From Macrocystis pyrifera (taxonomy: Eukaryota > Sar > Phaeophyceae > Laminariales > Laminariaceae), in assembly GCA_031763025.1 (NCBI GenBank), contig JASSKH010000028.1, positions 1,922,001-1,986,000 on the forward strand: 64,000 nucleotides of DNA. The letters run 5' to 3'. The notes beneath the pieces were generated by a model. That model had not been told where the DNA came from and did no database searches. It saw only the letters and a program-made list of their open reading frames with translations. Shown in pieces: positions 1 through 64,000 of the stretch; the first letter of the stretch is position 1; each line of letters begins with the position of its first letter. A program made the position numbers and the translations under genes.

Positions 1-45
1 TGTGCTGCAGTCCTCTACCACGCATGATAGAAGGTAGGTGTACTA

Positions 46-164
46 CTATTACGGGGGACCATCGAAAATAGGACCAAATATTGCTAGTAAAAATAGGAAA
101 ATATAAATATAGGTTTTTGTGTGTACCGTAGGTCCTACGTATGTACTATGGTCCCCCGTAATAG
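46..164 (+). mobile_element. MITE-A copy 1 (palindromic miniature TIR element)
   Basis: About 119 bp with inverted ends built on CTATTACGGGGGACC and an inner arm ending AATAGGACC; the middle is AT-rich and non-coding. It has no reading frame, so mobility would need a transposase from elsewhere, as for other miniature inverted-repeat elements. Eight further clear copies lie in this window in both orientations. I define plus as the orientation in which the AAATATTG arm comes first. Confidence 0.85.
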
Positions 165-1080
165 TAATACGCTCTGCACAGGCACGGCGTTAATGGTATG
201 GACTGGACTTTGCGCGAAAACTCTCTGACGCTGCACTTGTGAAAAAATATGTATGAACCGAATTTTTGCCACGGGAATTTTGTCGCAGTCTTGGCTGCGG
301 GGCACGCAGGAAGACCAGGTGTAAACCACGGGGCAAGCCCCCGACCGGGTCCCGTGGCACGTGCTCTGGGCGTTCACAGCCGCGCGAGCTGGCTCTTTTT
401 CACGGAATTACTCCCAACGACGCCGAGTCGTCCAGGATCATAGAAACCCCACAATTTCAGCTGTTCGCTCTGCGGCTGCTGTAATCACACCGTCCCTCCA
501 GCTCTCGACGTCTTCTGTTTCATACTAATACTTTGCGGCAGCCCCGGTACAACAGCATATGCACATCCAAGTATTCCCTTGTGACGACCACGGACGGAGC
601 TTCTGTGCGTGCGTGGGTGCGTGCGTGGGTGTGTCTGCCGTTGATTCCTTTCGTCCAAAATAATAGGAAATGGGAACAAACACACGGTATTACATACATA
701 CTCTCAAGGTTTATACACTTCTTGGACGAAAAAAACACATTTTTTTTCCCTCGGAATTACAAAAACAACCGCGCGCAGCCACCATACACACTTCCACGAC
801 ACCCAGCAGGGTGACAGCAGCACAGCAGCAGCGGCGGTGCAACAGCAGTGGTGCAACAGCACCCGCACTTCACGCTTTGGTCTCTTCTGTGCTTGTGCGT
901 GTGAAGTCGTCTTCACGAGATGCAATCGTAGCTACATCTCCACGTCAAAATTCGAAAACCAACTACACACCGTCGAACCTCACGCTGGTATCAATCATAT
1001 ACTCGTAAATAAAGACGGACGCCCAAGGGCGCCCAGAAAAAAAAAAAAAATGTGAACCGTCACAGATTTTATTTCGCTAG
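165..1080. other. Intergenic stretch, no gene recognised
   Basis: Short open frames overlap in several phases but none shows a known domain. A CAG/CAACAG-rich patch lies at about 818-866, a short GTGCGTGG repeat at 605-630 and an A-tract at 1038-1050. One frame ending at 484 reads passably as a protein C-terminus but has no recognisable homology. Confidence 0.5.
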
Positions 1081-1254
1081 ATATCATGCATGGCCGTAGT
1101 CGTATGACCATAGACCCTCGCATCCCTACGCAGCCGGGACGGAGCACGCCGGGTTTTCACCGACCAGGCAGACATTGCTTGCACCAAGCGCGAAGCGCCG
1201 TGAGGTGTTGGGCGGGGCGCATGAAGGGTGAGCTGCATCCTACTAAGAAAACCG
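1081..1254 (-). mobile_element. Rep-G retroposon, copy a
   Basis: Member of a dispersed family whose plus-strand left end is the constant ATATCATGCATGGCCGTAGT. Copies run rightwards for variable lengths (about 40 to 420 bp), so in the opposite orientation the family has a fixed 3' end and truncated 5' ends, as non-LTR retroposons do. This copy covers the first 174 bp of the shared sequence. Unlike most copies it lacks a long G-tract on its left. Confidence 0.75.
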
Positions 1255-1862
1255 GTTTAGAGAGGGGGTGTTACTATAATAGAACCAAGTGAAAAAAATG
1301 AAAAAATGCAAAAAAACAAAAAAAAAAAAAACCATTTTGCTATATTCGCATCATGTAATCACAACGGTTCCAACGATTTCCCATTCTGACCTCTGGGGGT
1401 GAGCCGTGTCGTTTGCTCTTTTTCACGGACGCCCCTGAGACGCCTACTGATGATGATGTTTTTACCCACTTCTCATTTTGCGACATCCCCCCGGTTTTCA
1501 CGTCCACCACATCCGGAAGGCCAAGCTTATATAGTATGCGCCACACGCATTCATACGATAAAAAAACGCCGGTCCAACAACCGTAACGCCTTTTTTTTTT
1601 TTTTAAGTACCGCATATGCCACCCGCAACTACGAGCAGCAGTTATCTTTAAACTCCCGACGAGTGTTCTACTGTAGATAAGCCGCCATCGCAACGCACGT
1701 ACATCACTGGTTATGAAACAGGCAGGATTGTTTTGCCGTGATATATATACCCACAACACTCTTGCCCCTTGACATAAAGACCTGTTGCATACTATTAATA
1801 ATATTCAATAAAATAACTCCTTGTATTCAGGGACAGAGTGGTGTATAAAGTATTTACACCCC
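1255..1862. other. AT-rich intergenic stretch
   Basis: Homopolymer A runs (about 1313-1331) and a T run (1590-1604). The open frames crossing it in both directions show no domain. No gene is seen. Confidence 0.5.
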
Positions 1863-2132
1863 GGACAGATCAGATAGATCATCTACAGATCATTCGATGA
1901 CCCAGACCTTTCCGAGCAGATATATTCATTCTTCCATCTGTGCGATCTACAGGTAGCCCATGTTGCCGGGTGGAAGCGGCACAACCTGCATGATAAGGGA
2001 CGCGATTCCTGGGTTAGATATAGATATATACGTGCTACATACAGATCCTGCACGAGACATGTCATGACGGCAGGTTAGGCTCTAGATGATCTACCTTTAT
2101 AGATCATCTATCTGTAGATGATCTACCTGTCC
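1863..2132. mobile_element. Short TIR element rich in AGATGATCTA
   Basis: About 270 bp. It starts GGACAGATCAGATAGATC and ends with an inverted relative finishing in ACCTGTCC. The terminal arms are full of the palindromic core AGATGATCTA. A related copy lies at 19405-19595, sharing the internal CAGATCCTGCAC and ACGACGGCA segments. Non-coding and probably non-autonomous. Confidence 0.6.
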
Positions 2133-2151
2133 TATGTGAACGTATTACCTA

Positions 2152-2263
2152 CTATTACGGGGGTCCATAGTTAATAGGACCTATGGTATACATTAAAACC
2201 TATATATTCACCTATTTTTACTAAAAATATTTGGTCCTATTTACTATGGTCCTCCGTAATACT
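2152..2263 (-). mobile_element. MITE-A copy 2
   Basis: Inverted orientation relative to copy 1. The left end CTATTACGGGGGTCC is nearly intact; the right end is slightly decayed (CCTCCGTAAT). Confidence 0.8.
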
Positions 2264-2667
2264 ATACAGCAGTAACGTTCCCTCTCTACATATAGTGCCA
2301 GTATCATATGCGCCAGGCAACACTACCGGGCACTACAGCGGCAGTCGGCACTAACTACTCACTCCGCACATTGCCGCACTGGTTAGTCTCATACCCGGCA
2401 CCAGGTATGTGCCAAGGGATTTGACAGGCACTAACTATATAGAGAGCAGCCGGAAGGTACTCCACATGCACTACAGAGAGACTACTACCACTGCCTGTAC
2501 CCCTTGTACGGAATCTACAGGATGGCAGATGGCCGTTGACGGCGCCGGAGGATTGCAGCTTGCTGCCCTCGAAACAGCCAAAACCCCATTCGGACGGTAA
2601 ACGAGTCCGATTTCCGATTACCAGTCTCCGATTTCACTCACCGTCATCGTCCATAAATGCGTGTGCC

Positions 2668-2795
2668 GTCTTCACATTAAATCGCCCTTTCTACCCCCAG
2701 ATTCATAAGTACACCCAGTGTCTGTGCTGATTCCTTATCCTATTAATAGATCGATACTGATTCTGTGGTCACAGACCGCTGTGATACAGAGGAAG
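2668..2795 (+). repeat. Rep-H dispersed repeat, copy 1
   Basis: A non-coding unit of roughly 115-130 bp running from CACATTAAA through CCAGTGTC and TGCTGATTC to CTGTGGTCACAGAC. The same order of motifs occurs at 3121-3205 (partial), 49894-50010 and as a dimer at 54541-54780. It is often followed by A-rich sequence. Origin unknown. Confidence 0.6.
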
Positions 2796-3266
2796 ACCAA
2801 AAACAAAAAATGATCGCAAACTCGAGTTGTCAAGCAAGTGAAGTGCTAGCGTACCGGGTACGAGGACACAACAAACAACAACACAAGCAACACCAGAAAA
2901 TAATAACAAAAAGACAACGAAACCATTAATAGTGGCAAATTAAGGTGTACTGCAGTACGGCGAAGGCACCGGGAGCCTGATAAACCTGGCAGCAGCACTG
3001 CACTGCCGGTATGAATGATGAATCTCCTACGGGATGGATGATCTTGTCCTTGACCGATAAACACACATTTATGGACGACGACGGTAAGTGCAATGGGAGA
3101 CAACACCGGTTGTTCTTTCTGTGTTCTTTCTGTTTACCGAGATGAAGCACACCCAGTGTCCGTACGTCTTCGTACTAATTCTTCGTCCTAGAGAGATACG
3201 GACGTCCACCTTCTGCACGAGTATGCACAGACTGGGAGAGGGAGGGCGAAATATGAAACAGCAGAC
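2796..3266. repeat. A-rich stretch with a partial Rep-H copy at 3121-3205
   Basis: Purine-rich, AAC/AAG-rich sequence with no gene. At 3143-3200 the motifs ACACCCAGTGTCCGT and CCTAGAGAGATACG mark a second, truncated Rep-H copy. Confidence 0.45.
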
Positions 3267-3388
3267 TACTGCTGTGTAGTGTTGTCAACGCCATAGCCGA
3301 TAATTACTGCTGTGTAGTGTGGTTGTCAACGCCATAGCCGATAATTACTGCTGTGTACGTAGTGTTGTCAACGCCATAGCCGATAATA
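3267..3388. repeat. Tandem repeat, about 38-44 bp, three units
   Basis: Units begin at 3267, 3305 and 3346, each containing TACTGCTGTGTA and CAACGCCATAGCCGATAAT. Units lengthen by 3 bp each time through small insertions beside GTAGTG. Confidence 0.85.
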
Positions 3389-4703
3389 GTCTATTAAATA
3401 GGCGTCCACGTCGTTTTTTACCGCATGATTGGAGCCCATAGTATTAATAGTATCACAGCATGTTCCGATATTCGCTTCGCTTCATATGTACTATTAATAC
3501 GAGTTTCACCTACAAAAAATAACCATCTTGAAAGCTAATTGTATCACAGATTATGCATGTATCGTACCAGGATACAGCAGTAGAGGTACCCTGTTATGTC
3601 TCAGTATCATGGACCTATCTCTACGTTACTACAGCAGTATGCTTGTGGTGTATGATCGTCATGTTTCCTTTCCAGTCTGAAGAGTTTTTTTTTTGTGTTT
3701 CACGCCAGGCAGCCGCTGGACAAAACCCGAGGTTTACGTGTCTCACCGCGATGGGATTCAGTTTTCCCACCGCTTCGTATTAATACTAATAGTCGACTTT
3801 CATCGAGATCTGCCAACTCACGCTCTTAACCTTTCAGCGATCCATTAATAACAAATAACGGGTACAGCAGTATACCTGGTATAACACATGGATCCGATGG
3901 ATTAGTTGTACAATCAGTTGCTGTTGTTGGACCTGGACATGTTCCTACCTGCTACCGCCGTACGACGTATTTTATGGTCTTCTTCGCCCAATCATTTCGC
4001 ACCACTCCCGAGAAAAATATCATATACATACATACATCGTGCATAGATCTGATAAACTATTGCATGAAAAAATACTACAACCGCGTCAGCCGCGAGTTCG
4101 ACCGGTTGAGTGACTCATGCTCGGGTCATTTGCAACCCGCTTCGGCGCGTCTGAGGGGACAACAATCTACAAAACAAAAAAGACGATTTGCACTGGTCAC
4201 AGGAAATAGCTCGGGCTACCGGTGCAAATGGGGTGTGTGTCCGAACCGGAATGTCAGGAGCTGAACAAATACGTGCCTCGTGCGTAGCAAGGTTGATTCA
4301 GCAGTGGTCATCTCTCTAGAGTGCCGGATGCCCGCTGTAGTGCCTGTGGACTCGCTTGACAACGAATGGGATTCACCAGTGCGGCAGTGCGCGGAGTACA
4401 TAGTGCCGGTGGCCGCTTCAGTGCCGGTATTGTTGGCTGGCGCACGCATACCGGCCCTATACCTCGCACAGGGGCCGGCACTATTAATACTGCCGTTCTT
4501 ACTGGTGAACTACTGCTAGGTTAACTATAAATAAGAATAGCGGCTTCATAACATCGCGGCCGTCGATCAACGTTCGCTATCATCGGTCCTAAAACGGTCA
4601 ACAGACCCCGCCAAGTGTCATCGGAGTAACAGCAGTCTCGGTCCTCGGGACCAAGCAAATGACCCACCAGTACCAGCCGTTTCGAGGACCAAGTCCCAAC
4701 GGG
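3389..4703. other. Intergenic stretch, no gene recognised
   Basis: Only short, overlapping open frames. Around 4080-4150 there is a faint relative of Rep-T (CGTCAGCCGCGAGTTCGACC). Palindromic TATTAATA motifs are scattered, for example near 3440, 3490 and 4485. Confidence 0.45.
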
Positions 4704-4866
4704 GCTTGGAGCCTCGCTTGTCGCAAGGGTACTCGGAGCTGAAACGATTCCATCCCCGCTTGTTTGTACTCGGAGCTGAAAAGAATGAGTCCTTGCTTGT
4801 CCCAAGTGTCCTTAGAGCCTAAATAGATTACTCCTCGCTTGTCTGAAGGGTACTCGGAGCTGAGGC
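4704..4866. repeat. Degenerate tandem repeat, about 40 bp, four units
   Basis: Four imperfect units, each holding a CGCTTGT-like core (near 4715, 4758, 4794 and 4836) followed by GTACTCGGAGCTGA or a decayed version of it. Confidence 0.7.
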
Positions 4867-5372
4867 AGCGACTGGGAAGGCTGGTGCTCTGATAATATTT
4901 TAATACGTACATGTTTCGGATTTGAGACTTGGGGTCAAAATTTGCCCTTGCCCATCGTAACAAAAGACAGAAAAAAAAAAAAAAATCGAAACGGTCAAAA
5001 TAACCTTAAACACGACCGAAAATGATGGCGGAGAATGGAGGCACATCGTATCGTAGGCCAAAAGGTTGTCAATTTTAGCGCACCCTCCTCCAATATACCA
5101 TGCTAACAATTGGCTTCTAGCGCTAACAACGCACCGACCACCTCATCACGCCGTGCGCCAAGGCTCTCAATAAGGCAAACAAAACGCCAAAGCGTCGAGG
5201 TGAACATCCGAAAACACCGCCTCCTCCCTGCGGGGGGGGGGGGGGGGGGCAGGGCATGCAGCAGCGGACAAACAATGACCAGCCAACACGTACAATGGCC
5301 GGCGGGGAGAATCCGGGTAACAGATCGCAGAGTCTACAGCAGCATCATCATCAGGTCGCGGCCGGCAAATGA
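4867..5372. other. Intergenic stretch with an A-tract and a G-tract
   Basis: An A-run at 4971-4985 and an 18-G run at about 5232-5249. No recognisable gene. Confidence 0.45.
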
Positions 5373-5608
5373 CCGGGTCCAACGTCAATCTTGGACGAGC
5401 TCAAGTTGTTTGTCGAAGCACCGAGGGATCGGCGGAAAGCACCGGTGGAAGCGGTGTTGTGGCCCACGGCGGCTCGTAACAACAGAAGCGAGTTGTACCC
5501 ATGGGTCGTCGAGGCAGCGGACCGTTTGATGGTGAGATGGCATGAGGAGGACCCGGAGAGGAGCTGGCTATATACGCCACGCATCAGAGGACGCCAAGAG
5601 TGGCGCAG
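5373..5608 (+). CDS. Candidate coding fragment of unknown function
   Basis: One frame stays open from just after a stop at 5370 to the G-rich edge of the next repeat. It has the mixed composition of real coding DNA: residues such as LDELKLFVEAPRDRRKA and ELYPWVVEAADRLMVRW appear in order, with alternating hydrophobic and charged positions. There is no start codon of its own, so it would be an internal exon or a transposon remnant. Two Rep-G insertions follow directly and may have cut it. I do not recognise the family. Existence as a coding remnant is an inference from composition only. Confidence 0.28.
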
Positions 5609-5831
5609 TGGGGGAGGGCGGGGACTCATATCATGCATGGCCGTAGTCGTGAGAACATAAACATAGACCCTCGCATCTCTACGATGCTGGAACGGACAAC
5701 ATCGGGTTTTCACCGACCAGGCAGACATTGCTTGCACGAAGCGTCGTGAAGCGCCATGAGGTGCTTAGCGAGTCACATGAAGAGTGAACTTCATCCTGTA
5801 GAAAGAAACGCTTGTGGGGCGGCAACGTGTG
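5609..5831 (-). mobile_element. Rep-G retroposon, copy b
   Basis: Starts in a G-rich tract (GGGGGAGGGCGGGG) followed by ACTCATATCATGCATGG. It carries the family through the GTGAACTTCATCCTG region and a little further (CGCTTGTGGGGCGGCAACG). Several point differences from copy a. Confidence 0.75.
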
Positions 5832-5948
5832 TGGGGGGTGTGTGTGTGTGGTACTCATTATCATGCATGACCGTAGTCGCATGACCATAGACCTTCGCAT
5901 CCCTACAATGCCGGGACGGAGCACGTCGGGTTTTCACCGACCAGGCAG
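5832..5948 (-). mobile_element. Rep-G retroposon, copy c, with target duplication
   Basis: A truncated copy of about 95 bp plus its left tract. TGTGTGGGGGG stands on the left (about 5828-5839) and again immediately after the truncated right end (5949-5959). This duplication is what target-primed insertion into a G-run would leave. It sits in the tail of copy b, so it is the younger of the two. Confidence 0.75.
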
Positions 5949-5981
5949 TGTGTGGGGGGGATGGGGGGGGGAGCAGCCGGT

Positions 5982-6214
5982 TTGATACCGCTGTCGACGA
6001 AAGCAAAAAGGAAATGGCAGATCGGGTTGCACGGTTCCAGTTCGACAAATATTAGCGGAGCCTGCGTTGTTGCTGCCCCAAATTTTACAGTACTATTCGT
6101 TTTGCCCTGCTTTTCTGGTGCGGGCGAAAACAGCGGCAGTATTGGTGCTTGACACTGCTGTCGACAACCATAGGAATGAGATGGCAGATCGTGTGGCAAG
6201 GTTCTCGGGTCGAC
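5982..6214 (+). repeat. Direct repeat of about 65 bp, two copies 167 bp apart
   Basis: Copies at 5982-6045 and 6149-6214 share GCTGTCGAC, GAGATGGCAGATCG and the CAAGGTTC region. In the plus frame each would read as MADRVARF preceded by an acidic segment, so the duplicated unit may derive from coding DNA. No family recognised. Confidence 0.55.
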
Positions 6215-6526
6215 TACCGTAAGCTCCGGCAGCTTCATGCTGCCTGCGCCCGTGCTGTACGACTCCTTGCATTCAACCATTGTAACCTCGACACCAACTT
6301 GTCACATTGCCCAGTCGCGCAGTGGGCATCGCTGCAATCGCCGCTTCTTATCATCAAATTTTGCCTCCGAAGTCCTAAGAGGACCATACGTCGTACCTGG
6401 TACGAAGTGCGTTCGGGATTGGAGGTCCCTTGCTTACCGACGTCCCTAGTCAGAGTTGGTACCGGACGCCGGACCCTCTTTGATACGTACTGGTAGCCAA
6501 TAAATACCCTGGTATCTTTGTAACCC
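6215..6526. other. No gene recognised
   Basis: Open frames on both strands without domains. Contains one GTACCTGGTAC palindrome. Confidence 0.4.
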
Positions 6527-6605
6527 TTTTAGACCCGTAGTCCCGTTTTTGGGTACAAACAGTCAAATACCGAGTACTTTGTCCTCAAAACGGGATCGCA
6601 GTCCA
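6527..6605. mobile_element. Pal-Q short palindromic element, copy 1
   Basis: An imperfect palindrome of about 75 bp: AGTCCCGTTTT and a GTACAAAC arm at the left, TTTGTCCTCAAAACGGG at the right. Three other copies (7001-7072, 7559-7631, 62719-62792) share both arms and a short variable centre. Confidence 0.7.
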
Positions 6606-7000
6606 AAAAATAATACTTACTGGTATTATTAAAATAATAGTCAATCAACAGGCTGATATTTACAACAGGCATTTATTAATATTAATAGTACCGGACAAAG
6701 CTGACGTTTTTGAATTTCCATGTGTACATATGCAAGTACCAGGAAAACTGGTCCAGAGGCTGGATTTATTATCTGGTCATGGGCGCGTTCAACACTAAAT
6801 TCAGTGTAATGCTTCTCGAACTTGCTATTTTCTTGTCAATCTCAGCCCGTCTTTCTCATTGTTAAACGTTTTTACAGTACGTACGTTGAACAAAGTAGAT
6901 GTTCTGAGCTGCTCCTGTCGTGGGAATAATAGCGCGCAGACAGTAGAAATTCCTTCTCTACTATATTGATATGCGGTCTTCCTTAATCGCCGGGTCTTTG
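6606..7000. other. AT-rich intergenic stretch
   Basis: Contains ATTAATATTAATAG at 6676-6689 and no gene-like frame. Confidence 0.4.
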
Positions 7001-7072
7001 TACTGCAGTCCCGTTTGGGAGACAAACCACTCAAAGTCTAAGTAGTTTGTCCCGAAAAGGGGGCAGCAGTAC
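7001..7072. mobile_element. Pal-Q copy 2
   Basis: ACTGCAGTCCCGTTTGGG on the left is mirrored by TTTGTCCCGAAAAGGG and GCAGTA on the right around a short CTCAAAGTCTAAG centre. Confidence 0.75.
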
Positions 7073-7558
7073 TAAATGGGTTAAAACGGGATGCGTTGCC
7101 TATACACTACTTTGCGTATCGCGACTCGTAGAATCAGGAATCAGCACGTTCAGTACCCACTGGGTGTGCTTGTGTGCCGTCGCTGCCGTTGTGCCGTGGG
7201 TACCGGTAGCTTCGCACGGAATCATGAGAGAACAACTCGCACAAGCACCTTGGCTTCTACAGGAAAGGAGACACGACAGGTATTACATGTACGAAGCAGA
7301 ACGTGGTCCGCGAAACGATACACCGAGTGTTACACATGAAAAAGTGGCATAAGAAACAAGCTACGCTTCGCGTGTGGGGACGGACGTTATCGTGGCGTGT
7401 AACCGCAAGTAAGAGCGTCGCGTTCGCACACGGGAGGCGCGATCGTTTTACAGCGCCCGCTTTCTCGACAACGGCTCAAGGAGTGCTCAAGTCCAACACT
7501 TTTTTTACGGGAGGCTCTACGTAGACCTGGTCTTTCCGAAAACGCCTTGACCCTTGCA
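7073..7558. other. Spacer between two Pal-Q copies, no gene recognised
   Basis: 486 bp with overlapping frames and no domain. It is framed by two Pal-Q palindromes, so it may be the body of a composite element, but no target duplication is evident. Confidence 0.35.
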
Positions 7559-7631
7559 GGACTGCAGTCCCTTTCGGGGGACAAACTACTTAGAATCTGG
7601 TTGGTTTGTCCTCAAAACGGGTCTGCAGTCC
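7559..7631. mobile_element. Pal-Q copy 3
   Basis: The most symmetrical copy: GGACTGCAGTCC at the left and TCTGCAGTCC at the right, with the GGGGACAAACTACTTAGA arm mirrored by TGGTTTGTCCTCAAAACGG. Confidence 0.8.
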
Positions 7632-7652
7632 AAAACGGGTTGAGGTTGTTCG

Positions 7653-7757
7653 GTATTATTACGAGGGACCATAGTAAATAGTACCAAATATTGCTGGTAA
7701 AAAATAGTTGAATATATAGGTTTTGGTGTGTATCGTGGGCCCTATTGACTATGGCTT
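7653..7757 (+). mobile_element. MITE-A copy 3 (right end decayed)
   Basis: Left arm ATTACGAGGGACCATAGTAA and the internal AAATATTGCTGGTAA match the family. The right terminal repeat is eroded (CTATGGCTTCCCC). Confidence 0.75.
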
Positions 7758-8861
7758 CCCCTTCTGGGAAAAATCGCGCGCTGAGAAACTATCGCGCCCC
7801 TGCTGTGTCAATCAACTCAACGCTCTTTACGGTAAAGCAGTAGTGCAGTGCCGGCCCCTACATACATAGTGCCGGTATGCGTCAGCCAACAAAATAATAC
7901 TGGCACTCTAGCGACAACCGGCAATACTGCCCCCGCACACAGCGACATTGGTTATTCCCGTCTCTGCAAGCCATTCCACCGGCACTATATATAGCGGGCA
8001 TCCGGCACTATGGCACTCAAGCGGCACTATAGAGGGGACCACTACGTACGTACTGCTACTACTGTGTTTGAGTACCATCGAAAAGAGAATTTGATTTTGA
8101 CGACGCCAAAAAATAGGGACCCCAGGGGTATACGTACAGTATACCTCCGGGTACTTGGTATTTCCTTACTGTGAGCACCAAACTACTGCTGTACTATTTA
8201 TTATACCTGGTTGTACCGTATTTTGCAACCGTACGAACGAATCTACGCGTACCGGTGCGCGAGAGGACGGAAGGCTGTACAAAAATAAGCTGCTTTCTCT
8301 TGGTTTTTTTTTGTTATCCTCCGGCGGATTGGTTGTACGACTGCAGTTACCACTGCTGCTGATGGTTTTCGTATGTAAGCATAAGCTGTGCGAGTAGGCT
8401 GTACGCAGAGCAGACGTCTGATATTCGTACATGGCTGGTGTTTCACACAGGCAGAGCGACGGAAGGTCCGCGTTTCTTGTTTTCCTCGAAACAAGTGAAA
8501 GACGTGATGATAACTGAATACTGGTATTTACTACTTACGAGTACTCGTACGGTTATCTCACAGATCACACATGCAGGTACAGGCAGACACCAGGTACGTA
8601 CTCGTGCCTGAGTACGTACCTGATACAGGATGTACTTGAAAAATGTACCTGGTGACATCGTTTGACTCGTTCGAGTACTGCGGTATTTGTACTTGCACTT
8701 AGGAAGCGCTTTTACAGGCAGTAGTATGGCATACCCTCTGGTATGACACATGACTCGTGCGAGTGTACTACCGGCAGTTTATTGGGGCCCGTCGAGCATC
8801 ATGCTCAGACAAAGACAGCATCGTCAAGATCGTACCAGGTACCTGGCATTGTACAGCGCAC
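7758..8861. other. Intergenic or intronic stretch left of the SNARE exons
   Basis: No exon can be recognised. If the R-SNARE gene is intact its remaining exons should lie here on the minus strand, but I found no segment with the expected rest of the longin fold or the SNARE coiled coil. TACCTGGTA/TACCAGGTA palindromes are dense (8590-8660, 8832-8842). Confidence 0.4.
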
Positions 8862-9099
8862 CTCTTCATCGACAGGTATCCCGTCCGTCACACACAGGAT
8901 GCCCAGCTCGCCCGTCATGTAGAGATAGAACACGTGATCCCCAGAGTGATGTCGAACCTTTTCAGGCCCAGCTGCTGCTGCTGGTGCTGCTGGTGCTGCA
9001 GCAGCAACAGCTGCTGCTGTTGCAGCTGCTGCTGCTACTGCTGCATCTAGGCCCCTCCCTCCGCCCCCCCCCCTCCCCCCCCCCCCCCCCCCCCCCCTC

Positions 9100-9133
<34 letters not shown>

Positions 9134-9730
9134 CGATCGCGAACTGCCGAACTTTTTTCTTCCTCGCTGTTGTGTTTTTCGATATATTTTATAAAAAAAC
9201 AAGGTCGGATCGTCGGGGAGAAAGAAAGCTTCGCGTAAGCACGACGACGAATCGTCCTGCGACAAACACACGGGGAGCTGGTCGGCCAGGGTGCGGGACA
9301 CCCTGCTGAACCAGGGCGTGCCAGGACTCTATACCGGCCAGAGGCGTGGGGCAAAGCTAATACTTCTTCGATTTACGCACGAGTACCAACGTAGTCTACG
9401 GATGTACCCCTCGTACCAGGTACCAGTATCAAACTGCGGTGACTTTCTCCTCTATCCATCGTCGATGCATCAAACAGATTATCCCACCCTCGAATCAGAG
9501 CTTCTGCTATGTGTCTGTCCGTTTGTACGTAGCTCGCTCACCCGGACAGCTGGCGACTGATGCGGCAGCGTGTCTATGAGCCGGCACGCCACGTCCGAGA
9601 AGTTACCCTGGTAGCTGAACGCCGTGTACGACGCAAGAACTTGCCTCCCTCCTCCCGAGAGCATGTCGGGCGGCGCTCCGCGTTGTTGATGTAAGGGCGC
9701 CAGCGCCGCTACTGCGGTGTGGATAAGCAT
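8862..9730 (-). CDS. VAMP7-like R-SNARE, N-terminal longin domain (two exons seen)
   Basis: Exons 9730-9542 and 8957-8862 join in phase 0 across a GT-AG intron (donor GTGAGC, acceptor AAAAG). The first starts at an ATG with a hydrophobic strand (LIHTAVAAL), then an inserted Gln/Pro/Gly loop, then VLASYTAF, GNFSDVACRLIDTLP. The second gives DHVFYLYMTGELGILCVTD, the longin beta-hairpin that in VAMP7/VAMP71 proteins reads as an F-H-Y-L and YLCITD pair. About 95 residues are visible, against about 220 for the family. R-SNAREs of this type sit on endosomal or vacuolar membranes and fuse vesicles through a C-terminal coiled coil. That coiled coil and the membrane anchor are not found here, so the gene is either split by long introns or broken. 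The roughly 20-residue loop between the first strands is longer than usual. Confidence 0.6.
8958..9541 (-). other. SNARE gene intron with CTG and poly-C tracts
   Basis: The intron holds a CTG-rich microsatellite (8970-9048), a nearly pure C tract of about 45 bp (9054-9104) and a second CTG run (9103-9131). On the transcribed minus strand these are CAG and G runs lying just upstream of the exon 2 acceptor. Frames reading through them give only Gln, Leu or Gly runs and are not genes. Confidence 0.55.
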
Positions 9731-10756
9731 ACCAGTACCTCGTTTAGAGCTCTAGACTAATCTACCAGCGGACAGAAGCAGTCCGGGGCAGTGCGCGGGG
9801 TAGAGAGGCGTGCTCTTTCAGAGCCCACTCCCTGCACCTGTCATTAGTAGCTGGAGCCGCCGAAAGCTTTGCCTGGGTACTGTTGAACACAGCAAAGCGT
9901 CAGGCTGAAATTTCACAGCCTCGAAGGTCAAACAAAGGCCAAAGGTGGGATAAACTGCACCAGAATTCTCGTTTGGTCGCGCGCGCCAGTTCAACCATTA
10001 TATGCCCGAAATCTCCCCTGAATAAAAACGCATAGTCGGCGTGTTGGAAACCTTTGGCTAAACAACGCCCAGTCGGGCAATCGTTAGGTGTGCTTGACCA
10101 ACTTTACTTGCTGCACTTTGTTGGAGTGGGCGGCATTCAACGGCATGCTGTCCTCGGGCTTCGTTGCAGGATTTCTCTGTATTGCCGTTGGGCATGCAGT
10201 TCTCAGGTAAGGCAAGGTTTCCGCTCACACATCACGACTCTGTAACAGCCCAAATTCCATTTGTTGCAGAAATAATAACAATTCGTACGAGACGTCACAG
10301 CAGTTTACGTCTTTGCTGGCAGTTTCAAGTAGGTACCACATGACCAGGTACAGAGCACAGCAACCTGCTGTGTGTGCCTGTTGACGCGGTGGGTATCATG
10401 CCTGGTGTGGTGCTGTATCGAGCTTTGATGGAGTATTGTTATACTCCGGCGCAAGGAGCCGTTCAGGACGGATGTAGTGTGCAGCAGCGGGGCGACGAAC
10501 TCTACTCGCTGATGGTCTCGTAATGTGCTCGACTGGCGCGCCGACTGCGGTTGTTCTTTGCTGCATCCACATGTGCCCTCGGGCTCCACCAGACGGCGGT
10601 ATGATCTGCCGCCTGCGGCACTCTCATCACATACCTGGTACCGGGTATATTCGTAGGAGATAGGAGGATGTCACCCTCCACATGCTAAAGTAGCTACGTT
10701 CGGGATGGGCTAGCTCTCAAAATTCTACTGAGGCTGACTGTACGGCTGAATCTCAT
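9731..10756. other. Upstream region of the SNARE gene, no gene recognised
   Basis: Contains the putative promoter side of the R-SNARE. A frame at 10054-10245 (plus) ends near a GTAAGG donor-like site but shows no domain. No clear TATA-like element can be assigned. Confidence 0.35.
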
Positions 10757-10818
10757 GGGAGCCGAAGCCGGAAAACAGAACTGGCATGCACCTCTTTTTT
10801 TCCCTTTTTTTGAAAAAC

Positions 10819-10866
10819 TATTTAGTCAGTCGAACTCACAGCTGACGTATTTCAAAAATTATAAAA
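10819..10866 (-). repeat. Rep-T fragment
   Basis: CGAACTCACAGCTGACGTAT is the reverse complement of the Rep-T head found in seven other places. It lies inside a segment that has no counterpart in the right unit, so it arrived after the inverted pair formed. Confidence 0.65.
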
Positions 10867-11001
10867 TCCTCCGGCGGATTGGTACAAAATAGGCTTAAGC
10901 TCACCACTTTTATTTTTCGTATGGCCCAGATTCATATACGTACGAGTATCGAGTTTCGTCTTTTCCGATCTTACCTGGTATGTTTTTTTTAGTGTGAATA
11001 A

Positions 11002-11759
11002 TGAATCCGTTTCCTATGCGGTTCGATTTGGGCTTCAGATTTTGACCCGATCGCATTTTCAGATGTGAAGTTGGTATATCGAAACAGTCTTCCTATGGGA
11101 GAAAATCAGACATTTGATTTATTGTGCGTGCAGAGATTCGAGCCAACGCCGAGAGCAACTGCTGTTGTTGTGGTCTGGTGCCGCGAAGAGACGCGCTGGG
11201 TGCGCTGCACTGCGCGTAGGACCCAAGCGTCCGAGCCAAGGTTGACTGCCTCTGGTATGGCGGTGAAGAAACGTGGCGAGTGCGCTAGAGTCAACCTGTC
11301 TTGGTATTTTGTGTACCTCAATGCTGCTGCTGTACAGCAGTGTAGTCTACGAGTACGTATCCACGGAGAAGTGCGCGTCGAGTGCGCTTGTCTTGGTCTC
11401 TAGGACCGAGCCCGCGCCAGCCGACTGTAGGCTGGCCACGGAGAGACGCGCCGCCCGCCGACCGCGCGTCGGGCGCGAAGCAACGTCGCTTTACGGCTGT
11501 GTCACCATCCAACTCATCGATCGTTCTGCTGCTGTTTGCTGTCATGGATATCATCTTGAATTCAAAGACCATGCCATTTTTCTATTTGAAAATCTGATGA
11601 CCCATGTTCTCGGATTTTGGGCCCAAATCCGACAACTTGGGTCATCAGATTCTCATATCGATTTTTTTCCGGTAGGATTCTGCATAAGCGGGGGCATTCA
11701 TTTTTCAGATCGAAAAACACAAATCTGAATCTCGAAATCGAACCGCATAGGAAACAGCC
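11002..11759. mobile_element. TIR element with TAA target duplication (Harbinger-like, non-autonomous)
   Basis: 758 bp flanked by TAA at 10999-11001 and 11760-11762. Near its ends lie inverted repeats around GTTTCCTATGCGGTTCGATT (left) and its complement (right, about 11730-11757). The segment is absent from the matching place in the mirror-image right unit, which dates it as a later insertion. A 3-bp TAA duplication fits PIF/Harbinger-type elements. No DDE transposase frame is seen. An internal hairpin spans 11591-11651. Confidence 0.65.
11591..11651. repeat. Long hairpin
   Basis: AATCTGATGACCCA pairs with TGGGTCATCAGATT, and the inner CGGATTTGGGCCCAAATCCG core (with one extra base) closes on the palindrome TTGGGCCCAA. 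The stem is about 27 bp. Confidence 0.75.
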
Positions 11760-12452
11760 TAAGTATGCCGGGGTTTCGTTTGAGTTGGGAAGATGTTGGA
11801 GGGAGGAGTTACCGCAAGATTTGAATTCTTCAGACACACAGCAGTACACGGCACCCACGTATCGTGTTTGGTACCCACCGGGTAACATAGGGCTTGCTTT
11901 CGCAGACTCGAGCTTCCTGGAATATGTTGGCTTCGTTCGACGAAGGGTCCTCAACCTTGGCCAGTCTGCTGATGCATCAAGGAGCAGTGCGTTGGCATTG
12001 CAGAAAGCTCAAGCACACAACGACAACCGCCAAGAGCATGCGGTGTTGTCGGTTGTTCGCCATCACCGGAGCTTGAAGTTTTTAGCCACCGCTATATGCC
12101 GGGATACCGTATCAGAGATACCGAAAGAGTACAGCAGTTGTAGCGATGATATGTACAAGTATTAGGCCCGCCACGTTATTCCTCCTGTGTGGGATTCAAA
12201 GCCTCACTTTCGGCCAGCTCTGGGACAGTACAGAACTGGTGGTTTCGCCTGACCAAGCCATTTCTGATCCAAACACGGAAAATAATTTCTAGATTTCTGG
12301 TTTCGCCATCGATAAGATTCGATAAATCGGATCTAGCACGAAGTTCCTCCTGGATCTCTCTACAAAACCTTATTATGTTTCCGGTTTCGGCTCCCATAAG
12401 CGATCTCTCGACAAACCCTGTTCTGTTTTCCACTTTGGGCTCCCATAATTAT

Positions 12453-13196
12453 GGGAGCCGAAAGTGGAAAACAGAACAGGGTTTGTAGAGAGATCCAGGA
12501 AGAATTTCGTGCTAGATCTGATTTATCGAATCTTATCGATGGACCAAAAACAGAAATCTCTAAAATATGTTTTGTGTTTCGATCAGTACTGGCTTGGCCA
12601 GACGAAACCAGACACCAGTTCTGTACGGTTTCAGAGCTATAGCCGAAACTGAGGCTTTGAACCCCACACAGGAGGCATAACGTGGCGCGCCTAGTACTTG
12701 CACATATCATCGCTACTACTGCTGTACTCTTTCGGTATCTCAGACACGGTATCCCGGAATATAGCGGTAGCTAAAGACTCCAAGCTCCGGTGATGGCAAA
12801 CAACCGACTACACCGCATGCTCTTGGCGGTTGTCGTTGTGTGCTTGAGCTTTCAGCGATGCCAACGCACTGCTCCTTGATGCATGTGCAGCAGACTGCCA
12901 AGGTCGAGGACCCTTCATCGAAGGAAGCCCACCCAGTTCACGAAGCTCGAGTCTGCGAAAGTAAGCCCCATGTTACCCGGCGGGCACCAAACACAATGCG
13001 TGGGTGCCGTGTACTGCTGTGTGTCCGCCGAATTCAAACACTGCTGTAATTCCTCCCTCCGACGTCTTCCCAACTCAAACCAAACCCCGGCATACTTACA
13101 CAACAAACCATAAGGTTGAAGAAAACGAAACTCGATATATCTGGGCCATACGAAAAAGAGGAGTACATGCCGGTTCTGTTTTCCGGTTCCGGCTCC
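12453..13196 (-). mobile_element. Inverted-pair TIR element, right unit
   Basis: 744 bp, GGGAGCCGAAAGTGG at the left and TTCCGGTTCCGGCTCC at the right. It is head-to-head with the left unit, separated by the 8-bp palindrome ATAATTAT (12445-12452). Mirror identity runs the whole length, with numerous point differences. The open frames seen in both arms are simply the two strands of one non-coding repeat. Confidence 0.7.
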
Positions 13197-14218
13197 GATA
13201 AGACTCAGCCTGACTGCACCAGTTGCTCAGAACACAGCGTAACCGCAGTGCTGCGAAACTGACAACTATTTTCGCGACCGGCCCTCTTCTCCATCTGCTG
13301 CCACAAGTGCTAAAGTGCTTCGAGTATTTTGAGTGCTTCAAGTATTGTGAATACTCCTGTGTACTGTCAGAGCCGCTCCCCGCAATCCGCGTTCGGCTGC
13401 GTGTTTGGGCTAACTTTCATTCGCCATGCCGCCAACTATCTTCTATTAATAGGGTCGTCGTGGTGCCGTTGGCTGCCGGCCGGTTGAACCTCTCCGAGTC
13501 CGTGGCCGAAGTATCATCGTGTTTGCGCATTCATAGGCCGAGGTCGGGGGCCTTTTTCCCGCAGAGGGCGAAGGCCCGGCGAGTAGGTACAAACTAAATA
13601 CATCGCAGTTGCTGTACTGCTGTAGTTCGTAAGATGGTCCCATGTCGGAGCTTGCTACCCGTATCTATTGCGGCGAAACTAAGAAAAAAAAGAGAAAAGG
13701 GGGTGGAGCGGGATCATTTACAACAGTACAGCAATACCTCGTATTACTACAAACAATATACCGATATCAGCAGGTGTATAGTATAACTGCGTACCAGGTA
13801 CGTGTTTGTTTGTTTGTATTGAGGCAAGGCCGAGCCGTCACAGGGCTCCAACTATTTTCAGACTGAGCACAACTTCAAAAAGCAAACATGGAAGTTGCTG
13901 TAGTAATATTCACAGTTTCGGCGATGGAATTAGGCCATCTTTGCCGCAATTTCGATGGCCGGTACGGTCCCTTCCATGCTCTGCCACAGAATGGTGACCT
14001 TCGTGAAACGCAAAAACGACACAATGGTGCCGAGGCAAGCCGCGCAACAAGTCAGTCCGTCGAAACGAGCCCAGCCCCCCCACCCACCCCCCCTCCTACC
14101 GCTCCACCCCATGCATGGTTTGGGCTGCCTAATTGGCGCATAGGCACGAGCCGATGATTAATGCCGTACCCTTCGTTGCGTGCTCTGCGTGAGCCCTCGG
14201 GAAGCGCGCTCGGGGTAG
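13197..14218. other. Upstream region of the hydroxylase gene
   Basis: Open frames on both strands between 13880 and 14150 have coding-like composition (for example LGTIVSFLRFTKVTILWQS on minus) but no recognised domain. It may hold promoter and 5' untranslated sequence of the downstream gene. Confidence 0.35.
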
Positions 14219-17200
14219 ATGCACCTGAGACTGCTGTTCGTGGGGTGGGGTTTATGTTTTCTCTCGTTGGTATCCCATATCAAAACCTCTAGAGCTTGAC
14301 CCTGGAGTCCCCGGCGCAATTTCTACAGCAGCAGCAGCAGCAGCGCGGAATGCTCATGAACTGCAAGCACATGAACTGCAAGCACTAGACATACACTGCT
14401 GCTGTTGCTGCTTCCGCAACAGCCTTCGCGGTAACTGGCCTTCCCCCCCGCCACAACACCGCCGATCGCACAACGGATGTTGCGGCCGTGAGTTCCCCCT
14501 GCGATGTTGCCAAGCCCGAGCATTCGCCTTCTCCCGCCTTGTGCCCCGTCTTCTTCCCGCCCGCGCGTGCTCGTGCGTAGCTCTGTTCTGCAGTTTAACT
14601 TCTACCGCCGGCGTTCCTCCGACCCTGAGCAGTGGAAAGTGCAGCCGGAAAAGAAACACGTGAGATTTTTTTCTTCGTTGCAGTTCCCGGGTGCGTCACA
14701 CTTAGCAAGCGAAACGCTGCTGGGGTTGCACGAGCCGCGTTCCGCCCACCCCCCCTTCTCCCGACAGAACCCGGGTCTTTGCCTTGGGCGGGCAGCATTA
14801 TGGAGACCGTTGGCGCGGGTCGCCCCGGCTAAGTCTCCCTCGGCTCATATATAACACTCTTGGACACGATGCCCCGTTCCTACTGCTGACGCTCCGTTAA
14901 ATATCACATTCATGGCGTTCTTCTCACGCGTGCAAACGATTCAGAGCCTACAGGAGGTAGAGGCGCGACGGTGGTGGCTCCCCCTCGGGAGCCTTCTCCG
15001 AATAGGCCGCGAGAAGGTTGGCCGGCACCCCCTCCACGGCCTGTTCGCGACGATCAATGTGCTCACGGCATCCGTCATTGCTGGCACGGTGAGACTTGGC
15101 ATGGTACCCGTGTTTGCGCGCGGCGGCGCGATCGCATAGTAGGCAGAGACCAGACAGCGGCGGGTAAGAGGCGTATAGCACAGTGCGCTTCTGTTTTCAC
15201 GCATGGCGCTAGGCCCGGACGCTAGGAACACGCTGGCGCTGGCTCTTTGTTTTGTCGGTCGCTCTCGACGGCGCGACGATGGCGGCGCGGTTCGGCCTAC
15301 CACAACCCACGCCCGCATCCCCGTCCTGTGGACCTGACCTTCCCGTCGCCGAAAATACGAAACGTTCCCGAGGAATCATTATTTTATTGCGGGGCTGGTG
15401 ATCGTCTGTCGAATTTTCTACTGGCTGGCGTGGTAGGTGGCGCACTTGATCGGGGAGGGCAAGACAAAAGTGTATGCGGCAACAGAAAGCGGCTCCGCCT
15501 GGCGGTTCACCGCGGGGCTGGGCCTGGCGCTGGCTTGGCAAAGCGTTTTAGAGTACTACTGGCACAGGTGACTGACTGACTGACTGACTGACTGACTGAC
15601 CGACTGACTGACTGACTGACCGCCGTGCATGGCGAACGCGTCGGCGCTTGCTCGGCCCACGCGGTAGCGTACTATATTAGGGCTCACGAATTGAAAACCT
15701 TTTACTGATGCAAGACTAGCCCACACTAAATCCAAAGGCTTCGTCCCCACAAGAGTGGGTGCAGCTCTAAAGCGGTCAAGGCGCGCAAGCAGCTGCACCC
15801 GTTCGTTGCTGGACGTGCCTGTGCCTCAACCATCACCAGGATCTTTATGGGGGCACCTCTAGGCCGGGATGCTGCCAATACTGTTGTCCATACGTTGCCC
15901 TCTGCCCGCGCTCGGCCCAAGGCCAAGCTGAAGGCGCCCCCGCATACCGCCCCCGCGCGCGCCGCCTCCGCACGCCGTGCGTCGCTTCCCGGTCCCCGTC
16001 GACAAAGGTTAATGCACCTGCCTGTGGTTTACGCGAGGCTGCACAAGTACCACCACTTCTACAAGAGCCCCGAGCCCTTCGACGACCTGGTGGGTTTCCG
16101 GAGTGGCTCCAGCTGCATGTTTGCAACCAACTACGGTGCATTGCTTTTTGTGCGTGTGCTGTAGGTGCGGACGGTTGGCCCCTGCAGGCTGGTCTCCTAA
16201 GATGGTAGTCGGCGCCATCTGAAAGAACGTGGAGAGTGCCGCGAAGAGGTTGTCCCAAGGATGTCGCTGTTGTTGATCTTCTGTCGTGGACTGGGGCAGG
16301 AGAACTGCTGCCATGGTCACGTGCACACCGGTACAAGTCTCGGACTTTTACACTGTGCTACACTTAAAAACGGTATTTCAGTGTTTGTGTGCATGTTGCA
16401 CGGTTTAATGTATAGTAAAATCTTGCGTTCAACCGCCAACCCCCCCCCCCCCTCCCCGCCCCCCCCCCCTCCCGCCCCGCCCCCTCTTCCTTTTCTCCGC
16501 TGATTCCCGTCTCTTTGTTACTGCCGCCACGTTCCATGTAATCATCCGATTCACGCGAAGATGATCCATCCCCTGGAGGCTTTCGGATACTGCCTTCAGC
16601 TGTACTCCCCTCCGTTCGTGTTTTCGATGCCGATGTCGAGTTTCGTGGCGTACATGGTGGTTTGCGGCACGTGCGGGGTTCTTGACCACAGTGGGGTGGC
16701 GTTTTCGGTGCCGGGGTTGTACGACACGGCAGGTGAGGAGAGGGCGGAAGCGCATGCGAGAAGTTTGGGCTGTATTTTTCGGATATATACGCGGAGAGGC
16801 AGCACACCACCTCCATAGGGAGAATGCTATACGGAATAAGTAATACTATATCATACGTACCTGCTGATGTTATTCCCCTTCAAAGGGATAATATAGGCCG
16901 AATACTCCCCTGTGTTTGAAGTACGCGGCCTGCGGTGCATATTGTCACGGCCCTCTCTTCTTGTCTTGCTGGACTGCAGGGGGGGGGGCACGGGGGGGTT
17001 AGGTGTTTGTCTGGAACGAAACTCTCTCCCGCCCCCGCCCCGCTCGTGCTAGGTCTGTCGCGCCTGATTGGTTCGAAATCCTTTCATGCTCGAGGAACAG
17101 ATTTTTGGTGCTGACGAACCAGCCGCCCCTCTGAGATTTTCCTAATGCGTCCCTCAAAATGTAGGAAAACTGACAGCACCAGCGACATCAGCAGCAGCAG

Positions 17201-17420
17201 GAGTAGCAGCGGTACTAACGCGATCGCCGATTTTGCACCTGCTCTTCCCCGCGCCCTCTCTTGTTCGCTGCCAGATCACGATCGCCACCACTCGCGGTTC
17301 GAGGTGAACTACGCTTTTCCGTTCCCCTTTTTGGACGTCCTCCACGGCACGTACGAGGGAAGCTTCTTAGGAAAACGATACAGCTGCCGCGGGCGATCAC
17401 GACGAGCGCATCGGTCATAG
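14219..17420 (+). CDS. Fatty acid hydroxylase / sterol desaturase superfamily protein, seven exons
   Basis: Model: 14219-14269 (tentative first exon), 14594-14659, 14945-15088, 15437-15567, 16008-16089, 16561-16732, 17275-17420; about 263 residues. All introns are GT-AG and the phases match at every join. The order of motifs is a hydrophobic start, YRRRSSDPEQWKVQP, a membrane span (LFATINVLTASVIAG), WQSVLEYYWHR-LMH (box 1, HX3H, split by an intron), HKYHH (box 2), a short span after MIHPLEAFGY, LDHSG, then HDRHH (box 3, its first Asp codon split) and NYAFPFPFLDVLHGTYEG. These three histidine boxes bind the di-iron centre of ER membrane hydroxylases and desaturases acting on sterols, sphingoid bases or fatty acids. 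The substrate cannot be told. The last five exons are firm. Exon 2 rests on the conserved WK-QP motif, and exon 1 is a guess. Confidence 0.82.
14324..14342. repeat. CAG microsatellite in intron 1
   Basis: ACAGCAGCAGCAGCAGCAGC lies inside the proposed first intron of the hydroxylase gene. Short CTG runs follow at 14397-14411. Confidence 0.7.
15568..15621. repeat. (GACT)n microsatellite starting at a splice donor
   Basis: About 13 GACT units with two GACC interruptions. The first GT of the tract is the donor of hydroxylase intron 4, so the intron begins inside the microsatellite. Confidence 0.85.
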
Positions 17421-17423
17421 TCA

Positions 17424-17848
17424 GAGGGCGCGGGAGGGGTAGGGTGTACTCAAGATCATACATGGCCGTAGTCGTATGACCATAGACCCTCGCATCCCCA
17501 CACTGCCGGGACGGAGCACGTCGGGTTTTCACCGACCAGGCAGGCATTGCTTGCCCAAGCGAGAAGCGTCGTGAGGTGTCCGTCGAATCGCATGAAGAGT
17601 GAGCTGCATTCTACTTAGAACCGCTTGCGAGGCGGAGTTGCATGTGGATGACAGCTTCAATGAGTCAAGGCAATTTCCGGTGTGGCCACTTCCAGAAACA
17701 GCACTGCTGGGAATACTATTTTAGCTGCCTCTTGGGTGCCTTACCACAAACACTACATTATACGATAATTCCCCTCGTATGGATTAAAGGTTCCCCACAC
17801 CTCACAAATGATATATTTGTCGACCATCACCTGTGACCGACCGCCAGA
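17424..17848 (-). mobile_element. Rep-G retroposon, copy d (long)
   Basis: Begins four bases after the stop codon of the hydroxylase gene with a G-rich lead (GGGAGGGGTAGGGTGTACTC) and extends about 420 bp, past the usual truncation points to GACCGACCGCCAG. Copy g (21172-21564) ends at the same place, so this may be near full length. It probably forms the 3' untranslated region or terminator zone of the gene. Confidence 0.8.
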
Positions 17849-17873
17849 CAAAAAAAAACGGTACCCTGATTGT

Positions 17874-17983
17874 CTATGACGGGGGACCATAGTAAATAGG
17901 ACCTACGGTACACACAAAAACCTTTATATTTCCCTTTTTTTCGAACGATATTTGGTCCTATTTACTATGGTCCCCCGTGTTAG
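17874..17983 (-). mobile_element. MITE-A copy 4
   Basis: Both terminal arms are well kept (CTATGACGGGGGACCATAGT and ATGGTCCCCCGTGTTAG). Confidence 0.85.
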
Positions 17984-18063
17984 CTCAAGCAGTGAGCGGC
18001 ATGTTTTACAGTGTCGTTGCCAACCGACGCCAACCCAACCTATATATATATATAATATTATAT

Positions 18064-18112
18064 GGGGGGGTGTACTCATGTCGTACATGGCCGTAGTCAT
18101 ATGAACATATAC
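18064..18112 (-). mobile_element. Rep-G copy e1 (short fragment)
   Basis: GGGGGGGTGTACTCATG then TCGTACATGGCCGTAGTC; truncated after about 45 bp. Confidence 0.6.
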
Positions 18113-18149
18113 CCGAAACGAAGGGTGTGTGCGTGTGTACCTCCGTGGG

Positions 18150-18222
18150 GGAGGGTGACCTCATCTGTTGCTTGCCTTGGTCAGGTGATCATTGACCACG
18201 CGCCCCTTTCGAGACGGACGGG
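18150..18222 (-). mobile_element. Rep-G subfamily B, copy 1
   Basis: GGGAGGGTGACCTCAT, then TTGCTTGCCTTGGTCAGGTG and ATTGACCACGC. This is the B version of the family (ATTGACCACGCATC where A has ATAGACCCTCGCATC). Other B copies are at 20738-20835 and 20868-20965. Confidence 0.6.
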
Positions 18223-18310
18223 GGGGGGGGGGGGGGGGGGGGGGGGGTGTACTCATTATCATGCATGGCCGTAGTCGTATGACCAAAGACGGAGGGGGGG
18301 GGGGGGGGTT
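18213..18310 (-). mobile_element. Rep-G copy e2 inside a duplicated G-tract
   Basis: A 45-bp fragment (TACTCATTATCATGCATGGC onward) standing between GACGGAC plus about 27 G on the left and GACGGA plus about 16 G on the right. The repeated GACGG(A)-G-run reads as a target duplication around a severely 5'-truncated insertion. Confidence 0.7.
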
Positions 18311-18837
18311 AACCACTACTGAATTTTCTAGGGATTGTATTGCTACCACAGCAATAGGAGTAGTAGCTGCAGGCCGGTTTTTTTTTACGCCATTGTACGT
18401 AGTCAGTTAGGGTAGAGCCTGGACACGTCCTCGGACGAGGCAGACGGAAGGCAGTGGCTTCGGACGGCCCGTGCGGGTGGTGTAGTTTGTTCGCATTTTG
18501 GCGCTGACGGAGAGGAGGGGGAGTGGGGTGGTCGAGTCGGGAAAGACCTGTTCTTCGAACAGACGCTAGCGTCTTCCCCTTTTTTGGTGGTTTGCGAGGA
18601 AGGAAACCGTGACTATAGTCAAATTTCGTTGACTTTGGACTAAGGTTGTATATGTTCGCGCATTTGAAAGCAGCGGCAGTCGCCAGTGGCCACTGGTACC
18701 ACGAGGACCCGGCCCGTATCTCTCTTATTTTTTTTGTTTTTGTTATTTCGTTATTGTTATTTGTTTGCCCCTTTTCTTCTTGTGTGGAAATGCATATATA
18801 ACACTGCGTCCTTGTGACCTCACTGCCCCCCCGCCCC

Positions 18838-19013
18838 TTCATGCGAGTCGCCGAACACCTCACGGTGCTTCGAGCTTGGTGCAAGCAATGTCTGCTTGGT
18901 GGGTAAAAACCCAACGTGCTCCGTCCCGGCATTGTAGGGATGCGAGGGTCTATGGTCATACGACCACGGTCGTGCGTGGTATCGAGTACCGCCCCCCGCC
19001 CCCAAATTCTGAA
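18838..19013 (+). mobile_element. Rep-G copy f
   Basis: Opposite orientation to most copies: starts TTCATGCGAGTCGCC and ends GGTATCGAGTACC followed by a C-tract, as expected if the C-tract adjoins the 3' end. Confidence 0.75.
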
Positions 19014-19404
19014 GTTTAAAAATTGACATTTCAATAATTGGTGCAGTTTTCGTGAGCATCGGCGGCATCATCGTTTATTTTCCTGAGCAAGAAGTTACTG
19101 CGAAATAAAACCGGCACGTTGTGTGCGGCGACGTACGCATGGCAGTGCCCGCGCTTAGCGGGGTTGGCGAGGGGAGCACCCACCGATAGTCGTACCGCTC
19201 TTTTTTTATGCACAATTGAAAAAACGTCGACCTCCCAGCCGACCGGCTGAGAGACCGAACGTTCGACACTCATATTCTGAAGCTGTGTGCTATGCTTCCA
19301 CAACTCAAGCAGATAATTCGGTTTACAACTTCATGACCTACGGTAGGTGTCTCAAGGTAGACCCATACCCGCTCTTGTGCACCAGGTATGTGATTTATCG
19401 TGGC
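19014..19404. other. No gene recognised
   Basis: Frames on both strands without domains. Confidence 0.4.
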
Positions 19405-19595
19405 TCATGTTGCCGGGTGTGACTCGTAAAAAGTAGATGATCTAGCGCATGTTCCCCGGGGTAGATCTGTGTCCTTCGTATGCAGATCCTGCACAACCTC
19501 TCACGACGGCATAATACGAGGAACTAGATGATCTACAGTAGATAGATAGATAGATCATGATCTGTATGATCTATTCGATCTGTCCGAGCTGTGAG
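19405..19595. mobile_element. AGATGATCTA-rich TIR element, copy 2
   Basis: Shares CAGATCCTGCACAACCT, ACGACGGCA and the terminal AGATGATCTA palindromes with 1863-2132; the right end reads TCTATTCGATCTGTCC. Confidence 0.55.
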
Positions 19596-20129
19596 TACCT
19601 TCGGTCGTAAGGTACGGAGCTCGTGGAGGATATACCGGTAGATCGGTGACCCGTCCCTGGTAGATAACACCCGGGTCAACAGGACTGTTTTGCCACCCTC
19701 GTATCCTGGATTGGCGCAACGGCAAAAGACGTGTGAGTATTCGTGTAGAGCCTTCGTAGAAGGCTACGTGGTGAAGAGGTGCAGCAAAAAAAAAGGCATA
19801 TGCATCTCTACGTTTGGTTGTGTACAGGAACTGAAGTAGTATGTGCCGAGCGTGGTGAGCGTGTTCTCGCCTGTGGTACGGAGTTTATACGAACACTCTA
19901 GTCGACTGTACGTATGGTGTCCCAGGTGTACCCCGGTAGCTCGTGGTTACGAAGAAAACGAATGTATTTCGGTTGGAAACTTATTTTTACCGATACAGAG
20001 AGCAGTATCTAGTAGCAGTAGTAGTAGTAGTAGTAGTAGTAACAGTAGTGGTGGTGGTGGTGGTACTTACAGAAGGGTAACATATATATATATATTCGTT
20101 TTACGTGTTGCTGGTGTATAGAGATTGCT
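19596..20129. other. No gene recognised; AGT microsatellite
   Basis: An AGT repeat at about 20012-20048 passes into GGT repeats (20050-20064). No domain-bearing frame. Confidence 0.45.
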
Positions 20130-20640
20130 TGAGACTCACACGTATCCCGTTCCAGGTTTGCCTATCAGGCCGGGTCCCGCGTTGTCACTCACGTGTGCTT
20201 GCCGTTGCCCTATAGGGGTCCCGGATGATATGAGGTTTGAAACCAGGGCCCAGCTCTTGGCTCGCTCCCCCCCCTTTTCCCTATACGTGCACGCCTTCGA
20301 CGCAGTATGCCATCTCCCTTTTCCGTGTGTGAGGGGAAGATACTTTGCTACCCTCCTGAGACTTTACAGGACTTCCAGAGTAATCCAGAGCACAGGCAAG
20401 CCCGTCCTGATAACCGCTAAAAAAAACAGAAATATGGAAGATTCGGGAAACCACCCGAATCCACGAACTAGACCATGCATCGAAGGTGCCGGTTCTCAAA
20501 ACCCGGGCAAAATATATTTTGGAAGATTGGAGCAAACACCTGTTGCACGAACTGGAACATGAACAGTAGATGCGGATCCTCTGAACCCACTCTCACTTCT
20601 GTCTCTACCCTGCGAAGCTACGAACTCTCCCGGAGGAGAA
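20130..20640 (-). mobile_element. Decayed relative of the Ty3 element 3' end
   Basis: Segments such as CACGAACTGGAACATGAACA and AGATGCGGATCCTC match the region just inside the 3' LTR of the 37.6-46.7 kb Ty3 element (37937-37980), in the same order. The LTR itself is too eroded to delimit. Confidence 0.4.
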
Positions 20641-20737
20641 CGTCGACAGGACAAGGACAAAAGGCCTACCCGAAAGGGACTCGAAGGATGTCAAACACCG
20701 CCGCTATCACCGCATCCCCAGGGAGGGTGAGGGCGGG

Positions 20738-20965
20738 GGGTACTCATTTTGTTATTGCTTTAGTCGCTTGACCATTGACCACGCATCCCCGTCGAGACAA
20801 AGCACCGTTCCTGCTCCTATTGGAGACCTCCAACAGTCGAGGGAGGGGGGGGGGGGGGGGGGCGTACTCATCTGTTGCTTGCCTTGAGTAGTTTGACCAT
20901 TGACCACGCATCTCCTTCGAAACGGAGCACAATTCCTACTCCCATAGAGACACCCCCAACGTTTG
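20738..20965 (-). mobile_element. Rep-G subfamily B, two adjacent copies
   Basis: Copies at about 20738-20835 and 20868-20965, each led by a G-tract (GGGCGGGGGG; then a run of about 20 G) and GTACTCAT. Both carry GACCATTGACCACGCATC and a shared C-rich tail, but differ by about a quarter of positions, so they are separate insertions rather than a recent tandem duplication. Confidence 0.65.
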
Positions 20966-21171
20966 GACACTCAGTACGTTGTTACCTATATTACAGACAA
21001 TTTGTGCTCATCGTATCCCCTTCCTGTTTCGCCGCCTGTCGCCACCATCTTTCTCCTCGGATAGCGAACGTTTTCTCGCAACAGTTGATGGGGGGATTGG
21101 GGGGGGGGGGGTGCATCATGAATAACCAAAGAACACAAGCTGCCCGTACATCCCCAGCGAGCGGGGGCGGG
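20966..21171. other. Spacer with G-runs
   Basis: GGGGGGATTGGGGGGGGGGG at about 21090-21110. No gene. Confidence 0.4.
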
Positions 21172-21564
21172 TGGGGGGGGGGGGACATGTCATGCATGGC
21201 CGTAGTAGTATAACCATAGGCCCTCGCATCTCTGCAAGGCCGGGACGGAGCACGTCGAGTTTTTACCGACCAGGCAAGCATTGCTTACACCAAGTACGAA
21301 GCACCGTGAGTGTTGTGCGAGTCGTATGAAGGGTAATAATTGCATCCTACTACTGTAACACCGAGAACCGCTTGTGACGGGAACTTGCATACGGGTGACA
21401 GCGTCGACTTATTTGATTTGATCTCTGGTGTGGTCATTTCCAGAGACAGTAGTAAGTATACTGTGCATCTGCCTCGTAGGTGCCTTACCATGTGATACAC
21501 GAGCATTCCCTTTGTGCGGAGTTAGGGCTCCCCACCCCGCAGAAGTCATCTAACTCGACCGCCA
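21172..21564 (-). mobile_element. Rep-G retroposon, copy g (long)
   Basis: G-tract, then ACATGTCATGCATGGC and the family sequence for about 390 bp to CTCGACCGCCAGC, the same far end as copy d. The two long copies are alignable throughout and define the body of the element. No reading frame is shared between them, so the element looks non-autonomous. Confidence 0.75.
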
Positions 21565-22254
21565 GCCGGGGGGGGGGGGGGGGATGCACACTGAAAACAG
21601 AATAACTCGAGGTACCCCCGCATCTCGAACGCAGAGAGGCGGGGGAGGGGACGGGGGGTGGATACTAAGAGTGGATTTTAATCCAAGCTACCCTCTGATC
21701 CCCAGCTGGGGGAGGTGTGTGTATTGGGATATGGGGTCGGAAAAAGGAAGCGCGCTACTTGTACATGATCCTGTGTGAGCGTCTACAGCTATTACTACCG
21801 AATCACCCCCGGCGAAAGAGGGGGGGGGGGGGGCGTGCGACAGGACGACCAAAAAGAAAAAAACGCGCGTGTCAATAAAAGTTAAGGGCAAAAACGTGCA
21901 TCGGTTTTCTTGTCGTCTACGCACCTACCACGGGTGTAACAGCAGCAACAGTATTTATTACTCGACTGTGATTATTTTCACGGGGACGGCCAACCCACGG
22001 TGGTGGGTGGTGTGGTGGTGGTGAGTGAGTCGGCACAGGAGAGAGTGCCGAGGAGAGGTCTACCTTACAACAGCAGTACTTGGTGGTTGCGAAGAGGGTT
22101 GCTCATGGACCACACGATTGGAGTTGTACAGAGGTCGTGCAATGATTAACATATACCCATTAAAAGTACAACACATGCGATGAATGATCGAGCATGGCGA
22201 CACCCATTCTTACATATTATGGACGAATGAATTAATGAATTGTAGAAAATGTAA
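21565..22254. other. G-tract-rich stretch, no gene recognised
   Basis: G-runs at about 21569-21583, 21655-21660 and 21818-21831, and GGT repeats at 22000-22024. No domain-bearing frame. Confidence 0.45.
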
Positions 22255-22450
22255 AGGTCGGGTCGGGTCAGGAGATTTTCAAATCTCAAGGGTCGGGTCC
22301 CGTCGGGTTGGGTCGGGTCAAGAGGCTTTCAAAATCTCGCGTGTCGGTCGGGTCAAGTCAACATACCTCAAATTTTTCGTGGGTCGGGTCGGGTCAGCTG
22401 ATCCGACCCGACCCGACCCGACCCGACCCGTGAGATTTGATCTGACCCGC
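22255..22450. repeat. GGGTC/GACCC pentamer block with a hairpin
   Basis: Stretches of GGTCGGGTC on the left half and CCGACCCGACCCG on the right half of the same strand. At 22381-22419 they meet as GGGTCGGGTC and GACCCGACCC around TCAGCTGA, giving a near-perfect stem of about 17 bp. Short spacers (GATTTTCAAATCTC and similar) are themselves palindromic. Confidence 0.85.
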
Positions 22451-22600
22451 GAAAAGCCCTGCAAAATATGCTCTCTAAAACGTCACGCTCGTGAGGTTCT
22501 ACTAAATGATTTTGGTGAGGGAGGTCGGAGCACTGCGTTCGGGGCTTCTCTGTGACGCAGTACGTAGGAGGTCCAGGTAATTTTCAAGCTCAACAGGGCT

Positions 22601-22729
22601 CAAGGCAGCAGCACCGCGCCTGGCTGGTTCGTCAAGGTCACTAACGAGGTCATCAAAGACATTGACCGCGCAGCGGCCTACCTCGACGACGTCATAGTTT
22701 TCGAACCCGACCCCGCGGCCCACGTAACT
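22601..22729 (+). pseudogene. Ty3-type reverse transcriptase palm fragment
   Basis: A plus-strand frame of 43 codons reads QGSSTAPGWFVKV, an Ala-rich turn, then AAYLDDVIVFEPDPAAHV. This is motif B and the YLDD catalytic motif of a Ty3 reverse transcriptase, closely similar to the one at 42.7 kb but on the opposite strand. The frame is cut off on both sides. It is a relic of another copy of that family. Confidence 0.75.
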
Positions 22730-22769
22730 GGAATAATAATATCTAACGGCCCCTACTGATGGTTGGTCC

Positions 22770-23075
22770 ATTGACTACAAACCAGGTTACTCTATCACAC
22801 TCTCCCGCCTCTGAACGGCGGGATGTTTGGGGCGTCGGTACTGCCGTATACGGCCGCACGCTCACCTGCCCACTTCGTTTCAATACCTGGGACCTGGGGA
22901 TTCAGGGAGATGTATTTTTTTTTTGCGACGCACGCGCAAGCGTTTTGATAAAACAAACGTTCGTAGTGAGGTTCGAACCGGTATCCTCGACGACGTCAAG
23001 TGTGAACGTATTGCCTACGTACCAGGTTCTCATCTATCGGGGTGGAAGACCGATCATATCGTCACCTTTGTGGTG
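22770..23075 (-). mobile_element. TRIM relic related to the 36.5 kb element
   Basis: Shares CCTCTGAACGGCGGGAT, a T-run, GCACGCGCAAGCGTTT, AACGTTCG and GTGAGGTTCGAACC with the internal region of the intact TRIM. The flanking terminal repeats are eroded. Confidence 0.65.
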
Positions 23076-23540
23076 TACAACAGTACAAGTAAGTGTGGGC
23101 GCCCGGTGACGTCAGTTTGTAGTCCACGGACTCAATGTCTTATTTTTTTCCGCCCTTGACCTAACTTTATTGTGTGCCTGGCGGTAGGATTTAGACTCGG
23201 TCCCACCGTTGAGCTGTGTTTCTTAACCCAGTTTTCTTATTATTGTTCGTGCCGATCTGAGCCGATTTTTCTGAGCATCAATAATAAATATGCCAGTGTT
23301 GCTGTACGACCCCTGGCGGTGTAACTCGGACAACCATTGTATCATCCCCCCATTCACGCCGTGGACGTTGTTTAACTCGTCATCTTCCTCTCCGAAGTCC
23401 AGAGAGGGGTAGTATACTATTGATAGTCTGGCAATCGCCGCTGAGCACACATTTTCCTTCGTATACGAGTATATCGTCCGGTAGTGCGTAGCGTGTGCCT
23501 ACGAAAAAAATGCGAGAGATTCGTACGCATCTATTTTTAT
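23076..23540. other. No gene recognised
   Basis: Frames without domains; AT-rich towards Rep-T. Confidence 0.4.
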
Positions 23541-23830
23541 AAATGTATGAAATATACGTCAGCTGTGAGTTCGACCGATTAAATAGTTGATACTCAACTT
23601 TGCAAGCTGCGTAATACGTCTCGTCTATATGATATCCCATTTTTACCGAACTTTACAAGTATTTTATAAATTTTGAAATACGTCAGCTGTAAGTTCGACT
23701 GATTAAATAGGCAATACTAAACTTTGCAAGCTGCGTAGTACGTCTCGTCTATATTCCATTTTTACCGAATCTTACAAGTATTGTGATAAACCGAACGCGC
23801 GTATTATATATATATGTAATTCCTTGTCAA
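23541..23830 (+). repeat. Rep-T, two tandem units, left of the DIRS element
   Basis: Each unit of about 130 bp runs ATACGTCAGCTGTGAGTTCG, TACTCAACTTTGCAAGCTGC, TACGTCTCGTCTAT, CCATTTTTACCGAA. It is non-coding. The second unit ends with GAACGCGCGTATT and a stub of the downstream unique part (ATTCCTTGTCAA) where the DIRS element begins. Confidence 0.8.
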
Positions 23831-23835
23831 GTTTT

Positions 23836-24104
23836 TTGGTCGTCCACTTCCACGAAAAAACGCTCGATATTAATTAAAGAAGCCGAAATGGTGGTGGTGG
23901 TGGTGGGAGGGCTGCCCTGGCCCGTCCCCCCCCCTGCATGCGTACGCCTTCCTTACCCCTATATAAAATAGACGGAGGGAAGAGAGAAAAGGGGGGGGGG
24001 GTCGCCCCGTCCCTTTTCGCTTGCTTACGCCTCCCCCCCCTCCACACAAACGAAACGCGGTCGACCTCCTTACCGGTCGCGCTCCGCTAGTGGAGCGCCT
24101 CCCC
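23836..24104 (-). repeat. DIRS terminal direct repeat, outer copy
   Basis: About 269 bp, matching 24896-25158 with few differences. Both contain TGCATGCGTACGCCTTCCTT and CTATATAAAATG-like sequence and end with the GGTCGCGCTCCGCTAG segment. Confidence 0.85.
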
Positions 24105-24118
24105 AGACGCCTCCACGC

Positions 24119-24512
24119 CGGGGACCCACCTCGACGGCCAAACGATTAGGAGTGTAGTGATTCCGTTTCAAACGACCCGTGCGATCGGGATTGAGCCACT
24201 ACTAATCGACCACTATGTGCTTGTGCTTTCGGGTGGTTCCGTTTCTAACGGCCCGTTCGTACCGGGAGCCCACCACGATTGCTAAACGATTATTGAATGC
24301 GATGATTCCGTTTCTAACGGCCCGTGCGATCGGGATTATGCCACCACTTAATCGACCACCACTTACGCGTGCTTTCTAGTGGTTCTGCTTCTAACGGCCA
24401 GTGCGATCGGGAACCCACCACGAAAACCAAACGATCAATATGTAATGATTCCGTTTCAAACGGCCCGTGCGATCGGGATTAAGCCATTTCTAATCGACCA
24501 CTGTGTCTCCTT
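24119..24512 (-). repeat. 144-bp tandem repeat in the DIRS 3' region
   Basis: TTCCGTTT marks recur at 24161, 24305 and 24449, exactly 144 bp apart; about 2.7 units. Within each unit CCCGTGCGATCGGGA occurs twice, so the unit is itself an older duplication of about 72 bp. Confidence 0.85.
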
Positions 24513-24895
24513 CCCCTCCGTTCGCCCACCCGCCGTGGAAATTTGTTGCGGGAGGGTGGGCGGGAAAAAAAACAACTAGACGACTCCCTGACGTCCCTTG
24601 CCCGGTTCTATTCAGCTCGTGCAGGGCCTTGCCCGTCAGCTATCTATCCTGGATACTCGCTGCACCGACGACCCCGCTTCACACCGCTCTACCGCTGCTT
24701 GCTCGTATCTGAACTGCGTTGGTCTTTCTTCATCAATCATCCGGAACTTCTATTATTTTTCACTCTTACCCCCGTACTAAACATCCCTTGTTATTATATG
24801 AGAAACCCTCCGAAACCGTCTCATTCCTTCACTGGTTTATCTTTTCTACCCGTTACCCCCCAAACACCAGGTTGCCCCCACGACAACCTTCCTCT

Positions 24896-25158
24896 TTGGT
24901 TGTCCACTTTCACGAAAAAATGCTCGATATTAATTGAAGAAGCCGAAATGATGGGGGGGGGGGGAGGCTGCCCTGGTCCGTCCCCCCCCTGCATGCGTAC
25001 GCCTTCCTTACTCCTATATAAAATGGCCGGAGGGAAGAGAGAAAAGGGGGGGGGGGTCGCCCCGTTCCATTTCGCTTGCTTACGCCTCCCCCCCTCCACA
25101 CAAACGAAACGCGGTCGACCTCCTTACCGGTCGCGCTCCGCTAGTTGAACGCCTCCCC
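24896..25158 (-). repeat. DIRS terminal direct repeat, inner copy
   Basis: Partner of 23836-24104, in the same orientation, about 1.06 kb apart. A hairpin CGCCCACCCGCCG / GGGAGGGTGGGCG lies in the spacer at about 24523-24565. Confidence 0.85.
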
Positions 25159-25322
25159 TCACGAGACCGCGGTTCCTTTCCTCCTTCGTCCGGGTATGTC
25201 TAGGGACTGTTTGGGTACTTTGCAGCCTCCCAAGCGGTCCTTACTATACCGGGCGGAGTAGCACCGATAGTATTTAACCCCATCTAGTCCCTTGTCCTGG
25301 CTCTCTCAAACTCCCCCCCCCC

Positions 25323-26499
25323 ATGCTCCAACACCTCTGATACCCACACCGGGTCTTCCATGTTAGCCCAAACGTACACCATAAACGAGTCCGACGACCA
25401 CCTCCCTTATTTCTTAATCACTGCCTCTGGCACTCTTCTCGCGGCCAGTCTGGTTGCCATCCCTATTCTCCCCGAATGCAACGCGAATTCTTCCGAAATC
25501 AGACTTGCCCCCGCTCCCCTCCCCTCTTCCCTCCACCTCCTCCCTACATTGGCGAGACCCTTCCTCAAGCACTGGGTTGCCTTCCCCCTGGACCAGACCC
25601 TCCGACCGTCCGTTCCTCGATATGACATCAAAGGGGCTTCCTCTGTCAACTTTCCGTCATTGTACATTTCGAAAAGCTCCACCAATAGCCCCACTGCCCC
25701 CCCTTCCTCTCCTCCACCCCGTCCTGATCTTGTCCTGACTAGTACCGCCCCTTTTCTTCCTTGGTCTCCCTTCGATCCCCTGAACCTCACCTCTACCTTA
25801 TTTGCTTCCCGAATGCTACCCTCCGCCAGTTGATCGTTATCTCTGAAAAACGCTACATCCGTCCTCCTTAAGCAGTATACCTCATGATACACCTCTCTCT
25901 CCTTGGCAAACAATTCTGACGCTCGCAACATCAAAAAAATAGGACAGTGCCAGACCTATCCATACCACCCTCTCCTCCCCTTCCCCCCATGATGCAGTGC
26001 TTCCTTGCGCACCCCCCTCAGCATCCCCCAAGTCAATGGTCTTCTTACCCTCTGCCGACTACCCCTCTCTACGTGTGCCCTCTTGATATCTTGCCTCACC
26101 GATCTGATCAATGGGTTACTCATGGGCACCGAAAGACCCACGAACTTCTCATGGTAGGAAGTAATCGCTACCAACTTGCCTACTACAGTCGACTCCTTGT
26201 TCCCTTTTTCTGCGCAGCAGTACTCCGTGAACTCGACCAACTCCCCCACTGACTTCATCTCCCCCTTGTCTTTCTGCAGCCAACACCCCTTCCCGACCAA
26301 CGATCTCCAGCTCACCCACATCCTCCAATTCGCCTCGTAAGTTTTTCGAGACGAAGCTGCAACTCTTCCAAGTGCGTACTCTCTCGCGATATCTCCGAAC
26401 ACATTAGCTGCTCCCCCGATCTCAGCTCCTGCACCTGCCACGCGATTTCGGGACATTCTGCGTTCAGTTTCTCGGGAATGAACCTGTTCCTCTCGCCAC
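25323..26499 (-). pseudogene. Tyrosine recombinase of the DIRS element
   Basis: The N-terminal helical domain (SSRKTYEANWRMWVSW; about 26499-25956) is followed across a frameshift by the catalytic domain (25934-25323). LHSGRIGMATRLAA supplies the H-x-x-R of the active site. After an in-frame TAA the same frame goes on to GRWSSDSFMVYV, which carries the expected nucleophilic tyrosine. These enzymes cut and join DNA to integrate the circular cDNA. The stop separates HxxR from the tyrosine, so this copy cannot make active enzyme. The N-terminus is displaced by a MITE-A insertion. Confidence 0.85.
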
Positions 26500-26610
26500 C
26501 TATTACGGGGGTCCATAGTTAACGGGACCAAATTTTGTTAGTAAAAACAGGCAAATATATAGGTTTTTATGTACACCATAGGTCCTGTTAACTTGGGACC
26601 CCCGTAGTAG
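26500..26610 (+). mobile_element. MITE-A copy 5, inserted in the DIRS element
   Basis: Sits between RNase H (ending DNRLADGLT) and the recombinase N-terminus. Both arms are intact, so it is younger than the host element. Confidence 0.85.
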
Positions 26611-27300
26611 TCAGACCGTCTGCCAACCTGTTATCGATCCCCCGTACGTGCCTCGCCTGAAAACACCACCTTTCCCTTGCTTCCAACGCCCCCATTATCC
26701 TCATCAACTCCCCTACTCTTGCTTGTTTCTTACCCCCCCCCCCCACGTGACATTGAAGCTCTCATCCATATGCAAGTCCGCCTCACAAGCGGTTCTTAGT
26801 AGGATGCAGCTCACCCTTCATGCGACTCGCCGGACACCTCACGGCGCTTCGCGCTTGGTGCAAGCAATGTCTGCCTGGTCGGTGAAAACCCGACATGCTC
26901 CGTCCCGGCATTGTAGGGATGCGAGGGTCTATGGTCACACGACTACGGCCATGCATGAGATCGAGTACATCTCTCCTATCGAGTACACCCCCCCCCCCCC
27001 CCCCCCCCCCGTGACACCTCTTTACCCAGGTTACGGCTGCTTCGTTATCTGCCCTCATCAAAACTGCCTCCCCCTTACTACTCGGTCTCTCCCCCCTCGT
27101 GCCTACCATTACGAACGCCGTCACCACCATGGCCATGACCTCCAGCAGGTTAATGGAAATTAAATCAGCTACCGCCTGTCCCCCCCTTATCGTATGTTTT
27201 CTGCACCTCTTCTGGCAGGGCGAATCTCCAGTACACCCCCCGTTTCCATGCACAACCCCCCTATCGCTGTCAAGGAAGCGTCCGAAAACCAGGTTATACT
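26611..27300 (-). pseudogene. RNase H of the DIRS element, split by Rep-G copy h
   Basis: Reading leftwards: WFSDASLTAIGG (first Asp), a frameshift, NLLEVMAMVV (Glu), RADNEAAVTWVKRCHGG (second Asp), then Rep-G copy h, then KKQARVGELMRIMGALE and RHVRGIDNRLADGLT. All the usual acidic residues remain. The enzyme would remove template RNA during cDNA synthesis. The inserted repeat separates the last third of the domain. Confidence 0.8.
26733..27010 (+). mobile_element. Rep-G retroposon, copy h, in the DIRS RNase H gene
   Basis: About 240 bp between two C-tracts. GTGACA follows the left tract (26747-26752, as CACGTGACA) and also the right tract (27011-27016). The uninterrupted host gene would read CCCCGTGACA here (codons for C-H-G-G), so C-run plus GTGACA was duplicated on insertion. 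The C-runs then grew to about 13 and 22 bases. Confidence 0.8.
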
Positions 27301-28936
27301 CGGCCGCTGCTTCACGAAGCTGAAAGACGGTGCTGTTATGCTCTCTTCCCCGTACCCTCCCCCCGTCTCCAAAAACCATCTCCACCATCCCACGTCTGCC
27401 ATGAACTCCCGCGACAACCGTAAAACTCGTCTCGCTTCCTTCTGCTTTCTGAACCTACCCCACGCACCCCCCCCCCCCCCGGCCCGCTCCACCCCATCAA
27501 GATGCAGATTAGATAACTGCAGAAGCCGACGGACGAAGTACCGTCCGGGCCGGACTACAAAGGATGCGTGGTGCAATTTCCCTGCTAACACTAGCACCTC
27601 CCTCACCGTTGCCGTCTGAGCTGGCCAATCTGCCAATCGCGCGCGTAGTTCGTCCACCTTTCGTTTCGGGAGGGCAATAGTCATTCTCTCTGTGTCAACA
27701 TCGTACCCCAACACCTCTTGTTGCGTTTGCCCAGCCTGTCACCTTTTTTCCCGAAAGTAACGGCTCCTACCCTTCTGACCTCTCGCCCATAACCTGCTCG
27801 TGGATTCCCGCTAGCGGTCGAGACAAGTCCAAACACCGCGCCCCTTCCGGATCCCACTGAACCTCTACTGAGATGGCATCATCCATAAAAAAAAGCACAA
27901 AGGCTGGGTCGTCCGGCCCTCCCCCGTTCGCTGGCCGCACTACGCACTCTGCCGGCCACTGGGCTACTGGATGCCCCGTTGCCTGCGCAACCGTCACGTG
28001 TTCTACGGCGCGGTCTCCCGCCCTCGAGAACGACGCGGATGCTCTCGTGGTGTTGCGTTGCGCATGCTGCATCGCAGCTGATATCACGCCCCACCACCCC
28101 GGACTACCCCTCCACCCAAACTGCAAGCGCAAATCGACGAAATGGTACTCCCCCAATACGTACCCGAAAGTCGCTGCACCGTCAGGGTCTACTGGGATCT
28201 GTCTGAACGCATTTTTGACTTCCATTTTTTTAATAGGAATTCGCGCTCGATCCCCGAACTTAACCCTCAACCCCAGTACCCTTTGTAAAACTTCATGCAT
28301 CACCGCCGCCAGCGCACAAGCCGGAATCTCATCCCAATCCGTCGTCGAGTTCACCGACCCGCGCCCATTTTCGTGCTCGAAGGTCATGTCGTGGATTATC
28401 CTTATCTTTTCGCGCTCTTCTACTGCCCCAACTGGGGACACCCGCAGTCCCGGAACCTTCTCTGCTTGCTTCTTTGGGAAAACAATCGCCCTGCCCCCCG
28501 CCACGTCCGCAACCACTTTTTCCCACACTGCGTCGCTAAATTTCTGCGCGCTTGAATGGTTTCCGTATGCAAGTTCCTGTGCAAGTTCCCCCCCTGGCCC
28601 AATGTCTACCGGTACCCCCACGCGCGCTATGTGCCTCAACTTGTCGATTTCCGGGAATTGGTGCTTGTCCCCGAAGAACGCTTGTACGCGCTCTGGGTCC
28701 ATGTGGGGTGCCGTCAACGAACCCCCCAACCATTGCACAACCCTCCCTACCCCCCCTTCCCCCGCCCCGGTTGCTCGCGACAAAACTGCCCCAGCCGTCG
28801 TAGCTAAAACTCGCACTAAGCTTGCCGCCTTCGCCGATTTCCCCGACACCTTCCCCAACAACCCCTGTGCAACCTCCCAACACTTCTGATCTTCAACGCG
28901 CCGGCCGGATATCGCACCTGTTTCTGACAAAATCAC
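27300..28936 (-). pseudogene. Reverse transcriptase of the DIRS element
   Basis: An open frame from 28936 to 27767 holds IRIIHDMTFE, KKMEVKNAFRQIPVD, QFGWRGSPGWWG and VLFFMDDAIS. FMDD (27878-27889) is the polymerase motif C with Phe in the Tyr place. Motif A has Glu where the catalytic Asp is expected (MEVK instead of MDVK). After a TAG and a frameshift near 27735 the thumb continues as VLGYDVDTERMTIALPKRKV to about 27300. A start cannot be fixed; the first usable codon of the frame is GTG at 28936. Confidence 0.85.
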
Positions 28937-29493
28937 CGACCCCGGAGTCGGACCCCCCCTTTGGCCAAGCGCCTAACCCGAACCCCCCGCCGTCGCCCTC
29001 GTCGCAGTCGCCCCAGAACTCGTGACGGTTGCTCGCTTGGTTGGCTCCGCTGTGCCGCGGAGCCCGTGTCCTCATCTCTTCGCCGGCCCGTCGTGCCCCT
29101 CCCCTCCTTCTCCGTCCCCCGTCCCCTCCCCCACCCTCCCCCGTCCCCCTCCCTCTTACGCTTCCCCAACCCGCCTCCGTCCCTCGGCAGATACGCACCC
29201 TTCGGGGTTTTGTAGCTGCCTTCGTGCCTGTACCTGCACGGCAGCCCCCTCTTAGGCTCGTGGAGGCACGCACCGACCTCCTCATAATCCCGGCAGGGCC
29301 GGTCGTACGCTCCTCCCCCCCCCCCCCCCCCCCTCCCCCTCCCCCCCCCTCCGCTTGCCCCCCCCCCCGCCCCCCCCCCTCCGCCCCCCCTCCCCCCCCC
29401 ACTCCCACTGCTCCCCGTCCCACTCCTTGCTCGTTCCCCCCCCCCCCCACCCCCCCCCCCCCCTGCGGCCCCGCTTCCGCTTGTCCCCCCGCT

Positions 29494-29543
<50 letters not shown>

Positions 29544-29650
29544 TGTCCTCTCTTGTACCCCCCCGCGGCGTGCTCCTCGGCGTATCCTAAGTCCCCCAGG
29601 TGGATGGATGCTGCCGTGACCCACGTATGTGTCCGCGAGAACAGCGGTAG
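28937..29650 (-). other. DIRS gag-side region with a C-tract of about 250 bp
   Basis: From about 29308 to 29543 the plus strand is almost pure C with scattered T and G. Long frames across it are only Gly or Pro runs and I do not call them genes. The flanking 28937-29270 may hold the end of a gag-like protein (Arg/Gly-rich) but shows no zinc knuckle. Confidence 0.5.
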
Positions 29651-29674
29651 GGGCAACGGGTAAACGTCGCTCGG

Positions 29675-29950
29675 CCCTGGAAATATACGTCAGCTGTGAA
29701 TTCGACCGATTAAATAGTTGATACTCAACTTTGCAAGCTGCGTAATACGTCTCGTCTATTCCATTTTTACCGAATTTTACAAGTATCTCGTAAATTTTGA
29801 AATACGTCAGCTGTGAGTTCGACTGATTAAATCGTTGATACTCAACTTGGCTAGCTGCGTAGTAGTACGTCTCGTCTATATTCCATTTTTGCCGAATTTT
29901 GCAAGAGTATTGCGATAATCCTAACGCGCGTATTGTATATGTAGGCCAGC
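29675..29950 (+). repeat. Rep-T, two tandem units, right of the DIRS element
   Basis: Same two-unit arrangement as 23541-23830, ending with GCGCGTATTGTATATGTA and a shortened downstream part (CCAGCGGCTCCCCTGGATGC). Confidence 0.8.
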
Positions 29951-30029
29951 GGCTCCCCTGGATGCTGCCCGGGTCAACAGGACAATTATAAATATAATAA
30001 TCATTCTGCGCACTGGTAGTATATATTTT

Positions 30030-30095
30030 ACAAATTTTGAAATACGTCAGCTGTGAGGGTGTGTCTAAATAGAATCGAAATCGAAAATCGAATTG

Positions 30096-30127
<32 letters not shown>

Positions 30128-30770
30128 CAAGGCGCTGATTGGTCCCTGGTCAGAACAACATGTTACCCTTTTCGCTTTTTAGGTTCCGAGAAAATGAACG
30201 ATTTACAACTTACAACTCAATGCCAAAATCAAAACGTTTACGGCTGGGAATCGAAAAGGAAATCGAAAGCACGAACAGCAACAATTCAGCTCGTCCTACT
30301 GGTCAGCGCAGTCACGTCAAAATATCAAAATATCACATCAAGACCGCCGTACACAGCATCCAATGCACAGCTAGCACGGCAACACAGCCACAGAGACGGC
30401 GTCAACGTTGGACGCGCCACCAACACCTCCATGGGAGGCTCAACGACCTCTCGGAGTCGAATTGGCGTCGCGTTTGCCTGCTTGTGTGGTGGATCTGTGT
30501 TGTTACCGAGCGCTATAGATTGCCGGCATGTGTGCACAGATGCAAACGGCTCACTCAGTAGGTTTTTGTGCTCTCCGTTAATTTCGGCTGGATTTCTATT
30601 TTCACTTTTCGATTCTGCTTGTACACCACGGCAAATTTTTATCGAAATCGAAATGAGTTCGATTTTCGATTGAGCTTTTCGATTCTGCATAGACACACCC
30701 TGAGTTCGACTGATTAATTAAATAATAGTTGATACTCAACTTTGCAAGCTACTATTAATATATATTATTC
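30030..30770 (+). repeat. Rep-T copy split by a TIR element
   Basis: The head AAATACGTCAGCTGTGA ends at 30056 and the body resumes at 30701 (TGAGTTCGACTGATTAATTA), with the 644-bp element between. Confidence 0.8.
30057..30700. mobile_element. TIR element with TGA target duplication
   Basis: 644 bp with ends GGGTGTGTCTAAATAGAATC and its inverted counterpart GATTCTGCATAGACACACCC, flanked by TGA at 30054-30056 and 30701-30703. An ATA microsatellite lies at about 30094-30126. A frame spans most of it but shows no transposase or other domain, so it is most likely non-autonomous. The 3-bp duplication fits PIF/Harbinger-like or CACTA-like elements; the ends do not begin CACT. Confidence 0.8.
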
Positions 30771-30930
30771 TTATTATGCTTGCCTTCTGACAGAATAGCG
30801 TAGATGCCGTTCAAATATAAACCAAATATCCTTCCTTAAACCAGTAGTATCCCTCATACACTTCTCTTCCTGTCGTTTCCAAATTCCCATTCCCCACCAC
30901 ATTTCACTTTAGCTACCAGTATAATATATT

Positions 30931-32770
30931 CTATTCTTCATCGACGTTCCATCCCCATGTCACTGGCCGCATTCCTCCTGCTTCTTCCTCCCTTCCCCTA
31001 GCGGCCTGGCGGTCCCTCAGGGCAAGTTTATATCTATGTACTCTACGTGAAATTGCGACCTGTGTAGTCACGGAGATGATCTGGAAGAGGCGTTCTTTGC
31101 AGACGCCCTTCCGCGCCAGGGACGATCCGTCCGTCTCTCCAACTATGCTTGTCGCCAACTGATCAATTAGATCGCTGCCTTCCTTTCCGAGGCGCCCAAA
31201 GCTTTCCGCTGAGAGGGTGGCGAGTTTGTAGCTGCGCTCGTCGAAGGACACCTGTCCCGGACGAGCGTAGTGACTGCGCTTGCGCGCCTCAGATAGCTGA
31301 TCCGTCTCGGTCAGCGCTGCCTGCCCGCATGTGGATCCCCGCTTGTGGATCCGCATACGTGACGTCGAGGAGTATCGCTATATCGCGATACTCTGATGCC
31401 GTAGCATCTCGGAGTCCTCCTGCCTCGATGACGATGTCCATGCGGAGATCCCTGTTTGCGTGGAAAGGGGCTCCGCTTTCCATTTGGTGGCGGATGGACA
31501 TCCTCTTAAAGGTGCGGGAGAGCGCGTGAACCAGAGGCTGGTGCTGGTTTACTTGCGCGCCCGATCGATGACATAATCGTGTATGTCGTGTAATAGACTC
31601 CGCTGCACCGCAGCAGGGGCACCTTGCCGCTAGGAACTCCTCAATCCCCAGAAACCGCCTTCCCGCAGCCACAAACTCTGACGGTGGGATGACTCTGGCC
31701 GCGTCGACAGGTCTCGCCCTTAGGAATGCAGTAGCCCCTGGTCCCGATTGGCTCCGTTGCCGGGCCTTGGCCAGACCCCTCGACTCTTTCTCTTCTTGTG
31801 GGTTACCGACGGGGAGCTGGTCCAGTGAAGCAACGTATCTCTCATAACGGACTCGGTTTACCAGCTTCCCCAGTCTATGCTGCGCTTTGCTGGAGCTGAT
31901 AGATTCGGCATCATGTGCTGGCAACACTTCCGCAACCGACAACCCTGAGGCCTCTTGTTCTCCTCCTCGAAATGTTCTATCCCGCCAGCTTTCCGGCACG
32001 ATGTTCGCCATGGCTTCTTCTGAAACCCCCTGCACATTGCGGAGGTCCCTGATGCTGTTCCAGATGCGCCGGACGAGGTCTGAATCGGGGAGCTCCCTCC
32101 GGACTTTGTCCCCGATAGCGCCGGACAGGTCAGCAAGCACCTCCGGCACCGTCGCTCCCAAGCATCCGACGGACGCTGACATCCTCCGGGCTTCAGCCGA
32201 CACCAGTCCAAACGCTCCGGCCCCCGTGGTCAGTCTTGCCTGCGCCTGTTGGTAGGGCTGCAAGACCAGCTGATTTGTTGGGCACCCATTCTCGAACAAC
32301 GACGTTTCTTCTGCTGTCCCCGGGAGATCAAGCAATTTCTCCAGCATCCACATCGCGTTTCCGTCTGCTTTTAGGCATGCGGGCAGGGACATTTCCGGGT
32401 CCACCACTCTTTCTATGTAGGCGGTCCGTTGCACCATAGAGCCGGTGGCGATCAGGTTGGCTGCTTGCTCGTCTGGCATACGCGGTAGCATCCGCGCGAG
32501 TTGTTCCGCTCCCCCATTGTGGACTATCTCCATTGCGCTCTCCATCGCGTATTCATCGGTGCCGACGGCAACCCCGACCACCTTTACTCCACCCCGTTCC
32601 GCGATGCGGACGCCAATACCTTCAAGAAGGGCGGTTTGTTCCGGCGTAGGTACGTGCCCCTTCGGGGGCAAGGCAACCGCTTTGCTCGGATTGATTGCAA
32701 TGCCAATGTTGGACAGCTCACGCTGTAGGAAAGGCGCAACTTCCACAGTATCGGGTGTGATTTCCATCAT
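30931..32770 (-). pseudogene. C-terminal region: RT thumb, zinc finger and putative endonuclease
   Basis: A 493-codon frame starts at the ATGA overlap with the polymerase frame (32770). It opens with the RT thumb (NPSKAVALPPKGH), then about 300 residues without a known fold, then CPCCGAAESITRHTRLC, a C-x2-C-x8-H-x3-C finger like those before the endonuclease of R2-type elements. LRMDIVIEAGG and AILLDVTYADP follow, with aspartates where a PD-(D/E)XK-like nuclease would have them. After a frameshift near 31340 the region ends HYARPGQVSFDERS and SAESFGRLGKEGSDLIDQL. The nuclease would nick target DNA; that role is inferred from position and motif spacing. Confidence 0.65.
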
Positions 32771-33651
32771 TCCGAGATGCTGATGATGTCGTCTAAGTAG
32801 GCGAAATCCTCCACTCCTTTTGGCTCGAACTCCGCTCGGGTCCGCTTCAGCACCGGTAAGAGAGGCATGCAGAACAACGCCGGCCCCATGGCATCCCCTT
32901 GCTGTACCTCACTGGAGCATTCGATCTTGCGCCTTCCTCCCGATTCCATCTGGAAGAACGCGGCAGCAGTTCTTTCCCCGTAACACTTTGTCACGAACGG
33001 TGTAAGCGCAGGCGCGCAGGTGTCTACCTCTGCAAGCACAGCCGTCCGTTTCACCGTGTTAAAGGCGTTGGAGCAGTCTGTGAGAATCAGCCAGTTTTTT
33101 GCCTCGTGGTGTACCCGCGCGCGTAGCGCTACCTGCTCCACCCCCCCTCGTACTCCGACTCCAAACTGTCTCGCCTCGCGGTTGGTCTCCTCCAGTCGTG
33201 GTCGCCATTGCCGCATGGTCCCGGCTGTGAGAGGGCGTCTCCATGTCATCCCTACGCAGACGGGGCGGCATTTTTCACCCAGGGCAGTGAGGTTGGATTG
33301 CAGGAAAAGCTGCCAGAATTCCGGCGGAAAGGCGTTTGGATCATCGATAATTCTTCTCCAGAAGGCTTCAATGCCAGCCCCGAAGTTTTCGCGCCCAATG
33401 CCAGTCCTGATAATTGACTGCAGGTGCGAAAAGCGCAAGCCATCGCTTCCTGCGCCTGATAGCGCGTTGCGAGAGTTGATGACCTCGAGGGCCACCTGTT
33501 GGTCGAATTCTTCCTCCGGGCGCCACTTGGGCCCACTCCCTTCCTCCGGGTCGGAGGAACTTGCAGCCACCGCTGCCGCTGCCGCTGCTGCTTCGGAGAC
33601 GGCGGTCTGATCTTCCTCCGAGAACTTTGCTTTCACTCGCTCCCACGTTTC
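32767..33651 (-). pseudogene. Reverse transcriptase (YLDD) of the RING-RT element
   Basis: Motifs in order: GSDGLRFSHL, KCRPVCVGMTWRR, FGVGVRGGVEQ, LILTDCSNAFNTV (motif A Asp), SSEVQQGDAMGPALF (motif B), DFAYLDDIIS (motif C, 32788-32799). An Ala/Ser tract lies near the start. The frame is continuous upstream except for a TAG at 33652-33654, and stops with TGA overlapping the next start (ATGA). All catalytic residues are intact. It would copy element RNA into DNA at the target site. Confidence 0.8.
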
Positions 33652-34047
33652 CTAATCGTTCCCCGGCGCGCGTGGTTCCGCGAGGAGGCTGCGTGCTGCG
33701 ACAGTCACCCCCCCTGGATGGCGACATGCTGAAGACGCCCTCTTGAACAGATCAGCGTCTGTCACTTCGCGAGCTTGACCCCTCTGTCTTCTCGATGTTC
33801 GACGGGTATACACCATTAACCACGGGAGTAGAAGGGTGAGATCACCGCGGTCGACAGACGTAAACCTTTCGCGCCGCTTCACTCGGCCATCCTGTGAGTG
33901 CAGTAGAACCGGGAGGATGTACCAAAGCTTGATTGACCCCAAGAGTGAGGTCGGCGTCTCCGACTGTCTGTGTGGGCGATGCTCTCCCAGGGCGTGGTTA
34001 AGGAGGCCAAGCACGTGGGTGATAAGCTTGGCGTGAGCAGTAGCCAT
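33652..34047 (-). pseudogene. Segment N-terminal to the reverse transcriptase
   Basis: 131 codons in the same frame as the reverse transcriptase, broken from it by a single TAG. It is rich in Arg and Leu and has no recognisable domain. It probably belongs to the same polyprotein. Confidence 0.5.
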
Positions 34048-34639
34048 TCAATCGTGATTGCACTTTAATAACAGTGACGAAGCGTTGTTGGAGGTCCTCA
34101 AGAGGAACATCGTCGAGTGGTCCTGCGATCCCCAACGTATTTTGGTCCCAGGGATAGAGGAGCCCATTCCGGCGCCCATCCTCACGGTCGTCAGGTCTCC
34201 CTCCGAGTCCCGCTGCCGTAACGCTCAGTCCGGGGTCTGCCTGAACTGCCGCTTCTAGTGTTTCCCGTCTTCCATGACGAGCTGTGCATCCCCTAGCGCC
34301 GTAGAGCAGCGGCACCTGCGCCCCGCCTCGCCTGACTGCATTCACCACGCACCTCGCATGCATGGCATGTTGACGTCCACAAGGTAACCCCACCACTCGG
34401 TGTCCCCGAGCAATCGTTGCCCTACAACCCCCGCAGGTCGTACCGCTTTGGTCGTCTGCGATGAGAGCGTGAAGTTGCGATACGCTCTCTGGTGCTGGAC
34501 CTCCTCCTTCTCCGTCCCCTTCTTCCCTGCGAAATTCACTTTCTCCTTCGCCACCCCCCTTCCTCACCAGGGGCCATGGGCGGCTCGCCGCTCTCGGGTC
34601 GAGAGATTCCCCCCCGGCTCGTGGCGACCCCTCTTCCAC
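33998..34639 (-). pseudogene. RING-like finger 2 segment
   Basis: CGGCRATIARGHRVVGLPC then RQHAMHARCVV gives C-x2-C, a Cys and the H-x-H-x2-C centre of a RING-H2 finger. The last Cys pair is degenerate. It follows the proline-rich linker and overlaps the next frame, so a frameshift joins them. Confidence 0.55.
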
Positions 34640-35824
34640 TTATCACCGCTCGTGATCCCCTTCCAGATCCGCGCGGTCGGCCTCGCCTACCTCTTGCGCT
34701 CCCCTCACCCTCTACTGCCCTGGTGGGCGTGGACGCAGTTGCTCCAGTTGTTGACGGGGTGATGCTGGGCTGTGTCAGAGGGGGGGGCGAGCGTCCCGGC
34801 GCCGTGGCCTCCCTGTCCCTTGCGGTGTGGGGGTTCTCCGGGGCTACCGAAGCAGCATGTCCTGGCTCCGCCTGCCCTCTTACCCCCGGTTCGCCTTCTG
34901 GCGACGGGGCTTCACCTTCCGGTGGTGTCACTCCCGCTGCTAAAGGGTTGCTCGCCCGCACCGGTCCCGTCCCTTCCGTTGTGGCTCCCGCCGTCGTTGG
35001 AGTGGCATTGGGCTGTCTCGGGAGGGGGGACAAGTGTCCCGGTGCCGTGGTATCTCCATCTCCGGCAGTGCGAAAGTTCTCCGCGGCAACATAACCAGCA
35101 TCTCCTGGCTCTGCCTGCCGCCTCACTCGCGGGTCGCCTTCAGACACCGAAGCCTCTCCTACTGACAGCGTCACCCTCGCTGCTAACGGGCCGCTCTCCA
35201 GTGCCGGGTCCGTTCCTTCCGCTGTTGCCCCTACCGCCGTCGGAGAAAGAGGCAGCGTGTTCCTTGGCTCAAACACGTTTATGGGCCCTAGGGTCCCCGC
35301 CTCCGTCGGAAAGGAGGCAGCGCCTCCCCTGCTTCCAGCGCGTTTCGAACCCCTAGGGTCCACCTCGTCAACCGGTCTTCCCATGTGGAGTCGAGGCCCG
35401 CCAGAAACTCTTGGACATGGGGTAGGATGTAGTTCCTCCGATTCTGGAGCCGGAGCACGATGTCCTGCGGTCGGATACCGTACGCGGCGAAAACCTCACG
35501 GAAGTGACCGGCTGCCGCTCGCCATTCCCTCGGTCCGGGGAAGTCGAGGTAGGCTCGCTGGGGCAGGCCGAGAGCATCGCTGAACAGGGTGCACAACAGA
35601 AACGAAGAGGTTGGACTTCCCCCATGGGTCCTCACCATCTCTTCCCAGGTATTGTGGGAACCAGTCGTGACGTAACTGGCCGGCTCCAGCCGGGGGCCGT
35701 CCTCCTCCAAGAGTTCTGCGAACTGCAAGGCCCCTGCTACCGCAGACCACCTTCCCTCTAACCGTAGCCTTGAAGGTCCTCTGCCAGCTCCGCTCGATGG
35801 AGCGGCCGGTTTCTTGCCGGCCAT
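34536..35824 (-). pseudogene. Helical module copy 2 and proline-rich repeat linker
   Basis: From 35824: WSAVAGALQFAELLEEDGP, then FREVFAAYGIRPQDIVLRLQ, HVQEFLAGLDSTWEDRL, ALEAGEALPPF. After a frameshift a Pro/Gly/Thr-rich linker contains two units of about 243 bp (81 residues). The module repeats one lying immediately upstream (see 35758-36390). Function unknown; by position it is the gag-like or RNA-binding part. Confidence 0.5.
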
Positions 35825-36390
35825 TCAGAGCGACACGCAGCGCATGGCTGTGGGTCTGCTTGCCTTCTCGCGAGGCATTCGGCACGATCCAGCATGCAGC
35901 GGGCATGCACTTGCTCTCCGTGGGGGCACGGAAAAGATGCCCATAAAGAGTCTACCGCCAAATCTCCAGTAGATTCCTCTAGAGCCCGCCCACAGTACGT
36001 GCAGGGAGAGGCGCCCCTGTTCCCCACATTCTGACGCCTTTCTACTTCACTCCTATTAATAGTGTCACCTCCCTGTCCACCCGGTCCCATCTGTAACTGG
36101 TCACTCTCCGGCGCCCTGTCCGTTCTCTCCGACGTGGTTGCCACCGCCGCCAAAAAGGGAGGAAGCGCGTCACCCGTTTCCAACGCGCGTTGGACCCCGA
36201 GGGTCCACCTCGCTAAGCGTTCTTCACATTCGGCGTCAAGGCCTACCAGATACTCTTGGACATGTGGTCCGATGTAGAGTCTTTGATTTGGAAGTCGGAG
36301 CAAGGCGTCCTGCGGTTGAATGGCATATGCCGCGAACAGCGTACGGTAATGGCCGACCGCCGCTTCCCATCCCCTCGGTCGGGGGAAATC
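35758..36390 (-). pseudogene. Helical module copy 1 and RING-like finger 1
   Basis: DFPRPRG and LFAAYAIQPQDALLRLP, HVQEYLVGLDAECEERL, ALETGDALPPF correspond position by position to the module in the next segment. Then comes a good RING pattern: CTYCGRALEE, FPCPHGEQVHARC, CAACRSEW. RING fingers in host proteins act as ubiquitin ligases; whether these do is unknown. The 5' end is lost at 36390. Confidence 0.6.
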
Positions 36391-36475
36391 GATATATTTT
36401 ATAAATTTTGAAATACGTCAGCTGAGTTCGACTGATTATGAATAGTTGATCACTGACTGTACTCAACTTTGCAAG
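36391..36475 (+). repeat. Rep-T copy, left part, split by a TRIM
   Basis: Starts AAATTTTGAAATACGTCAGC and breaks at TTTGCAAG; it continues at 36836 with CTGCGTAATATGTCTC. Confidence 0.8.
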
Positions 36476-36831
36476 TGTGATGGTACAACCTACTGGAGCT
36501 ATCGGGGTGAAAGATCGATTGATTACCCAGCCCAGGGTAATCCTTATAACACCCCCCCCTCTGAACGGCGGGATCTTTGGGGCGTCGGAACCGTATACGT
36601 CTGTACGCTGACCTACCCGCTTCGTTCATTACCTGGGGAACCAGGAAGATGTGTTTTTTTTTTTTTTTTTTTTTTTTAGGCACGCGCAAGCGTTTCTGTA
36701 AAAGAAACGTTCGAAGTGAGGTTCGAACCCGTGTCCTGCCGCCAAATGTGATGGTATAACCTACTGAGCTATCGCATCGGATCGGGGTAAAAGATCGATC
36801 GATTACCCAGCCCAGGGTAATCCTTATAACA
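36476..36831 (-). mobile_element. TRIM (miniature LTR retroelement), complete with target duplication
   Basis: 356 bp flanked by CAAG at 36472-36475 and 36832-36835. Terminal direct repeats of 76 bp (36476-36551) and 85 bp (36747-36831) start TGTGATGGTA and end TTATAACA. On the minus strand the repeat is followed at once by TTTGGCGGCAGGACACGG, the form of a primer-binding site (complement of a tRNA 3' end with CCA). A T-run of 23 lies inside. There is no coding capacity, so it would need enzymes from another LTR element. Repeat end plus primer site also resemble a tRNA (A box TAGCTCAGTAGGTT, B box GGGTTCGAACCT, 42 nt apart). Confidence 0.85.
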
Positions 36832-36835
36832 CAAG

Positions 36836-36905
36836 CTGCGTAATATGTCTCGTCTATGTTCCATTTTTACCGAATTTTACAAGTATAAGTTTGTTTGTGA
36901 TAAAC
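36836..36905 (+). repeat. Rep-T copy, right part
   Basis: Resumes with CTGCGTAATATGTCTCGTCT and ends TGTGATAAACCGAAC. Confidence 0.8.
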
Positions 36906-37595
36906 CGAACTATTATTATTATTATTATCGGCAAATAAATGCCAAAATCAGGTATACCTGATCCGTTTGAGCCAAAAATCAGGTACTTGTACATACTAAA
37001 ACCAAGTAAAAAACGCGCGCCACGAGCGGTGTGATGTCCATGACAATCCGGTAAAAAAGAATGCGCCTGAAGCATTAAGCGTGCCACATGGCTTCCAAAA
37101 TCTGAATCGTTTTGTTTTCTTCACGGTGTAGGTACCACGGGCTCCACTTGGACCTGCAAAGAGTCACTATTAATATGCTTCGTTTGTTTCGCCACGGCGG
37201 GAGCGCCAAGAGTATTACTCTGGCGCCCCCCCCCCGTTGACAGCTAAAGCTTCCAGACCGTCCTCGCGGAACCGCCTGCTCGGAAATTATCTTGCCGTAC
37301 CAAACCTGAGACCACTTCGACGCGGGATGGTGCAGACGAAATAAATGTCGTGTGTGGCCATGGTGCTGTAAAAAGACTGCTGTGTGCTGTGAGCATAGAA
37401 AACAACAGAGTACACACAACAACTAACTACTGAAGCACATCGCACACCCCAAAGGAGAAAAAGTGAAACCAGGGTATACGCATTAGCTATTAATAGTACG
37501 CATGTACGTTCATTGTATATACGTACTTTTACGTACGACATACGAGTACTGCTGTAACAGAGTTAATACGTCGATACAGAAGAATTTCAACCGAG
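36906..37595. other. No gene recognised
   Basis: An ATT microsatellite at 36911-36927, then ATCAGGTATACCTGATC with GAGCCAAAAATCAGG. The same short motif pair recurs on the far side of the Ty3 element (46846-46990). No domain-bearing frame. Confidence 0.45.
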
Positions 37596-37883
37596 TGTTA
37601 AGATCAAGGGTTGCGGGACACTTTGTATCCCTGGACAGGTCTGCCTTTTAAGTCGGTAAACGTTGCACTCACATGTGTTGTTTGTGTTATGAGGCTTAGC
37701 TATAGAAGAAGCGCAGTTTTATTCCTTTCGTGCACGCGGAGACTGAGACCAAGCTCGTGCTCCTCTGGAAAACCCCTGGTTTTCCATCTAAGATACGCCT
37801 TCCAAGTACTACAAATACGTTCCCAGTGACTGAACCCAGGTAGTTACCGGGCTTTCAATCTCATACAAGACCATATCTTAACA
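37596..37883 (-). repeat. Ty3 3' LTR
   Basis: 288 bp. On the minus strand it starts TGTTAAGATATGG and ends GATCTTAACA, so the termini are the inverted TGTTAAGAT / ATCTTAACA. The 69 bp at its start match the 5' remnant at 46665-46733 with one mismatch. Confidence 0.9.
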
Positions 37884-38296
37884 CTAGCCCACTCTGATGA
37901 GCCGTATATGCAGAATTATGGGAAATTCGTGGAAACCCCGATTCCACGAACTAGAACATGAGTCGAAGATGCGGCTCCTCAAAATCCACTCCCACACCTC
38001 TGAACGGCGAGGCAACGAAGCCGGCAAAGTACGTAAAAAAAAATAAAGGGAAGACCTAGCCTTAAGGGGCAGGAAGAAATCGTCGATGAAAGCCATCGCC
38101 ATACCACCCGCACGGGGGGGGGCGAGGAAGATGCGGAAAAGCGAAAAGTGCGTACGGGAACAAAAATAAAAATAACACGGAGGACGACAAGAACCACCTA
38201 TACCCAGTCCACCACTCTGGAAGCGCGTCCCAACACCGGGCGGGGGGGGGGCAGGACAGAATACGCAAAAACACATCCCCAACCCAGTTAAAAAAA

Positions 38297-38327
<31 letters not shown>

Positions 38328-38446
38328 AAAAAAAAAAAACACACACACACACCAGAAAACATATCGGGCAGACAAAAACTCATCCCCCAAGGCCCAGGAA
38401 GACGACAAAAAATAACTAAATAACGAGTGCAGTCAAGACGCGAAAT
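37884..38446 (-). other. Ty3 3' untranslated region
   Basis: Non-coding, with a CA/A microsatellite at 38291-38352 and short G-runs. The part next to the LTR is shared with the relic at 20130-20640. A purine-rich stretch before the LTR (minus strand, GAGTGGG) may be the polypurine tract. Confidence 0.55.
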
Positions 38447-39462
38447 TCAGCTATCCACGGCGGCACCTCGAGATTCATCTACGTTACGCTGGACTCCCCG
38501 TGTAAACGCGCTAGCCAAGTGAATTTGCAGACACCAAGAACCTCGTACAGCTCTCGTCGAAGTCGTGTAGCGCGCCGGAGAAAGAGGAAGCTTGATTGGT
38601 CCCGGGTCGTCCAAAAATCGAACAAAATATTCTCCATCCGTCGGTGTAGTTGCGCTGATTTTCCCGAGCCACCACAGACCGTCGTCGCCCTTGTACCAAA
38701 AGTGGGCCCCGTTCGGAAGTACAGTGTTGCTGTATCGGCGGAGCCAATCGGCGTGCGATACGCAACCATAGCCGGGTGCTAGAAACCACTCGCCGTTGCT
38801 CCGGGAAAGCTCCCGTTGTGCCGCGCCAATTCTCATTCGGCGATACAGGCGGTTGGTTTGGCGGTGTTGGTTCGGAGTGCCGGCCCAGTAGCGCAAAATT
38901 GCGTGGCGAGAAAGCTGAAGGTCCATTTCCCGTTCCCAGGAGGGAGGGGAAAGTCCCTTCCAGTGCGTCTCGTACATCACCGCGATGACGCCACCTCGAC
39001 CTCTAACCGATTGATGTCCAGTAATCTTTTCCACTTCGAGTCGTTCAAGAGGGGTCGAAACATCGTCCTCGGTGACGTGGTACGGAGGGGATTTCTTGGA
39101 GAAATTGTTGAGCACGTATTGCGTCAACCCCGTCGGCAGATACTTCGGCATGTCGCCACGGTCGTGGGGGTTGGCACAGGGCTTGCAGCGTTGAACTGAT
39201 ACGCGCCGGCAAGCCTCGGCGCCGGGCATATCGGAAGGAAGATCCAAATACAGGAGCTTTGCTCCGAGAGGAGATCCATCCGGGGTGTCTGCAGAGGAGC
39301 AGGGGCCAACTGCGAGAACTTTGTAGGGGCCCGTCCAGTTGAGGGAGAGTTTGGCCCTGAGGACCTTGGCGTCCGTGTCTGGTTTCGCGCCCTGGCGGAT
39401 GGTGGCCGCCGTATTGTACACCCACACCCAACCACCAACGTCAAATTTGGGGACCGGACTAA
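38447..39462 (-). pseudogene. Integrase tail with GPY module, chromodomain and Tudor-like module
   Basis: The frame follows the integrase core after a frameshift near 39460 (FDVGGWVWVYNT). LNWTGPYKVLAVG (about residues 29-41) is the GPY/F module. LERLEVEKITGH, VMYETHWKGLSPPSWERE and ILRYWAG (about 125-185) form a chromodomain, which in chromoviruses binds histone marks and steers integration to silent chromatin. About 60 residues on, HFWYKGDDGLWWLGKIS and DGEYFVRFLDDPG look like a Tudor or Agenet-type barrel, also a histone-reading fold. The chromodomain call is firm; the Tudor call rests on the W-x-GKI and YFVRFLDD pattern only. Confidence 0.75.
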
Positions 39463-40616
39463 GCGTTGGAGAGGGCGGAGTTGCGGCGGTTCACGCGAGC
39501 GACAGTGAGGGCGTGGTGTTCTCGAACGGTGTCGTACGCGCGCTGCTGGCGGTCCGTCGCTAAGTCGCAGTAGGCGAGATGGTCGCGGGCCAAGCTCTGG
39601 TGGCCGGCGACTTCTGCACGTTCGAAAATCGTGAGTGGGAGGCGTGGGAGCCGACCCATATGTACCTCGTTGGGAGCCAGACCCGTGGCGGCACTGACGG
39701 AATTGTTGTACGCAAATTCGACGTGAGGGAGCTGTTCATCCCAGTTGTTTTGGAGCTCGTTGACGACCATTGCCAACATCTGGGCCATCGTGTGGTTTAC
39801 ACGTTCCACCCCACCGTTGCCGTTTGGGTGGTAGGAGCTGGTGGCAATTTTTCGAACCCCGAGAAGCTGATATACCTCGTGCGAAAGCTTGGAGCAGAAC
39901 TGGAGGCCGTTGTCCGAGAGGATGCTGCGCGGGCACCCCCAAAGAGGGATATACCGGTTGATGAGAATGTTAGCCGTGCCCTCAGCGGTGAACTCTGCCG
40001 CTGTGACGGCGTACATGTCAGCTCGGCGGCTGAAACGATCAGTGAAAAGCAAGATGTAGGTATTACCTCGAGGCGTCACCGGGAGGGGGCCGAAGTAGTC
40101 GATGCTGACGGCGATGCCGGGCCCTTCTGGCAAGGGCAACGTGATGGAGGGCCACCGGACCGTCTGCCGCGACGTTTTCCGTGCCTGGCACTTTAAGCAG
40201 TTGCGTAGCCACCACCGGGTGCAGATGCTCATGCCGATCCACCAGTAGAAACGTTCGAGCATACATAGGGTGCGCGCGGTTCCTAGGTGGCAGGAAGCCG
40301 TAGAATGGCAAGCCTGCATGACCCAGGGGCGCATGAGCAGCGGAACATAAATGCGAATAGGCTCGTCGTTCAATAAGCAGGCCGTACGGCCCACCGGGCG
40401 TGGCGTATCCAACGCAGGAGGGGGAGACGGCTGTCGGACAAGTAGAACGATGCCCGCGTCAGTGGTGTGCAAGCGGCCTTTGGCGGCCAGCTCTTGAACT
40501 TCCGAAAGGGGAGGGCGCTGGTGGGAGGGGAAACCTGATAAAAAGTCGTCTGGCAAAACTTCCGGTCGGCCAAGGGCTATGTAGCGCATGGCGGCATTGC
40601 ACGCGGGCTCAGCCTG
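39459..40616 (-). pseudogene. Integrase core of the Ty3 element
   Basis: An H-H-C-C zinc finger (HSTASCHLG, then CLKCQARK) is followed by the catalytic triad: SIDYFGPLP (Asp), LSDNGLQFC (Asp), GGVERVNHTM (Glu). The Asp-Glu spacing is the usual 35 residues. It would insert the cDNA. In-frame with the upstream linker apart from a TAA at 40617-40619. Confidence 0.85.
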
Positions 40617-41458
40617 TTATCCCCGAGCCCAGTCGGCGTGCGAATAGCGCGCTGCGGAATCACCGAACTGAAACTCGGCAGCTGCGCCGAGTGCGTCCAA
40701 GTCGGTCGAGGTGACGGGAGGTGCGTCAGTTGGCGGCGGAAGTTGTAAAAGAGGAGTTCCCACGGGCTCGGTGCGGTCGGTCGCGGCCGGATGGGATGGG
40801 TACCGTCGGGACGGACGAGGCGGCAGGAGTCGGGGCCAAAACGACGGGTGCGGGCGGTCGTGGCCGTGGGGCTCGCAGCGGGGTGTGGTAGCGCGCCGGG
40901 CTGATGGTCTAGGGGTCCCGCCGGGCCCGAAGCCATAATCAACAGCATGCGGCACGGCGCCAGCGGCGGCGGCTGTTCGTCGGCGCGTCCGCGATGAGAT
41001 GCGGCCTGAAGACGGCAAGACGTTCGGAGGCGCCGGGTTGCCAGGCGGCGATGGGGTAGACGCGGCCGGATCAGTGATCACGGCGGAATCTTTTCCCTGT
41101 AAAGTGCTCGTCGGGGGAGGAGCATGCTGGGCGACAATCGTCGCTGCATCGGGGGCTTCTGCGGAGCCCTGGCCTGAAAGGGAAGACGCGGCCGGAGCAG
41201 TGCTCACGACGGAATCTTTTCCCTGTAAAGTGCTCGTCGGGGGAGGAGCGCGCTGGGCGACAATCGTCGCTGCAGCGGGGGCTTTTGCAGAGCCCTGGCC
41301 TGAGAGGGAAGACGCGGCCGGAGCAGTGCTCACGACGGAATCTCCGACCTGTAAAGTGCTCGTCGGGGGAGGAGCGCGCTGGGCGACAATCGTCGCTGCA
41401 GCGGGGGCTTTTGCAGAGCCCTGGCCTGAGAGGGAAGACGCGGCCGGAGCAGTGCTCA
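40617..41458 (-). pseudogene. Proline/alanine-rich linker between RNase H and integrase
   Basis: A frame in phase with the integrase. Most of it is Ala/Pro/Ser/Thr-rich and encodes the tandem repeat at 41059-41562; the rest is Arg/Pro-rich, ending FGDSAARYSHADWARG. Ty3 elements normally pass from RNase H to integrase with a short tether, so the extra 280 residues are unusual. Confidence 0.6.
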
Positions 41459-41562
41459 CGGCGGAATCTTCGACCTGTAAAGTGCTCGTCGGGGAAGGAG
41501 CACGCTGGGCGACAAACGTCGCTGCAGCGGGGGCTTCTGCAGAGCCCTGGTCGCCCCCGGAG
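41059..41562 (-). repeat. 126-bp tandem repeat, four units, in the pol linker
   Basis: Units at 41059, 41185, 41311 and 41437, each GACGCGGCCGGA... onward. 126 bp is 42 codons, so the repeat keeps frame and encodes Ala/Pro-rich units with SLSGQGSA and PPTSTLQ. Units differ by only a few bases. Confidence 0.92.
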
Positions 41563-42397
41563 GGTACGACAAAAAAACCGAAGCGAAAGCGGCGGTGGCG
41601 GGGGGTGAAAAATCCCCCAAGCCAGGACGGCGGTCGACGGTGGCGACGGAGGCAGATACACGAGCGACGAATCTCCCCGAAGGAGCAGAGAGGTCGTCAA
41701 TCCTCATACGTGACCCGTGTGTGCGAAAATCGCGAAAATCCGAAGGGGCGAGAGGTAGCCCACCCAAGACGGCACTTTCACTGCGGGACACCAGCCCACC
41801 CAAACCGACACCAGGGGTCGGCGAAGAGCGAGTGTGAAGCCCGCAGGCTCGGATGAGGAAGATACCACCGTCCTCGACGGGGTTGAGGCAGCTAGACCCA
41901 CTGCGGTCGTGTTCTGTGGCGGGCTCTTGCAAGCGGGAGAGGAAGTCAGCATTTCCGTTGGCGCTGCCCTTGCGGTACTCGAGGGTGTGGTCGAACGCGG
42001 TGAGGAACTCGAGCCACCGCTGGACTCGCGCGTTGTGGTCCCCTACTTTGGCGATACTCTCAAGTGCTTTGTGATCCGAAAATATTCGAAACTTCGTGCC
42101 CCACAGGTAACCTCGGAGTCGTTTGATAGCCCAGACAATGCTGCCAGCTTCCAGGTCCAACGGTGTCTAGTGCCTTTCGGAATCGAGAGTAGCGCGGCTG
42201 ATATAAGCAATGGGCCGTACCGAGCCGTCCGGTTGTTCTTGTTCGAGCGCGGCACCGAAACCGTCGATGCAGGCGTCGCAGTACACGTGGAAGGGGCGGG
42301 AGCCGTCGGCTACGGCATCCCAGTCAGGGAAGACCAAAATCGGTGGGGCCGCGAGGATCTGGCGGACGATAACTTCCATAGCCGGCGTGAAGACATA
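41459..42397 (-). pseudogene. RNase H of the Ty3 element
   Basis: PAMEVIVRQIL leads into FHVYCDACIDGFGAAL (first Asp) and IAYISRATLDSERH. A TAG at 42167-42169 replaces the usual Trp, and the frame resumes TPLDLEAGSIVWAIKRLR (Glu), FRIFSDHKALESI (Asp), then KGSANGNADFLSRL (Asp). After about 60 residues it becomes low complexity and shifts frame into the linker near 41460. All four acidic residues are present. Confidence 0.85.
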
Positions 42398-43489
42398 CTT
42401 GACCCCCTTCCGGAGAAGGGCGGTGAGAGGACGTATCCGTTTAGACAGGTCGGGCAGGAATTTGCGATAATATCCTACGCCGCCCCCATCAGGGCGCGGA
42501 CCAGCTTGAGGTTCTTGGGCATGGGCATTTTCAGCAAGGCCGAAACTTTGTCCGCATTAGGGCTTATACCCCGGGCGCGAAATAGAGTGGCCCAGAAAAT
42601 TTGCGTCCGTGGCGCCGAGGCGAGCCTTCGAGGGGGAGAGCTTGAAGTTGTGTTTGCGCAGGCGTTCGAAGAGGGCTCGTATCGTCTTGACGTGGGCCGT
42701 CGGGTCAGAGTCGAAAACGATCACATCATCAAGGTACGCCGCCACCTGTGCCAGGCCTTTAATGACTTCGTTAATCACTTTGACGAACCAGCCGGGCGAA
42801 GCACTGCTGCCTTGGGGCGTGACGAGCCACTCGTAAAGGCCCGTGGGGGTGCAGAACGCCGTAAGAGGGACGGTGTCCTTGTGCGCGGTAATCTGGTGAA
42901 ACGAGGAGACCAAATCGAAGAGGGAAAACACCCGTCCCTTCCCCAGGGAGTCGAGGACTTGGTCCACGCGAGGGATAGGCAGCTGGCTGAGTTTGCTGAT
43001 CTGGTTGAGTTTTTTGTAGTTCACGGTGATCCGAACGCCTCCAGACTTCTTCGGGATGACCACCAGCGGGCTCGAGTACGGAGAAGTCGAGTGCTGGATC
43101 AGACCAGCCGCTAGGTACTGATCCAAGGTGGCCTCCACTTCCTTGGCCAGGATGGGGTTGATGCGGTGCGGCCTGGACGTGACAGGAGCGCTTCCTTCCG
43201 GGACCGAGATCACGAAAGGCATCAACGAGCAGGAACCAAAATCCGACTTGGACTTCGAGAAAACGTCAGGAAATTCGCAGAGAACGTCCCCCAGCTGTTC
43301 AATGACGGCAGGGGTCCAGCCTGTGCCGTGGAGATCAAAAGCCACCTCCCGCAGATGTGTCGGCAAGCGTGCCCAGACGCGCAGGAACGAAGCGCGCTGT
43401 TCTGAGGTCAAACGCTCAAGCAGTGCAGGCGGGGGCGAGGCTGGAGCTGCGAGGGGGGGGGGGGGGGAGTAACTGCTGAAACCGGACAC
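42398..43489 (-). pseudogene. Reverse transcriptase of the Ty3 element
   Basis: HRINPILAKEVEATLDQYL, VVIPKKSGGVRITVNYKKLN, FSLFDLVSSFHQI (motif A Asp), TPQGSSASPGWF (motif B), AAYLDDVIVFD (motif C, 42725-42736), NFLGHSIS. Single-base changes near 42565 and 42467 shift the frame before the connection to RNase H (ISPNADKV, GYYRKFLPDLS). The upstream join to the protease frame lies at a run of 15 G (43453-43467). Confidence 0.88.
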
Positions 43490-45015
43490 ACCTCACCTAG
43501 TCTGGAGGGAGGGCTGGGGGCTCGGTTGTCCTGCTGCAAAACGTCCAGCAGAACGCTCAGCAGTGGGGCGTGGGCGACGCCGAGGACATCCCCCGGCTCG
43601 AGAGCCGTCACTCCAACGAGGCGAAGAACCTGTCGTCCAGAGGAGACGAAGTGCTCCTCGACCGAGGGTAGGTCGGGCTGGGGCATCATGTCGACCAAGT
43701 AGTGTCCAGTGAGGGCCGGGGAGCCATCGCTTCGAACCAAATTAACAGCAAGCAGCTGGGGATCGTCTGACAGGGTGACGCCTGCTGCGCCCTCGTAGCG
43801 TAGATGGAAGCCTCCAGCCGAAGCGGCGGAGTCGATGGCGTACACGGACATGCCTGTCGGGGCGTGGTGAACTAACTCCAGCTCGCCAAAAACGCGGTGA
43901 TCAGACGGCCGAGGTGGCAGAGAGCGGTAGGAGCGGCTATTAAAGCGCATCCAGCTGTCACGTCCCAATAGTACAGCATGCTGCATCACCGAGGGGGGGA
44001 CCACGCAGGCCCAAACTGCGAGGGAGCAAGTAGGCTCATTTTCTCGAAAAAATTGGACGCTCAGGCGCACACTCGTCGAAGTCTTCAGAGGGGCCGATTC
44101 GCCAAAACCCCCCCAAGAACGAGGGGCGCCTTTCTGCTCGCACGCGAGGGAGGCCGCACCAACCGAGTGCATGCGATCCAAAACATCTCGTCGGATGAAA
44201 GTCTGCGGGGAGCCAGTGTCGAGAAGCGCCACGCAACCAAAAGGTGCAAGAACGCCAGCTCCGCTGTGAATCGCGATTTTCGTTGTAAAAGAGGCGTCAT
44301 CGAGGGTAATGGTGCCCCCGACGAGGCAGGGGCCGTGTTCTGGCAGCGCGAGGGAGGGGTCGACACTAGGTGCGACAGCCAAAATCTCCGGGCTGTGATC
44401 AGCCGGTGCGTCAGAAAAATAGGTCGAAAACTCCAAAGGAGGACCTGGGCAAGCGCGGGCCACGGCCAAAGGGCGGGGCGGCGCTGGTGTAATCTCATGA
44501 ATTCTGTCAGGTCTGGTTGGGGTGCAGAATTGGTGAGAGGAGGCGGGGTGTGCCAACCCGGCCTCACTTGATCGGAGGGTGTCGCGAACGGCGGAAAGAG
44601 CTTTACCGAGCAAATTTTTTCCACGCCACCGAGAGGGATCGTGAGCTTCGGGGTCGTCTGCCCGCAAACCGATGCTCCACACGGCATCAAAAGGGCTGGC
44701 TTCAGCCAAAATTTTGGTGCCAGTGCTCAATAGGTGCTGCTTCATGAACGGGTTCTGCGAGAATTTGGCAAAATTACCAGCAAGGACGGCGTCTTCCCGA
44801 ACACGGTCCCAGATAGCGCAGTCGAAGTTATGCACGCCTCGACCGAGGCGTTTGTGCTCGCGTGGGTCTGGCGAGGTCATAATCCGCTCCGTTGAGCCGT
44901 GGTCCTGGAAAAGGCGAGCCTTTTCAGCCATCATGTACTGCTCCGCGCAGGAATATGATGCATCGTCGACGACAAAAGACGAGGGAGACCACTGCGAAAA
45001 ATAAGAGGGGGGCTG
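43408..45015 (-). pseudogene. NADAR domain and aspartic protease of the Ty3 polyprotein
   Basis: The frame opens right after a TAG at 45016-45018. The first about 150 residues (45009-44560) are a NADAR/YbiA-like domain: YFSQWSPSSFVVDD, SCAEQYMMAEKARLF, NPFMKQHLLSTG, FDAVWSIGLRADDP and WRGKNLLGKALSAVR. Each block matches the family signature, including the Glu of AEQY, the Trp of W-x-I-G-L and the K-N-x-L-G loop. NADAR enzymes remove ADP-ribose from modified guanine in DNA in bacterial DarT1-NADAR systems and act on riboflavin intermediates in other cases. About 90 residues later CVALLDTGSPQTFIR (DTG at 44209-44220) is a retroviral-type protease, with VLLGRDSW as its second strand. Placement inside one uninterrupted 500-codon frame shows a fused protein, not a captured neighbour gene. 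The last about 200 residues are a linker to the reverse transcriptase. Confidence 0.85.
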
Positions 45016-46664
45016 CTAGAACAGTACCACCCGCTCCGTTGTATACTCGAGAGTAGGGTCAAAAACCGACGGTGCCGAGTCGTCGGTGGCCGCAGTTGCG
45101 GCGTGTGGGGGGGGGAATGTTCTTCTCTGAGAACACTGAGCCCCTGGTGCACGAGGCGAGTCCGGTTCCACGTATACTGGCTCTGTGTCACCATTGCCCG
45201 TAGGCAAAAAATTGCCAGAAGGCTCTCTTGCTGCGCCCGATGATCTCTGTCCTGGACCAAAGGGGGCAGGGGGCTCTGAGCCCGTTCTGCTTGACGAGAG
45301 CTGCGATTCTTCCGAATTTAACGGGTATGCTGTCCGGTTGATCTGACCGGAGGCCGTGGAGTCACCACTGGCTCGACGGACAGTGCCAGGTTTTTCCTGT
45401 TCCACTGGAGCCGAAGGAGCGCTGCGCACGTGGAGTGGCGTGCGCGAAGACGAAAGAGGGCCTGCAGATCCTGTAGACGTCTTCAAGAACGGTGCTCGGG
45501 TGGGGGGCAACAAAGGGTCCACCGGAGAGAGCTTCCGTCCTGTAGACCTGGTGGGGAAGGGGGACGAGGTAGCTAATCTTGTCGACTCCTCCTTAATAGG
45601 AAAAAGGGTGGAGCGGCCACCGTTGTTGCGAGGAAACGCCGAGTCGAGCTTCAACCGAGATCTCGGGGTTTCGGTGTTTGCCTTCCCGCACCTCAAACCG
45701 ACCGCCACCGCATGGCCGGGAGGTGTAGGAGGGGGACACCCTCGCTGAAAAAAAACGACGACGCGACGGCGCGACACCCGTCATGTTGCGCGGTGCGTGG
45801 TTTGGGAGAGAGGCGTTAATCGCGCCTGCTCTCGTGCCCAGGTTGAGGGGAGCGGCGTTTGAGGCGCGGGCTCCCGACGTCGGGGAAGGCGCCCGAGGGC
45901 TCCCCGGAAAAAGCTGTGGAGCTGAGTCGCTGCGTCGGTCCGAAGTACGGAGTAACGCGCGGGGCGGGAGCGGAGTACTGAGCGAGCCTGGGACGCGAGC
46001 ATCTTGTGAAATCAAGGTTTTTTCTCCTGACAATGCTGGTGGCGGGCGGTCAGGAGAAGCCGAACTGCCGTCGACCTGTCAGTTACCGGCGCGGAAGGTG
46101 CCTGGCTGGCGTCCATTCGGGTTTCCGCCCGAGGTATGCGAGGCGCCGTAGCGAACCCCCGAGACGGGAGCCGGGGCGGAAGAGGCAGGGGCGGTCGAAC
46201 CACCATGATGGCCGGGGTGAGACTGCTGGTGTCCTCGTGCCGCGTGTGTGTTGTAGCCATCACCTTGTCTGTGTTGCTGACCCTGACCGTGATGTTGCCC
46301 ACGCGAGGGGCCGGGAGGTGTAGGAGGGGGACACCCTCACTGAAAAAAACGACGCGCCGGCGCGACACCCGTCGTGTTGCGCGGTGCGTGGTTTGGGAGA
46401 GAGGCGTTAATCGCGCCTGCTCTCGTGCCCAGGTTGAGGGGAGCGGCGTTTGAGGCGCGGGCTCCCGACGTCGGGGAAGGCGCCCGAGGGCTCCCCGGAA
46501 AAGGCTGTGGAGCTGAGTCGCTGCGTCGGTCCGAAGTACGGAGTAACGCGCGGGGCGGGAACGGAGTACTGAGCGAGCCTGGGACGCGAGCATCTTGTGA
46601 AATCAAGGTTTTTTCTCCTGACAATGCTGGTGGCGGGCGGTCAGGAGAAGCCGAACCGCCGTCG
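45016..46664 (-). pseudogene. Gag-side region with a large direct repeat
   Basis: Frames are Ser/Pro/Arg-rich with no capsid or zinc-knuckle motif that I recognise. The region holds a duplication of about 360 bp (45715-46074 and 46310-46665). The nearest frame (45777-45019) reads directly into the NADAR frame across one TAG, so the stop could be mutation or a natural gag/pol boundary. Confidence 0.55.
45715..46074 (-). repeat. Direct repeat, inner copy
   Basis: Matches 46310-46665 at roughly 97 percent, offset about 595 bp. Small length differences lie in an A-run and an ACG repeat. Confidence 0.9.
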
Positions 46665-46665
46665 A
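46310..46665 (-). repeat. Direct repeat, outer copy, abutting the LTR remnant
   Basis: Ends at GCCGTCGA exactly where the 69-bp LTR remnant begins (ATACGTTCCC), with no primer-binding site between. The missing 219 bp of LTR and the gag start were therefore deleted, or lost in assembly. Confidence 0.9.
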
Positions 46666-46733
46666 TACGTTCCCAGTGACTGAACCCAGGTAGTTACCGG
46701 GCTTTCAATCTCATTCAAGACCATATCTTAACA
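46665..46733 (-). repeat. Ty3 5' LTR remnant
   Basis: 69 bp identical, apart from one base, to the start of the 3' LTR; followed by the CGAG target duplication. Confidence 0.9.
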
Positions 46734-47282
46734 CGAGGGAGGGCAGACGCATACATACGGAGACAAAACATAGTGTACGTATGGCCTCTCTGATTGGTTC
46801 AAAGTTGGCAAAAATCAGTTGAAAGCTAGACAGAGTGTAGAAAAAATCAGGTATACCTCGGCTTTTTCGAGCCAAAATCAGTTACGATACGATGTCAGCC
46901 TGGCCAATATAGCAGGGCTGGGTGTGTTTTGTACTTACTTGTTTTTAGAATACAACTGATTTTGGCCCAAAAGTAGCCAGGTATACCTGATTTTGGCTAA
47001 AACCCTAATATTATAACTATTTTTTTTATAAATTTTGAAAAATTTCCGGTGTCTTGGTGTGTATGTCACGTGTGAACCTGCTGTAAACCAACTTTCGACT
47101 GTCTTGTGTACCCCGGCCCTCACGTGTCGATCTGCTGTTTCAGTGCGCGAAATGGTACTGGCCGAAATCAATTGGAAATCGAACCAGCTGTAAGTATTAT
47201 CGTCTCGTCGACCCTGGTGGCATCCAGGGGAGTCTCTGGCCAGTAGTCAATCGCGAGGGAAATAATGGAAAACGCGCGCGGT
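46734..47282. other. No gene recognised
   Basis: AT-rich with several CAGGTATACCTGATTTTGGC-like motifs (46848-46995) shared with 36945-36985. Confidence 0.45.
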
Positions 47283-47530
47283 TCTCGCAGCTTGCAAAGT
47301 TGAGTATCGACCGATCTGCCGATCGGTTGAACTCACAGCTGACGTGCTTTCTTAGTTTCTTATAAAATACGTCAGCTGTGAGTTCGACTGATTAATTAAA
47401 TAGTTGATACTCTCAACTTTGCAAGCTGCGTAAGTAATACGTCTCGTTTATACTCCATTTATTTTTACCGAATTTTACAAATACTTAGTGTTGTGATAAA
47501 CCGAACGCGCGTATCAATAAACCGAATGCG
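47283..47530. repeat. Rep-T inverted pair
   Basis: An inverted copy (CGCAGCTTGCAAAGTTGAGT, 47285-47341) faces a forward copy (47353-47530) around a 10-bp spacer, so the two can form a stem of more than 50 bp. The forward copy continues with TTATTCCTTGTCAAAG, the fullest downstream part in the window. Confidence 0.8.
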
Positions 47531-47940
47531 CGTATAGTACATGTTATTCCTTGTCAAAGATAGAGGCCGCCAGTCGTTCCCCTGGATGCTGTCAGGCAAT
47601 TTTAAATTATCTACGGCCATGTATGTATTATTTTTTATTTACACAGCAGGAAATTTTAAAAGTTAAGTGTGATGCACTAAATTATACCGGTGGCAATTTA
47701 CAGCAGCTTGCCCGCCGATCGAGCCCACGCATTGATGCTCACAGCACCGTCAGCAGAATGTATGCATTCGCACTGAAAAATCGAGGAAGTCGATGTATGT
47801 ATATATATATGTATGTGATGGGCACATGCATGGTGCAAAATTGGTAATGATGTTGTATGTTGTGTATGTGTGAGCCATAAAGCCTGCCGCATGCGTGCGG
47901 GCTATTCGGCTGATTCATTCGAGAATGACTAGTAGACCAG
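47531..47940. other. No gene recognised
   Basis: Rep-T downstream sequence (GTTCCCCTGGATGCTG) then AT-rich DNA with a GTATATATATATG stretch. Confidence 0.4.
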
Positions 47941-48396
47941 GATTCGATGGGGGTTGAGTTTGAAGGCGAAACCCCCAGTCCCCGATGAAGGTCCGCAATT
48001 TTATCGAACTGAAACCTCTCTTTCTCTAGGAGCCAAACAAGAGCCAAGCGGAAACGCGGAAATTACCAGGCGGTAGAGACGGCGAGTTTTGTGAGAGGCA
48101 CGGCGTCCCAAGAGTACTGGTAGCCTGCCTCACCCGTGAGGGATTCTCCTCTCCCCCTTCGGCCATAGATGCGACCGTGTGGACGTGCTAGGGAGATTTG
48201 CACCCTGCACGGCCAGTGCAGGGACGGGTTGAGGAACGGCGGCCAATCTGATCGGAGAGAAAAAGCCTGATAGAATAGACGCAACTGCTTGAAGGGTTTC
48301 CCCCTCTCCTGTCTTGTAACATACGCTCGGAGATCTGGAGCCTGCTTCCGTCCGCGCTTGACCAGCTTCGCCTCCGCGACCCACAAGCAGCTCTGG
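47941..48396 (-). CDS. Candidate spliced coding region of unknown function
   Basis: A minus-strand frame from about 48396 to the TAA at 48063 reads like protein (KLVKRGRKQAPDLRAYV, LRLFYQAFSLRSDWPPFL, GEAGYQYSWDAVPLTKLAV). It meets a possible donor (GTAATT at about 48065); an acceptor near 48028 would continue as WFQFDKIADLHRGLGV. No domain is recognised. It lies back-to-back with the P4-ATPase exon, so it could also be the untranslated leader of that gene read on the wrong strand. Confidence 0.22.
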
Positions 48397-48489
48397 GGTT
48401 GGTTGCTGTCCAGTTGGTGGCGTACAGACGGAGTCGTTGGACAGAGGGGGAGATACACACTGGGCTATAGGGCGTCCTACAATCCCGAG

Positions 48490-48863
48490 ATGGTTGACAG
48501 TAGCCCCTGGATTGCACTTCACAAAGGGGGCCGAGGAGAGGGCCAGGCTCCAGGCAGTGGCTCTGGAGGAGCAGCAGGAACAGGAGGAGGAGGGGGTGAT
48601 GTCGGTGGCGGCGGCGGGAGGGGTGTAGGGGGAATGGAAGCCAGGACTAAGCTGCTAGGGATGAAGAAGAAGACAGGAGAGGAGGAGCGAGAGGGAGAGG
48701 AAAGGGGGGCGTGAGAAGGGAAAAGAACGACACAAACAAACCTCCCTCCAACCCTCCGGGGTGGCCCGACCGAGGCGACGTGCGAGACCGCCCGCACAGG
48801 ACGATCCTCCTCAACAAGGAGCAGGAATACAGCTTCTGCACCAACTTCGTCCGCACGAGCAAG
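48490..48863 (+). CDS. P4-type ATPase (phospholipid flippase), first exon
   Basis: ATG at 48490 starts a Gly-rich, probably disordered N-terminus (MVDSSPWIALHKGG). The frame meets TGA at 48712, but one base more in the six-G run at 48704-48709 would join it to RREKNDTNKPPSNPPGW and then HRTILLNKEQEYSFCTNF-VRTSK, ending at a GT donor (GTGGGC, 48864). R-T-I-x-x-N and F-C-x-N-x-x-x-T-S-K are the conserved entry to the first membrane helix of P4-ATPases, where FLP follows at once. These enzymes flip aminophospholipids across Golgi, endosome or plasma membranes. The remaining roughly 1000 residues are not found in the window. Either later exons are beyond reach or this is a fragment. The frame break may be a sequencing error. 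Confidence 0.55.
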
Positions 48864-49717
48864 GTGGGCTTGGGTTTGCTCTTGTGTGTCCACGCGCGCG
48901 TGTGTTGACAGGAACTACACAGATATCGACTCGTCTTTCATCATTTTACGGCCGTTGCTCATGTGTCACTTTTTATTCACTCATTTTCCATACATTCACC
49001 ATGCGATGGGACGAGCGGTTTTTGTTTTTGGTGTTGTGTTTTTCGCCGACGCGCGGGGATTGCGGTACGATGACCGGACCGTTTTTGGCGCGTGATCATC
49101 CCGAATTCTTCGTCCTTTTTCTCGTGCTTCGCGATGCATGATGCGTAACAATGCCATCATGGCAGTGCTGCTGCAGCATAGCAGCAGCATTGTACCCCCT
49201 CTAGCTTCGTTACATCGTCGTGTATGTATGTCGCCGGCAACGATAGCAGCAGCAGAGGTGGCACGTAGGGGGTACGGCACGTTGCGACGCCTCTCGCTTC
49301 GTAGCGTCGTGGGCGACAACCGCCACAGGCGTGTTTTGGATGCTTGTTCCCTCTGCAGTCGTGTCCCGTTTGTGTTGTTTTCGATCGTTTGTGATGTGGT
49401 GGAGGAAAATTCAAGTTCAGTTCAGGGAGTGACAAGCACGCATGGTTATACGTACGTACGGAAACAGTATAAATAGGTACCTGGTGCCACCACGGTCGTA
49501 TAACACAAGCAATCTGATCTGTACGTACAGCCGTGATACCAGGTATAATATACAGCAGTAGTATACGTACTGCTCTATTTATACATTTATACTATTAATA
49601 GGTACCTGGTGGTATTTGCGTCGCGTGTCCCCCCCTGGACAAGAGCTGTCTCCCCTTGACAGACAGAAAGCAACTTTGCCTTGACTTGCCTTGACTGACG
49701 CGCACTTTCCACGTTTT
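48864..49717. other. Presumed intron or downstream of the flippase exon
   Basis: No second P4-ATPase exon (FLP-x-F-L-x-E) was found. CAG/CTG palindrome AGTGCTGCTGCAGCATAGCA at about 49162. Frames without domains. Confidence 0.4.
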
Positions 49718-49791
49718 AGTGTGGAACAGTCGGCCCTATGCCCTTGACGGCGCATGTTTTGCGTTGCTTGACATGTCTCTCTCCTGACATC
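49718..49791 (+). repeat. Short dispersed repeat, copy 1
   Basis: GTGTGGAACAGTCGGCCC, CCCTTGACGGCGCA and TTGCTTGACATGTCTCTC reappear inverted at 63546-63622. Non-coding. Confidence 0.6.
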
Positions 49792-49893
49792 TTTGCCCCT
49801 GGTGCTGGAGAGAGTCTGCTCGGAAATGCTTTCCAGCGGGTGGGTGTGTTATCTTTCGTGTAAGATATTTATACCCAACTGTGTGTGTGTGTG

Positions 49894-50010
49894 TTCTTCA
49901 CATTAAACCGTTCTTCTACTCGTCGACATCCAGCAAGCCCAGTGTCCGTGCTGATTCTTCACCCTAGAAAGATACGAGCTCTGTGGTCACAGACTACGAC
50001 ACAGAGATAA
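49894..50010 (+). repeat. Rep-H copy
   Basis: The best-preserved single copy: CACATTAAACCGTTCTTCTA, CGACATCCAGCAAGCCCAGT and CTGTGGTCACAGACTACGAC. Preceded by a GT microsatellite. Confidence 0.7.
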
Positions 50011-51828
50011 CACACCGTGATGCATTAATAGCCTACGTAATACCATGCCTTCGCACTAGGTGCGGCCGACACAACATACATACATACGCCAGCAACCAAA
50101 ATACACCATAAAGAAAGAGAAGCAACGAATAAACCAAACCCAAAAAGAACAAGAAAAAGAAAAAGAAAAGGGGAAGAATCCCAAATAAATAAATAAAATG
50201 GGAAGCCAAAGCTCAGACACATACATACTTACCCCGAGCATGAGCCAAAAGGGACATGCAAGGGGAAAGATACGAGAAGGAAAAAGGGGACTATGCATCC
50301 CGGTGAACTGTACAGCACTACAGCAGCGAGAGTCTTTCCTTATTCCTTTCTGCTTTATCCTACGAGAGAAACTAATTATCTGTGGTCATAGGCTGTCTGT
50401 CTACTGTGTGACAGAGAAGAATTAAACAAAAATAATCGCAAATAAATGGGTAAAAGGGCCTGTATTAACGAATAAATTTTTTGTTTGGTTTGATTTGTGC
50501 ATCTGATTAGTCGAAAACTGAATCACCAAGCAGGCGCGTTGACTTGAAATTCGAAAAAAACGAAGAAACGAAGACACGAATTCAACAAGAACAGAAGCCT
50601 TTTGGGAGCTTCTTTTGCTCTTCGTAGGTGATTCAATTTGGGGAGTTTGTGCAACTCGACGTGGCATGTTCCTGAAACTGAAGCAAGCCACGTAAACTTC
50701 GGCCGTGTCGTTGACTGCTTCAGAGGCGAGATCCACCATTCCCGAGAGGCAGGGCCACCGGAGCAGCCGCAGCGCGAAGTCCGACGGCCCTTGACACAGA
50801 GTAGACCACCCGCAGCACCTCAAATAATTACAAGGCCGTCGCGAACCCAGTTTTGCATCCCTCTTTGCCTCGCGAACCACACGAGCACCGACAAAGTTAC
50901 GAAATCGCCCAGAAGTTCGATCGCTGTATCCCCATCGCTGCTGCCTGCCTGAGCTTCGGGGCTCCGCCAGCCACCCAAGACATCCCAAGAGCGATGGCAT
51001 ATTCGGCGGTGCGGGCAGAAATTGTCGACCGCTGGCCGCGGTGCCCCGGCCGAGCCCCCGGGGGGACGAGGACCGTCCCTCGCCTCGTCGGTTGCCCACG
51101 GGTTGATCCTTGCGCGTTATTCGATTTTCGCAGCAGAATACGCTATTCCTCCATCCTCGATAAAGCCCATGGTCATACTCTTCACGAAATTATGTTCGAA
51201 TCAAATCGAGTTCATTTTTATATACTCAATTCCCATAAAAAAAAACTTGCTCGTTAATAAGGGCCCTAAGCAGAAGCAAGTGAAATGCCAACGTACCGGG
51301 TACGAGAACACAACACAAGCCAGATACTCTTATATAATACAGCAGCAGCATTAGATGCACTGCTCCCATACTTCGTACATGTGTGTTGGATGTTGGGTGT
51401 ACTGCAATTAGTGAGAGATGGTGATACGGCGGCAGGCGGCTTTTGTTCTACTGCTGTGCAGTGCCGTACGAGTGTTCAGGAGTGATGGTAGTCCGCTTTG
51501 CTTTTGTTACCTCCTCGGCGACTTGTACATGTTCACTTCTATAATACCAGGTACACCAGATGCACGAGTAGTACCGGCTTGGCTGACGCTGAATATTGTC
51601 GTTTTTGTTCTCACAGTAACTCGTCGCCACAATACAAATTGTCAATGCAGTCCGTGCATGGTCGCAGGACAGGCTCCAATAACTCACTCTGTCCGGAGTG
51701 GAATAACACCTCGGGAAAAAAATACTAACAAGCAAAGAATACTACTCATGATAACTGAAGCACGTCTACACCTCAGACAGAAATATAATACATAGAGAAG
51801 TGAGGTATATAGGTCCACGCACGTACGC
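50011..51828. other. No gene recognised
   Basis: An A/AAG-rich tract (50090-50190) and, at 50640-51130, GC-richer DNA with long frames on both strands. One minus frame contains DTAIELLGDFVTLSVLVWF and one plus frame AQKFDRCIPIAAACLSF, but no frame shows a known domain or a convincing splice pattern. It could be an old transposon. Confidence 0.4.
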
Positions 51829-52299
51829 TTGAGGTACATGCGATACGCTGTAGTACAAGTCGCCACAGAAACCAAGAAGACCGCATATGTACCCAGAAGA
51901 AATAGACAGAATGAAAAAAACAACCCGACGTTGAAAAATCGAAAAGATCAAAGATCAAAAATCAAAAGAGAAGAAAAGTTCAATTCAACCAAGAAAGCAA
52001 GGAAGCAAGAAAGGGAACACACAAGAAAATGCGCAGATTTTCGCAGATTGCAGGTTCGCAAGCTGCGCGAGGGGTGTAGAACAGAGATGAAAACCAGAAA
52101 ACAAATAGTTAATCCGCTACTAAGAACACAGGTGAGCGAAAAGAAACTATCGGACAAAAAAACGAAAAGGAAGACAACGAAGCAAAGCCCAAAGAAAAAG
52201 CAGATGGCAAAAAGCAAAAAGGAAGATACAGACAGACACAAAGAGGGACGAAACGGGAAAGAAGGCAAGAGCAAAAAAAAGACGAGGATAGAGTATTAA
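51829..52299. repeat. A/G-rich tract
   Basis: About 400 bp of AAG/AAA-rich DNA. An open frame crosses it, but it is more than a third Lys and Arg simply because of the base composition. I do not call it a gene. Confidence 0.6.
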
Positions 52300-52662
52300 T
52301 ACCTACCACCAGTACGTACAACATCAGTTCCACTCTGTCCGGAAATGTAAGGAACCTTTATCTATATATTTTTGCATAAACCATCTCTTTATTTCCGGAC
52401 CAAGTAATATCAATAGTACGTACGTCCTGAGTATGTACCAGAGCTGCAGAGTGTATAATGCAGGTACGCGTCAAATCAAAGACGTGGGGTCAAACCGCTT
52501 CGCAGTTGTACGTACCATACGTACTTCATACATACGTGTCTGAACAGCCGCAGTGAGTGTATCATGGTGTGGTATCCATTTACTTCTTTCTGTACGTACC
52601 TGATACCTTTTTTGCTCACGAGCACCGGTACGGAGCAGAGTCCTCTTACAATCTGTGAACCC
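52300..52662. other. No gene recognised
   Basis: Contains several GTACGTAC palindromes; no gene. Confidence 0.4.
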
Positions 52663-52825
52663 TGATATTTAGGTTGGTTAGGAAGGCTGTTCGTGTTTTT
52701 GTTCGTGTTGGGATCAAGGTAGGCACGGGCGAAGACTAAACCCAACACCTAACCCTATCCCTAACCCTGACCCCAAACCCCAGCAAAAACGAACCAAAAC
52801 TGACCATAAACGCGGCTACGCGATT
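52663..52825 (+). repeat. Dispersed repeat with telomere-like core, copy 1
   Basis: Shares TTTAGGTTGG, GGGATCAAGGT, GGGCGAAGAC, CCCAACACCT, ACCAAAACTGACC and ACGCGGCT with 57107-57258 in the same order. Its core CCTAACCCTATCCCTAACCC resembles CCCTAA telomere repeat. Confidence 0.75.
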
Positions 52826-53852
52826 TTTGAGTCTAAACACCCGTGTGCGTGAAGATTCGGGCTCACAGCGTGTAAACCCTGCTCCCGGTACCGGCACGAA
52901 ATTCACCTCCTATACTCGTATATATACAACAATAGTACTCAGTGTGATATGATACCCGGTGCCACGTTAGTCTAGGTGCCCAGTATTTGGAACCAAATGC
53001 GGCTTGCGAGAGAGGTGTAAGTATTGGAACAACAAAGTAGATGTAAGAGTCCATGCCCAGCCCCGTGCGTACAGCAGTAGTCTGCTTGGAGAAAAGCCGT
53101 GGAAAGTCTACTATTAATGTTAGTGCTACGCACGTATCAATATGTTGCTCGTACATATGGTACCTGGTAGGTGGAAAGCGGAGTACAAAAGCGGACCATC
53201 CCACCCACCCTCCCAGCTGGAATACAGCAGTATCATACTAAACACGAGCACCAAGTGCCATTGCCAGAAATAACATTTACTTACAGTATGCCATTTACAC
53301 CCAGGTTGTTACCCTTCCAAACGGGCATCTATAATCAATCGTAGCCCGATCCTCGCAGGAGGGCTGAGGGTGAGGTGATAGTCCGGGATGAGAGTCCCCA
53401 GCATGCACCGGAGGCCTCATTCCAACCCAACGCTTCCGTGATGGCAAGAGTTCATCTCCGTACATATCCATCCCATATGTTGTTGTTCTCACATGACAGG
53501 TACGTACCGCTCTGTCTGCATTGCAATTTGCTCGATTCAACTATTACTATTAATACCTGGTACACAGCAGCAGCAGTTAGTGTCACGTGGTCGTGCGTGT
53601 GTCAATTGTGGCATTTGCTTTTTTTTGGCTTTTGGAACCTTCTTGTTGCCGATTTCGTTCAATTTCGAGTCAAAGTTTCAATTGCTTCATTCAACGAGAC
53701 AACGAGACCAACTTACTCCTGCCTACTCGTAGGGATATATTTACTTCCGGCGTTTTGATATATTTCCTGCCGGCTCCGCCGCCTCGGGGGTGGTCCACGC
53801 GTTTTTTTATGGGTCTGGTGGTGTTTTTTTACCGCTCGCTGTGATAGCTTTT
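52826..53852. other. No gene recognised
   Basis: TACCAGGTA-type palindromes and TATTAATA motifs; no domain-bearing frame. Confidence 0.4.
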
Positions 53853-54185
53853 GTATATATGTATATATATTTTAATCATCACTTTTACTTTCCAGCCTAT
53901 CTCGTAGGAGGTTTTACCCTCAGCGATCTTCTGGACAAGCCGTGGTCACAGGTGTCGTCCCTTCTCCCCCCCGGCACATGCCTTTATTTTTGTCGCGCAT
54001 AGGTTTCAGCATTCCCACTGCTCGTCGATTTTCATCGAATGCACAGTTAACTCACGCTCTCGCGCTTTCCGCTAATCAATTTTTTATGCAAGAAAAAGTC
54101 CCTACGAGCATGCACTCGGTGAGACTTGAACCCACGAAATTGATCTTGGTAGGCACGCGGACCACCTACCGAGCCACCGGGGACG
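53853..54185 (-). mobile_element. tRNA-derived SINE, copy 1
   Basis: On the minus strand the head CCCCGGTGGCTCGGTAGGTG (A box) is followed by GTGGGTTCAAGTCTCAC (B box). A body shared with copy 2 (58075-58410) follows, with an ATATATGTATATA tail. About 333 bp. These internal boxes would recruit RNA polymerase III. The head does not fold as a good tRNA, so it is not a tRNA gene. Confidence 0.8.
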
Positions 54186-54540
54186 TACAGCAACTCAGAC
54201 TTCAAGCTCAATATCAAATCGGTACATACTCATATAAGATGCTTGTACGCAGCAGCTGTTGTACTGCCGAATGTCTGACCGTGCAAGTGGATAAAAAACG
54301 AAGTGTCAGGTGCAGCAGGTCTAAGGTTTGCTTCCTCATCAATCGAGCAAACATAATATATTTCCGGTACAAAAAGAGTGCGTGTTTGCAAAGACAATTT
54401 CACTAGGTGTATTTTACGGGATAATATAGTACTCCTTCTGATATAAAATATACCACATTACGCGTACAATATTAATATTACTGGTGTACGGTTCGAATAT
54501 AGCCAGATAGAGACGTGATAGCTTGATGTACGTACGATGT
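54186..54540. other. No gene recognised
   Basis: AT-rich; no gene. Confidence 0.4.
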
Positions 54541-54780
54541 GTGTGTGTTGTTCGCATTCAACCGTTCTTTCTACCCGTCGACATCCAGCACAAGCAGTGT
54601 CCGCGCCGATTCTTCGATTGTAAAGAGATCCAAGCTCTGTGGTCACTAAACTACGCCATGTCAGTTGTTTACATTAAACCGTATTTTACACCCGTCAACA
54701 TCCAGCACAACACAACCAGTGCCCGTGCCGATTCTTCAATCCTAGAGAGTTGCAAGTGATGTAGTCACAAAACTACGCCA
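54541..54780 (+). repeat. Rep-H tandem dimer
   Basis: Units at 54541-54658 and 54664-54780, about 122 bp apart, both with CATTAAACCGT- or ATTCAACCGT-like starts, ACATCCAGCACAA, CCGATTCTTC and ACTACGCCA ends. They differ at about a fifth of positions. Confidence 0.75.
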
Positions 54781-55744
54781 CTACGTACGTTGCCACGTAC
54801 CTGGTATGCAGTACAGTACGCACACTAGTGGACAATGCAATGCCATGTCATCACACTGGATACGACAGACACGACATTATATGGAACAGAAAAGAAAAAT
54901 AGAAGAAACAAAATGTCGTGCCCCCCCCGCAGGGGATGTGGCAGACACTTGAAAAAAACGAGCTTGGAAGAAAGAGAAGAAAAAAACACCGTTACTTGTA
55001 AACAGAGTAAGATTAAGAACCAAGGGAAAATATCAGGCAAACCGAAGCACAAAGAAAAGCACTCTCCCAAAGCACAAAGCACCCTCCAGGAAGCCGCAGC
55101 AGTTTGTGGTACGAATAGCATAGCCACGTTCTCCCTGCTAGTTCGCCTGGCACCTTGCTCTCCTGTCTGCCGTCTCCGTCCTGCGTTCGTCAACTTTGCC
55201 CCGCCCCTCGGCGTCAGACAATACGAAACAAGCAAAGCACGCTCGTCATCCACCCACGCCACACGACTCCTTCAATAAGGCTTATCAATAGAAAGGCAGA
55301 GAAAGAAAAAAATGAAGATCGCAGAGAATCAGCGCAAGAAAGGACAAAAAAAAAAAAGACAAAGGAAGACAACGTTCGAACCAGCTGCACCAGTTGGCGA
55401 CACGATTAGCATAGACATGTTCCACTTCCTATTAATAGTCGGCCTGGTGCCTTGCTACCCTGCCTGCCATCTCCTCCCTACTTTCATCCACCGCAGTTTC
55501 CCTTCTACTGCTCCTGTCCCCTCTCTCTCCCCGTATTCCCTTGGTCGGGTTTTCTGCCTCTCCTCCTGTTGCCCCCCCTCCCCCCATTCCCTTGGACATC
55601 ACCCACGGCGGATGCGCGGCGCTGCCTACTCAGCTCAGCCTCATCCTCGTGCCACCTCACCATGAACCGTTCGGCTGCTTCGAGAACCCCCCGGTACCAC
55701 TTCCCCGCCTTTTTTGCTGCAGTGGACCACAGTGCGGTCTCAAA
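54781..55744. repeat. A-rich stretch with a duplicated block
   Basis: A block at about 55105-55180 (ATAGCATAGCCACGTTC, CCTGGCACCTTGC, CTGCCGTCTCC) recurs at 55395-55475 (TTAGCATAGACATGTTCC, CCTGGTGCCTTGC, CTGCCATCTCC). Purine-rich leaders precede both. No gene. Confidence 0.5.
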
Positions 55745-56845
55745 TCAATACACCAAGGGGGCAAGTTCCGTTGACCCTTCGGTGGCTCGGAACTCCCCAA
55801 GGCCTTCGACTGTGCATCTATGCCAAGTCTTGAACTGTCCGCCAGGTCTCGGGTTCTCCCCACCAGCCATCGTCCCGAACATTGCCCGACTGGGTAATCG
55901 CTCCTTGCTTCGCCGTGCCAGGCCCCGCGCAAAGAAGAGCCGCCGTTTACGATTGGTCGTTTCGATGCTCTCGCAACGTGTCATCTTGAGGGTCTTTGCG
56001 TACGAGAGGGTGGTATGGTCAGTACGAAGTCGGCGCTGGAAGCCAATGACTCGCAACAGGACTTGGTGAGCCATTCGAAGCTTGGCAAAGTGTTCGGCTC
56101 TGAGGGTCCACGTCACACACCCGTACAGCAGGGTCTCAATCATCTCGGCCTTCAGCATTCGGACTTTCACGCTAAGGGGGGCGGTCGTCCCATCATACAG
56201 CTCCGGGCCGAACCGTTTGAGGCATGCTCGCATGAGACGGATCCGTTCGTCGATTTCGAGCGAGAGGTCAGCGTTTTCGTGGATAATGCCGCCTAGGTAG
56301 AAGAGCTGGGCCGTCTGCTTGCACCTCTGGCCTGCTGCTTCGAGGACGAGCGGTGGTGCGAGGATTGTCCAGTCTGGTGTTTGTAGAACCGTTTTCCCTG
56401 CCAATTTTTTTTCCGACACCGTGAGGCCTGCTGCTTCGAAGACAAGTCACGATGACTGTTATCATTTTCGCGAGCCCTTCAGCCTACTTTGAGACAATTC
56501 CTGCGTCATCGGCGTACAACATGCCCAATACAGCCCTTCGCACGCACGCCAACGACTCCTGCTCCTCCGTTCCGACTACTCCAGCATCACTGAGTTGGAC
56601 CAAATCCCTTACGATGGCTTCGTCTTGGCTAAAGCGTACTAGTACGACGTGTCAAGAGCGTTGAACAGTAACGGTGATGGCACACAGCCTTGCCGCAGCC
56701 CCTGCGTGACATCAAACCATTCCGAGTGCTCGCCGTCATCCGTACGCACGCGTGCCCGCATGCCATCGTGGAAATTACGGATAATTCTCAGCAGCAATGC
56801 AATGCCATGGCATCGTACAGGATACGACATGAACGACATACACAT
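55745..56845 (-). pseudogene. LINE reverse transcriptase fragment (YADD) with C-terminal region
   Basis: Reading leftwards: [34 protein letters not shown] (motif B), then in another frame AVLGMLYADDAGIVSK (motif C, YADD at 56505-56516), a TAG, then after a frameshift VSEKK-type thumb and FYLGGIIHENADLSLEIDER, LLYGCVTWTLRAEHF, HQVLLRVIGF, RRRLFFARGLAR. These are the fingers-to-C-terminal parts of a non-LTR polymerase. The fingers domain, endonuclease and ORF1 are missing, so it is a 5'-truncated, decayed copy. It is not closely similar to the RING-RT element. Confidence 0.82.
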
Positions 56846-57106
56846 TCTATGAAAGACGAGAAAACAAACAAAAAAGGAAAAAATGAACTACGACGTATAA
56901 TGCGTACTGCTCTATGTATCTCTATAATAATGTAATAATCTACTGCTCCTCCAGTCCTCTGTCTGTTAATAGTAGTCCTCTCAAGTCCTGTTCTAGAACA
57001 CCGGTGGGCTTGACGTCCTATTACTACCTGTTTTTGATAATAGCACTTCTCCCTTCCTGCCTTCTGTCACGTTGTCCTTCGAGGTCCCCTAGCAATCTGG
57101 GAGAAA
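56846..57106. other. No gene recognised
   Basis: A-rich tract (56860-56885), then mixed DNA. Confidence 0.4.
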
Positions 57107-57258
57107 GGATCTTTAGGTTGGTAGGCTGTTCAGGTATTTTGGTTCCTGCTGGGATCAAGGTTACGGGCGAAGACCCAACCCAACACCTGTCCCTAACCCT
57201 AACCTGACCAAACCGCAACCGAAACGGGCCAAAACTGACCAAACACGCGGCTGCGTCA
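57107..57258 (+). repeat. Dispersed repeat with telomere-like core, copy 2
   Basis: Partner of 52663-52825, same orientation, about 4.4 kb away; core CTGTCCCTAACCCTAACC. Confidence 0.75.
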
Positions 57259-57521
57259 CGGTTTGCATCGAACCAGGAAATTTCTCAATTGCAGACGACG
57301 ATTCCGAAGTGCAGACCGCGCTTCGCAATTTTCAAGTAAAAAACACCCCTAAAGATCCCTTCTCCCAGATTGCTAAACCTACTCTGTCCTTCTGCGTCAT
57401 CCCGAAACGTCGTTCAATATCTCTATCGTTTTATCTTGTATGTCCATATTATACGTACTTGGTAGGTGATGAAACTCTCGGAGAGCTCCAGGACGGCACT
57501 CAGAAGTAGCTCAGTATATCG
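57259..57521. other. No gene recognised
   Basis: Short frames only. Confidence 0.35.
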
Positions 57522-57635
57522 AAGTACGGGGGACCATGGTATATAAGTAGGACCTACAGTACAATGAAAAACCTATATATTTACCTAGTTTTACTAACAG
57601 TATTTGGTCCTATTTACTATGGGCCCCCGTAGTAG
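57522..57635 (-). mobile_element. MITE-A copy 6
   Basis: GTACGGGGGACCATGG left, CTATGGGCCCCCGTAGTAG right. Confidence 0.82.
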
Positions 57636-57840
57636 TCAGTCAGTGTGCAGTATCGGTACCGGTCTGGTCCAAAAGTTTTGGGTCCATTGATGGCAAACAA
57701 AGCAGCAGCAGCGAGCAGCGGAGGCATGCTGTGTTCGGTGTATTCGTGAATGAATGCGAACTCTACAACAGTCAGTATATATACCCTCCATGGGGCCATG
57801 TGAAACCCGTCGTACGCGCGTTCGAAGTACCATGGTATCA

Positions 57841-57951
57841 CTATTACGGGGGACCATAGTTAAGAGGACCGATGGTATACATAAAACCCTATATATTTAC
57901 CTATTTTTACGAACAGTATTTGGTCCTATTTACTATGGGCCCCTGTAATAG
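57841..57951 (-). mobile_element. MITE-A copy 7
   Basis: CTATTACGGGGGACCATAGT left, ATGGGCCCCTGTAATAG right. Only 205 bp from copy 6 and in the same orientation. Confidence 0.85.
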
Positions 57952-58074
57952 TATAGTATGACACACAGCTTGCAAAGATGAATTTGGACGAAATCCTCGA
58001 TCTCATCACAGCTCTTGTTTTTTAATTTAAAAAAGAAGTACGTACCCAGGGTATATATAGGGGACCATGCCGGC

Positions 58075-58410
58075 GTCCCCGGTGGCTTGGTAGGTGGTCC
58101 GCGTGCCTGTCAAGATCAATTTCGTGGGTTCGAGTCCCACCGAGTGCATGCTCATAGGGACTTTTTCTTGCATAAAAATTGATGAGCGGAAAGCGCGAAA
58201 GCGTGAGTTGGCTACATTCGATGAAAATCGACGAGCAGTGAGAATGCTGAACCCTATGCGCGACAAAAAATAAAGGCACGTACCGGGGGGGAGAAGGGAC
58301 ACGACACCTGTGACCACGGCTTGTCCAGAAGATGGTCGAGGGTAAAACCTCCTACGAGTGGGCTGGAAAGTAAAAGTGATGATGAAAAAATAAATATGTA
58401 TATATATATA
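58075..58410 (+). mobile_element. tRNA-derived SINE, copy 2
   Basis: A box TGGCTTGGTAGGTGG (58083-58097) and B box GGGTTCGAGTCCC (58126-58138) start 43 nt apart, the spacing of a tRNA. The position of an anticodon loop reads CCTGTCAAG, suggesting descent from tRNA-Asp, but the stems are poor. The body is shared with 53853-54185 and the tail is TA-rich. Confidence 0.82.
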
Positions 58411-59610
58411 CAGCACAGGAAGTGTGCGCTTGCGTGCACACAACAAACTACTGCTGCTGGCTGTACTTGACAAACTGATGAAACGCCCACGTGATCGCTG
58501 CCGGTATTTTCTGTTTTGCCGCGTGGTACAATATTGTATGGCTGTTGGCTTTTGGCCCCTGTTCACTGGTGGACGTCAAGGGGGGGAAAGGGCACACGTC
58601 GAACAGAGAGATCACGATCTGCTACTCGGTCGTAGATCATCTGAATCCCAACCTCCCGTTAGTATGAGGTATCGTGCAGGATCTGTGTTTATGCTACTGC
58701 TGCTGTAATACAGATCCGAATCCAGGAAAGATATGTCATCAAATAGATCATCATATTGTACAATTTCCGCAACGCATCTCGTCCGCGCACCTATTAATAA
58801 TACATATCTATGACACCCGTCCGTGTGACCGTGCTTGAAAGAGCTGTGACTTTTTCATTCCTGGCAAGATGAGCTACTACTACTGCTGTATGTAGATCAT
58901 AAAGATGAGGGATGCATCTGCCCTGAAAAATGTAGATGATGAATATGGAGTGAGTGCAAGTGGAGGTGGATAAGCTGTCCGACAGCAGTCAGTGTAGAAA
59001 AGTGTGGAAGGATGTGACGATTAGAGAGCGGCATCGACCATCGATGGTGACACGAAGCAAGCGAGCCCGGGTTGCTGAAAGGTAAGGGGGTTGCGGTAAA
59101 GGGCGTTGAATTGGGCACCGGGATGCGATCGTTTTTTTTTTCCACAGCGCTCTATTTTTCCAGACCGGGAAGGTTGCTGATCAGACCGAACGAGGAGTTT
59201 TTTTTTGGAAAATTCCTGATCGAGAGGGAGTATTTTCCTGAAATATCATGTTCGACTTTTAGCACCTTTTTTCCGTTGATGAGAGAAGATGGGCAGGCGC
59301 TGACGAAAAACGGTCGCGCATCCCTCTGCGAAACTCAACGCTGGACCACTCTAAGTCCTTGCCTGGTACATATAAGGATCGTTTTCATTGAATATTAGTG
59401 TGACAATGGGATCTATATTCCGGGACATAGTGGTATTTGGTATGAACATGCAAGGACAACTCCGACACGCATCACATACCACAGCAGTATGTGCGTTATA
59501 CGTAGACCCTGCCTGGTAGACCCTGGGCCTGGCGTCGCGGGTATTTTCGTGGCAGCCGGCGACATATACACCAGTACGCGACAGCCGTTGTGAATCTCGT
59601 ATTTCGGCTG
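58411..59610. other. No gene recognised
   Basis: Contains AGATGATCTA-like motifs (58625-58770, 58890-58940) that may be fragments of the 1863-2132 TIR family. A frame at 59072-59398 has no domain. Confidence 0.4.
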
Positions 59611-59718
59611 TCACGGGGGACCATAGTAAATAGGACCTACGGTACACACGAAAACCTATATATTTACCTATTTTAACGAGCAATATTTGGTCCTATTTAC
59701 TATGGTCCCCCGTAATTG
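59611..59718 (-). mobile_element. MITE-A copy 8
   Basis: TCACGGGGGACCATAGTAAA left, ATGGTCCCCCGTAATTG right; close to the consensus. Confidence 0.85.
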
Positions 59719-60559
59719 TAGGGCTCCCGGCTTATTGTCGTACCAACGTTGATGTGTGGGCTATTACGTATGTACCTGGTAGGATTTAGAGGTGGCGTGC
59801 GCAAAGTGCTTACTAACAGCTGTAAATTCTTGAACTATAAACTCAGCCTGTAACTCTTGACTCCCAAATTCTTGAATACGTGTCACGTACCTCTGCCGTA
59901 TACGTACAAGCCTTGCATCTTCTCCGAGGATGAATTGCTCGGGAGGTGGCGTGCCGTGATGTGCTGATGCATTGATTGTATCCATTTCTGTCACTGGCGG
60001 GCCCACAGCGAATCCTGTCATTTTGTGAAGCGTACGGCACCACCTGCGCTGCCTTACCGATGACCTAACAGATTATATTTTCGGCGATGAGTGGATGTGA
60101 CAACAACACTCGCCTACTGCTGGTAAATACCACAAACACGTGTACTTTGATCAACGATACGACTTCATGTGTAGATTTATAGAACGGAGCAAGCCGCAGG
60201 TACGCATGCGCCGCCCCCGCCCCCCCCCCCCCCCCGGGCGTGGCGAGGGGTACTCTCGGCTCGCGGCTGTTTCCTTGACCTTCATAGAGTACTCGTGTTC
60301 AATATTCAGTATCCCCGGCGGCCGACCAGCCAGCTGTGGAAAGCCCTAAGCCGCTGGGGCATGTGGGACTGTTGACTCGTGGTTCGACTGGATGATGTAT
60401 CCTGCATGTCGACCTGATGGGCTCGAATGCCACTAAGGTCGTCGCCGACGAGCGAGTCTTGTCTCCCCCTCCCCCGCCTCTAAGACTGGAACCACACGGG
60501 GGGGGCTCACGGCATTCCCTTTCCTCTATACTTGGTCCCTATATGTCAAGTTGGGAGAC
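59719..60559. other. No gene recognised
   Basis: A C-run at 60221-60235 and short frames. No gene. Confidence 0.4.
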
Positions 60560-60756
60560 GTGGGTGGGGGGAATGTACTCATTATCATGCATGACTGTAG
60601 TCGTGTGACCGTAGACCCTGGCATCCCTACGATGCCGAGACGGAGCACGTCGGGTTTTCACCGACCAGGCAGACATTGCTTGCACCAAGCGAATAACCGT
60701 GGGGTGTTACATAGGGCGAGTCGCATGAAGGGTGAGCTGCATCGTACTGGGGGGGG
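60560..60756 (-). mobile_element. Rep-G retroposon, copy i
   Basis: GTGGGTGGGGGGAATGTACTCA then TATCATGCATGACTGTAGTC; covers about 175 bp to AGCTGCATCGTACT. Confidence 0.75.
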
Positions 60757-60830
60757 GGGAGGTGCACTCGATATCATGCATGGCCGTAGTCGTATGACCA
60801 CAGACCCTCGCATCCCTACAAGGCCGGGGG
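60749..60830 (-). mobile_element. Rep-G retroposon, copy j (truncated)
   Basis: A ten-base G-run, GAGGTGCACTCG, then ATATCATGCATGGCCGTAGT; truncated after about 65 bp at AAGGCCGGGGGCAC. Confidence 0.7.
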
Positions 60831-61310
60831 CACATGTGGCACATGCCGGTCGACATCGGAGAATGGTCTCGGCGGAAAAATGGCGAGAGGGTCCCGTGAG
60901 AGAAATGCGAGCAAGCACTGCTGTTGTTTGCAGAGTTCCAAGTGCCGGCAGCAAAAGTCGGCGAGCGGGAAGGCGGGAAAGACACGGGAACGCTCGCTGT
61001 GTTGCCCCGCGTCTGGGTCTCCCTGCGCCCGGCCCTGGTGTTGCTGTGTTTCGCTTGATGTTGGACGACGCAGCCATAGACTACTACTATTGTACTCCTA
61101 CTACTACCACTACCACTACCACTACTCCTCCTGTATACTGTAGTGCCCTCTAGCGTATACCAGGTAACTGTACCTGTTCCCACGCAAGACAGAAATCACT
61201 TGTATCATACTGGGCCTATAGCAGTCGGCGCAATTTCGCCTGCTGTCCGCTGGTATTGGTGCCAGGTATGTATGAGTCAACGCTGCAAACACCTTGTAAC
61301 ATTTTTTTAA
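60831..61310. other. No gene recognised; ACT microsatellite
   Basis: ACT/CCACTA repeats at about 61081-61130. No domain-bearing frame. Confidence 0.45.
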
Positions 61311-61529
61311 TTGCAACCCCCCCCCCTCATCCCCGATGTCAATTTTATTCCGACATTGGGGGCAGTGGACACGCCGAGCGATGCGCGCCTTGCGTCTATG
61401 GAGGTATGTCTCGAGAAGATGGTGTCCAAGGCCACTCGTTTTGCTGTGTGGTTGCGTTGTACCTTCCTTACTTTGGAGAAAGTCGACCCGGAAAAGTCAC
61501 CCCGAAGCTTCTGTCGTCATGAGGGTTGA
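61311..61529 (+). CDS. Candidate coding exon of unknown function
   Basis: A frame of 72 codons, the last two thirds of which read like helical protein (DARLASMEVCLEKMVSKA, TRFAVWLRCTFLTLEKVD) before a stop at 61527. A C-run precedes it, possibly the pyrimidine tract of an acceptor. No family recognised and no partner exons found, so it could be chance. Confidence 0.22.
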   Translation: MQPPPLIPDVNFIPTLGAVDTPSDARLASMEVCLEKMVSKATRFAVWLRCTFLTLEKVDPEKSPRSFCRHEG

Positions 61530-61681
61530 CACGCACGGTACATTGAAAAATTCGACGCGACTCGGCGAGGGAAGAAATGGCTAAAGTCTTTTCGCGATAA
61601 AAATGATTGCACGACTTGCAGTTGCTGTAGAGAGGGGGGGAGGAGAGCCTGCTATGTAACCCTGGATTCTGAGCTACGACT

Positions 61682-61790
61682 GTTGCGGGGGGCCATGGTA
61701 AATGGGACCAACTATTGTTGGTGAAAATAGGGAAATGTATAGGATTTTGTGTGTACCGTAGGTCCTATTTACTATGGTCCCCCGTAATAG
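61682..61790 (+). mobile_element. MITE-A copy 9
   Basis: GTTGCGGGGGGCCATGG left, ATGGTCCCCCGTAATAG right, same orientation as copy 1. Confidence 0.82.
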
Positions 61791-62718
61791 CAAGAGGGAG
61801 GGGGAAAAGGGAAAAGAAGGGCGATGATCATAAATGGGACGAAGAAGAGGAAGGGAAAGAAAAAATTCAGGTAGCACACAAGATGGCACACCGCCGGGGA
61901 CAACACGCAAGATAGCACAACGCCCACGGATATCACACGGGTGATAGGATAACACACCCCCACGGACGAATTTCCGAAGATACATCGCAAACGGTGGTGG
62001 CTTTTGGAAATGTCTCGTGAGACGCTCCGCTCGGCTTTTAAGTTCCGTTCTCCCCCCCCCCGTTCACTAAAAAACCCCGCTTCGGGAAGTTGTCGGGGGT
62101 GTTTAACTAATGAATATCTTGCGTGTTTGCAGAAGTATACGAGGGTATGATCTTCCGGTGCGAAGCATTTCCAACCACTCTGTCAATATATATATAGGAT
62201 AGAAATGATAAACAGCGCACGCATGCGTACGATCGGGGGTAGTACAATATATAGGTGGTGCTTCGTATGGTAGCAAGGATCAATGGTATCGCCGAAGCAT
62301 CTTGTTTTGGGACGCGTGTTGTTTTTGTTTTCGCGGCACAAGCAGAGCGACTAACGCAGGAATGGAGCGTAGGCAATGGTCACATGAAGAGGAACAACCA
62401 GCCGTAGTGTCGCCGATACTTGTATTTACCAGGTTTTGCGTATATACATGTCTTTGCCCGCCCGCTTGAGAAGAGATCAGCCCATAGTACCCCGGGTTGT
62501 ATAGCCACTGGCCACTGATCTCCTACGCGGCAACTCGTATCCTCCACTATAATAGAGTAGTGATCTTACAGAAGTACTTGCCTACGGCGGACCGGTACCG
62601 CTCCGGGGCGATCGGCTCATACGCACACGTTCCACGGCGGCTTGTACAGCAGTAGAGTGCTTTTGCTGACGCTGGTGTTGTTGCATTCCCTCTTTTCCTT
62701 GACACTTTTTTAGTAACA
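61791..62718. other. No gene recognised
   Basis: Purine-rich 61793-61870, then three related ACAAGATGGCACA / GATAGCACA / GATATCACAC-type tracts (61876-61960). No gene. Confidence 0.4.
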
Positions 62719-62792
62719 CGGTTAGTCCCGTTTTGTCCCCAAAAACTACACGCGGAATTTGAGTAGTTTGTCCTCGAAACGGGACTGCAGTT
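62719..62792. mobile_element. Pal-Q copy 4
   Basis: GTTAGTCCCGTTTTGTCCCC mirrored by GTTTGTCCTCGAAACGGGAC around ACACGCGGAATTTGAG. Confidence 0.75.
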
Positions 62793-63545
62793 TGCTGTGC
62801 GCCTGAAGGGTTTTAAGCGGTAAGAGATAGTGGCTACGTAGAGATGTGTCTTGGTCCAAGATAAGTCGGTGACTACAGTGCAAATGGTATATATACCAAA
62901 TATATAACAGTATATATATACTGGTAGGTGGCGATTTCGTTGCTTTCGAACCTGAAATAGTTTGTCGACAACTCTACTCTGTATAAACCTACTCCACCCG
63001 TAGAAGGCGCGATCGAATTGTCAGTAGAAATAGCATCACACCAAGCTCGCCAAATATGAGTTTTGAAGTATGTTTTCGATATCACAGCTCCGTTTTTTTT
63101 TCGTTCTTGTTTTTTTCTTCATGTGTTCGTTTTCTGGTACCTGGCAGTTACTATAGTAGTCGGCTAGGTTTTACTACAAGAACAATTCTGTATAGTTACG
63201 TGCCGTGCCGTGCGTGATTGTCGGAGTTCTGCGCTTTTGTATTACGTCTTGCCTTGGTGCGTTTCCAGCTCGACTGATGATTTTGTTTTTGAAGACTTGC
63301 GCCAGCAGTACCCAGGGCAAGTCTGGTCGTCGGCTTACTACGCCACTCAACTGCTGTTACGGGGGCCATAGTCATACAGATATAAATCAGAACCCACGAA
63401 TGGACCCAATAACCATGTACCAGGTATCCCCTTTTACGGTTTCACATATTTTTTTGGTTCTGATTAGTATGGGGACCACCCCTCGTTGTAATCACTTGCG
63501 TGGACTTAGCCCAACTCACAGCCAGCCAGCCCTATGTACCAAATA
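62793..63545. other. No gene recognised
   Basis: At 63357-63486 GTTACGGGGGCCATAGTC and ATTAGTATGGGGACCACC resemble badly decayed MITE-A ends, but the interior does not match, so I do not call a copy. Confidence 0.35.
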
Positions 63546-63622
63546 TGTCGGGAGAGAGATGTCAAGCAAGGCGAACCCTGCGCTGTCAAGGGTGTGGGTG
63601 TGGGGCCGAGTGTTCCCACATT
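63546..63622 (-). repeat. Short dispersed repeat, copy 2
   Basis: Reverse-complement partner of 49718-49791. Confidence 0.6.
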
Positions 63623-64000
63623 AGCGAGACCTCGTATTAATAGGAGTTTGGTGTCAGTCAGAGGACGTGACACAGCTTAGACAGCTGCTCTCTTGTCAAC
63701 GGGTGATGTGAAATGGGTGCTGTCTTCCTGATGACATCTTTGATATTTATTATATTTTACTCTGTAGTCAACTGCTGTTGCGTGGTTAATTTTGTCGGAC
63801 ACGATAAAGCGTTATGCCTGGCCAACGATACCCAGGGCGTCAGGTACCCAGCCAGGCAGCACGCCCAGTGTCCGAATTTGCATGGAAGCAATATGTACCC
63901 GTTGTTGCTGCCTCTGCTGCTGCTGCTGCTGCTGACGATGATATTTATGGCACTGCTGTGTTCTCGCACCATGTTGAAGTGTCAATCTGACACATCTCTG
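63623..64000. other. No gene recognised; CTG microsatellite
   Basis: CTG repeat at 63908-63933. No gene. Confidence 0.4.

What the first reader, a model, noticed from the sequence alone, without database searches (positions are those of the whole stretch)
44560..45015. NADAR (YbiA-like) domain fused into a Ty3/gypsy polyprotein, directly ahead of the protease
Seen: one open frame runs from AEQYMMAEKARLF through VWSIGL and WRGKNLLGKAL to the protease DTG. Established: NADAR proteins remove ADP-ribose, including from guanine in DNA in DarT1-NADAR toxin-antitoxin systems. Inference: the element may use it to protect its DNA or RNA intermediates from ADP-ribosylation by the host, or to act on nucleotides. 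I know of no description of this domain as part of a chromovirus Gag-Pol, but I could not search.
Basis: partly seen in the sequence, partly recalled or inferred. Interest (0 to 1): 0.92.

Follow-up and report, generated by a model that had tools for sequence, protein, structure and literature searches.

The report
Bacterial-type NADAR domain in kelp retrotransposons
A family of jumping genes in what appears to be the giant-kelp genome carries, fused into its replication protein, a bacterial-type enzyme domain that elsewhere strips ADP-ribose from DNA and RNA; the fusion is real and looks kept by selection, but it was already reported in a related brown alga in 2025, and what it does there is untested.

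The parts
44572..45015 (-). NADAR (YbiA-family) domain
45016..45018 (-). in-frame stop at the N-terminal edge of the domain in this copy (copies without it exist)
44209..44229 (-). aspartic protease motif ALLDTGS, 113 residues after NADAR, same frame
   Evidence: the Pfam scan of the ORF 43408-44934 listed NADAR alone at E up to 0.01, so the protease is called by motif (recalled) only
42557..43489 (-). reverse transcriptase piece
   Evidence: RVT_1 99 bits, E 3.8e-28
41456..42160 (-). RNase H piece
   Evidence: RT_RNaseH 52.2 bits
39459..40589 (-). integrase piece (H2C2 zinc-binding 46 bits, rve core 33.4 bits)
38885..39037 (-). probable chromodomain behind the integrase
   Evidence: PF00385 19.6 bits, E 8.7e-4, below cut-off 25.1 (coordinates)
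37596..37883 (-). 3' LTR, 288 bp, TGTTAAG...CTTAACA
   Evidence: its first part is found at 40 scored places of 1345 candidates in the genome
46665..46733 (-). truncated 5' LTR (69 bp, 1 mismatch to the 3' LTR) abutting the start of pol; gag is missing in this copy
   Evidence: gag-type sequence with zinc-knuckle motif lies upstream in other copies
46734..46737 (-). CTCG next to the outer end of the 5' LTR, repeated at 37592-37595 next to the 3' LTR: read as a 4-bp target-site duplication

Best explanation
The window holds a damaged insertion of a Ty3/Gypsy-type LTR retrotransposon family whose Pol carries a bacterial-type YbiA-family NADAR domain between an N-terminal spacer and the protease. 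The domain was probably taken up once, from a bacterium or phage, before the family split into at least four lineages in this genome, and has been kept by purifying selection with its ADP-ribose pocket nearly intact. Most likely mechanism (inferred): the domain is an active ADP-ribosyl hydrolase carried with the replication machinery that removes ADP-ribose, most plausibly from guanine bases, on the element's RNA or cDNA, so that a host ADP-ribosylation response does not block reverse transcription. Shown: domain, position, copy number, lineages, residue conservation, constraint, predicted fold. Inferred: single uptake and its source, enzyme activity, substrate, host attack.
For: Family match and model match to the ADP-ribose complex 8BAU, 35% identity, rmsd 1.8 over 147 residues. 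NADAR upstream of RT in 19 of 20 copies taken as every third of ranks 2-59 in an RT search of 128 places; the one without it, L043, has an LTR just ahead of its RT, which I read as an internal deletion. Four lineages A-D; in B, C and D a NADAR lies beside an RT of 71-77% identity to the window's (for D in 2 of 3 places fetched). Of 11 ADP-ribose-contacting positions (list from PMC11543638), 10 have the same majority residue in all four lineages, against 51 of 145 columns in general; hypergeometric P 1.2e-4, columns taken as exchangeable. The YbiA-class glutamate E125 is kept in 57 of 57 distinct copies. dN/dS between lineages 0.12-0.27 in five of six pairs, within lineages 0.33-0.60. NADARs remove ADP-ribose from guanine in DNA and RNA (PMC11833690, passages). 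NADARs sit in polyproteins of some RNA viruses (PMC9503650, passages).
Against: No activity data. No host ART known to target this element: DarT (PF14487) gave 0 matches, PARP one exon; two further families did not complete (PF01129, PF01885). D86 of 8BAU, which contacts the adenine-proximal ribose, is not kept: mostly C, E, Q, L in lineages A-D. In E. coli C7 NADAR, E88A (the E43 counterpart) had only a minor effect in vitro though E88Q was inactive. dS between lineages is near or at saturation, so those ratios are rough and the A-C pair gave none. Within-lineage ratios mix selection with decay of dead copies. One origin of the kelp NADARs has only 80/74 support, in a thinned tree; in the full tree the two halves are not joined.
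Confidence: 0.45

Rival explanations
1. The domain acts on small ADP-ribose derivatives, other ribosyl metabolites or damaged RNA ends during handling of the element's RNA (RNA processing or repair), as Dinatale et al. propose for RNA intermediates of Ectocarpus and oyster elements, rather than against a host attack.
For: Proposed in PMC12477816. PMC9503650 links NADAR to RNA repair with KptA and to riboflavin-pathway and ADP-ribose derivatives. Three of the 107 prokaryote and viral NADAR loci examined have a KptA/Tpt1 homologue within their flanks, one of them confirmed by Pfam (L071).
Against: Only 3 of 107 loci show that neighbour, with flanks of only 1500 or 3000 bases. No RNA-repair domain was seen in the pieces of the element that I scanned.
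Confidence: 0.22
2. The domain removes ADP-ribose from proteins (Gag, integrase or chromatin proteins modified by a host PARP), helping integration or evading a PARP-based response.
For: The genome has a PARP exon. PMC9503650 argues that NADAR and Macro domains in animal RNA viruses, being largely mutually exclusive, target similar macromolecular ADP-ribose. A probable chromatin-reader domain follows the integrase.
Against: In the passages I read, the NADAR activities shown are on nucleic-acid bases and on riboflavin-pathway intermediates; I saw none shown on protein there.
Confidence: 0.13
3. The domain is kept as a binding or folding module of Pol, for ADP-ribose, nucleotide or nucleic acid, without needed catalysis.
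For: D86 is lost in all four lineages. That retroelements recruit non-catalytic modules is recalled general knowledge.
Against: The counterparts of the residues tested in E. coli C7 NADAR (E88, K95, D171; here E43, K50 and E125 in 8BAU numbering) are kept in 57, 56 and 57 of 57 distinct copies.
Confidence: 0.15
4. A one-off chimera or dead passenger without function.
For: The window copy is broken, and 14 of 57 distinct domain copies carry an in-frame stop.
Against: 301 exact motif copies, four lineages with RT neighbours, between-lineage dN/dS 0.12-0.27 in five of six pairs, and the same kind of fusion in Ectocarpus.
Confidence: 0.05

Closest known systems
Gypsy-12_Ec32 and its lineage in Ectocarpus (Dinatale et al. 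2025, PMC12477816)
   Different: Different host (assembly statistics fit Macrocystis). I could not compare sequences or RT placement, since no Ectocarpus sequence was held. Four lineages, residue-level conservation and selection ratios are added here; I did not see their supplementary figures or tables, which show a NADAR alignment
Bacterial NADARs of Capnocytophaga, Xanthocytophaga, Prevotellaceae, Paenibacillus and others
   Same: 49-60% identity over almost the whole domain in the 80 loci kept of 169 confirmed; same conserved core
   Different: In prokaryote genomes; 10 flanking ORFs of 6 of these loci were scanned and none hit a retroelement family (2 of the 10 hit nothing)
Phytophthora nicotianae NADAR (8BAU) and E. 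coli YbiA (2B3W)
   Different: Only 35% and 29% identity; Y84 is F and D86 is not kept
DarT1-NADAR toxin-antitoxin systems (BC4488 NADARs)
   Same: Superfamily; E88 and K95 counterparts kept
NADAR domains in ORF1 of oyster Tx1 LINEs and in polyproteins of some invertebrate RNA viruses
   Same: NADAR built into a retroelement or RNA-virus protein
   Different: Unrelated element types; sequences not compared here

Membership tests
NADAR superfamily | match to PF08719 above gathering score | tested here: met
   172.2 bits against 35.1
NADAR superfamily | YbiA fold | tested here: met
NADAR, YbiA subfamily | glutamate at the class-defining last-strand position (E125 in 8BAU) | tested here: met
   E in 57 of 57 distinct copies; class definition
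NADAR, YbiA subfamily | hydrolysis of guanine-linked ADP-ribose | not testable with these tools
   needs a biochemical assay
DarT1-NADAR toxin-antitoxin system | DarT toxin in the genome | tested here: not met
   0 candidates for PF14487, searched by exon without regard to introns
DarT1-NADAR toxin-antitoxin system | aspartate (D171 of E. coli C7) in place of E125 | tested here: not met
   glutamate in 57 of 57
Ty3/Gypsy (Metaviridae) | pol order protease, RT, RNase H, integrase | tested here: met
   (protease by motif only)
Ty3/Gypsy (Metaviridae) | LTRs with TG...CA ends | tested here: met
   288-bp 3' LTR; 5' LTR truncated in the window, fuller in L048
Ty3/Gypsy (Metaviridae) | Gag with CCHC zinc knuckle | tested here: met
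   C-x2-C-x4-H-x4-C in 3 of 6 lineage A loci and 3 of 4 lineage C loci examined; missing in the window copy; no Pfam Gag hit in three upstream pieces scanned
Ty3/Gypsy (Metaviridae) | RT groups with Ty3/Gypsy in a tree | not tested
   no named reference RTs were held
Chromovirus | chromodomain behind the integrase | tested here: inconclusive
   PF00385 19.6 bits against 25.1
Chromovirus | RT inside the chromovirus clade | not tested
   PMC12477816 reports Ectocarpus chromodomain lineages outside it
[quoted passage not shown]
Gypsy-12_Ec32 lineage | common descent shown by RT tree | not testable with these tools
   no Ectocarpus sequence came up in the collections at hand

The most novel reading that the evidence does not exclude
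A retrotransposon family carries its own nucleic-acid de-ADP-ribosylase inside Pol as a counter-defence, which would imply that brown algae modify retroelement RNA or cDNA with ADP-ribose as a form of genome defence. I saw no such mechanism described for an LTR retrotransposon in the search listings or in the passages read.
Probability: 0.3. Interest if true: 0.85.

Novelty: new member of a known kind. Interest (0 to 1): 0.45.

Why it matters
The fusion is no longer a surprise after the 2025 Ectocarpus report, but these data show that it is abundant and diverse in a second brown-alga genome, that the residues of the ADP-ribose pocket are among the best kept, and that the domain has probably travelled with its RT since before the four lineages split. 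That makes an enzymatic role the hypothesis to test and opens the question of whether brown algae use ADP-ribosylation of nucleic acid against retroelements. The copies also give a set of natural NADAR variants for work on substrate choice.

Tried and rejected
Chance or one-off chimera: rejected, by the 301 motif copies against 0 in the control (the pattern fits lineages A and B only, so C and D are not in that count), and by four lineages.

A 73-bp terminal repeat as a complete short LTR: rejected. Searches showed that the LTR is longer and that the window's 5' copy is cut where gag is missing.

The stop at the NADAR edge as a regulated site: rejected. Only 2 of 26 readable rows have it.

Gag-to-Pol stop readthrough: left open. 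A TGA in near-identical surroundings ends the gag frame in 16 of 20 copies, but the distance to NADAR is a multiple of three in only 5 of those 16, so old indels blur the frame. One copy, L055, has an open frame of 727 codons directly behind the stop, in the frame of its gag piece.

A DarT partner: none. PF01129 and PF01885 did not complete. A KptA neighbourhood of the prokaryote relatives is too rare to lean on (3 of 107).

A Tudor-like stretch behind the chromodomain: no Tudor family among Pfam hits up to E 1 for its ORF, no PDB sequence hit better than E 0.3.

Rows left out or not reached: one search found no NADAR in 3 of 30 RT loci with 1500-base flanks (L014, L022, L036; L022 is the place of L043). 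Four of 65 rows without a full-length domain (L039, L043, L054, L203) were left out of the residue and selection counts, and identical rows were merged to 57. Bootstraps used at most 25 pairs per comparison. The second tree dropped 6 long rows and 30 bacterial rows to save time (120 to 84 rows). L206, one of three lineage D places fetched for RT, showed none in the stretch fetched. The C-D NADAR identity was not obtained. The copies came from the top of a score-ranked list and so lean towards intact domains.

Full report
Where the window comes from. The window lies at G000:C209:1922001-1986000 in an assembly of 537,376,219 bases in 223 contigs. The giant kelp Macrocystis pyrifera reference has 537 Mb, 35 scaffolds and 188 contigs, 223 in all (PMC10498591, abstract and passages). 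The match is by assembly statistics, not by a marker gene.

The observation. PF08719 matches window 44572-45015 on the minus strand with 172.2 bits and E 3.5e-48, against a cut-off of 35.1. The ORF from its first ATG gives E 1.5e-39. The frame continues without a stop to an ALLDTGS protease motif 113 residues on. RT, RNase H and integrase pieces follow on the same strand, and a probable chromodomain follows the integrase (19.6 bits, below the cut-off of 25.1). The element's outer ends are a 3' LTR at 37596-37883 (TGTTAAG...CTTAACA, 288 bp) and a 5' LTR cut to 69 bp at 46665-46733, with CTCG next to both outer ends, read as a 4-bp target-site duplication. One of the 69 shared LTR positions differs.

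This copy is broken. Gag is missing: the 5' LTR remnant runs straight into sequence that in another copy (L055) lies just behind the gag stop. About 360 bp is present twice at a spacing of about 0.6 kb (45714-46074 and 46309-46665). A stop lies at the N-terminal edge of NADAR, and pol is split among frames. Copies without that stop exist.

It is a family, not a chimera. All 150 scored places of 1264 first-look candidates exceed the Pfam cut-off. The exact codon pattern for AEQxMMAxKA, which fits lineages A and B below but not C and D, occurs 168 times forward and 133 times reverse, and its reversed control never. In a sample taken by rank from an RT search (every third of ranks 2 to 59 of 128), 19 of 20 copies have NADAR upstream of RT. 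The exception, L043, has an LTR a few hundred bases ahead of its RT. Among the 30 best RT loci with 1500-base flanks, which overlap that sample, 27 show NADAR in the flank. With the oomycete NADAR as query further lineages appear. In all I distinguish four: A (the window), B, C and D. For each of B, C and D an RT related to the window's (71-77% identity) was read beside a NADAR; for D in 2 of 3 places.

Position in the element. In the upstream regions of lineage A copies a CCHC zinc-knuckle motif was found in 3 of 6 loci examined, and in 3 of 4 lineage C loci. A TGA in near-identical surroundings closes the gag frame in 16 of 20 lineage A copies, and NADAR begins about 1.1 kb further on in 15 of these (in L039, where the match starts within the domain, 1.3 kb). 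So NADAR belongs to the N-terminal part of Pol, between a spacer and the protease.

Selection. Pooled Nei-Gojobori ratios are 0.60, 0.42, 0.33 and 0.50 within A, B, C and D, with codon-bootstrap 5-95% ranges that all stay under 1. Between lineages they are 0.12-0.27 in five of six pairs; the A-C pair is saturated and gives no value. Between-lineage dS is 1.8 to 4.2 in those five, so the ratios are rough. In-frame stops occur in 10 of 25, 1 of 14, 2 of 11 and 1 of 7 distinct copies, so a good part of the single copies are dead.

Origin. The best relatives in the prokaryote collection are NADARs of bacteria (and one archaeon, L071) at 49-60% identity (169 confirmed, 80 kept); phage records reach 55% (674 records), IMG/VR contigs 54% (27 loci), and the oomycete 8BAU 35% by structure. 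In a thinned tree of 84 rows the 20 kelp sequences are one side of a branch (80/74, not strong). In the full tree of 120 rows only the pairs A+D (97/91) and B+C (96/80) are firm among the kelp lineages. RT identity is highest for B-C (83.3%), and the sums over the three possible pairings favour AD against BC, as in the NADAR tree (the sums are mine). This fits one uptake followed by descent with the element, but does not prove it. No eukaryote collection was at hand, so a eukaryotic donor is not excluded.

Prior art. Dinatale et al. 2025 (PMC12477816; passages and section 5 part 1 of 2 read; [quoted passage not shown] They also state that the Ectocarpus chromodomain Gypsy lineages are not chromoviruses. 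In the listings of my searches I saw no other description of NADAR in a retroelement. Searches returned 1, 0 and 2 papers in all; of the others I saw only the best 20, 20, 20 and 6 of 104, 206, 12,482 and 80. The library lacks most subscription journals and preprints.

Mechanism. NADARs remove ADP-ribose from guanine in DNA (PMC11543638) and from guanosine in RNA (PMC11833690, passages). A YbiA-class enzyme also serves as antitoxin in myxobacteria (PMC11125620, passages). With the pocket conserved through four old lineages and the domain made as part of Pol, I think it most likely that it acts as a hydrolase on the element's own RNA or cDNA. Whether there is a host attack is open: no DarT was found, one PARP exon was, and PF01129 and PF01885 did not complete. 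RNA processing, protein de-ADP-ribosylation and a purely binding role remain.

Verdict. Real, abundant, under constraint, and a new member of a kind first published, as far as I found, in 2025.

Noticed in passing
window 40928-41550 (-): A 126-bp tandem repeat (42-residue units, four copies) sits in pol between RNase H and integrase.
   Followed up: no
window 38501-38878 (-): Behind the chromodomain lies a stretch that looks to me (by eye, recalled pattern) like a Tudor domain; Dinatale et al. report chromodomain and Tudor in different Ectocarpus Gypsy lineages. No Tudor hit in Pfam and no convincing PDB sequence hit; the structure job failed.
   Followed up: partly
L039-L058, about 1.1 kb upstream of NADAR: A TGA in near-identical surroundings closes the gag frame in 16 of 20 copies, and in L055 an open 727-codon frame follows directly in the same frame: a candidate for stop-codon readthrough between Gag and Pol, though the frame to NADAR is kept in only 5 of the 16.
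   Followed up: partly
window 45714-46074 and 46309-46665: About 360 bp of the Pol N-terminal spacer is present twice at a spacing of about 0.6 kb, 97% identical, in this copy.
   Followed up: no
L071, L091, L127: Three of 107 prokaryote and viral NADAR loci have a KptA/Tpt1 RNA 2'-phosphotransferase homologue nearby.
   Followed up: partly
G000:C207:3553608-3553937: A lineage D NADAR lies in an open frame of 2349 codons, so that lineage may have Gag and Pol in one frame; not read.
   Followed up: no
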